A stretch of DNA of 64,000 nucleotides from Isoetes taiwanensis. Lineage: Eukaryota > Streptophyta > Lycopodiopsida > Isoetales > Isoetaceae. The number at the start of each line of letters is the position of its first letter. Position 1 is the first letter of the stretch. The notes below the pieces were generated by a model. The model saw nothing but the letters and a program-made list of their open reading frames with translations. It did no database searches and was not told the origin of the DNA. The DNA is taken from contig JAJEKV010000299.1 of assembly GCA_021234155.1 (NCBI GenBank), positions 62,001 through 126,000 of the forward strand. Reading direction: 5' to 3'. Position numbers and translations under genes: made by a program. Below, piece after piece: positions 1 to 64,000 of this stretch.

Positions 1-170
1 TCTGGGAAGTGATCATGTGAAGATCCTAGTTACCAGTTGCCATTTCAATGACGAAGCATTACCTAGGAGGCATCCTGATGGAAACACAGTCAAAGAAAGC
101 ATCGAAACCTTTGTTGCATGACCAGTAATTCGCTTAAAAAAGGTAAGGGTTTCATTTATTCGAAAGGAAT
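1..170. other. No gene seen at left edge
   Basis: No open frame, RNA gene or repeat that I can support lies in this edge segment. Confidence 0.5.
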
Positions 171-172
171 AA

Positions 173-222
173 AGGAAGGAAGGAAGGAAGGAAGGAAGGA
201 AGGAAGGAAGGAAGGAAGGAAG
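173..222. repeat. (AAGG)n microsatellite
   Basis: About twelve uninterrupted AAGG units. It directly abuts a copy of the GGCCTATGGGACC-type dispersed repeat. Read on the minus strand, it is that repeat's 3' tail, (CCTT)n, so it was probably seeded by retroposition. Confidence 0.9.
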
Positions 223-229
223 AAATTTT

Positions 230-300
230 TAACGTCCGCGGAACCCAATCGGGTTATGGAACCCACAAGTACAAGACGGGACCGAAGTCCCTAACCAGAA
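230..300 (-). repeat. Dispersed retroposon-tail repeat, copy A
   Basis: Contains the diagnostic pattern GTCCGCGGAACCCA...TTATGGAACCCA...AAGTACAA seen again near 5.85, 9.9, 10.26 and 22.05 kb. Orientation is inferred because the simple-sequence tail lies at the low-coordinate side. It may be the 3' end of a non-LTR retrotransposon or a SINE; no coding part is attached. Confidence 0.55.
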
Positions 301-749
301 TATGGACCGAAGCCCTTACAAACAAAATAAAGCATAATCACCATGGCCCAGATTAAAAACCACATGGGAAAAAACATTTGCCAGGATGACTACATATCCA
401 AAAACCCATGTTATTGCAAGAAGCAACAAGCATACCTCCAACAAACAGAACTTCACCAAACGCCTCCGAACCGTAACCTCTTCACAACGTGTGGCCGAGG
501 ATCGGTGCGAAGCTTCACGCGACGCGCTAAATCTCCATCTTTCGCTAAAACCCGGAGCAAATAGATGCTGGTGCAAAGATCCCGGTGCTGACCCAATCGG
601 GGCGTTTCGATCAAACCACTAGACCATAAGAGCCGCCACCGAGAACAGGTCAAGTCCCTAAACCCGCAGGCGACTACACGCAAAAGCGGTGGCCAGGGCA
701 CCGCTGAAGTTGAAAACATGCGCATCCAATAGGCCCGAACGCCAATCAC
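301..749. other. No gene recognised
   Basis: Short overlapping open frames occur on both strands, but none has a recognisable motif or a codon pattern that stands out. Confidence 0.4.
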
Positions 750-955
750 CCAGGCGCTCAGGGAAGGCGGCGCTCAGGAAAACGCTCAGGGAAGTCGCTC
801 AGAGGAGGTGCATCCTCACTAGGCTGAAGCGCTCCCTCCCAGGCGCCACCCATCACTGCACCTCCCAGGCGCCACCCTTCACTACACCCAGACGACCAAA
901 CAGGCGCCCAGGTGCTCAGGCAGGCGCCCAGCGAGGCGCTCAGGCAGGCGCCCAA
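750..955. repeat. GC-rich degenerate minisatellite
   Basis: Words such as CAGGCGCTCAGG and CAGGCGCCCAG recur irregularly across about 200 bp. Local GC is far above the surroundings. The open frames on both strands here are by-products of the repeat. Confidence 0.6.
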
Positions 956-1748
956 GGAGAGAAGAGGATAGGAAGATGCATCAGAAGAAGTACATTGAGT
1001 ACATCTTTTATATTATAAAATTATAGCGTAAGTATGTATGTCATGCATCAAACATGGAGGGCTCATATTGTGCCATGTGGCATGCCACGTGTACTTTTTT
1101 AATGCCAAAAGGTGCTATAGGCACTCCTCAAAAAGGTGTGTCGTCCATGGAGACCTAATTTGAATGACCCCGATTTGATTTAAGCGAGCCAACAATAAAA
1201 GATGATGATGCCACGTCAGAAGGTTCTTTAAATTATTATTTTTTTTCGCGAGGGCGGCTATGGCCGAGCTCTGCTGTTGTTGAACCGGATGGGCCCTAAG
1301 GGGTATAATAGCGGCCATAAGGCGTTATCGACTCTGGATTTACAGTTCCAGCAGAAGCTCCTTCATTGGTTGTCGCTAGAGGTAAGCAGATCCTTAAACA
1401 AGAATTAAGCTTTTTCATCATCCCTCTTTCTGTTTCTTTGCCCCAATCTTCCCTCTTTGCGTTTTTGAGTGCTTTATAACGCTTTATTTCCTTAATCCTG
1501 GAAGATGCTTACGAGAAATTCCTGCTGGGACCAAAACCAAGTGGAGGGCTTTAGCTACATCAAATTTGGTTGTTGAGTAAGAGATTAGAAATATACTAAG
1601 GTGCTCAAGCTGATTCTGTCATATGTATAAAATTAATAGGCCTGCAGACCAGACCATTCAGTCAAAATTTCAAAACTATAAGGCCTGCAGACCAGACCAT
1701 TCAGGAGTTTACAAAACACTAGACACTCTACATTTATAGATCTGTGTG
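956..1748. other. AT-rich stretch with one direct repeat
   Basis: No gene seen. A 24-bp direct repeat beginning AGGCCTGCAGACCAGACC occurs at 1638-1661 and 1681-1704. Confidence 0.5.
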
Positions 1749-2231
1749 TTATTCCTCAGTAGTATCAAATGCTGGCACAGGAGAAGCTGGCACAGCAGAA
1801 GTACAAACAAGAGAAGCTGGCACAGTAGAGGTTGGAATAAGAGAAGCTGGCACATAAGAATCTGGCAAATTAGATGGTGTAGCTATTGGGCTATTACCCA
1901 AAATGGCTTCGAGCTCTACAATTCTCATTCTCACCTCTATTTCAAGCCTCTCCACGACGTAACTCCTTATGAATAAGCCCATGCTTGTAGCCATTCCCGA
2001 ACACATCTCACCAAGAACGATCATATTATGGAAGTAAATATCAAGATCTTCATGAAACTCGAAGATTGGTATAGGCTCTGGCACGAAATGTCCTTCTGGC
2101 ACAGGAGGAACTTCAGTTGAATACACGCCAGGCGTGTGTTCAAACTGCTCAAACTCAACGTCATTAGAGTTTACGCTAGGCGTGGGAGGTGGGGGCGCCT
2201 CCTCTACCACCTTGATCATGAGTCCTATCAC
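1749..2231 (-). CDS. Unrecognised 160-aa reading frame with VPASL repeats
   Basis: An open frame on the minus strand starting at a MIGLMIKVVEE-type N-terminus. It has a proline-rich segment (about residues 11-17), an acidic/aromatic middle and a C-terminus with roughly 10-residue repeats, VPASLIPTST / VPASLVCTSA / VPASPVPAF. I do not recognise the family; composition resembles retroelement- or PMD-like plant proteins, but no motif proves it. Two copies of the local palindromic word (near 2124 and 2172) lie inside the frame. It could be a chance or decayed frame. Confidence 0.3.
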   Translation of the reverse strand: MIGLMIKVVEEAPPPPTPSVNSNDVEFEQFEHTPGVYSTEVPPVPEGHFVPEPIPIFEFHEDLDIYFHNMIVLGEMCSGMATSMGLFIRSYVVERLEIEVRMRIVELEAILGNSPIATPSNLPDSYVPASLIPTSTVPASLVCTSAVPASPVPAFDTTEE

Positions 2232-2352
2232 TACTGAGCGAAAGAGATAATAATTGATCTACACAAAAAAAAAAAGATAGAAAAGAAAAGCAGATTTGAA
2301 CTGGAAGGAAACTCGAGATTAAGAGATTAATAGTAGTAACTGTACATTAGTG

Positions 2353-2713
2353 AATTCACGCCAGGCGTGAATTGCAATAATTTATAATTTAAACTCTTTG
2401 AATGCAATAGTAGAATTAGTAGAAGGCACTAGTTGAATGCAATAGTAGAATTAGTAGAATTAGTAGACGGCTTGGCATATAGGAGATTAATATTAAGAAA
2501 ACTAGCCATTATATCCAATTCACGCCAGACGTGATCAATTGGGCTAATTTAAAGTTTAATCTCTTTGAATGCATTAATAGAATTAGCAGAAGTCTTTTGT
2601 GTAAGAGATTAATATTAAGAAAACTAGCCATTGCATGCAATTCACACCAGGCATGAATTGGACTAATTTACAATTTAAACCTTTGCACACAAACTTAGTC
2701 CATGTCTGGCGTG
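2353..2713. repeat. Tandem repeat carrying the CACGCCAGGCGTG palindrome
   Basis: Two and a half units (2353-2516, 2517-2638, 2639-2713). Each opens with AATTCACGCCAGGCGTGAAT or a variant and shares later blocks (CTCTTTGAATGCA, GAGATTAATATTAAGAAAAC). In the first unit the palindrome has perfect 10-bp arms around a single A. Confidence 0.8.
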
Positions 2714-3530
2714 ATTTTAAAAGGTTGAGCTCTCTTAAAACTAAGATTGAAAGAGCAAGAATTCAAAATAGTTTCTGAACTTAGACTTGTCCGGGATGTG
2801 TTTAGCAAATTAGAAGTTAAAAAGATGTCAGGCTTACCTTGATCAGCAACTCCAAACTGCTTACCTTGATCTGCCACAACCTAAGAAAAGAACTCTGGAG
2901 GCGCCTAAGCAGAGACAAAGAAAAAAAGATGGTTTTTCCAGCATTAATGTAGAACTGCTAGTTAAAGCAAGTTGAAGAAATTAAAGTATAGCATTGAAGT
3001 GAGAGTAGAAACAAATTACAAAAATTAAGTCTTTATATTATCAGAAAAATATATTACATAAGGAGGGTCTTTTATTAGAGTTACCCAACTCTTTTATTCA
3101 AGATAAAAAAAAGTTCAAGGCAGTTCCCAGGGGATTCACCTTTGATCAGCGTATAACCCATGAGAGTTCAACGGAGGGATGTTTTTTGGACCATTTGCGT
3201 ACGTATACTTAGGGGTTAGGGGTGTTTTTAGGCACTGATTTGGAGCAATATCTATACATAGAGGGGTCAAATTGCCTTTTGAAATTGCGTATACAAGGGG
3301 GGTTTTTTGCTACCCTCCGAACGCAGATGCCATACCCCCCTTAGGAGGCAGTTAAGGAGATGCCTAGGTCCATTCAAAATCTTAAGTTGAGGCCTTTTTT
3401 GAAGATGCCCAGCTCGCTTTCATGAACTAAAAAAAAAATAAAAAAAAATAAAAAAAAAAACACTCATCCTTAGCCCTCATCCTCCTCGTCCTCCAATTCT
3501 TCCTCTTCGCTTTCATCTGCCATCTCCTGA
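2714..3530. other. No gene seen; A-rich tract
   Basis: An interrupted poly(A)/A4T tract lies at about 3429-3461 and could mark the 3' end of a retroposed sequence. Nothing else can be supported. Confidence 0.4.
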
Positions 3531-3989
3531 AGGATGGCTTCTGCAAGTCTTCATCATCAGAGGAGGAGAGGGCATTCAAGATTATCTGCTTCTTCTCTTC
3601 TTCCAATTCCTCCCACCACTCCTCATCTGCTTCCTCTATTTCTTCTACTTGTTCGATCTCCTTCTCGAGCTCTTCATCAGAAACTGCTGGTGTATGGGGG
3701 GACTCAGGGCTGCTGGTGCTGCTGCTGAGATTGGGATTTCATGGGCGAAGCTTGCCCTCAAGAAAGAGCTCCTCGCATTCCTCCGGATTGTGGTGCAAAA
3801 CATGGGGATATTCTTGCCTCCCTTGCGGGTGGTGCAACCATCTCTATAATAGATTCACAAATAAACAAGGATTTCATTGATAAGGCAACCGAGAGAGAAA
3901 GGACCAGTGATAACGCAAGCGACTCTGGAAATTCCCAGGCTTGTCAAATCAACACTAAAATAATGTCATAGTGAAGGACGTAAAGGGAC

Positions 3990-5219
3990 TAACAGAAAAT
4001 GCACTTCTAATAAACAAAAGAGGACGGAGATTGGGGGTAGCAAAGGGGAGAATGACGACGATGACAACAGCGAAACTGAAGATGAAAGGTATGGCAGCAC
4101 GCTTATCACGCTTTCATTTTATGTAATAATAATGAAATTATTTCAAGTGTAGCTGTACTTAGTATTGTTCGCCTTGCAGATGAAATCGTGTCAAGCGTGA
4201 TTTAGTTTATCTTCAGTCTTAAATTAAATCATGTCAAGCATGCTCTAATTATATTTCATTGTCAGGCTAAACCACGCCAAGAGCGATTTAGTTAAGCCTT
4301 TATAACACCAAAATAAATCATGCCTGGCGCATTTGTGTTGTTGCAATGTATGCTAAAAGGATGTGCATGCTTATCATATTTTACTGACTGGATACCATGT
4401 TTGATGTTTCAGCTTCCCTTGCGTTTCTAACAAGATTGTAGTGTTCGACCTAAACGAAGTTCTTTGTAAGACTTTTTCGAAGAATAAAGCGGCTCCAGAT
4501 CAGTTTCACCAGACATCAGTAGAATCAAATTCCAAGTGGATCTATCCGCTGCCGCACTTGAAGGAGATGCTAGATGAGGCACTTAGGTTATTTCGAGTTC
4601 GTATTGATCATCTATGGAACTCCAGAACATCAAGGATACTGTGGAGATATTGAGGGAAATGAGTAGACATTGGTTGACGGGTGAAAGCATGATAGGGTAT
4701 ACATAAAAAATTATCTAACAGGTGCCTTTCTCTATACTTCTGTAGAAGTACTCAAATGTATATTAAAGTACCTAAATTACATCCTTATCCAAAACTAGTT
4801 GTACTAAGATTAAGAGTGACAAGTAGACAATATTCTAAGGTACTTTTTAACACCAACAAGATCTCAAAAACTGAACTACATCATCATCTTTGAGTATCCA
4901 CAGGTACTTCAAGTAATGTCCCGATTCATGTATACCCTAGCTTGCTTTAGGCCTGACCTTTTGGGATCAACACAAACGTGTGAAGTTCACTAATCCTAAA
5001 GATCCCACAAGCAAGTCTATCTTCATCAAATACTTGAGTAACGTGATGAACAAACTTGGTATCCATAATAAGGATGATATAATCATAGTGGATGATTATG
5101 CTCTCAAATGCTTCCATAATCAAATGCAAGCCCTAAATCCATCATCTCATGATCTAAAAAATTTTGCGACAGTTGATTTTCTGGTCAAGTTTATGCCTAT
5201 TATAACAACTGATGTTTAG
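3990..5219 (+). pseudogene. FCP1/NIF-like phosphatase-domain gene, broken
   Basis: Three segments read together as a HAD-type FCP1-homology protein. An acidic exon (KGENDDDDNSETEDE) ends at a GT donor after 4088. A second exon starts after the acceptor at 4412 and reads KIVVFDLNEVLCKTF. A third exon from 4951 reads FWDQHKRVKFTNPKDP, then KDDIIIVDDYALKCFHNQ, and stops at 5219. The family's catalytic motif is DxDx(T/V); here it is DLNEV, so the second aspartate is replaced by Asn. A frameshift in exon 2 near 4635 separates WNSRTSR from TVEILREMSRHW. Upstream exons are not resolved. Known family role: dephosphorylation of Ser-phosphates such as the RNA polymerase II tail. This copy is probably inactive. 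Confidence 0.6.
4183..4335. repeat. 43-46-bp tandem repeat in the FCP1-like intron
   Basis: Four units begin at about 4187, 4230, 4273 and 4319. Each carries a diverged palindromic word such as CGTGTCAAGCGTG, CATGTCAAGCATG or CATGCCTGGCGCA. The array lies wholly inside the predicted intron 4089-4412. Confidence 0.7.
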
Positions 5220-5845
5220 ACATTTTAGGTTCTACAAAGCTGTGTGTAAAAGGTTTTGGTAATGAGTCATCAGTGAAGATGACTACTTGTAAAAATACAG
5301 GATGGCTTTGTGGTTTGCATACATTGTACTTCTTGATTTTCAAAATGACCATTAGTAGATGAAGTTTTAGCTTTACATTTGCCTTCCCAAAACGACCATT
5401 ACCAGATATTGTTATGTTTTAACAGATATTGTTATGTGAATAATTGACAACAAGCTTGTGTAGAATAGTCTGTTATATTTGTGTAAAATAGTCTGTTCTG
5501 TTGTTAATTAATATATAGAATACAATATATAGTCCATAGAGACCAATAGGTGGTGTGAAAGCTCCATAAAAAATAAATTTAGTTTAGCATAACAAGCAAT
5601 TGGTAAAATTTATCTTAAATTAACCCCGTCATCTAAAGGTTAATGTCATGGTTTTTGCCCGAGGAAGAGAGTGTTGTTCAAATTCAACTCTTTATGGAAG
5701 AATATTGCGGTGCAATTGTCATTTATATGTGACTGAATTTTAATGTGAGTAAGAATCTTAATTGTTTGTTATGATGTAAAAACAATTGTTCATTATAGAT
5801 ATGATGTTCGTTGCCATAAATACTATTGTCAATAGAATAGAATAT
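5220..5845. other. No gene seen
   Basis: AT-rich sequence without a supported gene. A segment near 5620-5700 looks faintly tRNA-derived but was not accepted. Confidence 0.4.
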
Positions 5846-5960
5846 GATTTTATCGTCCACGGAGACCAACTGGCCTATGGGACCCAAGTACAAAGAGAGA
5901 GCAAGAAGCGATATTATTACCGAGGATAAAAACCCCCCACCAGAGGGTTTCTGGGAAAAC
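5846..5960 (-). repeat. Dispersed retroposon-tail repeat, copy B
   Basis: Contains GTCCACGGAGACCAACTGG and CCTATGGGACCCAAGTACAA, then CCCCCCACCAGAGGGTTTC. Shares the block order with copies C and D. The low-coordinate flank is (AATAG/TATTC)-rich, as expected for a short tandem 3' tail on the minus strand. Confidence 0.6.
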
Positions 5961-6672
5961 CTTAGTAGCAATAAGGATGCTGACATACTGCACAGTTATA
6001 TACATAATCACAAGTACAGCTGAGGTTAATGTCGGACAGGGGGGCATAACTGAGTCCGCGTATCCATTACCTCCCGGAGGTGCGATCCCAACAAGCCTAC
6101 ATAGGCCGTGCTCAGTAGCTCATGCAAGGCCTGATGGGGCACAACTAACCGAGCATACCGAGCCCGGATATGCTCAAATACACGGACAGGCCTGGAGGGC
6201 ATGACTTTCATCCTCAATGGCACCCCGTTGACGACAGCGGCGACAGACTCTGTCCTCACGCGGCTCTCGAATCCATCTCCCTGTCTCAATGCGGGAGGTG
6301 GTGTGCACCTGCGTCTTGAATGGAAGCAATCACCCTGCGGCTTTTCATGGGTAGATGGGTGCGCAGGTAGTGGTGTGGGCCCCTCGTGAGCATGGGATTA
6401 AACCAATTTGTCGATAATTTGCCACCTTGACATGTGACAGGGGCCTCTGCATCCCAAAGCTTGCCCATGAAGCAAGCATCCAAATCTTGCTTCAAGGCGC
6501 CAGCGTTCCTTTGGTGTATGCACCGGTCCACATCTCAGGTGCTCGCACATTCCATAGCGAGAACCACTGGGCTTACTTGTCTTTCCAGCAGGCTTTGAGT
6601 CGCTGCGGGCCCATCGCCACTGCCAAAGCAAGGTTGGGCAGCCGGGCTTCATCCATAGCCACCACCTTCTGG
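5961..6672. other. No gene recognised
   Basis: Overlapping open frames up to 134 aa exist on both strands, with moderate GC. No domain could be identified; this may be eroded transposon. Confidence 0.35.
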
Positions 6673-6760
6673 AGGATTTAGAGAATGGAAGGATGGATTT
6701 AGAGAAAGGAGGATTTAGAGAATGGAAGGAAGGATTTAGAGAAGGATTTAGAGAAAGGAG
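6673..6760. repeat. GGATTTAGAGAATGGAA minisatellite
   Basis: Five imperfect copies of GGATTTAGAGAA(T)GGAAG in tandem. One further isolated copy lies at about 7005. Confidence 0.8.
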
Positions 6761-7290
6761 GCGAAGCCCCTGCGCCTTGTTGCCGCTGCCGGGAGCTGGC
6801 ACACAGCGGGAAGCCGGGATTTACATGCTCCTCTGCATCTTCCTCTTCTTACTCCTTATCACTGCAGAAAAGCCGACTTTGAATTCGATTCAACCCTGGT
6901 GCTGCCCAAACCAGAGCACAAGGGTAATTGGCTAAGATGGGCGCAAGACACTACAGCAGAGGAAGCTATGGCCATTCTGGCCGAGATAACCTATGGAATG
7001 AAAGGATTTAGAGATAAGCAGCGGCCTCCAGTTTTGAGCTCGGTATGGAGCTTAAATGTGCTTCCGGTTTTGGATTTGGGTTTCTCTTCGTGTTTGATGT
7101 GGAAGATGTGGCCAGCAAATCGCTTTTCTTGCCTTTCTTGCATGGTAGCAGATGAAGAATCGCCTTTCTTCCATGGTAGCAGAGCCATGGTACCATACAA
7201 GCTTCTGAATGCTCTCACTGAATTGGGTCTTTGTTTCTGAAAAAACCCCAGAGCAGCTGCATGACCATTTCTTCCTATTGATGAAGGGGT
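6761..7290. other. No gene recognised
   Basis: A 113-aa plus-strand frame (6899-7240) has no recognisable motif. I do not call it a gene. Confidence 0.35.
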
Positions 7291-7294
7291 GCTT

Positions 7295-7320
7295 CATTCT
7301 CGACTACCGAGTCGAGAATG
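7295..7320. repeat. Perfect 11-bp hairpin
   Basis: CATTCTCGACT (7295-7305), loop ACCG, AGTCGAGAATG (7310-7320). The word CATTCTCGCC recurs near 7480-7545 in a direct repeat of about 24 bp. Confidence 0.85.
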
Positions 7321-7699
7321 GAGGCACTTGTGTTGTGTGTTGTGTTGTATTTGGGCTTAGTTGTGTATTTGGGCATGCCAAGGATTACTATTTAAGTTAG
7401 TCATCATTTTACATCCACTTCACATCATGAGAGGGGAGAAAATGATGTTTACAATTCAACATGCACATGCAGTCCATGCACATTCTCGCCTTGCACATTC
7501 TCGGCTTGGCTTCAGTCCATGCACATTCTCGCCTTGCGAGGCGAGAAATGGTCTACGGCTAAATTAATGTCTAGGCTAAATTAATTAATTGTATATATTG
7601 ACTCGTAAATGTTTCTCTAATTTATATATTTAATTCTAATTATTTAATTTGTAATTTATTTATTTATTTATATTATGAATATTGTATTATTATTTTTAT

Positions 7700-7890
7700 T
7701 TTGGAGGGGGTGGGGGAGACTCCCTCCCCTTGCCACTTCCCTCCCCTCCCCTTGCTCTCCCTCCCCTTGCCCCTTCCCCTCCCTTCCCTTCCCTTCCCTT
7801 CCCCTTCCCCTTCCCCTCCCCTTCCCTCCCCTTCCCTTCCCTTCCCCTTCCCTTCCCCTTCCCCTCCCTCCCCTTGCTCTCCCTCCCTTG
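7700..7890. repeat. Polypyrimidine/polypurine tract
   Basis: About 170 bp of nearly pure C/T on the plus strand (CCCTT, CCCCTT units). The long open frames on both strands here are low-complexity artefacts. The tract adjoins the 3' side of the reverse-transcriptase remnant. Confidence 0.85.
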
Positions 7891-8610
7891 CAAGATCGAT
7901 ATGGGACCGTGGATTTCACTCCCGGTGCGAGGCCCGAAGGCCATGCACACTGCTCTAGATCGTTCCAAGTGGTGAGGGATATCCCCCAACCCCACACTTC
8001 CGCCCCATAGAGAGGAGGACCCGGTTCAACCAAGGCCCTGAACAAGTGTGCTGGTGACCCCATGCATACGACTACGCCTTGTGATTGTTGTTTTGCATTG
8101 CATCTGGGGCTTTCCAGCCTGCGGTGACCCGTAACGATGGATGCATCCCGGTGTGTGGTAGTAGAAAACTCAATGCCCAAATACTTATAGGGTGAGCCAC
8201 CTCCACTACACCGCCCTGGTAAGTGAATGAGGGAAGGCGTGGGTGCGGGATGATGGGACCCCAAACACCCTTGTCTTGGCCAAGTTAACTCTCATGTCGG
8301 TGAATTGGCGTAAAGTGTCCAAAGCATCCGGTGGCGTTGCATGTCCTGGGGGGTATATGCGGCGAGGTCAACATCATCGGCATATATGGGTTGCGGATTA
8401 TGTGGTGCATCGGCGCCTTCCCCGTCTGCTCGGCTAGCCATTCTTCTAGCTGGTCAATGTACAAGCCGAAGAGCGTCGGGGGTAGAGGGCAGCCCTGGCG
8501 CACCCCAATGCTACTAACAACGGGCTCCCCCGACAGTGTGAGACGACTGGAGCAAGCCTCGTATAGTCTGTATATAGCATTGATAAATACATGTTATATG
8601 TTGTATGTGT
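7885..8610 (-). pseudogene. Non-LTR retrotransposon reverse-transcriptase remnant
   Basis: Minus-strand translation in several frames gives RT landmarks in the right order: GVRQGCPL-PPTLFGLYID (about 8450-8505), IYADDVDLAAYTP (about 8360-8390, the catalytic YADD box), then YLGIEFSTTTHRDASI-like and LYGAEVWGWGISLTTW in the thumb region, ending at KSTVPY. Frameshifts and stop codons break it. The known role is target-primed reverse transcription. No endonuclease domain is seen. The style resembles LINE elements common in non-angiosperm land plants (inference). Confidence 0.7.
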
Positions 8611-8664
8611 GAAAGTTTTTATGTATGCTAGTGCAATATTTTTGAGTAATTTATAAAAATAGTT

Positions 8665-8850
8665 ATTATTGAGTTTTTGGGTTGCCTCTAGGGAGGCAAA
8701 CCCTTGCTCAGGTGGGTTCTTAGCATATTCTAAGGATATGCTGATATATACCTGGTATATTCCGAAAACTGCTTCAAACCTGCTAGCGTCCTTAAACTGG
8801 CGGTCACCCTCGTTAGTGGGTGAAGCTCTTCTTACCGTGTAACCAGTAGC
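8665..8850 (-). repeat. Dispersed 'GGTTTGCCCCCCTAGGGGC' repeat, inverted copy
   Basis: Reads TTTTTGGGTTGCCTCTAGGG, ATATTCTAAGGATATGCTGA and AAACTGGCGGTCACCCTCG in the same order as the reverse complement of 37,655-37,915. A third relative is at 34,490-34,925. No coding sequence is visible. Confidence 0.65.
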
Positions 8851-9180
8851 CAGAACAAAATCTAATGCATTGATCTACAAGAATTGCATTCCAGGTCCCC
8901 ATTATAATCTCTCAAAGCTCGAGAAGAGCCCGACCAACATCCCTGTTCTTTGCTTGCGAACTAAGCCTTATTTTCTGCAGGGTTTTCGATCAGCCTGAGT
9001 GTCTGTGCTTAGGCTCTGCTTGTTCGCATACAGGGAGGCGGCATCATCCTTGTGTTTATCGGGGCAGAGGCCAACGTCAAAGTTTACAGGATAAGGATGT
9101 GGGCAAACTTGCTTGACCCAAATTCTCGCCCCATTCCTTTTATCGTAATGCCGATTTTGGAGGCATGGCGCATGGCTCTG

Positions 9181-9227
9181 TCACCCTCGGGACACGGAGG
9201 GCAACCCTCCGTGCGCAACACCTTGTT
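9181..9227. repeat. Short repeat with CACGGAGGG hairpin, copy 1
   Basis: TCACCCTCGGGACACGGAGG continues into a perfect 9-bp stem CACGGAGGG/CCCTCCGTG (9193-9213), then CGCAACACCTTGTT. The reverse complement matches 32,563-32,609. Confidence 0.65.
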
Positions 9228-9239
9228 TTGTTTGAAGAA

Positions 9240-9890
9240 ATTTCAAAATTTACTCGATTTGCAAGTCCTTCATGGTTTATAAATGAAACTATTAGAACTA
9301 CAGGAAGAACTTCTTTTTTATCAATGTAGACTAACTTGTTCATTTAAAGTACCTCTATTCTAAAAGTCAGTTCCAACCTTTGCAGCATTGGAACCATAAT
9401 TTTACCATCTTCATAAGAGATTCCAACACCATATTCTCCTGTAATTTTAGGATGTCAATTTACTTTGTATAAACCAATTAACACATTTGAATTGACTGTA
9501 GTAGTTAACTGCATACTTGACATGCTAAAATGACGCGCACCAACTGAAGCAACATCACTGAATAAATTTTGTTCCCTTGAGACCATTGCATGTTTACATT
9601 CAAATTATTTTGAACAAAGAAGATAGTGATTTCATAGCAAAAGCATTTAACACGAACTACCTTGTAGTAAATCTTCCTGGTGAAATTCTTATCTGAATTT
9701 TCGACTTGATCTGCAGTTTTTTTCATTCCCTACAAAATTCAAACTAATTAAGTATTGCAAGACTTGTCCATTGTTGCAAGGCTTTACATGATGAATATGC
9801 GGGTCACAACTTGGATTTGTGAAGGTAATTCTTAATAATAACTTTTTGCAAATTAAGAACAACACTCCAAAAGTTGTTCAGAATCGTTAA
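9240..9890. other. No gene seen
   Basis: AT-rich, with short frames only. Confidence 0.4.
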
Positions 9891-9894
9891 CAAA

Positions 9895-10030
9895 ATCTTG
9901 CATGTCTGCCTATGGAGAGCAATAGACCTATGGGACCCTATCAAAAAGCACATCAGATGTATTACTATTAGGATCCCCCCCCCCCAACACACCCAACCCC
10001 AACAGAGGGGGTGTGTATTATGGTACTTGC
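9895..10030 (-). repeat. Dispersed retroposon-tail repeat, copy C
   Basis: GAGAGCAATAGACCTATGGGA, then ATTACTATTAGGATC, a C-run, and CAACAGAGGGGGTGTG. Block order matches copy B with about 15 bp of drift. Confidence 0.55.
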
Positions 10031-10257
10031 GACTCGGCATTTTAAATGCCTCACTAGTTCCACCTTATCTTGATATATTGATATGCATAATGTATAGTTT
10101 GAATCAAGGGGTTGCAAATACATCCCTTTTATGCTCCTATTGAAGTAAGAATTATTTGAAAGCTACTTCAACCAAACAACCTTCACCATATTTTGTAGGA
10201 TTTATAAAGGGCAATTTGTAATTTTTAACAAACATGGTAGAATTGTATTGAATTAAA

Positions 10258-10405
10258 TCAAATTTCAACATCCACGAAGACCAAGAGGCCTATGGGAACA
10301 AATACAACGGAGTTGAGTTGAATTGAATGGGGTTTTATCATTCATGAAGAGCAAAACACTAATTATTGCCAGAATTACAAAAAATCCTGCCCCAAAAGGT
10401 TTTCA
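10258..10405 (-). repeat. Dispersed retroposon-tail repeat, copies D and E
   Basis: CATCCACGAAGACCAAGAGG + CCTATGGGAACAAATACAA (D) is followed closely by a second start, TTATCATTCATGAAGAGCAA (E), and by ATTGCCAGAATTACA and GCCCCAAAAGGTTTTC blocks. Between them lies GAGTTGAGTTGAATTGAA, a pentamer-like tail. Confidence 0.5.
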
Positions 10406-11424
10406 AGTAGTGCGTTAATCCTATATTTTTATAAAAAAAGTTGCGCAAACATTAATAGTGTGGCATTGACCTCGAAGATGCATAAATTAGATGCAACAAC
10501 TTAGCTTCATGTTCTTACAAGAGAATTGTGTTGTGTGGGATGCATATGTCTATAATTTCGGTAAGGTGGAATGCCTATTGCCCCATTAGATTTCCCATGT
10601 GTGATCCACCTTTCTCTTCTATATATTTTTATTGGTTGACAGTTATGTGGGTGACTCATTACTAGCCATGGGCAACATTAAACTCAATGAGGCTCTTATG
10701 ACAGCGAATCTTAGTTTCAAAATGCACAGCTGGCCACCTTGCTTGTTGATACATGGCTATCCTAGTTCAACATGTCGTGTGGTGGACACACTGGACAAAA
10801 TTTGCCATTGGTGTTGGCATGAGACAAACGTAAGGCATGATGGGGAAGATAAGTTAAAAGTATAGACATTTGTCTTGTAGTGTCAGGTATGATAACCTTG
10901 TGGTTCTAAAAGATGATGTAAAAAATGGGGGTTCTGGCTCGAGGAGCTTCAATTGGGCTGCAAAATTTCTCATTGAGTTTTTTTTGCATGTTAGGGAAAA
11001 AACTGGCAGGAAAAACATACTATATATATGTAAAATTGGTGTATTTGAATTCTGGTATATAAAAAATTTGGGAAACACGAACATACAACGGTAAATTTGC
11101 TAGTTAATTTGGAGTGTGCTTGGGAGCCTTCTATCAAATGAGGGCGTTTCGATTTGGCAATTACAGAGGAGGAGTAGGTCCTTACACGAGGTAAGGGCCC
11201 AGAAAAGGGACGAGGGAGGCTTATGGTTGTCTGTATGACGTAAAAATACTATCTATCTAAGTTATGGCGGCGAGATTTGATGAGTAGATTCTATACAGAT
11301 GTACCAACTACACATGTGACCCAACACCCCCCAACTAGACGTGTTTCGAAAGTGTTTAGATCATGAGAAAATGCCCACAGACCCCACATTTTTCGCACTT
11401 TTTTTTTTTATCCTGTGCTTGCAG
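10406..11424. other. No gene seen; TBL1 upstream region
   Basis: AT-rich region immediately 5' of the first TBL gene. A pyrimidine-rich stretch ending TTGCAG precedes the chosen ATG and could also be a splice acceptor of a 5'-UTR intron. No clear TATA box can be assigned. Confidence 0.4.
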
Positions 11425-13025
11425 ATGAACTCGGATCTGCACCTCCCCATTCCGGCCGCAAAGCTTTGCCTTTTCAGCTTTGGCCTCTCCTTCTTAATCC
11501 TTACCACCTTCGTTTTGGAGGAATTTGGATTTTATAATTCCCCCATTACTTTCCATAGCTTGCATAGCCTTTTGATTCCCAGTAATTCTTCGATCTTTCT
11601 TTCTCATCTCCAGTATAATTCATCCTCCAATAGATCTGATCAAACCCATCATCCAAGCCCTGCTCCAATTTTATCTTCAATTCCTGTTCAAGCCGATTCT
11701 GAAGATAAATGCGACATTTACTCTGGAAAGTGGGTTTTTGATCCGGATTATCCAATTTACGACAGCAGATCTTGCCCTTTTATTGAATACGGTTTTCGAT
11801 GCGAAGAGCATGGCCGACCTGATCATAACTACACAAAATTGCGATGGCAGCCTCATGATTGTGATCTTCCAAGGTTTGTAAACCTGTTCCCAAATTCAAA
11901 ATTCAAAATTTCAGAACCCAAATTCAGAAATCATTCTGTTCTATGAAAAGTTTAAAGGTTAAAGTTGAAAACGGAACTTTTGCAGGTTTAATGCAACCCA
12001 AATGCTGGAAATTGTAAGGAACAAAAGGGTAATCTTTGTAGGGGATTCTATAGGCAGAAATCAATTCCAATCCATGGTATGCATGCTGTATACAGGAGTG
12101 ACAGACCAGAAAAATGTTTTTGATAGTGAAAATAAAAGAGTGGAAAACACAAGAAGCATTGTTGTGATCATTTTTAAAGATTACAACATGACAGTGGAAT
12201 ATTACAAATCCCATTTCTTGGTTAAAGAGGGCAGAAGACCCCCCAGATCTCCAAGGGGGGTAAAATATGGTTTATATTTGGATCAAATGGATGGAAATGC
12301 TGAAAATTCCCAAGGAGCTGATGTTTTGGTGTTTAATTCTGCAATTTGGTGGGATGCAGCTGTTGTGCAAGGGTATGAAATTCTAATGCATTTTGTATTG
12401 CTTAGAATTTGTCACATCTTAACCTCTTTGTTGTGTCCTTTAGGATGTATTCTTATGTTGAAGGGGATATTGCAAATGCTAGCATGGATCCATTATTGGC
12501 ATATTCAAAATTTCTTAACCATTGGTCAAACTGGGTAGACAACCATATCGATCCCGCCAAAACCAAGGTTTTCTTCAAAGGATCTGCCCCTAGCCATTTT
12601 TTGTAAGTGACTCTGCTCTTATCCTTGTTTTTTTGAGTTCACAAGCACATCCATATGCATACAGAGTTCCCATGAACTTGTAATAACATAATTGTTCTAT
12701 GTACAGTGGAGCAACATGGGACAATGGTGGATCATGCCACAACCAAACAGAACCATGGCTGGATGAAAATCCACTCCCTCCATATCCGCAAAGAATGAGA
12801 CTAGTCGAGGAAGCTCTTGAGAGAATGAAGACACCTGTTATCTTCCTTAACATAACCAGATTAACAGCATACAGGAAAGATGGCCACATCGCAGTATGGA
12901 AACGTAAAGCCGACAATAAGTTGGAATATAGCCTCAACCATCAAGATTGCACACATTGGTGTCTTCCTGGTGTTCCTAATACATGGAATGAGCTACTTTA
13001 CTCTGAGCTTCTTAATCAAAGATAG
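11425..13025 (+). CDS. TBL: TRICHOME BIREFRINGENCE-LIKE protein (wall polysaccharide O-acetyltransferase family)
   Basis: Four exons with GT-AG borders: 11425-11873, 11986-12372, 12444-12602, 12707-13025, encoding 437 aa. Residues about 12-30 are a hydrophobic signal anchor, expected for a Golgi type II protein. A Ser/Asn-rich stem follows, then the PMR5N domain (CDIYSGKWVFDPDYPIYDSR, SCPFIEYGFRCEEHGRPD). The GDS motif is VIFVGDSIGRNQ with Ser171. The C-terminal DxxH motif is DCTHWCLPGVPNTWNELL with Asp412 and His415, so the Ser-His-Asp set is present. The family transfers acetyl groups to xylan, mannan, pectin or xyloglucan; the substrate cannot be told from sequence. The reading frame is open throughout. 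A close paralogue with the same intron phases lies inverted at 30,237-31,774. Confidence 0.92.
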
Positions 13026-13790
13026 TGTGTAGAGTATCACCTTGTCCATTTCTTTCTTCATTCAAATAGTTTGCAAAATGGATCCATAGAGTCTCAAACA
13101 TGAATTGGGCCTTCTTATTTTCCACATATAGAATGACATATCACCCTATATGTTGAGGATCTAATTTGCAAGAGTCTACTCATACCATTATATTGTCAAA
13201 AGCAAAATGCATCATGGTTGCGTTGAATTCTGTCAAATACCTCAAATATTTTTAACTTGGACAAATTGTAAGATTGTACTATTTTTATTTTCAATAAAAT
13301 TATCCCATGATTTCGTTGGTGCACGTTGTGCTTTTCACGATAAGGTATTTCTAGGTTGCACATGTATCAAATTGGTTTTGCATGCATATGGGGCCCTCTT
13401 TTTTGGTTTTTTTTTAATTGTTGAATCCCGGCCACCCATCTACCATATATCTGTCTTTCACGATCTTGACTTTGATGATCTGCTCTAAAGCCCATTGATG
13501 CAATTTGGTATTTCAAATGATTCAAGATCACTCATATGTGTAAGCCCCCCCACATTGCTAAGCATCCATGCTCTATCTAAAGGCCCTGATGCATGTCAAC
13601 GATTTTGTCGCTATTATGGTTCTCATTAAGCATAGTTGCATTTCATTGTTGCCCATATAAATTGCTTTTCCTTCACACACTGATGATCTATCTATTTGGA
13701 TGCTATCTCTTTCTAATCTTGAAGCTTAGTTGCAATATCTATGGCCTATTTCCTTTTTCCATTTCTTGGCAAGTCATTATATGTGCCCTT
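13026..13790. other. No gene seen downstream of TBL1
   Basis: 3' flank with AT-rich sequence. No recognisable element before the LTR-like start at 13791. Confidence 0.4.
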
Positions 13791-15270
13791 TGTAATGTCC
13801 CCTACAACTATATGATGTCCCAATTATAAGCATAAGAGATCCCCCCTTGGTCTAACTCGAACCGCATATGATGATCAAGTATTTGAGAGGACACTAAAGT
13901 ATCATTTCCCATTCCTTCTCTAGGTCAACCTATACTACGAAAGCATGTAGAATAACATCACATAGCAATAAATACAACAAATACATAATAAGCCATCTCG
14001 AAGGCTAGTATCACCATCATCAACTACCGCATCAACAACATGCATATGCATCCCAGAGGATAATCCTATCTAGGCCCAGACTCCATGAAGATAACTGATG
14101 ATCCAATTCTCAAGGTAGCAACAAACAAAGAATATTGGAGCTGGTTGGCATAGAATGTTGCCTCGGGTTGTCCACTCCATCTGCCCTATGTGCATACTTT
14201 GTAGAAACACATCGAGCTACGATTGTTTTTTGCTAGAGACGTGATCCGAGAGGATCATTTCGAGTTTATTCCCTTCTCCCACGGTCCAATGAGGCAGGCA
14301 TGAGACACGTCTCATCCAAGCAATATTATGTCAATGCATGCGAACTAGAGGATCAATATGCATCATCTCTGTACACAACTTAACCTCGTTAATTGTCTAG
14401 GAGGTTCCAAGCCCATACTCTACATGCACGCGGTTGCAGGCTATTACCCCAATAGACAATCCAACATCAAGATACCAACTGTATCCCCCTATTCATCCCA
14501 ATCAAGGCACGCCATTGACAGTAGACAGACCCTTGTGTACAAGCCAAATTTATATGGAAATTAAATGAGGCATTTCATTAGAAGCATCTTTATTAAGGCT
14601 TCTAAATCTCTAGCACCCCTTTTAATACACAAGAGTTGCAGTATTCAACTATCTCTTCATAACAAAACAAGAACAACAATTCTAATCCACAAATCATGCA
14701 TCTGCAAGTGAATGATTAATCCATTGATTAATTTAAAAATTATAGGGTGGTTCTTCCACCTCTAGGAGGAATCTAAGAGCAATGGAAGATACAAATTCAC
14801 CTAGAATAACCCATCTAGGTGACTGAGTTACTTTATCTATTCAGCCTACACCTCTTGAAGGCATTTTCATTGTCCTCTTAAGGGTTGTGTCTGCTGCAAT
14901 GCGTAGATTCTTTGAACGAACCTTTGCTGAGAATCCTCCCACTTGTTGCTGGTGAAGATGGATCTTTGATCCAAGTTCATAGGCGCAAATGGTAGGGTGC
15001 TTTTCCAAATGGGAAGCTAAAGGTCATCCTAGAATTTTGGCCCATTAATAGGCTAGGGTTTTATTTTTCATAAGGTCAGGTTATCCCATGTTCCCATGGT
15101 AAGAGGACCACCCCTTATACACTATAAATAATTTTTCTAACTATATGCATTCTATCATGCCTAAGAATGATATGCATGCATTTTTCCAAGGCGTAATGGC
15201 TAGTGATAAACGCGTCCTATCAGACCTATTGTATGAATGCATGACCTATTGAATGCAAACCCTTACTTTC
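13791..15270. mobile_element. Diverged Ty3/gypsy-type LTR (ends uncertain)
   Basis: Starts TGTAATGTCCCC, a common gypsy LTR terminus. About 370 bp in, it has CCACTCCATCTGCCCTATGT-GCATACTTTG, matching the solo LTR at 38,706 (CCACTCCAACTGCCCC...GCATACTTTG about 400 bp in). It ends somewhere near 15,258-15,290, right beside the minus-strand integrase remnant, which fits the 3' LTR of a minus-strand element. The right end and a target-site duplication were not found. Confidence 0.55.
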
Positions 15271-15299
15271 TTCTCTAGCCACATAGCTACCTACCAGAA

Positions 15300-16385
15300 G
15301 GGACTTCTATTCTAAGGGTGGCATTCACAAATTGCATTGATGTCAACTAATTCGGCAATGATCTGCTCTTTACATTGCTCCATGAAGTCTGGGTATTCCT
15401 TCGCAAGATCGGACTTGAGAACGCAAGTTGTTTCATCCCCCAGGCTTCTCATCTTCTTGAAAGATATATCAAGAAGCATTATTTCTAACTTTTCCTCCGT
15501 CATTTCCAATAAGGTTGAGGTTTCCAAATTTTCATACATATTTGGAGGCTGATATGCTTCTTAAGAAAGCTCACTTGGAAAACTTTATGGATTTTTAAGT
15601 GCTTAGGTGAGTTCAATTTATATGATTAAGTTACCACAACAATAGAAAATGGTCCTGCCCACCTTGGAGCTAGTTCTTTATAATATTAAGCTTAGCTAGC
15701 CAGACTTTGACCTTTAGCCAATTAGAACTCGCATACTAGTTGTGATGCCTATTAAGTTGGCTTTTCTGCTTACTTCTTGGTCTCAAAAGGTTTACAGCTT
15801 CTTACTTCCTGGTTTAACTCTTGCATATCTGCAAATACCTGTTAGGAAACTTCCATCATAGATACCAGGTTGTGGTTTGGGGTAAGATATTGATACCCAT
15901 AGTTAATTCATAAATGGTGGCATTTTTGAAATATTTCATTGGTGCTAAAGTATGCAAACTCAAGTTGTGTATGTATGTCCCATTTTGATTTCCTTTTTCA
16001 GACATAGTTTCTCAACATGTCTTCAAGGATTCTACTGATGCGCTCCGTCTGACCATTTGTTTGAGAATGATATGCAGTGCTTATCACAAGTGTAATTTGA
16101 ATTAGGTTGAACAAATCCTTCCGGAAAGCATTTAAGATCTTAGGATCTCTATCCAAAATGATAGCCCTAGGCATCTGTGAAGCTTGAAGATTCCCTTAGT
16201 GAAAATAACACATCTAAGGCAGTGCTGGTGGTCATACAAGGTAGAAGATGAGCTATCTTGGAGAGCTTGTCCACCACTATCATTATTGCAACATGACTTC
16301 TTGCTATTCGTGGGAGTCCTATTATGAAGTCCATGGTTATTACTTAGCATCAGGAACATCCAAGGGTTCTAATACTATCAGAATT
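15300..16385 (-). pseudogene. Ty3/gypsy integrase remnant
   Basis: Minus-strand translation, with stops and frameshifts, gives the gypsy integrase core in order: MDFIIGLPRIARSHVA, IMIVVDKLSKIAHLLPC, a DRDP-like degraded block, then TAYHSQTNGQTERISR and ILEDMLRNYV. The LEFAYFSTN tail follows. Known role: insertion of the element's cDNA. Only the pol 3' part is kept, next to the LTR-like segment on its low-coordinate side. RT and RNase H were not found upstream. Confidence 0.75.
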
Positions 16386-16449
16386 TGCAACTTCTTCGCT
16401 TTGATCTTGGATTGCCAGATGTAGCTAACAGTCTACTTCGTTACATGCC

Positions 16450-16855
16450 AAAATCAACTACTTCTTATCTTGAAGTAAGTTTAAGCATTGGGCAAATTGG
16501 ATTGATAACCATATCAATTTTCCAGCAAAAACCAAGGTGTTCTTCAAAGGATATGCCTGTAGCGGAGCAACATGGGACAATAGGATCATACCACAACCAA
16601 ACAACACCATTGGTTGGATTGCACGTCACTCTCCCCATCTCCCAAAGAATGAGACTAGCCGAGGAAGCTATTGAGAGAATGAAGACCATTGTTCTCTTCC
16701 TTACCAGATTAAGATCATATAAGAAGATGGACATATAGCAATATAGAAATGTAAGATCGGCAGTAAGTTAGAATATAACCACAAACATCAAGATTGAACC
16801 CATTGGTATCTTCCTGGCATTACCGACAGATGATATGAGCTTTTAATCTTCTAAG
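16450..16855 (+). pseudogene. Intronless TBL pseudogene fragment
   Basis: Matches exons 3 and 4 of the TBL gene at 11.4 kb: KHWANWIDNHINFPAKTKVF, then CSGATWDN, QRMRLAEEAIERMKT, LEYNHKHQD and THWYLPG. The 104-bp intron between exons 3 and 4 is absent; the two exons are joined, with about 9 bp lost at the junction. Several frameshifts and stops make it non-functional. It abuts the gypsy integrase remnant on its left. The missing intron suggests an RNA-derived copy, though a deletion cannot be excluded. Confidence 0.8.
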
Positions 16856-17918
16856 AGTACATTCGCATCCACAGTTAAGTTAATTTAACTTTTTCGTGAT
16901 TGAAGAGAATCTGGTGTCTAGTTACTTTAATTTTGTTCACAATTGAAGGTGCAGATGAAGAGGAATCGATGGATTGACCTACCCAATGCCTAGAGATCTG
17001 TGCCTTCTAACTTTCACCCCGTGAACCTAAAATCTGAATCCCTGCAACACTCCCAAAATCTAATCTGTGTAATCTGACTGGCTTCTCTGACATCATTCCT
17101 CCCTCCTACATGTCCAATCTATGGCAATCTAGAGCAACATGCATCTATTTAATTCGGGTGCTGGCGGCTTTTGTATGCTAGAAAGATGTGCTCCTTCACA
17201 AAAGCGGTTCATTTTCTGTCCATTTTTGCGCTTAGATGGGTTTTGCATCGTGGTTGATGTACTACTTAGCTCCTAAATCAACGTTAAAAAAAAGGTCTTT
17301 CCCTTTGTTTTTTCTTTCTTTGCCATAGCCAGATCATGACCATTTCTTTAATTTTGTGCATTTCTTTTTCTTTTCTCTTCATTTAATATATATCTCTATG
17401 CTTTCATGGTCCACTAATAATTGTTGGGATTTTTTTCAGCTAAGCCAAGAATGAGTTGACTAGAACAGTGAGAATAGGCGAGATCTTTAGTGGCTTTCAA
17501 GAAGGTCCATTCCCATTGTTCCTCTTTTGGGGTGCTCACACTTTGTGGATAATATTAATCTTAAAAAAAAATTGATATTTTTGTCATGTCACATGGCTAT
17601 AGTGAGTCTAGCAAACTAACGCACAACATAACAATGCCTAAACTGTTACAAGGGGTGGTAGAGGCTGTCACGATGAATCTCTTGTAATATTAATGTTCAT
17701 TCACTAGTGCTTGGGTGTTTTTGGCACATGGGACATGAACATAATGCTAAAAGGATAATAGGGATTTTAAATGATAAGTTACTAAATTTGATATGTAGCA
17801 CCAACTTTTATATGTTAATTCTCCTTCTAGACAGGTGTTCCATGATGAAGGCTGCTTAGTAAATTCATTACCCATAGTGTGTAGCAATTTCCATAAATTT
17901 GTAACATTTGAATCATCA
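16856..17918. other. No gene seen
   Basis: AT-rich sequence without recognisable features, up to the LINE target site. Confidence 0.4.
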
Positions 17919-20900
17919 TACATAAAAACAAAGTTTTTTTTTTTTTTAATTTACAGACGAAAGCCAAAAAGTTTATTAATCAGATAAAAAGTACAAAATT
18001 TACATGTCTCACCTAACTTTGTAAGCACAAAGAAGGTTGTTAAGGGCTTGGAAAAGCACTTGTTCTGGTGGTCCACAGCTAAATTGTCCATGGCAGGTCG
18101 AATTACTGTAGCCAAATCAGTGTTGAGTGGCACACATGTCTATATGGCTTCAGTTATACTGGCACCACAAGCAAAGATGCAGCTCATCATCAGAATTGTT
18201 CGGAATTTCATCTGGGGTGGCACAGAAGAAGGGGTTGATGTTAAGGTCAGTTGGGTGAAGTGTATCTTACCAAAGCACTGTGGGGGACTTGGGATGATCG
18301 ACTTTCTCCTACAGAGCAAAGTATTAATTTCCAAGTTCATCTGGAGGATCTTGAATAATGTTGATGTGTCTCCTGGCTCACGACTTACATTTCCAATCAT
18401 TGCGACTTTGTATCTCCTTTGGCTCTCCTTCTATCAAGGCCTTTGCTTCCACGGGCTCTTTTCTATCCGTTGTCGACTTATCTAACGCGTCTCCTTTCCT
18501 CGGAGGGTTGCTTGATGCTTGGAATATTGTGCGTGCGGCTTTTCCACCTCCACCCTATGGCAAGAAGTTTCTTGGAGCTAGTTGTTGGTGGATCCCTTTG
18601 GGCGATAACCAAGCAGATCGCGCCTTTGGTAGCATCGGTTCATCCCGACGACCTGTGTGCATTTGAAACTAGCAGGTGTGCTTACAATTTCGCATGGTGC
18701 AGTGAAACACGATTCTTTGACATGGGAAGAATTCGGACAAACTTCCTTCTTTTAAGATGGGATCGCACAATTTGGCAAACAGTCATTGCCATTCTTCCTC
18801 CTATACCACAAGTAGTGGCTTCCCATCTCTGAGTGGTTCATGAGAATGTTAAGGCTGAGCATTTGGTGAATTCTATGTATAAGATCCTTCTTGTGGCAGA
18901 GGTATTGCCCCCCTCACAAAAATGGCCTTTAGTGGTACCCGGTGAATCAATCAGAAAGTAGTTTGGAACCGGGTTTGGGACAAGTTACTTCATCCAAAGT
19001 TGTCGGTTTGTGGTGGCGGATCATCCATAGATGTGTCTTGCGTCAATGTTTTGGTCCACAAATTTCGTCACGGGTGCCTGCAGGACATGCCCTTTATCTT
19101 TCGGAGGGAAGAGACAATCGAGCATTGTTTCTTCTTATGCCAGCATGCTAGACCGGCTTGGTTGTGGCTTCAGAATCTTTTTTATTGCAGTTTGAATAGT
19201 CAACAAGTCTTATTGGCAGTGTACCCAAGTTCTTGGGACAATATGGCAAAGAGGGCATTTCACTTAGCTTCAGCATGGATCATTTGGTCAACGTGGAAAA
19301 GAAGAAACCTCTTTATTTTCAAGGGCCATAGAGCCCCTGATGCTCAAGTGCTTATTGAAGCTAAGCAACGCATCGTCAAAGCGTATATATCTTCCTCCGT
19401 AAAGGATGAAGTGAAGAATCGTATTTGGGTACACTATCTCCAGATTAACACTTATATGTAACTCATTTACATGTTGTGTGATGTAAGGTGGCGGGTGGTT
19501 TTGCTCTGTGGACAATTCCTCCACTGGGTTTTCAGTCCCCCATCTCTGTTGCTCGTTTCTGATGATTAATAAAGTTTCACGTCCTTCAAAAAAAAAAAAA
19601 AAAAAAACAAAGAAGATGCCACAGGAGCACGAGCCTGGAGCACAATGTGCTTCCTCCAGAAAGGGAGTCTAACGATAAGAATCTATTCGAAGATACTGAA
19701 TCCAGATGCGTTCCATCATTTCTGAATCAAGAGAGGAGCACTCATAGGCTGTCAGTATCTTTTTCTGGGCCATCGTAATAACACCATGTGCAGATGAATA
19801 AATGCCTTGGAAGATGTGGTGTCTGAGACGCTCCCATATCGACCTTAGGAGCCAACCATAACCAAGATGGAATGCCCTCTATTTAGCTGAGGGCCATGCA
19901 TTAGGATAGGACGCCAAGAGGATGCATCGGCAGTCCAAAGTACTGTTAAACAAGCCTTGTAGCCAGGACCATGCTGGTTGAACCTTTGGACAATCAAAGA
20001 GACGGTGCTCAAGAGTCTCAACGGCTGAAAGGCAAAGCAACCATACTGTAAATATGCGAGGATCATAGCGATGTCGGAAGGCATTAACGCGTAGGCACCT
20101 GTGGATAATCTGCCACCATAGTACAGAAACTTTAGGGTGGAGCAACCTATCCCAAAGCCATCGCCATGTACGAAACAAAGTGCATTATGGAACCTGTAGG
20201 TGCCACCCATCTGGCAACTGGAGGGGCTGTGGTGCTAAAAGAAGGCGATATACTAATTTGACAAATTGCTTGCCTTTGTGAATATTTTCATGACAGTTCC
20301 ATGGCACTCTTTTAGCAACACCAACTTGCACTACAAGAGGCAAATTTTCTGCGACCACCTCCCATAGAGACACATCCCAACGAGAGAGCTGGAACTTTGC
20401 CTGAAATTCAGGCCAAGATAGTAGGCGATCCGCTTCATACCATGCTTGAATATAGACAACGCCTGCCAGAATCCATCGTCTCTGGGTAAGGGGATGAACT
20501 GATGCTGCCAGTGGAGGTGTTGAGGGGTCTGGATGCAGTGGTGCCTACCACTATGGAGTCTCCAATAGGGTGTGGATGGAGGGGCATGGCCAGAAAAGAT
20601 GTTTGACTGCCTCCCATGTTGTAAACAAGCCACGCAAAAATGGAGAAGCACTTGGAAAAGGCTGCAGAGTACTGAAATAATGCCCAAGGTAAAACTGGTT
20701 TGACGGCCTGTTTACCTAGAGGGATACAGTGACCAAGAGCTTATTTAAGAAGGCGTAAACCAGGAGAATCATCTTCACCATTCAGGAGTCTCCAAATGAA
20801 CTTTGAAATTAAGGACTTTGCTCTGCAGTAAGAAGTCCATCATACCCAGACCACCTGCCCATTTGGGAAGGATGCACTTCGACCACGCCACCTCAATCAC

Positions 20901-20962
20901 AGCACCTTCCTCAGTACCCGCCCATATAAAGTTCCGAACTATAAAGTACATAAAAACAAAGT
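17919..20962 (-). mobile_element. LINE fragment, 5'-truncated, with 16-bp target-site duplication
   Basis: A minus-strand LINE 3' part occupies 17,935-20,946 and is interrupted by a second LINE. Flanks are TACATAAAAACAAAGT at 17,919-17,934 and again at 20,947-20,962. Coding remnants in order (minus): FIWAGTEEGAVIEVAWSKC and GGLGMMDFLLQSK (about 20,930-20,810), then the zf-RVT domain, WDRLLHPKVSVLWWQIIHR and ETLEHRLFDCPK. The 3' end has GATTAATAAACTTT followed by a poly(A) (poly(T) at about 17,934-17,949 on the plus strand). Multiple frameshifts. Excluding the nested element it is about 1.4 kb. Confidence 0.85.
18036..19606 (+). mobile_element. LINE fragment nested inside the previous one
   Basis: A plus-strand, 5'-truncated LINE ending with GATTAATAAAGTTTCACGTC and a poly(A) at about 19,588-19,607. 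The 9-bp duplication ACAAAGAAG lies at 18,027-18,035 and 19,607-19,615. Coding remnants: GRITVAKSVLSGTHVYMASV, NFIWGGTEEGVDVKVSW, and a zf-RVT domain with ETIEHCFFLCQHARPAWLWL. Frameshifts and stops are present, so it is inactive. It is the same family as the host LINE and inserted in the opposite orientation. Confidence 0.85.
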
Positions 20963-21172
20963 ATGGTTTGGTTCATTGGTCCCTAAGCAGAAACCTCATC
21001 GCCCAATGTCATAAAAGCATAGTATGTTTTGGATCATAAGACATAAAAACAAAGTATGGTTTGCTTCATGGTTCCTAAGCATGAACCTCATCGCCCAATG
21101 TCATAAAAACATAGTATGGTTGCTTCATTGATCACAATGCTTGAACCTCATCAATAATCTACCCAATGTCAT
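20949..21172. repeat. Tandem repeat, ~60-bp unit
   Basis: Four imperfect units open with CATAAAAACAAAGTATGG and run through TTCATGGTTCCTAAGC, AACCTCATCGCCCAATGT. The LINE target site lies in the first unit. Confidence 0.8.
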
Positions 21173-22040
21173 AAGAATAATACCAACAATATCGTTGCTT
21201 GCTTGAACTAAAGTTAACATGCCAAATAAAAGTATTAGAAACAACATTGGTACCTTGCAAACAACCAATATGCAAGGATCTAGAGAATGGCTGCTGAAAG
21301 AATTTAGGAAACAATGTAAATAACCTACTGATATTCTTGTAGTCCATTGTTGGAGGACATAATAATTTCGAGGACTTTATAATTTCCTGAGCAGTAGACT
21401 GTGTTAATTCTAAGATATACCTAGATCACACATCAAATGTAATGATCTCTTCAAATTCCAGTATTAAAAGCATTTTATATTGGCCCCTACAAAGCAAATA
21501 TATTCATCCATTAACATCCTTGCAAAGCAAAATCGTTCAGGCCTCCCACATAAGGATATCTATCAAACCTGCTTTTCTATTATTAGAGGATTTGATGTTT
21601 TAGCTTCAGAAAGCATGGAAGCCTGAGAGGGAGGCTTGATGGTTGTCAGAAAGAAGCTGACAGAAAGAGTGGGAGCCTGTTAAGGACGAGTAGCACAACT
21701 GCCTTTTTTATCATATTACCCAATTTGACAGGTGGTTGTACCTTGGTTTGGCTCAAATCCATGTGCAAGAGAGACTATTTTTCTCTTGGTCAGTAACTAA
21801 TCTTCTGACAATACTTTCTCGCTCATATACAAACATGTATATGCTTGCACCTTTTGCTAAGGCACTCTTTGTGAAACCTTTAAGTAAAGAGTTGCACCTA
21901 ACCAATTGCTACGCGTGATGTGCAGATGGCTTTAATGGGGGTACTAGCATCATATCTTTATGAGGCACTAGATATGTGAACTCAGTTGTGTCCTTCATCA
22001 CTACATTAAAATGTATAAATGTACAGTTTATCAGCAAGCA
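21173..22040. other. No gene seen
   Basis: Short frames only. A possible copia RNase H tail near 21,800-21,900 was considered and not accepted. Confidence 0.35.
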
Positions 22041-22049
22041 TATCCTTTT

Positions 22050-22175
22050 AAGGTTTTCCCTTGAAAACCCTTTGGGGCGAGGGTTTCCTAATCCTGGATA
22101 GTAATAGGTTTGTTGTGTTCTTTGTTTGGATCCCATATGCCTTTTTTTTTATCTCAACGATGATATTCAATTCAA
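22050..22175 (+). repeat. Dispersed retroposon-tail repeat, copy F (plus orientation)
   Basis: GAAAACCCTTTGGGGCGAGG, TAATCCTGGATAGTAATAGG, TTTGTTTGGATCCCATATGC and CAACGATGATATTCAATTCA follow in order and are the reverse of copies B-D. The end is an (ATTCA)n-like tail. Confidence 0.55.
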
Positions 22176-22300
22176 TTCATGTTAACATGGCTAGTGTTAC
22201 CCCCAAAAATACATAGTGAGATGATATTCAATTCAATTCAAATCAATTTATTCAATTCATGTTAACATGGCTAGTGTTACCCCCAAAATTACATAGTGAC
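22159..22300. repeat. Tandem duplication, 61- and 80-bp units
   Basis: GATGATATTCAATTCAATTC begins both units, which end in GTTACCCCCAAAA-TTACATAGTGA. The second unit has an extra 19 bp of ATTCA-type sequence. Confidence 0.85.
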
Positions 22301-23091
22301 ATGTCATTTCATTATATGTATTCATGCCGTAAAACATATGGGAAAATCACATTCTCAACCTCTTGTGCTTGCTTGCAGAGGTGGTGATGATTTATGTAAT
22401 AATCGTGAAAGCTTGAAAGGGTGGCTCTTTTTTACCTTTTTCTCATTCAACATGTGACTATGTAAAGAGTAAAATAGCACCACTATTTGAAATTTTGAAA
22501 AGTGCATAATTAACAAGTGCAATTAGTGAATGCAAAGAAGTTTGGGGGAGATCCATGCACCCAAATGTTTTTTGCCTCAGATGAATCTTCATTGCCATCT
22601 CCTGAATGATCAAGGGTTCGAGGTGCAACTATTCTACACATCCTGAGGTCAATTGTTGTTGCGTGCTCGATCTTTCTGCTTCCAAGCAAACATTATGTTA
22701 GATGTAGAGCCATATCTAGGTAAGGTGGTAATATCTAAGGAGACCATAATGAAGTGATGAAAAGCATGTTTTGTAGCTTAATGCTTGTGACAGGAGGCCA
22801 CTATATATTAACATCAGTGGTGGCAAAACAACGTAAGAACATCGAAGAATATCAAAAGGTTTAGAGGAGCAAAAGGTATAGCCAGAATTTGCCAATTTGC
22901 CATCTACAACCTCTTTCATGCTATAGTGAAATTGCCATGCTACAGACTCTCTGCTATTCCACATATATATAGCTTGCGAACGTGCATATTAGACAAGCCA
23001 ACATAATTGTTTACTATTTAGGTACCAAATCATGTACCTCATAGGACAATCTAGTGGAACAATATTATTATACAAGTTCTTGTACTATGAA
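22301..23091. other. No gene seen
   Basis: No supported coding or RNA feature. Confidence 0.4.
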
Positions 23092-23362
23092 GGAGTATAT
23101 CAAATCGACTGGTCATTTGTGATCGAAATTTCTGTATGAGGAATTTACAATAAAGATCTTAGCAAGGAGTTTTATTTGTCTATATTAACGATCCTATGGG
23201 GTACAGACAAATACAAAAGCCAAACTGAATTGGAGTATATCAAGTCGACTGGTCATTTGTGATCGAAATTTTTGTATGAGGAATTGACAATAAAGATCTT
23301 AGCAAGGAGTTTTATTTGTCTATATTTGGGTACAGATAAATACAAAAGCCAAACTGAATTTG
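23092..23362. repeat. Tandem duplication, ~140-bp unit
   Basis: Units at 23,092-23,231 and 23,232-23,362 share GAGTATATCAARTCGACTGG and run through TTTATTTGTCTATATT to ACAAAAGCCAAACTGAAT. There are a few substitutions and a 9-bp deletion in the second unit. Confidence 0.9.
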
Positions 23363-23493
23363 AATTAAATTCTAGATTGTTCATCCCGAAATTGCAAGAT
23401 CCCATGCAAAATACCCTAACTTGGAAAGTTCCCTAGTTTTTACAAATGATAAAATCTTTTAACAAAATTAAGTAACTACTTCCAAAATTTCAT

Positions 23494-23945
23494 GTAGATT
23501 CCCTTAGATTCTATGAAGATTCCCTTGCAAGGCACACCCAGTGTAAAAGGTTTCCTTAGATCCCCTTGGATGCCCCCTAGATTTCCTAAGATTCTCTAAA
23601 GATTCCCTTACTCTTAAGATTCTAGAGAGATTCCCCTAGATTTTCCATTATTCCAAGGTTCCTCTAGATTCCACAAGATGGTAGATTCTTCTAGATTCCC
23701 TTCGATTTTATGAAGATTCCCTTAGATTCTCTAAGATTCCATCAAGATTCCACTAAATTCTCTAAGATTTTATGAAGATTCTCTTAGATTTCTCTAGATT
23801 CCCAAAGATTCTCTTGAGACTCCAATAGATTCCCTAAGTTTCCCTTGAGATTTCTCTAGATTCTCTAAGATTCTATGAAGGTTTCCCTAGATTCTCCTGA
23901 ATTATCATAGACTCCATAAAATTCTAAGATTCCAAGAAGATTCTT
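23494..23945. repeat. AGATTCCCT/AGATTCTCT-type minisatellite
   Basis: About 450 bp made of diverged units such as AGATTCCCTTAGATTCTC and TAAGATTCYATGAAGATTCC, roughly every 10-12 bp (GATTC word). No coding capacity. Confidence 0.85.
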
Positions 23946-25300
23946 AGAGTTCGATCGCATTGACTCCAACTGCGACAGCATGATGCCAAAGCACCATTCA
24001 TCGGAAAGCTCTCAATGAGAGGAATCCAAAGGCATGGGCCCCACCTTCAGTCGACCCTTCTACTGCAATTTACGACCATTTGACTGCGATGTAAGAAAAA
24101 AAAGCTTCTTAGAAAGTCTAATCACTACCATCTTTATTAAATAAGGGTGCCACCTCGCATCTTTTTTTAATATAAAAAAAATTCCAATTTAAGAAAAAAA
24201 AATATTTAATGGCTAGAATTTCTTCTGCCCTTTTGATCTAATGGCCACGATTGCGTACACCAAATTCACTTTTAATGTAGCTTCCTGGCACCTTTCGAGA
24301 AAATTTCAAGGGCTAAGATTTTGCTTTCCTCTTTTGATCCGACGATGTGGTCCGTGTAGTCTCAACATTCATACATACGAACAATTGTACTTTTTATAAT
24401 AGTTGGTTTTTGGATGTTCAAATGATGAAGGGTTGTGAAAGTACCTTGGGATCATCTAAGATTTTGTCAATGTTCCTATAGATGCCTAAATGCAGTAGGG
24501 ACTACCGAACACCACTTATCTATGACTTTTCCTTTCAGATAACATTTTAGTGTCGAAATTGTTCTGTTAATATTCAGAGCCAAGTTTAATGTAGAGGCTC
24601 TTAAAGTACTTCAAGGTCCATTATACTTATTCAAGAAATGGATTCCAAAATAATCCACTAACAAAATGCCATAATCTTGCAACTAGCATGGTCTGTGTGA
24701 GATGCTCCTGAACTTGATTATGGCAGGAATGCTAGACGCTTTTATTTCAACTAGATAATTGAACCGCATAATTTGATTATCGAATCTGTATCTGACAGTG
24801 AAATTGAACTACATAATTTGAGAAACAACTAACCATCATTGCAAACAAACTGTTGTCATTCATAGTGTCTTATTTTATTTTTCCATCCTGGTACCACAAA
24901 CCAGTTCTCACTTACCCATCTCCATGTTCACAAGGTCTCATTGCAATATGCTCACCATGAGATTCATCCTAAAAGCACCATAATAAGTTAGCTGGTTCTA
25001 TATTCATAATATTAACACTTTCTCATGTATAGTCATAGAATAGGGCTAGCTTTGCATTTGCCTCCCCATGATACAGCACTTTAAAAGCCAACCAACTAAT
25101 GCCCATCTTTGAACAATATCAGACTGCAAAATCTGATTTGTGAGATAGGGAAACACAACAAACAAAACGAGTTAAATCATACACCAAGGTTTCGGTTTCA
25201 GACTGAGGCAGAAAATCGCTGTGCAAACCAACTCTGATAGCGCCTCTGGTTTCCCATTCTCAAGTATGTGAGGAAAAACCTAATCTGGACTTCCACTTCA
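23946..25300. other. No gene recognised
   Basis: AT-rich with no supported feature. Confidence 0.4.
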
Positions 25301-25639
25301 GGTGTTATTCAAGATTGATAAATTTGTTTGGCATTCCGGCAGCATAAATCTGTGAAATATCTGCAAACTCTGGAGCTCAAAAAATAGATGAACAACATAT
25401 CCCTCCAAATTGACTCAAACTCTGGATACATGCTACATCCTGCAATAACCGTATAGGGTCTCCGCCTATTGGAAGGCAGTCCTGGAAATTGTCCAGCAAA
25501 ACAGAAACACAAAAAGAAATCTCATTTTGCCGAAGCTCATTGACTGAAGAAGCTTTAGCCATACAATGATCAGGCAAAAGACAAAGATACATGAAAAGAG
25601 CACTTGTAAGTGCTAATAAATTACCTACCAGCCAAGCTA

Positions 25640-26810
25640 TCTTATTGTTCACCACATCTAAAAGGTGAGAGGCAAGCCACAATTTTCCAGTGCTTAGGTC
25701 ACCACTGAGTTCCTTTAAATGCTGCAATGGAAAACCAGAGAATTGCTCGTCTTTCTCATAGACAGTCAATTCTCAACAAATGTAAAATCTATGCAAATAT
25801 AGCTAAAATCAAATATGAAGGTGTGACGGAATCATAAGCAACAGGTTCAGGATATGTATAGACCTTATAGCCAGTAGACCCATTCCTATGTGCCAAAAGT
25901 CTGATTGCACATAAATTAATTTTTGTATTAAATCACTTTTGTCACATTCTAAGAATTAGCAGATCGTGGATGGCATCCTCCACCAGAAAATCAAATGTTT
26001 GGTCCATTCTGGATTTAGAGTTTTGTATATTACCTGTAACCACATGCAAAACATCAATCAAGCACTTGTATTGCCATATTAAGAGATGCGTATCACACAC
26101 CTTAGTTTTCGGTCTTTGGTTGCTCTTTTTCATATTGAGAACTACGTGAGGATCTGACTTCCCATTATAATCTGTGGGAATAATGATCTTCTGCTGTTCA
26201 ATTGTTATTCAAAGAATAACACGGGCGTAATCTTCTTGTTTATTCTCTGTAGGTGAAAATATGGACGAAGAATATTCTGATATGGACTCTGTTCTTGGAG
26301 ATAGCATCATAACCTCAGGTGATGATTGTGCTTGTTCCTGGATACTTGCTTGAAGCACTGTTTCTAGTGGTACGAGTACAACATTCCCCTTTGCTGGCAT
26401 TCCAACAACTATGCGCACTTGACCAAATGCATTGTACAGAAGTTCTAGACGCACCTACATTTAGAAATGCAATTAGTATAAGAGTTGTAGCAAACATTCT
26501 TCATCATAGACTGAACGAGTTCTTAAGTGGTGACAACCTCGATGTCAAAAATGAATTGCTCATTTCATATAGGATTCAAGTCATTATTCAGCAGCAAATA
26601 TAGATTCTAATTACAATTACAATTTTGAGCACAATGCATCCATGCTTACTACTGTCTTGGTCTTCCCCATGCGAACTGGAAGAAGCTGGATAAAGACAAT
26701 AACAAATGGCTCAAATTTTCAGATTTCTAACCTGGACAACTTTCACTTCAAGTGTTCCAACGGGACGCACTGGCAGAATATTTCTGTTGTCAACAGGGGG
26801 TGGCTAACTG
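25640..26810 (-). pseudogene. C2-domain protein (plant tricalbin/synaptotagmin-like), decayed
   Basis: Separate minus-strand segments read as a C2 domain: LPVRPVGTLEVKVVQ (about 26,805-26,735), PFVIVFIQLLPVRMGKTKT (about 26,710-26,655), VIYKTLNPEW shifted to QTFDFLVEDAIHDLLIL (about 26,030-25,960), and a later YEKDEQFSGFPLQHL...GKLWL block near 25,700. A further open segment, VRLELLYNAFGQ, lies at 26,454-26,212. Known role of the family: Ca2+-dependent lipid binding at ER-plasma membrane contact sites. A one-base deletion inside LNPEW/NQTF and a lost piece after VVQ break the domain. It may be a pseudogene of a multi-exon gene reaching 27.3 kb. Confidence 0.55.
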
Positions 26811-27064
26811 TTTAGCTTATTTATAGTGATAGAATAATAAGCACAACATGCTGGATCATCCACCCACTTGGAGACCTTTAAAAAGGAAAAAACGAGTTAC
26901 CAACTCGTTGAGAAAAAAGATGTGAACAATCTCTGCCTTTCCTACCTCACATGATCGGCATGAAGGACATCTCCAAATCGTCCAATTAAACAAATCTGCA
27001 AAAGGCCATTCAAAACATGAAAAATATGCCTTATATAGAGAACAACAGAATTCAACAAACAAAT

Positions 27065-27300
27065 TCAAACTCTGTGAAAGTTATTGAGCTTTGAAAAATA
27101 ACTTAAATAGGAAAGATAGAGTTGGACAAAGACCTCCGCGATTCTATGGCTGGGACATTCTATGGCTGGGGACTGATCGCCGTGATAGCTGCATGCTGGT
27201 GCTGGTACAAATAGACTGTCAAGTGCTTGCATCTTTCTATCTTCCTCTTTACTCTTACTTAAGGCTGCCAACTCGGGCATAATCTTCCTACGGAAGCCAG
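27065..27300 (-). other. Segment shared with 57.4-57.65 kb
   Basis: Minus-strand MPELAA..SKEEDRK and the plus-strand words GAGTTGGACAAAGACCTCC, ATTCTATGGCTGG and TACAAATAGACTGT recur at 57,420-57,640. Short words of it are at 53,919 and 55,650. It may be a 5' exon or leader of the gene family at both sites. Function not recognised. Confidence 0.5.
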
Positions 27301-28246
27301 ATATTTAAGGCTTAGAATATATTATTATCACCTTCTACTTCTAAGGAAGAGCTAAACATAAACTAAGTGGAAATTTCTAAGTTGCAAAGGCTTGTTGCAA
27401 CTTCAAAAAGAAACCAAAGGAACGATGGTTACAATGAAGCAACGCAGACTGCAGAAGAGCTCAGAATCTTACATTGTAACATAGAGATGGAAGAGCAAAA
27501 CCTGCTTAACTCAAAAGCAAATTTATCCAACAAGGATAAACTCGAAATAGCTTTTCAAGGATAGAAATCAACTTGCATTGCATTCAGCCGACACCATAGG
27601 AAACCAGAGCAACGAAACAAAACAGAGGCAAACGAAATAAAGCTGGCTCTAAGAAACTAGACGCCTGGTCAAAAAATATTTCCTTTGCATTGCCCTAACA
27701 ACAAAGCTGGCCCTATTATGCAATCAACGAACAGTATCACGCCAAAACCAGCGGTAAAGCTCGAGGTAAGATGATTTGAAAGCAGCACAATGGCATGGAA
27801 AGTATAAAACCTTGAGTTTTTAAACCAAAAACCGTCGAAACGGCACTCCAATGCTAGAAGACAGCCAAGGTTCAAATAAAAGAAAAGAAACTCTGTACAA
27901 CTGCAAGAAGATTAAACAACGCTTACTATATTTTACCTTCAAAACAGGCTTGGGCGAATCTGATCATATAGCGGCGAGGACCATTTGTGCAAAATAGGCT
28001 ACACTTGGTTCACAGCTAAATTAATCATGGAAATGAGGAAAATACCCGCCACAATCCTCCGACCTATGATAACGGCCCAGCCAGAACGAAACAAAAAGAA
28101 ATGGCAATGAAAACATGCTAAATAATTTATATTTGTAGAGAAGGAGCAGCCGATTCAATCTCTGCTATATGCTTTCCTCGGGCGGGCCAGAGTCCTAACT
28201 TAATGCGAAGCATTCAATGGAGGTGGGCACTCAAAAAAATGGGGAA
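27301..28246. other. No gene recognised
   Basis: Short frames only. Confidence 0.4.
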
Positions 28247-28622
28247 TAAGGGTCCGGTCACATGAAGCTGGTAACAGGGATTCGTTGCCGTTGACAGGAA
28301 CCGAATTTTTTTGCTTGGGTCACATGATCCTGTCTGTCAAAGGAAGGCTTCCACGTTGCAAAGAAAGACCGGAAGCAAGAAAATTTGGCGCGCCTGTGTG
28401 TGATCAAGAAGAGGGATTGTGCCAAGTGCTAGAAAATCTTCCAGCTGTCCTCATCTCTGAGATCCCTGTTGACGGCAATGCTTCCATCCGATGCAGAAGC
28501 CCGCTGAACGGATCCCTATCAACAGGGTTTCTTCCCTGTCAAAATCTGGCATGTGACCCTTTCCATTTCTACGATTGACGGCTTGTGAACCCTGTTGACA
28601 GCATCATGTGACCGGACCCTAA
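28247..28622. mobile_element. PIF/Harbinger (Tourist-like) MITE
   Basis: Perfect 16-bp terminal inverted repeats, GGGTCCGGTCACATGA at 28,250-28,265 and its complement at 28,604-28,619. The flanks are TAA at 28,247-28,249 and 28,620-28,622. The 3-bp TAA/TTA target duplication is the hallmark of PIF/Harbinger elements. Length 370 bp. The 97-aa frame inside is not a transposase, so the element is non-autonomous. Confidence 0.85.
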
Positions 28623-28815
28623 GAGATACTAGCCTAGGAAAATTTTTTTGTTGCCACCTCACTAGATAACTTTCCACCTCACTAGGGTCTATTATATAGG
28701 TCTATTCAATAATATATACCACTTGTAGATATTTAATGCCACCTCGCCAAATAGAATTAAATGCGCTAAACCTCGGCATTGATGTCACACATTCAATGAC
28801 TAAGATCAATTAAAT
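28623..28815. other. AT-rich spacer
   Basis: Contains two GCCACCTCACTAG-like words; no gene seen. Confidence 0.4.
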
Positions 28816-29061
28816 TTAAGCTACCCCTTAGTTTTAGAGATTTTCGTGTTGACACCTCACACATAGCAATAAGTGCAATCAATATATGTGGCAACATCTG
28901 AGCCATTGATGCAGCACATTTGACGGTTGAGATAAATCCAACTTAAGCTGCCCCCCTTGTGGATAGAGATTTTGGTGTCGTCGTCTGGGCCGTCGATCTC
29001 ACATCTGGACGGTCCAGGCGGTGACACCCAAATCTCTATCCATAAGGGGGCAGCTTAAGTT
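28816..29061. repeat. Foldback element with ~49-bp arms plus one extra arm
   Basis: Arm 1 (28,940-28,988, ACTTAAGCTGCCCCCCTTGT...) and arm 2 (29,014-29,061) are inverted at about 88% identity with a 25-nt loop. A third, diverged arm in direct orientation to arm 1 lies at 28,816-28,856 (TTAAGCTACCCCTTAGTTTT). Confidence 0.8.
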
Positions 29062-29676
29062 ATTGTATATATATAACAGAAGTCTAGTACTATTGTTTTG
29101 TTGCTTATGAGTATCGGAAGTCTCAAATTGCTTGGCTGTATTCAATACGTCCAAATGTGGTCTGTGCAACACACCTTACCAAAAATTGATGAGGGGGTAA
29201 TTTAAATTTGTGCCACCTAATAAATTAAATGCATAGGTCGGTGGCGGTTCTAGACCGTGTTTGAAAAGACACTCTTAGGGACGCCTCACATGTAGCGTCT
29301 CCTGCGCCTCCCCAACGTGAACGTCTCCGGCAAGAATTTTGGAGCGTTCACATGTTGACATCGCCATCGCTCAATTCGGAACATCACCATCACCGGTTTT
29401 TGCTACTCCGTCACTGTTTTTGCACCACAACTTCAAGATTGCTTCAAGATTTTACCTATTGTTGCAGGTGAAGACCGAAATTGACTGGAAACGGAGGTTA
29501 AGACATCCAAACGCTGAAGCAAACGGTCGATCAGGAACTGCTGGAGCAGTTTGACGTCCAACGGTTTGGACGTTGAGCCGCCCGGCTAAAGAAGCTAACA
29601 TGTGAATATACTTTTTATTACATGTGAAGCGTCTCTTAGTAGGAGAAAGCTTTAGAGACTACCACAAAAACTAGGT
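29062..29676. other. Gene-free stretch with a possible second MITE
   Basis: CTCTTAGGGACGCCTCACAT (29,272-29,291) is an imperfect inverted match to ATGTGAAGCGTCTCTTAG (29,622-29,639). No coding sequence is supported. Confidence 0.4.
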
Positions 29677-29910
29677 AGGTGCAATTCTTGCCCCTATGCT
29701 AATCGTATCATGCCATGTGGCAAGTTTCAAACCAGGGGTCTAATGTAAAAAAAATCTGTTGTGCTCCATCTTCGACGCCACTGTTTTACCCTATAATCTT
29801 GCCCTATAATCTTTCTAATTTACTTGCATTCCAACTTTTTTACTTGCATTCGAGCCAATTCTACTTGCATTCTATCTAATTTTACTTGCATTCCTCCAAG
29901 AATTGCACCT
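29677..29910. mobile_element. MITE-like element with 14-bp inverted ends
   Basis: AGGTGCAATTCTTG at 29,677-29,690 and CAAGAATTGCACCT at 29,897-29,910 are exact inverted repeats around 206 bp. Inside are four copies of (T/C)TACTTGCATTC at 29,820, 29,840, 29,861 and 29,882. No target-site duplication could be assigned. Confidence 0.6.
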
Positions 29911-29932
29911 CCTGGCTTTCACGTTGCAAGGG

Positions 29933-30027
29933 TGACCATCTAGGAAGCATTCTTGGGATGTCAACAGCGCCTCCATGCTCCACCAGTCGGTGCTGTTTCC
30001 ATCCCAAGAATGCTTCCCGGATGGTCA
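29933..30027. ncRNA. miRNA-precursor-like hairpin (candidate)
   Basis: Arms 29,933-29,968 and 29,992-30,027 pair over 36 positions with two 2-nt symmetric mismatches and a 23-nt loop. The arm core is GGAAGCATTCTTGGGATG. Size and near-perfect stem fit a plant MIR foldback, but a small foldback transposon is equally possible. No known miRNA is recognised. It lies about 200 bp beyond the TBL2 stop codon. Confidence 0.4.
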
Positions 30028-30236
30028 TTCATGTAGACATTTAATCTCCTTATGCTCCTCTAAGCAGTCATATATTTCAAGTTTCCAACCAAAAGTTTGT
30101 ATGCTCCGTATACATGAAAACGTGCCGAAAAAAGAAGGTTCCCAAGATTGACTTTGTGTTGTAAAAATACATCAATTTTGTTTTTTTTTTAGAAGATCTT
30201 TTGGGACATATTTTTCAAATGAATGTTGGGGACGGG

Positions 30237-31774
30237 CTATCTCCGGTCGAGAAGGCTAAAGTAAAGCAGCTCGTTCCACGTGTCGGGCACTCCAGGAAGG
30301 CACCAATGGCTGCAATCCTGGTGGTTGAGTACATATTCCAGGCTGCTGCCGGTAAATCTACGCTTCCAGATTGCAATGTGGCCGTCCTTTCGGAGATCTG
30401 TGAGTTTAGTAATGTTCAGAAAAACGACAGAATTCTTCATTTTCTTAACAACGGCCTCCACAGATCTCATTCTTTCTGGATATGGCCCTGTTGATTCTTC
30501 GTCTGGCCATGGCTCTGTCTGATTGTGGCATTTTCCTCCTCTGTCCCATGTCCCTCCGCTGCAGAAAATCATTCCTTTTCCTGTCAGTTCCAACAAAAAA
30601 ACAACCTTTCAAAACAGATTATCATCCGGAAATCAGAACCCCAACTCACAAGAAATGCGTTGGCGCAAATCCCCTGAAAAATACCCTTGTCTTTGATCCA
30701 TCAATCTCTCTGTCTACCCATTCCGCCCAATATCTCATGAATTTTGCATACGCCAACATCACATCCATGCTTGAATTCGCATTTCCCCCTTCCAAAAATG
30801 AAGTTTTGCTGCAAAAAAAAAAAAGGATCTCAGATACGCAATTGAACATTGTTTTGATCATTCTTTGCAGATCAATTTCAGTGTCTAATCCCGAATTTAC
30901 CTACCCTTCTACTATGTCTGCATGATCCCACCAATGCGCAGAATTAAACACCAAAACATCAGCTTTCTTCCATGCCCCTTCGCTCCAATCCATTTCGTCT
31001 AAACTGAGACTGAATTTGATCCTTCTTGGCGACCCGGCAGGTCTTTTTCCTTCTTTGGCCAAAAAATGAGATTTGTAATACTCAATTGTCATGTTATAAT
31101 CTTTGAAATTGACTACAACAGAGCTTCTTGTGTTCGTTATCCGTTTATTTTCACTGTCATAAACATTCTTCTTGTTTTCCGCCTTGTTGTAGAGCATACA
31201 AAGCAGAGATTGGAATTGATTTCTGCCCAATGAATCCCCAGCAAAAATTACCCTCTTGTTCTTTAGCAATTCAAACATGTGGGTTCCATTAAATCTGCAG
31301 AAATTTCACAAATTTCAAACCCAAAACCTTGAATTGAACATTCTGAAGTTAAGAATTTCAATTGGGGCATAGATTTACAGACCTTGGCATGCTACACAAT
31401 AGAGGCTCCCAGCGCCATTTTGTGTAATTATGATCCGGCCTTCCATTTTCTTCACATCTGAATCCGCTTTCTAGAAAAGGGCAAGATCTGCTACTGTAAA
31501 TGGGATAATTTGGATCAAACACCCATTTGCCAGAATAAATATCGCATTCATCCTCCGAATCAGAGCCTGTAACGTTAAGGAGTGACGAATTTGATGAATT
31601 TGAAAGAAAAGACGACGTATTTGAACCCAATATGCTGTGCAAGTTCTGGAAAAGATTGGGGGCAGTATATCCTCCAAATTGCTGGAGAAAAAAAGCTGTT
31701 AGAATCAGAAAGGTTAGGCCGTATGTGAAGAAACAGAGCGCTGCTCTTGGATTGTGTAGATCCGACTGCTTCAT
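30237..31774 (-). CDS. TBL: TRICHOME BIREFRINGENCE-LIKE protein, second copy
   Basis: Four exons on the minus strand: 31774-31383, 31294-30905, 30808-30650, 30558-30237, 420 aa, with the same intron positions and phases as the gene at 11.4 kb and an identical exon 3 length (159 bp). Residues about 10-30 form the signal anchor (LCFFTYGLTFLILTAFFLQQ). PMR5N block: CDIYSGKWVFDPNYPIYSSR and GFRCEENGRPDHNYTKWRW. GDS motif VIFAGDSLGRNQ with Ser152. DxxH motif DCSHWCLPGVPDTWNELL with Asp395 and His398. All catalytic residues expected for a Golgi polysaccharide O-acetyltransferase are present. The ATG at 31774 aligns with the start of the paralogue (MKQSDLH vs MNSDLH). The substrate is unknown. Confidence 0.92.
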
Positions 31775-32560
31775 TGATGCAATTCATGTATGAAACATGG
31801 AAAAAATCAGACGAGAAATCAGAAAAAGAATGGAAAAAATCAGACCAAAAATGGCCCTTCATGCCAACACGTCTTTATTTGGACAAAATCAAATCATGCC
31901 CACATTTCACACTCTAAGTAGTTGGCTCGATTGTTTTTTAGGTTCTTAAGTGACGTTTTGAGGGCCTAGATTTTTTTTTAAGATAATATGCTATAGAATA
32001 TTCTTGATCTATGGCTGGGATAGCTTCGGCTTGAGCATGACATGGAGAGTACATGTATGCCGTGCGTGAGGAGCGTTAGCAATAAAATTTCATGCACATA
32101 GTATTTTTGCCATTACACATGCTAATTTGTATAGCATATCACGTACACATGCTAATTTGTACGTGAGGTATTTTTGCCTTTCATCGTTAATAGTTATGAA
32201 TGGAAGTAAAAGATGAGAATCTGGTGCAAGAGATTATGTGTAAGCTTTAGCTCGCTCAACAAAATTTTGTCCATCTCTTTCGATATTTTTACAAAGGAAA
32301 TTATTTGTAGCTAATTTGCCTTGATAGTAAGAAGTTGGTTTTAAGCAATGTTAGGATAGAACTTTATCATCTTGATGATCTTAGTCTTGTTTTGGAGTAT
32401 GAAGATCGGAAAAAATTGGACAAGACGCACTAACCAATTATACAATTTTTGAAATCTTGTCTCGAAGATTGAAGTTATTTTCTAACGGTGGTAATAAGAA
32501 GCTGCTCAACACATTTCTTTTTCAATCCCATCCATATCATTTTTTATAGATGTAGAACCC
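31775..32560. other. TBL2 upstream and gene-free stretch
   Basis: No promoter motif can be assigned with confidence. ACACATGCTAATTTGTA is duplicated near 32,115 and 32,147. Confidence 0.4.
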
Positions 32561-32562
32561 TA

Positions 32563-32609
32563 AACAAGGTGCTACGCACGGAGTGTTGTCCTCCGTGACC
32601 CGAGGGTGA
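32563..32609. repeat. CACGGAGGG-hairpin repeat, copy 2
   Basis: AACAAGGTGCTACGCACGGAG then TCCTCCGTGACCCGAGGGTGA; inverted relative to the copy at 9181-9227. Confidence 0.6.
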
Positions 32610-33365
32610 AGTGGCTTAAATCATCTTTCAAAGTCATGTTTTCACAATCAATCAAAATTGCTACTTCAAAACAATACTTTTACATGATACTTGATTCGTG
32701 TTTTCAACAAGGATTTCACCCTTGATCCCTAAAATATTATTCTAGGTCTGGAAAGGGCCAGAGTCCTATCACGTTATTCCATACCTCAATATTGCTTTGA
32801 GCACATACAATATATTATTCAACTCAATGTCTCAACCTCAACCATTTAAGGCAATTAGAAGAGAAATGACAAACAAAGCTTTTTTACTTAAATATGCACA
32901 TTTGAGTTAACATCATTTGGATTCAAATCGTCTGTTTGAAAAGTTGCTCTATTAATGCTTTCAATTCCAAACACTAATTTTGTATTAAGTAGATACGTGA
33001 ATATATTGTCACCATCATGGCAATGATATGGATTTAAGTTTGTGGCATTAACAAAATAATTTGATCAAATTGTACTTGTCTCAATCATTATATTGTATAG
33101 ACCATATGACATCAAATTATAGCATATGCCTGCATCAACTACCTACCTGTTAGCCAATAAAACCATTTATGCCATTAAAAATTGCAATACTCATAATTGT
33201 ATGATAGATGGACAAGCACAATTCTCAATTGTCAAGTATCCTTTTCTGTAAAGTAAGCAACCCACGAGTTCAGTTTTAATTCAAAATTGGAACATGGCCA
33301 CTAGCTAGAAATTTGAGTGTTTCGAGTATGCTGCATTAAGGTCATGTCAAAGATAATATATGAGA
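32610..33365. other. No gene seen
   Basis: AT-rich with no supported feature. Confidence 0.4.
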
Positions 33366-33369
33366 CGAT

Positions 33370-34133
33370 ACTGTTTCTTTAGATATTTTGGTATGGGTTT
33401 GTCATGAAGAAATTAAGGAGTGCAAACTTGTGAACTCTATGTATCAGTTGTTGCTTGATACTGGTATTCTTCCTCCGTCTAATAAGTGGTCTCTTCAACT
33501 TCCTCCTCTTCAATGGCAGAAGGTGTGGTCTTGGGCATGGGACAAGCTACTTCATCCTAAAGTGGCAGTTCTTTGGTGGCAGATTCTTCATAGGTGTCTG
33601 CGGGTTAATGTGCTTGTCCATAAGTTTAACCCTAGAATATCAAATCAGTGTCCAGTATGCAAGCGTGGATCTGAGACCATTGAGCATTGCTTTTTCATGT
33701 GTGAACACCTTAGACAGGTATGGGACTGGTTGTTTTCCCTTTTTCAGGTTTCACTAACAAGTCAACAACTGCTTTTGGCAATTTACCCAAGTACCTGGAC
33801 AGAGTTACAAGGCCAGGCTTTTCATCTAGCAGCAGGATGGTTGCTTTGGACTATCTGGAAAAGACGAAGATTGGTAATCTTCAAAGGTCTGGATGTGGCA
33901 GATAATCGTGTTCTCCAAGAAGCTCAAGGTTACATTGTATAGTCGTATCATTGTTCTTCACTTGCCCCTCACAAGAGGCGATTGATTTTTGAGGAGTATT
34001 TGGATGTGCACTCTTATGCTTAGGCAGGTTGCTTCACTCGGTGGGTCTCTGCTTATCCGCTGAGATTTTATTCCTGTCTCTGCATCTATACTTGTATTTG
34101 ACTCTTTGATTGAATAAAGTCTGACGTCCTTCA
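33370..34133 (+). mobile_element. LINE 3' fragment with zf-RVT domain
   Basis: A 184-aa plus-strand frame (33,388-33,942) carries the reverse-transcriptase zinc-binding domain: WDKLLHPKVAVLWWQILHR, CPVCKRGSETIEHCFFMCEH, then WLLWTIWKRRRLVIFKG. The 3' end is GAATAAAGTCTGACGTCCTT and a weak A-rich tail, matching the end of the LINE at 19.6 kb (same family). It is the best-preserved copy of this 3' domain in the window but is 5'-truncated. Confidence 0.8.
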
Positions 34134-34489
34134 ACAAAAATAATAATCCTCTATCATTCTGCATTACATAACATACCAATAACCATATCATTACTTGTAT
34201 GGAACACAAGTAAAATTTATTACCATGCATAAGGGTTTGTTGATGCTGACACTAGAAACACAATGGACCATTGCAGGAGCAATTAGGATAGTATTCCTAA
34301 GCCTATATGAAGCAAAACCTCGACTTGGTCTAAACACCATTATAAGAAACTTACAAGAATAATAACCAATAAAAGGGCTAACGTAAAGTGCAAAGAGTTA
34401 TTTGCCCAACACAAACATATCAACCTTAATATTCTACATATTTTTTAACATCTTGAAATATTTTTAGTAATCGCAATCTGGTCGGCAAT
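34134..34489. other. No gene seen
   Basis: AT-rich spacer. Confidence 0.4.
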
Positions 34490-34925
34490 GGCGGGTTGAC
34501 CATGGGAAAGCACCTTGAGATCTCCCTATGCCAGAGCAAAAGCGAGGGATTACGGCACATCGTAAAGCGTAAAAAATGTGCATAGCCTAAATCCACAAAC
34601 ATCAAACTTCATGCGGTTAGGTTCAAACAACACTAACCTAAACCGGTCGACCGCCCCAGTTCAGTAGCGATCCACCAAAGATATGCCAAAGATATACCGG
34701 ATATGCCACAAACCCACATAAGCGAGGATTTGCCCCCCTATGGGCAATCCAAAAATTGTTACCTGGATATGCCACAAACCCACATAAGCGAGGATTTGCT
34801 CCCCTAGGGGCAATCCAAAAACTATCTTTGTCTGCATGATGTTCCAAACCCACCGAGGATTTGCCCCCTAGGGGCAACCCAAAAACTGTCTTTGTTTGCA
34901 TGATGTTCCAAACCCACCGCAAGCT
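34490..34925 (+). repeat. Dispersed 'GAGGATTTGCCCCCCTAGGGGC' family copy with internal tandem units
   Basis: Starts TGAGATCTCCCTATGCCAGA, GCAAAAGCGAGGGATTACGG, shared with 37,650. Near its end, three to four tandem units ACAAACCCACATAAGCGAGG - ATTTGCCCCCCTA - GGGGCAAYCCAAAAA follow each other. Confidence 0.75.
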
Positions 34926-35436
34926 TTGCGACGAATTTATGTTCCCAACACATCCTAAAAATCAATTTGTCTTTTCTTTGAGCTTCTTCTGTCTCATTCT
35001 TCTCAAATAATTTCAGTTCGGCTTCATAAGTTTCATGAGAGAATATAATGTATGGGACGCAATAATGTGGCATGCAATTCCGTTCCATCTCATGCTTGTA
35101 TTTAGAGCATATTTTGGTTCGTATGTTGTGAGAAGGGATGAGTGAATTAACTTTCATACTGAATGGTTTCAAAATCATATGCTGATGTGGAAAATGGCAT
35201 TTGACCCCATCATAGACTTGTGCGAATGGTGGAGAGCTTAGGGGAGAATATATGTAGGAATATTTGGGATCTCAATGGCCATAATTTATAAGAGAAAACA
35301 ACCGATATACATTTAGGCATACACATTAAAAACTTGTCTCAATAATTGTATATTTAATCCCTATTTCTTATGTATCGTACCCCCATTATAAATCTTCACA
35401 CAACTTAGTATGTACAAGCAGCATTATTCAAAAGGT
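34926..35436. other. No gene recognised
   Basis: A 118-aa minus-strand frame ending at 34,822 has no recognised motif; its upstream half could be a stray exon. Confidence 0.3.
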
Positions 35437-36616
35437 GGCTATGTGCTTTTGCTACTGGGCAATACTCCAGCAAGCATTGTCATAACCTGCAACAATAAGG
35501 ATTAACTAAATGCACATAAAAGTAGAATGTTGCCATTTCAATTCTGAAACCAACATCTTTTTGTCAAATGAGCAGGCAGCCTTACACTTTGAAGTGAGAG
35601 AGATCTGTAGACGGTCGCCGTTGTCGAAATAGATAATAAAAGAGCTTCTTCCTCAGCTAATGTTGCAGCCCGAAACTAATGAAGGTGGAAGTACTGAAGC
35701 AACATGTGAATATTAGAAAGTCAATATATGATAAAGCAAACAAAATACTACCTCAGCTAATTCAAGGTTACTCCTGCATGAGCTTGGATCTAAAGTTTTA
35801 CCCGGTGGTATGAACAAATTATCCACAAAAAATCGTTCTCATTTGCCTTAATCAACAATCACCAATGATCGTAACATGTTTCTGAAAACATATTTTCAAA
35901 ACCTAGCTAAGAATATCTACATACCTCTGCCCAAGGAAGGACGGCATCACGCCCATAATCATCTTCCTGTCCAGATGAGCTCGCTTCAGCAAGATCATCA
36001 TCATCTGAGTCGGCACTCTGGGCAGAGCTTTCAACTATACTGTTTATGATATATCAGTGAAATCAGTTTAAGGGCATTTACATTTGTATTTCATGTTCCT
36101 AGTTCTAGTATATGATAACATAATTAAACCTCAGCAAACTTGTAAGAAACTCTGTACCTATAAATTGACTCTGAACTTTCAATTCACTCGTGCCGGACTG
36201 TTCCCGGCTGCAAAGTATCCGAATTTGAACTGACATTGCATAATCCATCATCAACACCCACACAACCATTTGCAGGATATGTCCAATCATATTTTCCATC
36301 CTCAGAGGAGCCATTAGAAGTATGCACATCATTTGCAGCTTCTATCACTGACCCATTATGCTTCGCCGGAGAACTTTCCTCCAATGTGTCATTAATTCCA
36401 TTTCTCACGTGACATGCTAGAATGTTTTGATGAAAAGGATGGCAACTTACTCTCTGAAATCGGAATTGTTGCAGCAGCTGCAGCACCAAGGACGTCCTCA
36501 ACAGAAATTTCATTGTCCATCCATTCGACTGTACAGTGCACATCGGGTGAGCTTGGCTTGCCATTTTGTCTAGATCTGACTTTCACCAGAGGAGGAACGG
36601 ATTCAGACAAGGTCAT
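35437..36616 (-). CDS. Unrecognised multi-exon gene, acidic/Ser-rich product
   Basis: Several minus-strand open segments with plausible splice borders: about 36,616-36,455 (PPLVKVRSRQNGKPSSPDVH, EWMDNEISVEDVLGAAAAAT), 36,420-36,184 (DTLEESSPAKHNGSV...), 36,039-35,935 (IVESSAQSADSDDDDLAEAS), about 35,815-35,752 (DNLFIPPGKTLDPSSCRSNL), 35,690-35,585 (FRAATLAEEEALLLSISTTA) and a short last exon near 35,488 (VMTMLAGVLPSS). The reading phase between the second and third segments is doubtful. Function not recognised. It could be part of a larger gene running from higher coordinates, or a decayed one. Confidence 0.35.
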
Positions 36617-37315
36617 TTCACTAACACACTGATTTATTCAGTCCAACCGTTCTTGAGCAATAATGCTGCTTTCACAACGGTATTGCATAAATTAGTAAAT
36701 GTGCACAATTCATTAATAATTGCCATTTATAAGGATAAAAACTTAATACAAACTAGATTATCAAAATTCTAATATATAGACTTCCATTATATTATGCATA
36801 GATGTATAAAATATTAAGTGAGATTACTATTGTTGACTAAAAACACAAGCACAAAAGAGAAGAGCAATGCAACCACAGTATAATTATTGATATGCTGGAT
36901 GAAGATGTTGAGATCTTCCAGGATGTCATACCAGAAGAAAGATAATTCTACCTTCTTTTTACAAGAAATGGAAAACCTCAGTCAAGTACTTGTTTTTCTT
37001 ATATGTATCTTTAACTTGCAGATCAAGACTAGAAGAAAATATGCATGAAGTAACTACTCAAAGGCTCTTATACAGAGAGGGCTCTAAGATATGCAGGCCA
37101 GACTCCTTATAACACATTTTGAGACTTGATAAAATAACACGGATTATTTAGGCCCACCTTTGCAATACCTCGAAGTGCAGTTTGAAAAATGGCAGTTTAG
37201 TCAAAATGCAGTAGCATCTAGAAGCCGAAACAAGAAAACGGCTTCTTTACGAAAGGATGAGATTGCTGTATTCGTTGCCAAGAATGCAAGAGGCTGTTGA
37301 ACTATCTCTCTTACT
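36617..37315. other. No gene seen
   Basis: AT-rich. It could hold introns of neighbouring minus-strand genes. Confidence 0.35.
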
Positions 37316-37596
37316 TTAGTAGAAGCGGTAAATATCTGAATCACTTGGTATGTTGGCTGCAGTCAGTTCCATTTGCTTTTGGAACTGTGAGAGCAAAAAG
37401 TTACACAATGCATGGCCAGCTGCAAAGCCCATAGCACCATATAATTGAATTGGAACTTACTGCGGTAGTTACTTCATTATGGACCTGCATTGGCAGATAT
37501 GTAAAGGTCATTCCAGTGTCAAAGAGAGCTCGAAAATTGGATTGTATGAGTTCATTGCCGACCTTGATTTGCTCCATAGCAACAAAATATGCAGGA
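37316..37596 (-). pseudogene. A1-type aspartyl protease fragment
   Basis: Exon 37,596-37,461 reads YFVAMEQIKVGNELIQSNF then RALFDTGMTFTYLP, the second active-site loop of pepsin-like plant proteases. Family consensus is FDTGTSFTYL; here a Met follows DTG. After a GT-AG intron (37,460-37,385), exon 37,384-37,316 reads FQKQMELTAANIPSDSDIYR and hits a stop. No first DTG motif or N-terminal half was found, and the C-terminal third is missing. I judge it a gene relic; a real gene with unrecognised exons is less likely. Confidence 0.6.
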
Positions 37597-37649
37597 CTGC
37601 AAGTAAGGATGTCCTGTCATATTAAAGAAATAAGAGCGATGAGAAGGAT

Positions 37650-37915
37650 GAGATCTCCCTACATCGGAGCAAAAGCGAGGGATTAGGGCACATCAGAAAC
37701 TGGAAAATGTGCAATGCGCATAGCCTAAATCCACGGGCCGGTTAAGCAGTTCGAAGAGCATCGACTGGCAACAGGGTTGACCGCCAGTTTACTGGCAACG
37801 GCCAGTTTGTAGCAGTCATCAGCATATTCTAAGAATATGCCAGCATATACTTGGATATGCCGCAAACCCATATAGACGAGGGTTTGCCCCCCTAGGGGCA
37901 ACCCAAAAAATAGAA
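37650..37915 (+). repeat. Dispersed 'GGGTTTGCCCCCCTAGGGGC' family, copy 3
   Basis: GAGATCTCCCTACATCGGAG ... GCATAGCCTAAATCCACGG ... ATATTCTAAGAATATGCCAG ... GACGAGGGTTTGCCCCCCTA. Block order equals the copy at 34.5 kb, and the reverse complement matches 8.67-8.85 kb. Confidence 0.75.
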
Positions 37916-38700
37916 CAACCTCAAAATCATGCGTTATAATCACCTCTTTATCTAACATGCTATTTTGGTCTTTAGGTGTTTTTTTAACATCTATATCAAA
38001 CTTTAGGTCTATGTATTGGGTTATTTTTAAATTAACTTTAGTGGCCAAATTTATGTCTTTGGCATCAATTTTTAGGTGTATCTGATAAGTACTTTGAGGT
38101 TAACTTTATCTGATTTCTTGTTTGTATTTGTTAATTTTTAGGACCAATTTCAGGGATGGATTTTGGGCTCGTAAGCCTAGGTTCATAGAGTGGGTTTCAG
38201 TTAACATTGTGGTTAAATTTTTGGTGAATTTTTTGTTTCTAACTGATTTTAAGCATGATTTTCATTGTTGATTAATTCTTAGCATTTTTGGGTATACAAT
38301 ATTCTTAAAGATTTAGCAAATATAAATCAATGCCCTAACCGAGTAGGATTAGAAGCTTCCAAGCTCATATGTATGCATCTACCCATGTTCTTTGCCCGTT
38401 GGGAATAGAACATGAAAATCCCTGATTATCTTTAAAAAAAAAGGAATTTAGCATGTTGACAAAAAATGCTTCGGAAAACCATTCATATGGATATCTAGAT
38501 TAGTAGAACTTTGGTTTTTACATTACATGTCCTAAAAATTGTCAATACACTCTTTTGTTTTAGCCTCACTTAACCTATGTAAGTGTGCTTGTTTCTACTA
38601 ACTTGACCCACCTTAGTGTAGAAGTTACCGTTATAGATATTATTAACGAATTTTAAAATACACCTCCCTTGGCGTCCCTCCTCTCTTTAAAATACTATCT
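37916..38700. other. No gene seen
   Basis: AT-rich spacer ahead of the solo LTR. Confidence 0.4.
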
Positions 38701-40323
38701 ATCTTTGTGACGCTCCCCACAAAACATCTGACTTACTGTACACTCGTAGGAAATCCCCCATCAGGTCCTCCAGGCCGCCGCGGAGGCCTCAGATCTATCC
38801 CCACTCTAGGGTATCCCTAATGCGGGAAGGGGACACGAAGGTGTCTTGCACGCCCTTCCCCTATGGGCTCCTATAACAGTGGAAGCATAAACAATGTCAA
38901 AACTAGCAATAATGATACATCGAACTACCTCGAAGGGTAGCGCATCCACATATCCATAGATACAATAGAGATAACCACATGCCGTAAAACATGAGAGCTC
39001 CTACCCAAGGCTCAGACTCATAGGGTAGTAGACTGACGGCTAGGCCACAAGATAGAGCAGACCGAGTCATAACAATGGCGAGGCTGGCTATAGACAATGG
39101 CTAGGGTTGACCACTCCAACTGCCCCTCCTGTGCATACTTTGCAGATGGGCTAGATCGGGCTCTGGTACGACTCTAGCCTTTCGGATACGCAATCTCATG
39201 GTATCACCCATTGAGACTGCTCCATGTTGCATCTCCCCGGTCCGACGAGGCAGGAAGGGTTCCATCTCCCCTTCCCGGGGTCTAGAGGTTCCACGGGCGG
39301 TTAGAGAATCGTGGCGACACACGATTCTTCCCCGACTTAACCCCCCAAAACAAGAGCCAGGCTGTCACTTGCAGCTTTTGAGAGGCAGGGCAACACCATT
39401 GCCCCAGGAGGTGTCGAACCCATGGCCGGCCCACTCGAAGTGATCAGCCATAAGCCTAGCCCACTATGGGGTTCCCAGTAGCCGCGCTCAACAGGGACCC
39501 TCCCTCCGTCTCGCCTCTAGCCCCGTTATGTAGTGCTAAGTCATATCATAGTCCTCGTAGCCCCGTGGGTTCCTATACATAGGCCGCATAATAATAGGAA
39601 CTAACGGGTCTAAACTAGGAGCATCACTAAGTAATGGCTACTAGGTCTCTAACCCCCTTCCCAATACAAGAGGAGCAAACATGATCAACTGACATCACAT
39701 ATCCACATAGAGAATAACATCTAAACCTAATCATATACATGTAACTTACAGTTAGGGTTCATTGATTAGGGTTCAAGATCTAAACTGAGGGTTCTAGGAA
39801 GGCTTTACTAGAGACACGAAATGCTAACTCCTCTGGAGTCCTAACTTCCAGATGATCTACAAAGAACTCTAATCCAAATACCTGCTCCTGAGGAACTCCC
39901 TCCTACTCCCGGCGTCTCCATGGTCTTCGAGATAGTCGAACTAGCTCCCACTCCTATTGACGCGCACACGCTTTGGGGGCTGTTGTGCTCGAATGGTTCT
40001 CGAAACGGAGTTGCGAAGAAGATTCCCGGACGGTTGGAGCCAGAAAGAGGCCTAGGGTTAGGGTTTAGGCCTTTATAGGTTAGGGTTCACATGTTATGCC
40101 ACGTGGCTCCAATGGGGTAAGGCCGTGTGGCAGTTTCCCCATAGGATAAGGCCACGTGGAAATTGGCCTTATCCTAAGGGTGTCTAAGTTATATGAATAA
40201 CTTAGACATGCACCCTATGCCACTAACCTATGGTATACAAGGCTATGAAGGTAGACTTGTATAGTGACTGACCTGGAAATATACGTATTTATGGCGTATA
40301 TTTCCTTGGAACGTCACAATCTT
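38701..40323. mobile_element. Solo LTR, Ty3/gypsy-like, with 5-bp target-site duplication
   Basis: Element 38,706-40,318 (1,613 bp) begins TGTGACG and ends CGTCACA, exact 7-bp inverted ends with canonical TG...CA. It is flanked by ATCTT at 38,701-38,705 and 40,319-40,323. No gag/pol is inside, so it is an LTR left by recombination. An LTR relative lies at 13,791. Orientation is unknown, since the inverted ends are symmetrical. Confidence 0.85.
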
Positions 40324-41407
40324 TGTTCGAATTAGGTTTTCATTTTCGTCTGCAATCTATGAGAAACATTGGGCTTTTTTAATTTTAGCACACCAGTCCA
40401 ACCAAGCCTACAACCTTTTTTGCAATTCTAGCCTATCGACGTAGCACCTCCACCTCATCAAAAACTGATGTGGCATTACTTTTCACCATATGTAGAAAGT
40501 CGCGAAATAACCTCCTTTTGCATCGCTATGCTTTCCATTTTTGCCCTTTCAACCTTTCAGAGTTCAGGAGGGATCTTCAACTGGTTTACTTACTTGCTCG
40601 CATTAGGTTCCCTGGTTGTAGTATCAATCTTATTTTTTCGTGTTTTAGGGCAAGTATTTTCCAATACATCTTTCTGCCAACTCTAGCTTTTATTATTCCA
40701 GTTGTTAATTCGGTGCAAATTGGTAGAGATACTTTGCAAACTCTACAAAGCCCCTCCCTTGCTTTGGTTTCTCATATCCTTTTGCTACGGCCTCAAGTTT
40801 TTAGTTTTTCTAGAATTTTTGCTTTGCTAAATTGACGTGGCAAAAATGTTTTTTTTTTTAGTACTTGTTTGGTCTGTGGCATTGTGAAAGATGCAAGTCA
40901 ACTCGTTGGAGGTAAGCTTCTCTTTTCCACATCTCAAATATATTTGAGACCTTATCTACATGTACTTCTTGATGGAGGCAAACATGCAGAGTAACAAGTA
41001 ACTGCATGGAGACTAAATTTCAAATTTTAACCAAGCTAGAATTTCGTTCAGATATGAAAGACAAACATGATCAAATATTCATTAACACGACAACCTGCAT
41101 CGAAAGACAACTTATTAGTGTCCCAATCTTCATTTACAATCACATAGAAAGCCCACCAACGGTGGGAAATTTTCTAGTACAATACATATAGTATACATGA
41201 AACAGGGAACACAGTGGCAAATTGTTAAAACGACAAAAACTATTATACATGAAACACGGTAACAAATTGTTAAAATGACAAAAACTTTTTTTTATCAATA
41301 GTGCTAGAATGGTTACAAAAGTTTGAAGATCCTCATCCATGGTTACAATAGTTTGAAGATACTAAAAGCCTCATCTTTTTAGGCAGCACCAGCCTACTGG
41401 CCTAGAT
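40324..41407. other. No gene recognised
   Basis: Two overlapping plus-strand frames (40,468-40,835) are hydrophobic but match nothing I know. Short direct repeats occur around 41,170-41,360. Confidence 0.35.
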
Positions 41408-43080
41408 TCAACCTGCTATGGCCTTTCCCTTACTACAACGTCCTCGAGGCATGTTTCTTCTAGCACATTCTCTGTTTGTCAAGGTAATTGGCATTGGAGA
41501 GTCCGATGGATCACGTAGGGCAGTTAAGTCCTCAAACGGAACTCTTGCATTGCTCGGACCTGGCCTTTCTGTATCGGACTCCTCCGCATCCTCGTTGTCG
41601 GCTGACTCGTCTAAAAATATGATTTGGCCTATATCATCTTGCTCGTCAATGAAGACACTGAATGTCTTCGTCAACATGGTTTGCAGCATTTACAGAAAGT
41701 AGCTCGTCCTTACTGTCTTTGAAGCTGTCCTCTTCCACTTCGGAATCTGCATCCATGAAAGGAAACTGTAGCTTATCGATTGTGGATGCACCACTATTGC
41801 GATTCAAGAGCCGTCAGTTTGAGAAGTTATATACAAGTTTGTCAGTCTTCTTATGCAGCAAGCGATTACGGGTGATACTGTATATGTACTTACAGGCACT
41901 CCAATTCCTCTCACTTGCACTATTGAAGGATACCAAGGAGAGGATAGTCATTGCAATTGCCTGTAAGGTATCAGTAACTTGCCCGTGGGCTTGCCACCAT
42001 GCATAGGATTCCATATTGGGCTCCTTCTTATGACTCTCCAACGAGTCATGAAGCTCTTCGTCTGCCCACCTTCCACTCAAGTTTTGGTACTCGGTTAACT
42101 CCGCAATGAAAAGCTTGTAGTTCGAGCTATCAGGATGGTACAATTTTGCAACTTTCTTCAACGAACTCATAACTTCCTTATCTGTATGTTGGTCCATATC
42201 ATGGCTATACGAGTCTAAGGCATGTGCGGCGCCATGAAGGTCGTTGTACGGCTTCTTCCATCGTTCAATGAAGTCCCTGAGCAGTGCTGCGTGCTTGGCA
42301 TTGTCAAAGGGCGCATTGGGCCTGTCACATTCTAGGAATGATTGAATTGAGTGCCAATATCTCCAGACCTTACCAGTGCTTTCCTTCGAAGAATCAAGGG
42401 TTTTGATGGCATGACAAATAGGTTGCATGCACCTCACAACATTCTTTACGCCTTTCCAAAATGCCTCCTACACAAAGCATTTCTCGAAGGGCAGCAGCTT
42501 TGTCGGTGTTTGGAGGTATTTTTGCCCTTCTGCCTCCTCTCCCATTCAAAGAACTTTATATGATTAAAGGTTGAGATAATCCAATCACGACACACACTCT
42601 TTCGGGACAGATGTAATTGGAACCAAATCGCGTTTGCTCAGGGTTCATGAGTACTAGGGACTTCTAATGCAATGACTTATAAATGGCATAAATTGCTGGC
42701 TTTTTTGTGATGAATTTTACAAGACGACGCACTTTCTGAATGGAATCTTCAACAATTTACCCCCTAACTTACAATTAGACGCGTTATCCATTACAACCTG
42801 AAATATTCTCTTCAGTCCAAAACTCTCTATCACATTTGTTTTCTAAAAAATCAATCTCTTGTCACTTGGTCAGTTTTGGTTTCTACGATCTTCAAAAATA
42901 CTTCACCTCCTGGATATAAGATCATGAAGTTTATAAGATGGTCCTTGTTTACATTGCTCCAACTATCAGTCAGTAGTGAAGCTGGCCTGGCTTCAGTAAC
43001 ACGACACAACTTCATCTCCACCCTCTCGACCATTTTCCCGTGTATTTCATCGACCATTTTATTGTTGGCATGCTTGTATG
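41408..43080 (-). pseudogene. hAT transposase, C-terminal part
   Basis: Minus strand. A DUF659-like segment lies at 43,057-42,851 (ARPASLLTDSWSNVNKDHLI, NFMILYPGG). The hAT dimerisation domain is at 42,437-41,814, ending SLVSFNSASERNWSACKYIY, then RNRLLHKKTDKLVYNFSN. An acidic tail, partly out of frame, extends to 41,408. Known role: cut-and-paste transposition. A frameshift and stops separate the DUF659 and dimerisation parts. The gene's N-terminus is across the copia insertion at 48,600-49,376. Confidence 0.8.
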
Positions 43081-43704
43081 TGTTAGAAATAGAGAATCTT
43101 CTCTAAATCTATATCACAATTGCTTGATGAATTTATGTATTACACCAAGACAATGATCACAAAATTTCAATTCCTAAGGTAGTGTATTTGCTAGAAACAA
43201 AATTGCAATAAAACCTTAGGATTACTGTAGCAAAAGTTACTGTAGAAATGGGATTGACCCAAGTTTGACCCGATGGCAATACAATTACACAGCTCCGAAA
43301 CATGCAGAAATTCCTCCTTAGGTTTAACTCCTGACCAGTTCAATTCATAAACCGGCCTCTACAATCTTTTAAACTGTGAGTCTCGGCGGTTATGGCATCG
43401 GATCCGGCCGCCTAGCCGAGCTCCTATTCATATGGAGTTTCCCTCCATTGTATCGGGCCCTAAGAGCTATACAAATGGGATAATCCCAACCATTGAATGT
43501 GGATGACCTTAACCTTTTCAAATATGGTGCTAAGACCATCATAAGAACCATTATAAGCTCCATGGCATGTTATTTTCACTGTACTGTATATTAGGGCTAG
43601 CCATCCTCTGAACAATCCCCTGTATACCTTATGTACACTGTATATACAACTTCAATGAATTGTTTGTCTTCAGAATATGTGATGATTCAAACCTAAATTC
43701 AACA
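43081..43704 (-). repeat. copia 3' LTR
   Basis: Starts TGTTAGAAATAG and ends AATTCAACA. It is the downstream LTR of the minus-strand element. Confidence 0.95.
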
Positions 43705-43718
43705 TTCCTCCTTCATCA
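43705..43718 (-). promoter_or_regulatory. Polypurine tract
   Basis: Minus strand reads GATGAAGGAGGAA immediately before the 3' LTR: the plus-strand primer site for second-strand DNA synthesis. Confidence 0.8.
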
Positions 43719-43720
43719 CA

Positions 43721-45165
43721 TTATTCTGTAACTTGCATGTCAACTTTAAACTGTTTAAACTTAGCTTCAGGAAGGGCTTTTGTGAAGACATCTGCAACCT
43801 GCTTTGCTGTGTTAATATACACCATCTCAATATACTGTTTGCTAGCCAGATCTCGAATGAAGTGGATGTTTAATTCAATGTGCTTAGTTCTATCATGATG
43901 AACTGGATTTTTCACAATTGCTATGCAGCTCTGGCTGTCAGTAAAAATTTGAGTTGGACCTGCTTGTTTGCAATTTAATTCTTCTAGCAATCTTCTCAAC
44001 CAACATATCTCTTTGGCAACTAAAGATGAGGCTGTGTACTCAGCTTCAGCTGAAGACATGGCAATTGCATTCTGCTTTTTGCTTTTCCAATTAATGGCAC
44101 CTCCATCTAAGAATACAACAAATCCAGATGTGGATTTCCTGTTTGACAAGTCCCCTCCCCAATCAGCATCACTATATGCACATAACTGAAGATTGTCCGA
44201 ATTGAATGTTATTCCATGTGATTTTGTCCCTTTAAGGTACTTTAAAACTCTTTTACCTGCAATCCAATGATCTTTGGTCGGATTATGGCATCTCCTGCTC
44301 AAAATGTTTACAATATAAGAGATATCTGGCCTTGTGTTGTTTGCCAGATATAGCAAACACCCTATTAAAGATCTATATGGGACATTCTCCATTTCCTTGA
44401 TGTCCTTTTCAGTGAGATCTTTTTCTTCTGTCAATCTATGTCCTGGTACTGCAGGGCATTTTGCTGGATGTGCATCAACAAGGTTGAACCTTTTAAGCAT
44501 ATTTTCTATATGTTTGGATTGCTGCAGTTTCAGTATCTTTTGGTCTCTGTTTCTGCATACTTCTATGCCCAAGAAGTGTCTTAGTTCCCCTAGATCTGAC
44601 ATTTCAAATCTTGAACTTAAGATCCCTTTACAATGATTCAATACTCTTGTATGATTTGCTGCCATAATGCAGTCATCAACATACAAGGCTATAATGCAAA
44701 AGTTTTCTGCTTGTTTGTACCTATAGAGGTTGCCATCATTTTTGAGTTTCTCAAACCCTTGTTCCTTAAGAAAGTTATCCATGCATACATACCACTCCTA
44801 GGAGATTGTTTCAGGCCATTATCTGACTCTATTTAGTCTCCAAACTTTATTGATTTGTTGCTCAAATCCACGGAGCTTGTTCCATAAAAACTTTTTTCCT
44901 CCGGTTTAGCATTAAGAAAGGCTTTTTTACATCCATGTGATGTAGCTCAAGATCTTGTGCATTTGCTATTGCAAGCAATGTCCTAATCTTTGGTTAATTT
45001 CACAATAGAGAGTACGTTTCCTCAAAATCCGGGCCCCTGTTTTTGAGTGTATCCTTTTGCCACAAGTCTTGCCTTGTATTTCTAGCGCCATCCGAATTTT
45101 CCTTAATTTTAAACAACCATTTGCAACCTACAACATTTTTCCGGTAGGGTAATCAACTAAGTCAT
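43721..45165 (-). pseudogene. copia reverse transcriptase / RNase H
   Basis: The 353-aa frame 44,782-43,721 covers the RT C-terminal half (CIIALYVDDCIMAA, the YVDD box; MSDLGELRHFLGIEV) and RNase H (YSDADWGGDLSNRKSTSG, AEAEYTA, TKHIELNIHFIRD, VADVFTKALPEAKF). The N-terminal RT half, 45,165-44,783, is out of frame with stops and seems to lack some codons (MDVKKAFLNAKPEEKSFYG then a jump to GLKQSPR). Inactive as it stands. Confidence 0.9.
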
Positions 45166-46810
45166 ATGTGCGAGTTTTTCTCAAAAGAATCTAACTCATC
45201 CTTCATGGCTTTAAACCACTGTTCCTTATGCTCACTCTCAATTGCTTCCTCATAAGACTGTGGTATTGGAACATTTTCAAGTATTGCCATAACTTGTTCA
45301 TATTCAATATGTTGCTTTTCTAACCTCCTACTTCTTCCCAATTCATTCCTACCATAATGATCAGCATTTTCATGTACGTTTTCCAGCAGCTTCTCTACTT
45401 GAGTTCTTCTTTTGCTGATGGCACCTAATGGTATAGTGTTGTTTTCAATGTTTGCTGCCTCATTATTTTCAGTGATTGTGTCATCATTTGGTTCTGCTAT
45501 CATGTTTCCTTCTTCCTGATCTGAGTCTAAATCTATTGCTTGCTGTATCTTAGTTTCAACCTTGTCTTTTTTGTCAAAATCTGCTTTCCTTTTATGCCTA
45601 TCTTTGTAGAACACCTGTTCATCAAACAAAGTATCTCTGCTAATAACTATTGTTTTGCTTTCTGGCACAAACACTCTATACCCCTTGGATTCTTCGTCAT
45701 AACCCACGAGGTAGCCAATACTTGCCTTGTCATCTAATTTCTGTCTTAATCCTTTTGGTACATGTACATATGTTAAACATCCATATGCTTTAAAATCATA
45801 ATCTATGCTAGCATTATCATTAGACCATAGCAAATCAGGTATGTTACCTTTAATGCTTTCGATGAGGGGGGGTTTGTTACGAATCATTATTGCGACCTTC
45901 AAAGCTTCTTCCCACGGGTTATTTGGCAAGCCACTCCTTTTGATCATTGATCTCACAACATCCATAATGGTCCTGTTTTTCCTTTCAGCTACTCCATTTC
46001 TTTGGGAATGTACCTGCAGGTTAGTTGCCTTCTAATTCCATGAGTGATGCAAAAAAGTCTGAATTTGGCTGATAGGTACTCCCCTCCTCTATCAGACCTG
46101 ATGCACTTCAGTTTTCTCCCTGATTCTCTTTCCATTTCATGAACATATTGTTTGAAAGCATTTAATGCTTGAGACTTTCTTTCTAAGCAGTAGACTTTGC
46201 ACTTCCTACTGAAGTCATCAATAAAAGATATGAAATATCTTTTATTTGTCCTTCCTTTGACATTTAATGGCCCACATAGGTCAGTGTGTACCAGATCAAG
46301 AACACCCTTTGCTCTTGTTTTGGATTGTTTGAAGGGTAGCCTGTTTGTTTTCCCAAGTATGCATCCCTCACACTTGAAGTTTTCTGATTTGATATCTTTA
46401 CAATTTAGCCATCCCTTTTTGGCTAAGTATTTCAAATTGTTGCAATGAGTATGGGCCAGCCTGTCATGCCAGATTTCAAATTCTGGAATATTTACAGTGT
46501 TAATACTGTCATGTCCCAAAGCTTTCATTTGGAAAAGATTGCCAACACGTTTTGCATGGAACTTCAATATATTATCAAAAAAGATATTACAACCTTTTGA
46601 GTCAAAGTTGACCTTATATCCTAAATCCACCAACTGGCTTACAGAAATGAGGTTTTTAATGATAGTGGGAACACACAATACATTCTCAATATCTACTATT
46701 TTTCCATCAAGATCTAAAAGTTGCAAAAGTCCCCTTCCTTCAATTTCTTGAGTATCTCCATTTCCAACTTGGATTCTTCTAGAATGAGTGGTTGAGACAT
46801 TTTTTAGCAA
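45162..46810 (-). pseudogene. copia GAG-pre-integrase and integrase
   Basis: Minus strand, two frames. Upstream frame 46,810-45,989: zinc HHCC region (WHDRLAHTHCNNL, CEGCILGKTNRLPF), then catalytic Asp in VHTDLCGPL and IRSDRGGEY. Downstream frame 45,965-45,162: MDVVRSMIKRSGLPNNPWEE onward; the Glu of GVAERKNR lies at the frame junction. A single frameshift near 45,990 separates them. Confidence 0.9.
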
Positions 46811-47950
46811 ATCGATGGATTGGACTCTTGATCTTTCAAGACTCCACTATCAACTACAAGAGTTTTGATTTATTAGCGGGGCTGATTTTGCTCAACAATA
46901 TTAAATGCAAGGCTTACCTCATCTTCATCATCAACATCAGATTTTTCCTTGTCTTCTTGCTCTCTTGCCACAAAGGTACCCGGTTGGTTTTACGCCCACG
47001 ACCCCTTCGAGCTGGTTCTTCCTCCTCTGCTAGTGGACCCCTTATTGTTCCCCTTGCCATGATCTTTTGGAGTAGGGCACTTAGCTGCAACATGCCCTTT
47101 TCCCCCACAGGTATAACAGTTAAATTCCCTTTTTAATTTTGGGCATTCACTCTTGAAATGCCCTGTTTCATGGCAATTGTAACATGTAACTTTCTTTTTC
47201 CCAGCAAACAGAATTTCAGGAGATTCTTCTCTTTCTCTTATGATCTTTATGCTCGAATTCTGTTCTCAGAATATTCTCTGCTTCTTCCCTAGATTTGCTC
47301 ATGTTTCTAATAAATAGAGACAGATTTTCATTTTCACTAACTGCCCTAGATATTTGGAGAACTTGGCTTCTTTCACTGACATTGACTCCAGCACCAGCTA
47401 AGTCAGCTATTATGTTATCAAATTGATTAAAAAAATCTGAAACATCTTCTTCCTCCTTTAGTTTCAGTCCCCTCAATTCATTTTCAAGCAAATCTATTTG
47501 GGATGAAGTCTTTTCTTCGTAATGTTTTAATAAAAAACTCCACATCTGCTTAGGACTTAAATTTCTCAACTTAAGCCTAATGGTAGGACTTACCTTGCAG
47601 GTAATTATGCCTTGAGCCTCCTTAACCTTTGAGTATAAGGACCTCCCAGTTCCTAACGTGGCCGCCGCCACGGTTGTTCCTTCAAGTAGTTGTTGCTCCA
47701 CGACCTGCATTTTCTCTCATGTTAACAGATCCCTCGAAAACAGGATTTTGGTAATAGTGTTCATGTTGACATTTGTGCCTCCATCTGGATCAACAAGATC
47801 CCAGAGTTCCTCAACTTCCAAAATGTGTTTCACAGCATCCTTCCACACCTGGAAACCTGGTCCACCTTTGTAGACCTCCACTGTGCTTAAGAGACTAGCT
47901 CCAAATCTGCTGGACATACTTAAAGAGCAAAAGAATAACACAAGGTTCAA
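46811..47950 (-). pseudogene. copia gag with two zinc knuckles
   Basis: The N-terminal frame 47,950-47,717 has YKGGPGFQVWKDAVKHILEV. The main frame 47,710-47,216 is the UBN2-type gag (LLKHYEEKTSSQIDLLENEL, DVSDFFNQFDNIIADLAGAG). Then, in another frame, there are two CCHC knuckles, CYNCHETGHFKSEC and CYTCGGKGHVAAKC (about 47,190-47,090). A stop and frame changes break it into three pieces. Confidence 0.85.
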
Positions 47951-47962
47951 CAGGATTAACTT

Positions 47963-47974
47963 GCTCTGATACCA
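47963..47974 (-). promoter_or_regulatory. Primer-binding site for initiator tRNA-Met
   Basis: Minus strand TGGTATCAGAGC follows the 5' LTR after one T. This is the standard plant copia primer site. Confidence 0.92.
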
Positions 47975-47975
47975 A

Positions 47976-48599
47976 TGTTAGAAATAGAGAATCTTCTCTA
48001 AATCTATATCACAATTGCTTGATGAATTTATGTATTACACCAAGACAATTATCACAAAATTTCAATTCTTAAGGTAGTGTATTTGCTAGAAACAAAATTG
48101 CAATAAAACCTTAGGATTACTGTAGCAAAAGTTACTGTAGAAATGGGATTGACCCAAGTTTGACCCGATGGCAATACAATTACACAGCTCCGAAACATGC
48201 AGAAATTCCTCCTTAGGTTTAACTCCTGACCAGTTCAATTCATAAACCGGCCTCTACAATCTTTTAAACTGTGAGTCTCGGCGGTTATGGCATCGGATCC
48301 GGCCGCCTAGCCGAGCTCCTATTCATATGGAGTTTCCCTCCATTGTATCGGGCCCTAAGAGCTATACAAATGGGATAATCCCAACCATTGAATGTGGATG
48401 ACCTTAACCTTTTCAAATATGGTGCTAAGACCATCATAAGAACCATTATAAGCTCCATGGCATGTTATTTTCACTGTACTGTATATTAGGGCTAGCCATC
48501 CTCTGAACAATCCCCTGTATAATTTATGTACACTGTATATACAACTTCAATGAATTGTTTGTCTTCAGAATATGTGATGATTCAAACCTAAATTCAACA
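47976..48599 (-). repeat. copia 5' LTR
   Basis: Identical in length and ends to the partner LTR. By eye only about four substitutions separate them (near 48,052, 48,069 and 48,523-48,524). Confidence 0.95.
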
Positions 48600-49376
48600 G
48601 TATGAAGGCAACCTGAAAGCCGCCCTGCTTTGGCAACTTCCTAGAATGCTTCTTTCATTGCTTTGTGTTTCAAAATATGTGGAGACAACCCCGCATATAA
48701 AAATGCCTCTACAACCTTCAATTTTATCTTCTTTAGTTGCTCTGATGTTAAGCAATGATCAATCCTTTGTTGCTTCATCTGTCTTTCTGCTATTTCAATT
48801 GTCTCTATCATTCTCTGCTCGCCCGTATTTATACCTATTGACCCTAGTCCACCCTCTGATTGATATGCCGCCCCAACAGGGGTGTGGTATAGTTATTTCG
48901 TCTGCATCTGCTCGACACTGCTCTTGAGTATCCGTAACCCGTCTTTTTGTCATATTATTCTTCGTTTTGCGTATCATATCTAGTCGAGACAACCTTTCAA
49001 TGGCATCTTTTTGCAAGTCAGCAGATACAGTACAAGTCGCGACACCAACGTCTCTTTCACGTAAGATGTGAGCTCGAATTCTTGTTGCAGAACCATTTAG
49101 CGATGAATATCCACAAAACACACATTCCCACTCATTTATGTCAAACTCCTTCACAAAATCCCATTCTAGATCTTTTTTTCGACCGAGAACCCCAATAACG
49201 CGACCACGTGCACATGGTGCAGTCTCCTTGGCTGCCACGAAGCGCGGCGATCCTTGCCCGGAAGAGGGCGATGACCGCCGCCTGCACCACCTCGAGGTAG
49301 ACGATGATGACCATTTGCGCACCTCGAGGTAGGCGCATGACCGGTGCCATTCATTGCTCGCTAGCTTGGCTGACAA
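48600..49376 (-). pseudogene. hAT transposase, N-terminal part with BED zinc finger
   Basis: Minus frame 49,376-48,795 contains the BED finger EWECVFCGYSSLNGSATRIR, AHIL, GVATCT, then a linker with RRVTDTQEQCRADADEIT. Nearer the copia junction, KHKAMKEAF and EVAKAGRLSGCLH continue toward the DUF659 block at 43,057. The copia insertion lies exactly between, so the whole transposase (49,376 to 41,408 minus 5.5 kb) was about 2.3 kb. Confidence 0.75.
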
Positions 49377-50665
49377 TGTCTGTTGATGAGACTCCTTGAT
49401 TACACGAACTAAAGGAAGACGTATATATGCAAAGGAGCAAGCTTGCTACGCATATGTTACATCGACATTCCGTACGAGAATCAAGGGGGTGGACGAGAGC
49501 CTATAAGATATTGTAAGGAAGCAGGTGCGAACCCAAGGTTGGAAAACATTGGGATGGAGTAATCTCACTTCACAGTATCCAACATTAGGCCCGCGACATA
49601 AAACCCACACCTCAAAGGAAGACCGTTTCCCAAGGAGTATTTTGACTCAACCTGGCAGTCAACATTTGAGGTGAATTCTAGGGCATGTAAAAGTTTTTGT
49701 ATACTGCATATTAAGGTTAAAATACTATAAGGTTTGAAAGAATATACTTAATGGTGTTAATTTTGTACATGTATTGTAAATATTTTTTGGGGCTCTCGCT
49801 GCCCTACGTAACCCCCCGTGTGAATATGCACCCAAACCAAAGGGGGTTTAAGGGGGATTTTATTTTAAATGTGTCAAACGCAATGGTTTATGTTAATAAT
49901 GTTAATGGTAGTTGTATGTTAATGGTTTGTGTTACCTAAAAAAAAATTTGGCCCCTTCGGGGCCTTAAGAATGGTGTAGGATAGTAGATATCCACATTAC
50001 CTAATACTCTAATGATGGATGATGTATCGTAGTCTCACAAATCTAACAAACTAGAGGTGCTCAAATTATGGAAACGAAACATTGCATAGAATTAGACATA
50101 TAATATTATACCAATATCAATATTAATATATGAGGTAGCATGTAATAATAGAATTTATTAATAATGAAAACCATTACTCCAAATCATTTTTCTGTTTATT
50201 TGAAGAAACCATTACTCCAAATCCTACACGAATACAATGCCGAATACAATTGTGTCATATATCTTCCATGCTTATCCCTGGAACAAATTGAAGTGAGTGA
50301 CTATTTCCATTATCCACAACAGAAGTCATGCAGTCTCATAGATCGGACAAACAACAATGAGATTTAAAAGTAATACTGGAATCAAAAGATTGTTCATAAG
50401 CCCACAGAGTTTAAGTTTACCTGCAATCATGTTTTGTTGTGAAATTTTAATTGCTAGCTCGTGACATAGAATTACCAAGACAGGCCTTCTGCAAGCCTTC
50501 CAAACTGAGCTCCAAGTTACTAAATAGTAAAAAATTGTAAACTTTACAAACCCACCAATTCTTTGCATCATCCACTATAGCTGAACCGGAAGCACATAAA
50601 TCTGAAGCCCCTATGTCAAGCAAATGCAAAGGCAATTTCAAATCTATGAGTTGAATCCATCTTAC
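49377..50665. other. No gene recognised
   Basis: A 64-aa minus-strand segment near 50,641-50,447 looks exon-like (LHLLDIGASDLCASGSAIVD, DAKNWWV) but no family is recognised. hAT terminal repeats were searched for by eye and not found. Confidence 0.35.
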
Positions 50666-50753
50666 AGAAAGGGAGGATGTTTTGCATCACTGGCACATAG
50701 CAAAGATCAAGAAAGGGAGGATGTTTTGCATCATTGGCACATAGCAAAGATCA
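50666..50753. repeat. 44-bp tandem duplication
   Basis: AGAAAGGGAGGATGTTTTGC... repeats once with one mismatch (50,666-50,709 and 50,710-50,753). Confidence 0.9.
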
Positions 50754-50975
50754 AGAATTATCGGCTACATAACCAGGAAAATATGTATTAACCTCAGACT
50801 CATCATAGAGATGGACGAAATACTCAAGAAGGTGGAGGCCCCGAATTTGTTCCTTGTCATGCATGTGGACAAAATCCCCTGCTGTTGCATGTACGAGAAA
50901 TCTACAAATGGATGCCCTAGTAACACAATTGCTGCTCATGCTCAAAAATCGGATCTGGAATCTCGAATAGACAAA

Positions 50976-51998
50976 TCAAGGCTTCTTTTGTTCACCTCCC
51001 ATCCCAACAGTTTCTTTGGCCTTCTGAAGAGCTGCAGACGCCTTCTCACCAACCTGCTGGAGGACATTTCCAGCTTTATCCTTGGCAGCAGTAGCTTTCC
51101 ACCTATCATAATAATCATTTCCACCTACGTAATAATCATTTCCAGCTCAAGAGAAAGCTACTGCTGCCATTCTCTTGAGCTTTCCACCTATCATAATAAT
51201 CATTAGTATGTTACACAACAAAAGGGTGAAGAACACAAAGGGCGAGATTCGACTACCTTTGGATGGCAGTTCCGTTACGTAGCAGCGGCAATACAAGGAC
51301 TATAATGATTGAAGAATTCTGAGGCAGTCTTGGAGCTTTTCTGTGTGCTAAAAGGTCAAAATCAAAAGCATTTCCCTGGAAATGTTTCGAACTGGCAGCG
51401 ATGATCATCTCGTGGGTCGTCTGATGGATACGATATATTGCTTATAGGCAAGCAACTTGGTTTTCGTGTGCTAATCAGCACACTATGTAGACAAACATCA
51501 GCCTATGACTACAATTTAAATCTTGAGGATGAAAATCAGAGCGAAATGGTAAGGTGTTTGGCTGGGAACAAGATGCATGTGTGCCAAGAAAGAGACTGGC
51601 TGAAGGAGTATACTTGGGATAGATCTCATTCTAAAATGTGGTCAAGGCGATGATAGATTTCTTATCATACCACTACTCTTTTCAGCAGTCTGATCCTTAG
51701 CATACTGAGCTTTCTCAGTAGCTTGGTCCTTGGCAAAGTAAGCTTTGTCTTGTGCAGTCTGCATCATTCCTCCCACCTTCTCCTGGGCATGTTCGGTTTG
51801 TTTCTTGGCCTTACCTGCAGCACCTGATGCATGTTCCTTTGCAGACTGACCTACCTCAGACGTCTTTTGAGATGTTGCATCCTTGGCCTCCCAGCCATGT
51901 TCATCAGCTTGATGGGCAGCACCCTTGGTCTGTTCAGAGGCGTGTTGGGCAGCGCCCTTGGTCTGTTCAGAAGCTTGATGGGCGCGCTGATCTGCCAT
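50976..51998 (-). CDS. Late embryogenesis abundant protein (group 3 / LEA_4-like)
   Basis: Two exons on the minus strand: 51,998-51,671 and 51,094-50,976, 148 aa, GT-AG borders with matching phase. The N-terminal MADQRAHQASEQTKGAAQHA is followed by Ala/Lys/Gln/Glu-rich 11-mer-like repeats (ASEQTKGAA, AKDQATEKAQY). The C-terminal exon is ATAAKDKAGNVLQQVGEKAS, ALQKAKETVGMGGEQKKP. No Cys, no signal peptide; highly hydrophilic and predicted amphipathic helix forming. Known role: protects membranes and proteins in drying or cold cells and seeds. Upstream motifs fit ABA/drought control. The frame is intact and I expect it to be functional. Confidence 0.85.
51094..51204. repeat. Direct and inverted repeats at the LEA intron 3' end
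   Basis: A 26-bp word beginning GCTTTCCACCTATCATAAT occurs at 51,094-51,119 and 51,179-51,204. GAAAGCTACTGCTGCCA (plus, 51,153-51,169) is an inverted copy of 51,083-51,099, and AGCTCAAGAGA / TCTCTTGAGCT bracket it. Confidence 0.8.
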
Positions 51999-52146
51999 AG
52001 TTCGCTTGTTTGGAGACAGAGAGAGACGAAATATGAGAAATCAAAGACCTGGAAAAAGAATGCCGAGCCCTGCCGCTATCTGCCATTCTCAGAACCCTAA
52101 AACCTCTCAAACGGTCGACCCCTAAATTAGATACAAGGCTAAACGA

Positions 52147-52155
52147 CCACGTCGG
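52147..52155 (-). promoter_or_regulatory. DRE/ABRE-like overlapping cores upstream of the LEA gene
   Basis: Minus strand CCGACGTGG, about 150 bp before the LEA start codon: the CCGAC core of DRE/CRT overlaps the ACGTG core of ABRE. A pyrimidine-rich 5' leader (TCTCTCTCTGTCTCC) precedes the ATG. Confidence 0.5.
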
Positions 52156-52311
52156 ATTGTTGAAACCAACCCAAATCAACGAACCAAAAAGGGCGCACTC
52201 TAGAAATACTATTTAGTATGCCTCCACGAATACAACGCCGAAATCATAGGAAAACCATGTAAAAAACCATATAAAACCACACAAAAAAACCCCCTGTTAT
52301 AATGCTACATA

Positions 52312-52370
52312 TTCGCGTATGCGAACATTTTTTCGCGTACGTGAAATTCGATTTTTTTCGCGTGCGCGAA
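52312..52370. promoter_or_regulatory. Cluster of three CGCG palindromes
   Basis: TTCGCGTATGCGAA (52,312-52,325), TTCGCGTACGTGAA (52,332-52,345) and TTCGCGTGCGCGAA (52,357-52,370), 20 and 25 bp apart, 310-370 bp upstream of the LEA start. The middle one contains ACGTG. Confidence 0.5.
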
Positions 52371-52399
52371 AACAACTAGATCGCTTATCGTACGAATAA

Positions 52400-53918
52400 T
52401 ACATATTGCGTATAGAACATACATCGTATTGAACCTATCCATGCTCTTTCTCATAAGCTTAGCGAGAATTCATAAAGCTAAGACCATCATAGAGTCTTAG
52501 CCAAAGACTGCAGCTTGTTTTACATCTAGCATAATTGAATTTGCAAGATAAACCTAATACGGCTTGTAGAGCACAATAACAAATACATGACTCGTTTAGC
52601 ACCTATGTAGGAGATTGTGCAGGCCAAGCCTAATTCCTATGCCCATATCTATGTTACACACACAGAGACTAAAGAAAGATCAATGTTAGGGTTTCAAAAT
52701 GCAATTAGAAGAATATCTATACTCAGTGAGAAATGAAGAAAGAGGCAAAGCATACTGTTGTCAAATACGGCAAGTCATAATTCCATTGATGCAAAGATAC
52801 AGTTATGGCCTTCTACTGCCATGGTTTCCTGTATATATCAAACAATCTAAAACGAAGTAGCCAATCTAGAAACTGCTCACTTTCTTAGCATTTAGCAATT
52901 GTGAAGCAGTTATCAATACCTTGTTTTTTGACCCATTTCTACTATGAATTTGAGAAATATATGTCTAACTTTTCAACGGATGCTCTCGCCAAAAGAATGG
53001 AGCTTGATTTTGAAAGTTATGGCCACATGTCTAAGCAGCTTTCTAACTGTGACAACAAATGTATTTCCTTCTATTTGACACATTTGCCTTGGTTATTTCA
53101 AAAATCAATGCCTAGCATCATCTATGGGTCCTTTAGCAAGCTCCCCAATGAATTATCTTGGACATACAATGGATGTTCTTTAAGAGAGCTAGATGTGTCA
53201 TTCTAAATTTGCAGGCACAGGAGTTTACAATGCTCGTCCATAGCAACGGAGGGACAAACGAATTGCATTCTTAATATGCAATGCCCAGAATAGAAATGCT
53301 GGAGCATGTTCCAGGCTCTGATCCAACCCTTTGCATGCATTGGCCATATCGAGATCTGCGAGAAATTAAGAATAGACATCATTCCCAACATATCACAACT
53401 CAAGAATCCACATTGATTTTTCTTGCCTTCATCCTTTAATTCATATCAAAGGAGCAAAAGTATTTTAACTTCAATGCTATTCTACCTAACAAAACCTTCT
53501 GCAACTGTTAAAGAAAGTGAGCTGATAAAGCTTATGCATCTAGCAATATAGCAGCTAAGAGAATATGAAAATTTATGCCTACCAAGGCATTAGTTCCAAT
53601 ACATTGATTAAGAATGCCATCAATGAATCTGATAGATTCCACCATCTGCTTCTCAATGGTCTTATAATAGATAAGGATTTAAAACTATAAAGCTAGAGGC
53701 CATATCAGCGAACTGAGACGCCCTTTATATTACAAAATAGAGCCACACAGTACAAAAGACTCATTCACAAAAAATGCATGATAGAGACTGAAGAGAAAAA
53801 GAGTTTGTATATGGGAAATGTAGATCCATATACATGATACCACTGCAATTTTTTAGAAACTTTCCAAATGGGATGTAATGTTGAAATACAATAATTGCTG
53901 CCTATGCTTGGACAAAGA
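52400..53918. other. No gene recognised
   Basis: A 101-aa plus-strand frame (52,901-53,206) has no recognised motif. The rest is AT-rich. Confidence 0.35.
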
Positions 53919-55225
53919 TAGAGTTGGACAAAGACCTTCTTGATTCTATTGCTGGCACTGATCGTTGGTAACTGCACAATTTCTACAAAAAACTCGGAAG
54001 CTTCCTACAATTACCATCCAAACTGGAACTAATATACTTTTGTTATAATTAATTAATGCAAGTTGATTCATTATCTAGTCCTGTCCAACATATCAAAACT
54101 TAAAAAATGCCTAAGAAAATGCTTTAGCTCCCTTATTGCACAACCAATAACTGAGAAACAAAAACAGATTACAGATGTACTTGAGGTAGGCTCACAAACA
54201 GTAGTGAGCGATAACCCCCTTATGCAGTAAAAAGCTTTAATAAAAAAACATGTTTATCTGTCATAGAATGTGGTTTTGGCAAGGACAATTCTTAGAAAAT
54301 TGAATCTCCATTAAAGCCCATAAAAGGCATGTTCTGAAGCTCAATAGTTCACAAGAATAAAGATGATCAGTTTTGTATGTACATGTCACTCTCTTCTTAC
54401 CAGCAAGGATTCTAGATATCTACAGTCCTTTGCTAAATGTCTGATTAAACAGATCTTAGATACAGAATGAAACTATGAGGCCTAAGTCTTACTTCTTTCC
54501 TGCATATGTTCTGCAAGATATAACATTCTAATTCAGCAAAATACAAATAGCTAAATATTGTAAAAAATAATAATGTGCGTCCTATTGAGAAGAATCCAGG
54601 AATGCTGGCTTACAGATCTCCATATACAATGATAATCGATAGTATGATCCGTTAGCAACCTAAACATGAACTGCCAATCAGTTTTGATCTTTTGCCTTCC
54701 AACAAAAATAAATAACCACAAAGAAAATGCAAAACATGTATCATTTTTTTTTTTTCACTAACCTGGAAGATCGGCAGGCAAAAGTACGGCAGTTTATGGG
54801 AGATGGAATATGATCTTGTATTTTGTCTTTGAAACATCAAATCCAGTTATTATATTCTACAAATCATTCAAAAAATATACATACCGCTTTAACATACTTC
54901 GATGCTTTCGAACCTCAGAGCACAATACATAAAAATAAAAAATAAAAAATTGCAAAGCTGGCCATCTTTGTACCTCTGTAATATGCCTATACTCAAAATG
55001 ATTATGGGATGGAAGCTTTCTTATTATTTGAAGAAATGATAAGACAAATATCACTTACATTATTTAGAGTTGTAAAATTATAACCTTGAACGTCAAACTT
55101 TAATGCTGCAAATTGCCATCTTTGTTGTTTTCATAGTATGGGCCTGTCGGAATATTTAATCAAGAAAGATATTTCCAAAACATGCATGATATAAGCATGA
55201 CGATAATACAACAATGAACATGTTC

Positions 55226-55579
55226 CTAAATCATGATTGCTTTACTACTTTCTTTTACCACATGGGTTAGAGTTTGATAAAGAAACACGATCATCATACT
55301 GATGTACTTAAATACCTTGGTTGTATACGAATTTGCAGGATATTGAAACGAAGATTGCTCTGACAACAATTTTTGTTTTGCATGAGAAACAGAGAAGACA
55401 TGCCCACTCTTATGATGCGGATACACAGAAGAGGCATCTGAAGTCACTTCAATATCCGTGTGCATCTTTGTTGTCTCCATTGTCCTGTGGAGAGCCACCG
55501 TTGAACCACAAGATAGCAATACTGTCTCCAAGGGATAAAGGTGAAGGCGTTCTTGTATCTTTGCCATCCTGCCAGCCAA
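55226..55579 (-). CDS. Duplicated unrecognised exon, copy 1
   Basis: Minus frame of 117 aa beginning MAGRMAKIQERLHLYPLETV. The likely coding part ends at a GT donor after YPANSYTTK (about 55,315); the rest reads into an intron. Ser/Thr/His-rich (EVTSDASSVYPHHKSGHVFS). I do not recognise it. Conservation with copy 2 is high at the amino-acid level, with mostly conservative or silent changes, which supports real or recently lost coding. Confidence 0.4.
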   Translation of the reverse strand: MAGRMAKIQERLHLYPLETVLLSCGSTVALHRTMETTKMHTDIEVTSDASSVYPHHKSGHVFSVSHAKQKLLSEQSSFQYPANSYTTKVFKYISMMIVFLYQTLTHVVKESSKAIMI

Positions 55580-57005
55580 TAAATGCTTAGTATCTTGCTT
55601 GCTATGGAAAGAGCTTAGCTGTTTACATGAAAAGCACTTAAATAGGAAAGATAGAGTTGGACAAAGACCTCCTTGATTCTATTGCTGGCACTAATCGTTG
55701 GTAGCTGCACACCAGTGTTGGAAAAACTTTTTATCATTATAGGAAAAATTCCTAACATTTTTCAAAGTATTCGGAATTTCTAGAATTCACTCGGAAGCTT
55801 CCTACAATTATCATCCAAGCCGGAACTAACATACTTTTGTTATAATTAATTAATGCAAGTTGATTCATTATCTAGTCCTGTCCAACATACCAAAACTTAA
55901 AAAATGCCTAAGAAAATGCTTTAATTCCCTTATTGCACAACCAATAACAGAGAAACAAAAACAGATTACAGATGTACTTGAGGTTGGCTCACAAACAGTA
56001 GTGAGCGATAACCCCCTTATGCTGTAAAAAGCTCTAATAAAAAACATGTTTATCTGTCATAGAATGTGGTTTTGGCAAGGACTTTTTTTGGAAAATTGAA
56101 TCTCCATCAAAGCCCATAAAAGACATGTTTTGAAGCTCAATAGTTCACAAGAATAAAGATGATCAGTTTTGTATCTACATGTCACTCTCTTCTTACCAGC
56201 AAGGATTCTAGAGATCTACAGTCCTCTGCTAAATGTCTGATTAAACAGACCTTAGATACAAAATGAAACTATGAGGCCTAAGTCTTACTTCTTTCCTGCA
56301 TATGTTTTGCAAGATATAACATTCTAATTCAGCAAAATACAAACAGCTAAATATTGTAGAAAAAAATAATGTGCGTACTATTGAGAAGAATCCAGGAATG
56401 CTGGCTTACAGATCTCCATATACAGTGATAACCGATAGTATGACCCGTTAGCAACATAAACATGAACTGCCAATCAGTTTTGATCGTTTGCCTTTTAACA
56501 AAAATAAATAACCACAATTAAAATGCAGAACATGTATCATTTTTTTTCACTAACCTGGAAGATTGGCAGGTAGAAGTACGGCAGTTTATGGGAGATGGAA
56601 TATGATCTTGTATTTTGTCTTTGAAACTTCAAATTCAGTTATTATATTCTACAAATCATTCAAAAAACATATACTTCGGTGCTTTCGAACCTCAGAGCAC
56701 AATACATAAAAATAAAAAAATAAAATTGCAAATCTGGCCGTCTTTGTACCTCTATAATCTGCCTATACTCAAAATGATTACGGGATGGAAGCTTTCTTAT
56801 TATTTGAAGAAATGATAAGACAAATATCATTTACATTATTTAGAGGATAGCTTGTAAAATTATAACCTTGAACATCAAACTTTATGCTGCAAATTGCCAT
56901 CTTTGTTGTTTTCATAGTATGGGCCTGTCGGAATATTTAATCAGCAAGATATTTCCAGAACATTCATGATGTAAGCATGACGATAATACAAACATGAGCA
57001 TTTCC

Positions 57006-57359
57006 CTAAATCATGATTGGTTTACTACTTTCTTTTACCACATGGGTTAGAATTTGATAAAGAAATACGATCATCATACTGATGTACTTAAATACCTTGG
57101 TTGTATATGAATTTGCAGGATATTGAAACGAAGATTGCTCTGACAATAGTTTTTGTTTCGCATGAGAAATAGAGAAGACATGCCCACTTTTATGATGCGT
57201 ATACACAGAAGAGGCATCTGAAGTCACTTCAATATCCATGTGCATCTTTGTTGTCTCCATTGTCCTGTGGAGAGCCCCCGTTGAACCACAAGATAGCAAT
57301 CCTGTCTCCAAGGGATAAAGGTGAAGATGTTCTTGTATCTTTGTCATCCTGCCAGCCAA
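57006..57359 (-). CDS. Duplicated unrecognised exon, copy 2
   Basis: 117-aa minus frame, MAGRMTKIQEHLHLYPLETG..., about 92% identical to copy 1 and 1,780 bp away. It has the same GT donor after YPANSYTTK. A possible upstream exon with MPELAAGLNRSKDEDGK lies at about 57,634-57,446, shared with 27.1-27.3 kb. Function unknown. Confidence 0.4.
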   Translation of the reverse strand: MAGRMTKIQEHLHLYPLETGLLSCGSTGALHRTMETTKMHMDIEVTSDASSVYTHHKSGHVFSISHAKQKLLSEQSSFQYPANSYTTKVFKYISMMIVFLYQILTHVVKESSKPIMI

Positions 57360-57418
57360 TAAATGCTTACTGTCTTGCTTGCTACGGTAAGAGCTGGCAT
57401 TTTACTACAAATAAACCT

Positions 57419-57864
57419 TAGAGTTGGACAAAGACCTCCTTGATTCTATTGCTGGCACTGATCGTTGGTAGCTGCACAGTGCACACTGCTACAAATAGAC
57501 TGTAGAGTGCTTATGGTACTTGGATTTTGAAATGTTCCAATCCTTTCTGTGATGTGAGTCTTTCCATCCTCATCTTTACTCCTATTTAAGCCTGCTGCCA
57601 ACTCAGGCATAATCATCCTGCAGAAGCCACACATTTAAGTTTCCTGCTGTCTAGTTCCTCTCCTCCCCCATTAAAAGCCGTTTCACCATTTAATTTCGTG
57701 CCTTTTGAGCCAGGATTATGCCACATGGCACGATTTAGGGCGTCCATCATGACAGATGGACAGAGGACAAATCTGGACCGTAGATCAGGGCGGAGGGACA
57801 TTGGGACAATCTCGACCATCGATCGGGCGGATAGACAGACGCCACGGTCTTATAATATAGGATA
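57419..57864 (-). other. 5' flank of the duplicated gene
   Basis: Contains the MPELAAGLNRSKDEDGK-like frame also seen at 27.28 kb, then a GC-richer stretch up to the Helitron 3' end. No promoter is assigned. Confidence 0.4.
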
Positions 57865-57875
57865 CTAGTAACGGC

Positions 57876-57892
57876 GCCCAGCGTTGATGGGC
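57876..57892 (-). terminator. Helitron 3' hairpin
   Basis: 5-bp stem with 7-nt loop ahead of the CTAG end. In Helitrons this marks the replication stop. Confidence 0.7.
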
Positions 57893-58035
57893 ATTCGTTG
57901 GAAGTTTGTAAATGTTTTTATTGCAATAAGAAATGTGTGCAGTAAGCTTTTATTATTGGAATAGAGAAATATTCAAACATAGTTATAGTGCCCAGTGCTG
58001 CTGGGTATTAGTACAGTGTAAGAAATCTATAGAAA

Positions 58036-59682
58036 CTAAGGGGCTATTTCATCCTGTAGAATTTCTTTGTAAACTACATTTGGAGTGAACCTCCTTTTGT
58101 TTTTTAGCAGTGCTCCTTGTCTTGAGGTTTCTTGAATGTATACCTTCACTCCGTGTTGTGTGGTGCACCTTGAGAATGTGACATAGAGCTGGCCGTGTGC
58201 GAATACTGGAGTTGGTAGGTAGATGCCAACGGAGGTCATTGACTGTCCTTGCGACTTGTTTATGGTCATCGAGAATGCAAGTCGCACGGGGAACTGTCTT
58301 CGCTTGAAGGGGAGGAGGTCGTTATCTGATGGCTCCAGTGTTATCCTTGGTATGAGGACCCGTGTTCCTTTGTAGGTGCTAGTGATTATTTCTGCATCTA
58401 TGATTCTTGGGTGCGCTTTGATTACACGGAGGCGGGTGCCATTGCAGAACCAGCCTTTGGGTTCATGTTTCTGAGTAGGATGATGATGGCACCATCCTTG
58501 ATGTGTAACTTATGCGGTGGCATGCCAGAAGGAGTCAGGTGGTTGATGAACTCAATTGAGAAATCCCTTGTAGCATCTTCGCCTTCTGCAATGATGGCAT
58601 CTATACTCGTGTACGTATGGAGTTGTCCATTCAAGCTTAGAAGGATCTTATTGTTGATTCTCAGCGTGTCTTCATTCTTTGGAGTCAAGATGGCCTTGTC
58701 ATACAGTAGGTGCACATTTGCCTCTGTTATTTCCTTGCCGAAGATGCTGTCAATCAAGTCGTCTTCTACCAAGCATTCTTCGGGTATCTCAACCAAGTCG
58801 CGATCGAGTCCTGACTCATTGTTCATCCGTTCCCCATTACCGAGTCGTAGCAGCCAATTTGAGAAGATTTGCTCGTCTTTTCCGACCCGCATATTTTGTC
58901 TTGGCTTGTGGGTTTTGAAATTAATCCACAACGGGTTTCTCTTGACACACTTCGAGATGATTGCTGTCTTTGTTGCACGCTTGATCACGGGCAATTGTTG
59001 TCGAAAATCGCCATCGGTGAGCAATAACATTCCTCCAAACGGCCTGTCATCTTGGCGTATCTCGCGTAGAACCCTGTCGATGGTAGTGAGTGCTTGCGTA
59101 TGTGTCATCCCCATTTCGTCCCATACCATGATGCTTGCCTTTCTAAGTACCTCTGCTTGTTGGCTTGTTGCACGTAGTGCAGATATTGCCTCTTGTGTGA
59201 GGTTGAGAGGTAACTTGAACGTCGAATGAACTATTTGTGCTCCCTTCAAGAGGAGGCTGGCAATGCTTGTCCAAACTATTGATACAACACCCATGCCGCA
59301 TCCTCTTAGTATGCTGATCAGAACTATTGAAGACGAATGTCTTGTCTGTGCCTCCTGGGCCGTCCACATTGATACATGGGGCTTGATGCTGGCTGATTGC
59401 ATCGAGGATAATGTCGGCTATGTGTTTCTGCTCCTTGTTGAGCTTTCCATAGTTTTCTTGCCCTTCTTTCAACTCCTTTTCTGCATCGAAGGTGGGTTCA
59501 TTTGGGAGATTGCCTAGAATGTCTATCCGTGGTTCTGGCAGTCCAAGTTGCTGGCATGTGCAGCTACTCATCTGGAAGATGCCGTCGATGTCCTTTAGTG
59601 CGTGGTTATAAGCCTGTTCTTGTGCCATCTTCTGTTGGTAGTCTTCTGTCAAGCTGTCCTTAAAGAGTTCCCATAGCTGCAT
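58036..59682 (-). pseudogene. Helitron PIF1-like helicase
   Basis: Motifs in order on the minus strand: Walker A GPGGTDKTF (Gly to Asp change before Lys), Walker B IMVWDEMGMTH, motif LLLTDGDFRQQLPV, then MTINKSQGQSM and VGIYLPTPVFAHGQLYVTFS near the end. Frames 59,682-59,143, 59,402-58,422 and 58,287-58,036 overlap, with frameshifts near 59,350 and 58,440. Known role: DNA unwinding during rolling-circle transposition. Non-functional here. Confidence 0.85.
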
Positions 59683-59733
59683 TGGATCTTGTGGGTCATT
59701 GTATAGGCAAATGAATGCGAATGTCTGGCATAG

Positions 59734-61683
59734 CTACACAGGCACCTGGAAGAGGCTCGCGTCTTCGAGCGTTTTCTCCCACTCGGCGTCGTCTTCCAGT
59801 AAGCCGAGCTCTTTGGCAGCTTCCTTGAAAGTCGAACATAGTTTTCCATTAACATTGCGCATGTCTTCGAAGCTGGTAGCGCCCTTGATATGTAGCAACA
59901 GGAGACGGAGGTAGTAGCGGTCACCGTCCTTAGGGCTCACATTGTACATCCGTGTGATAAGCTTGAATTTCCCCTTCCTGCTTTTCCAGCCAGACTGGCG
60001 TGTGAACTTATAATACTGTGGGATCTCTGGATAAGTGTACTGATGTGCATTTGGGTCGTTCCTATTTAGCTCAAACCATATTAACAGCATTGTTTGTTTC
60101 TGCATCTCTCGTTCGATGGCTTCTCTTTCGTGGCCTTCTTGATAGTAGATGGCTGGGTTGTTAGGCAGGTGAACAGGTAGCCTATATATTGAATGAGAGT
60201 TGCCATGCATCTTGAAGCCGAATAGCCTCCACATGGCTTCAGGTGCAGATACATATCTCGTGTCAAGGTATTGCTTGATCTCGTCCCAATTGAATGTGGA
60301 TGTGGGTTCATCTGTTGGCTCTACAGTGACCTTTATAGATGCTCGATCATGCCCTTTGTGGATATACTTGTAGATGTACTTGACGCTGCCGACACTGAAA
60401 CATTGCTCCACATTGATATGTGGAGTTAGCCATCGATTGTGGGGTACTATCCACCTATTGTCAATAGGCGTGTCACCCCTCATAAAGTGGCTTGTGTCTC
60501 GTCTTCTATACTCTGGATAGCCATTTGTGTTGACTCTAGTGTGCTCATTAAATGGTTTTGGAAATCCCTTTGTGCATTCCTTTGTCGAGCTTCCTTCCTT
60601 GACTTCCATGCAAGGAGCTTTAGGGTTGAGTGGGCCATATGGTCCATGGACCATATGCTTGATGAAAATCTCTCGCAGATTAGGGTTTTCTAGACATGGC
60701 ATCTCAGCACTCGTGATGCTGTCAATGGCATCGCTATCCCGAATTTTGTCTTCTTGCTCGAGAATCATGAGGAGGTGGCAATGTGGAAGCCCTCGCTTCT
60801 GAAACTCTATTGTGTACGTGTGCGCCTTCACCTTGCCCAAGATATCGTTATCAAAGAGGTCGTGGAAGAACGCCTTGAGCTTTGTGTGATATACGCGTGC
60901 AATCAAGTCGGGCCTATCATGTGGCTGTTGTCCATGGAGCAGATTGTGTCTAATCTCTATCCAATTTGAGTTGCAGGTAAATGTCACAAAATGTCTGCTT
61001 TGCCAAATCTTCGTATCAAAGCCATTGAGTCCTGGTAGTTTTGTTGCATTGCTCTTGGACTCCCATTGAACGAAGAAGGCACGATGACCAGCTTGCCAGA
61101 TCTTAAGCCTCTTCGCTCTGCTTCATGGTCTACGTAGTCGATGAGGCCTTGATACAGCTCAACTCGTAGCTTCCTTTGGTTTTGCCTGATCCAGTTCAGC
61201 CTCCACTCTCGAGTAGATGTCCACAATGAATTGTTGCGTTAGCTTGCCTGCACAAAGCAGTGGATTGCAAGTTGGGCTCCTTATTTCCAGCCGATAATTG
61301 TAGAATTGAAGCACACTTATATTTTCCTGCTTCTTTGAAGATGTTGAACCAAAAGATGTTTTTGCCTTCTTCATTCCTATTTTCCAGCCCTGATCACCAT
61401 TCGGAAAGAGAATGGGATAAACCAAGGGATCAATATTTGGGTCTGTGATTTGGATCTTCTTGAGACCGCCACCCTTTTGGTGTATGCGGATGTCTCTATC
61501 AAATGGCGGTTCACCATCTGGGTTTACAAATATAATTGCAACTTCGTTTGAGTATGATGGGTTGTACCTCTTATGGTCTAGGCTCTGGTCAGTGTTAAAG
61601 TACATCCTAATATCCATTACACCTTCGCCCGAACGTTGTGCCTGATCTTCTACCTCATGCATCATCATTGCGCAGCTCAACAT
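59734..61683 (-). pseudogene. Helitron Rep (HUH nuclease) domain
   Basis: Frame 60,987-59,734 has the HUH motif RGLPHCHLLMILEQEDKI and the two-Tyr motif VKYIYKYIHKGHDRA. Upstream frames 61,683-61,159 and 61,226-60,984 hold the usual N-terminal Helitron_like_N part (DPLVYPILFPNGDQGW). HUH and Tyr residues are intact, but two frame breaks separate the pieces. Confidence 0.85.
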
Positions 61684-62593
61684 CTAGTTCTTTGAGGAGA
61701 TGGTTGTCACAATTTGCATTCTGGGGGTTTTGAACTCGTGTTTCATGGGCGCAGTCGGCATCCAGAATATAAAGTTGGGAGTACGTTGCAGCTTGAGAAT
61801 CATCAGAATAAGCTGGCCCTACTCTATGATAAGTTTGCCCTTGGATCTTGAAACAGTACAGGCCATGGCCTTCGAACTGCTCGATATGTGCACCAAAGGA
61901 AGCAAAGGCCAGTGCACTATTGTAGGTCCTGATGTGCTGGTATAAATTATTGGCTTTTGGGTGTTGGCAGCTTAGTAACATCTGAATGAGATGGGGCATT
62001 GGTTGTAGAGGCTCCAACTTGATTTGCCCATCGTGACAACAGTTTGTACCATCATCCTTGAATGCTAATGCCCCACAATGCATGCATTCCTTGTTAAATG
62101 GCCCACAATGGTGTCGTTCGATCTGTGTGTTTTCAATAGTCCTTGCTACTCTGTATGTAGAAGGCTGGGCTCTCAATTGACGTTGATATTGTGCGAGTTC
62201 ATCAAATCTTTGTTGTTGTTCCTCTTTTGTTTCTGTTGCAGCAACGCGAGCACGCTTTTCACGTCGATGTCTGGCAAGTTCGGCCAATCTTTGTTGATTC
62301 TCCTCTACAGTTTCTGTGGCAGCTCTTTGGCGTCTTTTATCACGTTTTTGTTGTGCATTTACTGCCAATCTTTGCAATCGATGTTCTTCTATTTCTATAG
62401 TATCACGTTGCAACTTTCTTCTCTTGTAATTCTCTCTTTGTTTCCCCAATCGAATTTCACGTTCTTGAGCTGTCTCTGCGGCACGCTTCTTCCTGTACCT
62501 ATCTCTCGAAGTTGCAAGCCTTCTTTCTTCATCGTTCATGGCTGCAAGCCTTCTTTCTTGAATAACTGTAGCTTTGTTTTTTCTATAAGTCAT
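61655..62593 (-). pseudogene. Helitron N-terminal region with Arg/Glu-rich repeats
   Basis: 312-aa frame starting MTYRKNKATVIQERRLAAMN. Residues 1-145 are charged heptad-like repeats ((A)ATETxEExQQR), likely coiled coil. A Cys/His cluster follows (HHCGPFNKECMHCGALAF, NCCHDGQIKLEPLQP), as in plant Helitron proteins before the Rep domain. It ends at a stop where the next frame begins. Confidence 0.8.
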
Positions 62594-62650
62594 TTTAGGT
62601 CATTTATAAACCTAGGAAAAGGTCTAAAAGGCCATTTGTCAAAAGGTCAC

Positions 62651-63305
62651 CTTTAAAAAAGGGCAAATTACGTTATTGTGATTATGCCATTTCCGAAAAA
62701 GGCAAAAAGGCCTTTTCTTGCAAGTCATTAAGGCCATTTTTGAAAGGGCAAAGGGAGTTTTTCCCTCCTGTTGTAAAGCCATTTTTGAGATGTGGGTTTG
62801 GAGTTTGACATTTACCATATTAAATCAAATTAATGATCTTGTATGATCTTAAATCATATTAAACCGAATGTTTTGTGGCTATGTGGGACAACAAATGTCT
62901 ACCCCAATCTGAATACGCCCGTTTCAACAGGTGCAACCATTGGTGTCTGCTAATGGGCACAAATTCAAAAGTGGTTTGGGTTGATTCCAATGTTCTCAAA
63001 TGTTGGTTCAGATGCTGGATAACATGGGGCCAGAACTGCAAGGGAAAATAATATATCATCAGTAGGGCTAATCCTTCAAAAGGAATGGAGAAGATTGACA
63101 TATTACCTGGTCATAGCATCCTTGAGCACGCTTAAAAATAGAGGCATGAGTAGCCGGGTATGGAATCAAATTTGGGATACCTTGCAAATGAAAGCTCCAT
63201 TTTGTCAAGAGGAGCATCACGTTCAAAAGCTTAAGTAAAGACTTAGAATTAATGCTAGGCATAAAACTTCCAAATTCATGGCCTAAATAGGCCAACTATG
63301 ATAAA
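62651..63305. other. No gene recognised; Helitron left arm
   Basis: Repeated AAGGCCATTTTTGAAAGGGC-like words near 62,600-62,790 suggest Helitron subterminal sequence. No supported gene before the lipase remnant. Confidence 0.35.
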
Positions 63306-63311
63306 ATTCAT

Positions 63312-63939
63312 TTGCTGTTCAATTTTATAGCAGAGTCTACATCAGAGCATAAAATTGGAACTTTAGGAAGAAGAGATATTGTTATTGTATTGAGAGACAC
63401 AGTGGTAGGATACAATCTGTCTTTAGATAATATTGATAAAAGGAAATTTTCATCAGGCTGTAAGATCAAGTTTCGAAAGGGATTATATCATCTATACTTC
63501 TAAAAAAGGTTCCAGCAGATTTAACAGAATCAGTGCCAAGGCGCAGCTACTATGGAAAATCCATAGACTAATGGATAAATACAAAGATGAAGAACTTACT
63601 ATCACTGTTGCAGGACATCGCCTTGGAGGTGCTTTGGCACTTGTAAGTGCTTATGATATTGCAGAGTCTGGACTTAACAAAGAATGCAAAATGGTTCTTT
63701 CTTCTGCATACAGAGAGGAAAAAGTTGGAAACTATGACAGATTGGACAACATATTTGAGCCAATTTTAACAGAAACAGGGAATGATGATAAAGTACCTAT
63801 TACAGTTTTCTCATATGCAGCACCAAAATTGGGAAACGATGGTTTGAATCACAGTTGCAAAGAACTTGGGCTCCATTCTACAGGGAACAACTCTATTTTG
63901 CAGGAAACAAAATATAAATTACCATCGTTCCATCTATAA
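63312..63939 (+). pseudogene. Class 3 lipase / phospholipase A1-I-like pseudogene
   Basis: Plus strand. First frame: KIGTLGRRDIVIVLRDTVVG. After a frame change, YTSKKGSSRFNRISAKAQL, IHRLMDKYKDEELTITVAGH, RLGGALALVSAYDIAESGLN, VPITVFSYAAPKLGNDGLNH and a stop at 63,939. In this family the nucleophile elbow is GHSLGG; here it is GHRLGG (Arg codon at 63,619-63,621), so the serine is lost. About 60 residues between the two halves and everything after the last strand, including the catalytic His, are missing. Known role of intact members: plastid galactolipid/phospholipid hydrolysis for oxylipin synthesis. This copy is dead. Confidence 0.85.
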
Positions 63940-64000
63940 GTTGAAAAAAGCATCAATATCAAATCCTACATTATAATATCAAAGCCATTGCATCTTTTTA

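Follow-up and report, generated by a model that had tools for sequence, protein, structure and literature searches.

The window analysed here is a stretch of 64,000 nt from Isoetes taiwanensis (assembly GCA_021234155.1, contig JAJEKV010000299.1, positions 62,001-126,000, forward strand), and all coordinates are relative to it. Near its left end lie ten copies of a short palindrome, within the remains of a transposon. The features are as follows; strand is given for the element body and the gene fragment, and mismatches refer to the ten arm bases.

1-3796, minus (gene orientation): body of a relic transposon of family A, which runs on in L030 for about 4.07 kb before the window begins
2120-2140: palindrome copy 1 (core 2124-2136), 0 arm mismatches, 9/10 pairs; in the central cluster of the relic, overlapping an open frame at 1749-2231 (minus)
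2168-2188: palindrome copy 2 (core 2172-2184), 1 arm mismatch, 4/10 pairs, degenerate flanks
2353-2373: palindrome copy 3 (core 2357-2369), a perfect 21-bp site AAWWCACGCYNRGCGTGWWTT, intact too in the homologous copy L011:4809
2480-2656: two-unit 122-bp tandem duplication carrying copies 4 and 5 (repeat family D5, 87% identity over 55 nt)
2517-2537: palindrome copy 4 (core 2521-2533), 1 arm mismatch
2639-2659: palindrome copy 5 (core 2643-2655), 2 arm mismatches, both of the CG to CA type
2697-2717: palindrome copy 6 (core 2701-2713), 2 arm mismatches
3125-3339: 215-bp later insert within the relic, 94.9% identical to L015:8381-8595
4183-4335: four degenerate palindrome copies (4187, 4230, 4273 and 4319), repeated in tandem every 43-46 bp ahead of the NIF exon (repeat family D7); NIF-upstream sites also occur in C19
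4408-5207, plus: NIF/FCP1-like phosphatase gene fragment of the element, in blocks 4408-4635 and 4953-5207 (tblastn E=1.4e-21 and 1.7e-27)

The main blocks of the relic body are 72-85% identical to the elements C19, C4, C24, C7 and E131, some short blocks being 61-70% identical; there is no alignment over about 179-1581 and 3125-3345, which are apparently later inserts. The NIF fragment, a homologue of which (L055:312-1022) matches PF03031 (E=3.4e-15), is oriented opposite to the remaining relic, and no TIR was recognised in the relic within the window. This copy of the element is decayed, rearranged and dead. The annotation of the FCP1-like gene in the window is to be corrected, as it is part of a transposon relic and not an ordinary host phosphatase gene.

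The positions of all ten copies given in the preliminary description of this DNA were correct, with spacings of 48, 185, 164, 122 and 58 bp, then 43, 43 and 46 bp, and the best copy, said to have perfect arms of 10 bp, is indeed a perfect 10+1+10 palindrome at 2353-2373. The pattern given there, CAYGYCWRGCRTG, had 7 matches in the window compared with a mean of 0.04 in 100 shuffles; because both strands were counted, these 7 matches correspond to 5 places (2124, 2357, 2521, 2701 and 4230). With CACGCCAGGCGTG and up to 2 mismatches, 9 matches at 6 places were found against 0.27 expected. The six copies at 2124-2713 carry 0, 1, 0, 1, 2 and 2 arm mismatches, while the four copies at 4187-4331 are degenerate (3, 3, 2 and 3), and a place with 3 mismatches turns up roughly every kb in the rest of the window (63 outside 2100-4340). 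These four copies would not be credible but for their 43-bp tandem arrangement and for the better palindromes, at 15191 and 15232 with one mismatch each, that are found upstream of the same exon in C19.

The genome-wide count proposed in the preliminary description gave 3851 forward and 3822 reverse matches of its pattern, compared with 55 and 56 for the reversed control. The symmetric form CACGCYNRGCGTG, with every place matching on both strands, was found at 4640 places, compared with 33 for its reversed control. CACGC-N3-GCGTG with up to 1 mismatch had 96 sites in 15 sequences; when the arms were permuted, each of the 19 resulting palindromes had 0-9. The centre triplets are highly variable and the arms hold. 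The site is a 21-bp two-fold symmetric one, AAWWCACGCYNRGCGTGWWTT, in which the half-site is fixed, the centre is free and the flank is A/T, and this is the pattern expected for a homodimeric DNA-binding protein. The suspected tie to tandem arrays was also borne out.

By its distribution, the palindrome is a hallmark of one superfamily of large DNA transposons and not a free-standing motif. Among the first 50 strict places listed, 46 lay within the superfamily, which disfavours a free satellite; alignment placed 42 of them there, and 4 were counted because they are about 1.2 kb or less inside a terminus. The other 4 places lay outside. The elements are 9-16 kb long, with a 31-bp TIR and 4-bp target duplications, and carry a DUF7869 (Sola-like) protein, an FCP1/NIF-type phosphatase gene and a protein that we call 'DGQHS'. 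Their termini read AACCATCATTC (AACCATC...). The TIR was found at 1332 forward and 1351 reverse termini, compared with 0 in controls, and at least 18 plus/minus pairs lie 9-16 kb apart among the 100 termini listed. Exact 4-bp target duplications without a shared target were seen for nine of ten end pairs, the tenth being offset by one base; two of the ten are not independent, because their flank is identical. The DUF7869 protein, which may correspond to a Sola transposase, matches the DUF7869 profile with E=1.2e-23, and acidic motifs in the open reading frame were seen by eye; a tblastn search of plasmids with the DUF7869 piece gave no match. In the titles and abstract openings of the literature searched, DUF7869 is not mentioned, nor does this element appear to be described there under NIF and transposons, Sola, or subterminal or palindromic motifs.

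It had been stated that no nameable element would explain one dyad in two separate tandem arrays. The contexts proved to be parts of relics of one transposon superfamily. All three contexts described do exist, namely an open frame, a tandem repeat and a noncoding stretch before the FCP1-like exon, but they are not independent. Since they are relics of one superfamily, with the FCP1-like (NIF) gene among its own genes, the objection raised at the outset, that all copies might derive from one transposon family with a known terminal repeat, largely holds as regards the family (46 of the 50 strict places at the head of the list); it fails as regards the repeat, the motif being distinct from the termini. 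A terminal repeat of a small transposon is rejected likewise, because the termini differ and the sites are internal.

The arrays lie outside the recognised coding blocks, which are touched by 5 of 100 sites. One location is a presumed DGQHS intron; others are 5' of the DGQHS gene and, farther out, towards the transposase gene, an order observed in family A alone. Arrays also precede the NIF exon, where the family B sites all have 2 mismatches. Introns and gene structure were deduced from colinear protein matches. All seven DGQHS introns contain sites, 1, 1 and 4 in family A and 3, 8, 8 and 10 in family B, against shuffle means of 0.01-0.08, although the single site (up to 1 mismatch) in each of two family A introns is a number that shuffles reach at times. 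When the motifs were masked, none of 12 cross-family comparisons of this intron between families A and B gave a match. Individual copies of the element have lost many of the palindromes or have them in broken form.

A first conservation test on related, non-independent copies showed the arms to be kept slightly better than the flanks (0.84 vs 0.79). As it was biased by the picking of intact sites, a polarised test of CpG retention was run on such copies, giving 0.725 for the arms, 0.526 for the flanks and 0.510 elsewhere, values possibly inflated because BLAST may pair array units motif to motif. An excess retention of CpG in the arms is suggested.

Several explanations of the palindromes were considered. 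The motif is a clean dimer-type site, and plant elements can carry host-factor sites; a palindromic host motif might have been borrowed as an enhancer for expression in particular cells, a use with which the four strict places outside the superfamily would agree. We consider this unlikely: a promoter would not usually have up to ten arrayed sites within an internal intron, and with the other 46 of the first 50 places in the superfamily, the sample gives no sign of wide use in host genes. Transposase-complex sites for synapsis or excision, like the subterminal repeats of CACTA elements, seem quite unlikely. In families A and B a half-site with the same A-rich flank, AAAA(G/T)CACGCCA, does lie some 43 bp in from the end on the NIF side; however, it is altered in L015 and L047, and its sharing may simply be due to homologous termini. 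The full sites (up to 2 arm mismatches) are internal, none lying within about 0.9 kb of an end in E131 and E834, though one in L014 is about 0.5 kb from an end.

A selfish minisatellite, that is, a functionless palindromic unit expanding by replication slippage and template switching, would account for the regular array units of 32, 34-38, 43 and 50 bp, for the spacer units in both orientations in the C37 and C38 arrays and for the turnover from 3 to 10 sites in one intron. It is nevertheless very unlikely, because the palindrome is kept in introns that are no longer alignable between families and because its centre changes while its arms stay. In addition, eight sites from three clusters of one element, C2a, have unrelated flanks; only four neighbouring pairs exceed all 100 shuffles, their high scores arising because the flank windows overlap, and four others are at the 4-6 of 100 level. 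The variable centre, together with the many sites that by eye have no flanking duplication, also disfavours the earlier suggestion of a relic of repeated small insertions, and a tiny palindromic insertion with an AATT duplication is disfavoured by the absence of that duplication at many sites. The least credence is given to transcribed RNA hairpins serving splicing control, as a small-RNA source or in intron structure. Arms of up to 10 bp could pair, one cluster lies in a presumed intron, and the bases 1, 9 and 10 from the centre are paired more often than independence predicts (0.61 vs 0.45, 0.55 vs 0.49 and 0.63 vs 0.49). Yet at the six core pairs of 165 sites, read on the DGQHS/NIF sense strand, G-U numbered 71 and A-C 74, a comparison diluted by the central-cluster sites, which may be transcribed from either strand; that G-U is not in excess argues against a hairpin, including the hairpin seed proposed earlier, and positions 7 and 8 are A/T without complementarity (paired 0.35 and 0.41 vs 0.32 and 0.40 expected).

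The closest known parallel is with the VANC arrays of VANDAL elements in Arabidopsis, which are MULEs. As far as the consulted parts of PMC5735166 and PMC10398659 describe them, these are likewise dense arrays of a short motif in tandem repeats, with rapid gain and loss and enrichment in their own family. The excerpts of PMC5735166 place VANC21 motifs as tandem repeats in the VANC21 and VANB21 introns and upstream of VANA21; the arrangement here is similar, with arrays in introns or noncoding stretches of accessory genes and ahead of the transposase gene, the structure being taken from protein matches and the order relative to the transposase seen in family A only. In the same excerpts the VANC21 motif, YAGTATTAY, is of 9 bp and one orientation, whereas the present site is a 21-bp palindrome, and the present elements are not MULE-type, having the DUF7869 protein and a 4-bp target duplication. 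Binding by VANC and hypomethylation are known for VANDAL, and the likeness proposed here is one of site layout. En/Spm and other CACTA elements are also large plant transposons with a repeated element-specific motif, which according to the parts of PMC2613891 consulted can form stem-loops (soybean case) and is recognised by a DNA-binding protein (TNPA) that the element encodes in addition to its transposase. Their motifs are subterminal, with CACTA termini and a 3-bp duplication; the internal arrays, AACCATC... termini and 4-bp duplication found here do not place the present elements among them. The Sola superfamily, as outlined in the available part of PMC10741241, has a 4-bp target duplication, variable TIRs and some members above 15 kb, is not common in flowering plants, and is presented there without mention of palindrome arrays or a NIF gene. 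Both the 4-bp duplication and TIRs (31 bp) are present in our elements.

Binding by a protein was among the options of the preliminary description and is the best reading here too. It is probable that the palindromes are multi-copy dimeric recognition sites for an element-encoded regulator, in a VANC-like layout in an unrelated transposon class; the arrays would most likely be docking sites for a paired DNA-binding protein used for self-control of the element. A protein encoded by the element, whether DGQHS, the transposase or a product not seen here, would bind the arrays and control the element's own genes. Its likeliest role would be either like that of VANC in VANDAL21, leaving the noncoding regions open to transcription and free of methylation, or autoregulation of the kind exerted by TNPA in En/Spm. 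Tandem duplication and inversion of units of about 32-50 bp make the arrays longer or shorter. The binder could also be a host factor.

Among the Pfam matches of 26 element protein pieces (intron-bearing genes were scanned in pieces), neither a known DNA-binding domain nor a VANC-family protein was found. The DGQHS protein scored weakly against the DndB profile (E=0.055, 13 bits, cutoff 29.1), had no sequence match in PDB and gave uninformative structure models (mean pLDDT 42 and 36), so that its assignment as a ParB/DndB (DGQHR) protein is not established. L066:4-1218 holds a DGQHS frame that is open for 404 aa, measured stop to stop. It is very doubtful, though conceivable, that a ParB/DndB-like DGQHS protein loads on about a dozen self-encoded noncoding palindromes, as an anti-silencing or partition-like system of its own in a non-VANDAL class, with protein and arrays co-evolving.

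If regulation by an element-encoded binder is right, self-encoded arrays of binding sites in introns and intergenic stretches would have arisen more than once in plant transposons (VANC in MULEs, and the DUF7869/Sola-like class), and transposon-coded control of silencing would be a general strategy. The system is testable, because one genome holds thousands of sites and many element copies whose ends match, of which some have an open DGQHS frame.

All ten copies of the near-palindrome that the preliminary description reported between positions 2124 and 4331 were confirmed at their coordinates, and the degenerate pattern proposed there matched 7 times in the window, at 5 places, where 0.04 matches were expected. 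In the whole genome (1.66 Gb) this pattern was counted 3851 and 3822 times on the two strands, compared with 55 and 56 times for the reversed control. The symmetric form CACGCYNRGCGTG was sharper, occurring at 4640 places versus 33 for its control, and in a set of 15 sequences the true arms were found at 96 places versus 0 to 9 for each of nineteen permuted-arm palindromes. The palindrome is a real and strongly enriched feature. Six of the window copies are good, with 0-2 of the ten arm bases mismatched. The other four, at 4187-4331, have 2-3 arm mismatches; these degenerate copies carry weight only as a decayed tandem of 43 bp, at a place where another element has better copies.

To identify the carrier of the palindrome, we took 20 stretches of 10 kb from the genome-wide matches, with clusters preferred, together with five neighbours. 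Long repeats around the sites were common to 12 of the 20 stretches (L008-L013, L016-L020 and L026), and L014 and L015 join these through their termini; the other six (L021-L025 and L027) contain single matches and showed no element homology around the site. The two ends of the repeat on contig 19 lie 15.85 kb from each other and carry a 31-bp terminal inverted repeat, AACCATCATTCATTTAAATTGGATTTATGTC. With up to 3 mismatches, this terminus was found 1332 times in forward and 1351 times in reverse orientation in the genome (control, 0), and 18 plus/minus pairs lie 9-16 kb apart among the 100 matches listed. Exact 4-bp target duplications were observed in 9 of 10 end pairs examined: CAAG (twice, on the same flank), AGTA, ATAG, TTAT, TTTA, ACCT, CTGG and TAGC. 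In the tenth pair the duplication was shifted by one base. Since its termini are inverted and flanked by 4-bp duplications, the repeat that carries the palindrome is a DNA transposon of the TIR type. It agrees in duplication length and size with Sola elements as characterized in PMC10741241.

Among the matches listed, 46 of the 50 distinct strict CACGCYNRGCGTG places, which come from the first contigs and are not a random sample, belong to one superfamily of such elements, 42 by alignment and 4 (in L014 and L015) by their position, no more than about 1.2 kb inward from a terminus. Of the 4 listed places outside it, three (L059, L061 and L063, about position 395-412) are in a second repeat family with a single strict CACGCTARGCGTG site, which may be due to chance or mean that another repeat uses this site too.

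One layout is common to E131 and E834, two copies 11.7-11.8 kb long:

Genes in the common layout of the element
Near the left end, minus strand: NIF gene, the FCP1-like gene of the preliminary description, with an NLI-interacting-factor-like phosphatase domain (PF03031, E=3.4e-15)
Adjoining the NIF gene, minus strand: DGQHS gene, in several blocks, encoding a protein with an IDGQHS motif
Near the right end, plus strand: DUF7869 protein (E=1.2e-23 in E131)

The DGQHS gene forms a 404-aa open frame on another contig (L066); a first look at the genome gave 4128 candidates, and all of the 150 scored match. Its protein had a sub-threshold match to DndB (E=0.055) and no match in PDB, and neither of two structure predictions gave a usable model (mean pLDDT 42 and 36). 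DUF7869 may be the Sola transposase domain. Divergent DUF7869-like ORFs were also seen at L054:3664-4602 and, recognised by motif only, at L025:2748-2954 and L014:8872-8943; this transposon class looks diverse in the genome.

Families A and B of the superfamily both carry sites at three locations: the presumed intron that follows the DGQHS exon, the stretch immediately 5' of the gene, with one site in A and two or three in B, and a third location further on in the same direction. In family A this third location falls in the stretch that separates the DGQHS gene from the DUF7869 gene and is equivalent to window 2124-2713. Upstream of the NIF exon, the location to which window 4187-4331 belongs, family A has one-mismatch sites (copy C19), whereas every site in B carries two mismatches. 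Coding blocks (38,437 bp) are touched by 5 of 100 sites with up to 1 arm mismatch (15 sequences, 203,767 bp); four of these fall at the 5' margin of a query that runs from stop to stop, and the context of the fifth, at 2766 in copy C24, matches the E131 edge site. The palindromes are best explained as arrays of noncoding sites that belong to a single transposon superfamily.

Sites were present in all seven DGQHS introns compared (4, 1 and 1 in family A; 3, 8, 10 and 8 in B; shuffle means 0.01-0.08), and allowing two mismatches raises the count to 2 and 6 in the two introns with a single site. Outside the motif, blastn at E 0.01 between the three A and four B introns was empty in 12 of 12 comparisons. 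CpG retention was 0.725 in the arms (95% bootstrap 0.675-0.773, 148 CpG) versus 0.526 in the flanks (259 CpG) and 0.510 elsewhere (2367 CpG), with the ancestral state backed by a third copy; the copies are non-independent and array alignment may inflate retention. Unpolarised identity was 0.84 in arms, 0.79 in flanks and 0.67 in centres. The arrays turn over: one intron has between 3 and 10 sites across the family B copies, and 32-bp units occur. Spacer units occur in both orientations in the arrays of copies C37 and C38, as do spacers between palindromes at L017:4898-5230 and L019:4912-5260, suggesting inversion or template switching at palindromes. The flanks of different clusters, compared within one element, showed no clear relation.

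The consensus of 165 copies with up to 2 arm mismatches is AAWWCACGCYNRGCGTGWWTT, around a variable centre (CAG, TTG, TAA, CCG, TGA, TCA, ATA and others). Pairing is above chance at positions 1, 9 and 10 from the centre and not at positions 7 and 8 (A/T). In the six core pairs, G-U pairs are not in excess (71, versus 74 A-C pairs) on the sense strand as defined by the DGQHS and NIF genes, a count that the sites of the central cluster dilute. Judged by this pairing pattern and the lack of G-U excess over A-C, the site looks more like a symmetric protein site than an RNA stem. In both families, a half-site flanked by the same A-rich sequence is found about 43 bp from the end on the NIF side; it is altered in L015 and L047. 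It gives a weak hint that a putative binder might also contact the terminus.

Among known systems, VANC21 of VANDAL21 comes closest as a precedent. Its short motif is tandemly repeated within the introns of VANC21 and VANB21 and also upstream of VANA21, the arrays are gained and lost fast, and the element's own protein binds the motif and causes loss of DNA methylation (PMC5735166, PMC10398659). The array layout is similar here, whereas transposon class and motif differ. TNPA of CACTA elements, whose sites are subterminal (PMC2613891), is a second precedent. From these two precedents we infer that the palindromes may be dimer sites for an element-encoded regulator; the arrays would probably act as a self-control or anti-silencing system.

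The window itself contains a decayed family A copy and a gene fragment:

1-3796, plus about 4.07 kb upstream: family A relic, gene orientation reversed
4408-5207, opposite orientation to the relic: NIF-gene fragment following the relic body

The main blocks of the relic are 72-85% identical to other copies and some short blocks 61-70%; about 179-1581 and 3125-3345 are without alignment, and no terminal repeat was recognised. The three contexts previously distinguished for the copies (open frame, tandem repeat and intron) are present and are not separate, all belonging to decayed copies of a single superfamily. The copies at 2124 and 2172 do lie in a possibly coding 160-aa open frame (1749-2231, minus strand), which no Pfam family matches. 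Within the relic, a 215-bp insert at 3125-3339, 94.9% identical to L015:8381-8595, looks like a small mobile element, and the stretch of about 1.4 kb at about 179-1581, which has CAGGCGCC-type tandem repeats and breaks the alignment with the closest copy (L011), is probably a later insert. Judged by eye, the open frames of the window point to a plant as host. Elsewhere in the window there are a long pyrimidine-rich tandem array of TCCCCT-type units at 7720-7877, within a stretch of higher G+C, and, by eye, a broken Copia-type retrotransposon (43721-47710, minus strand) and a Helitron-like open frame set (58422-62593, minus strand).
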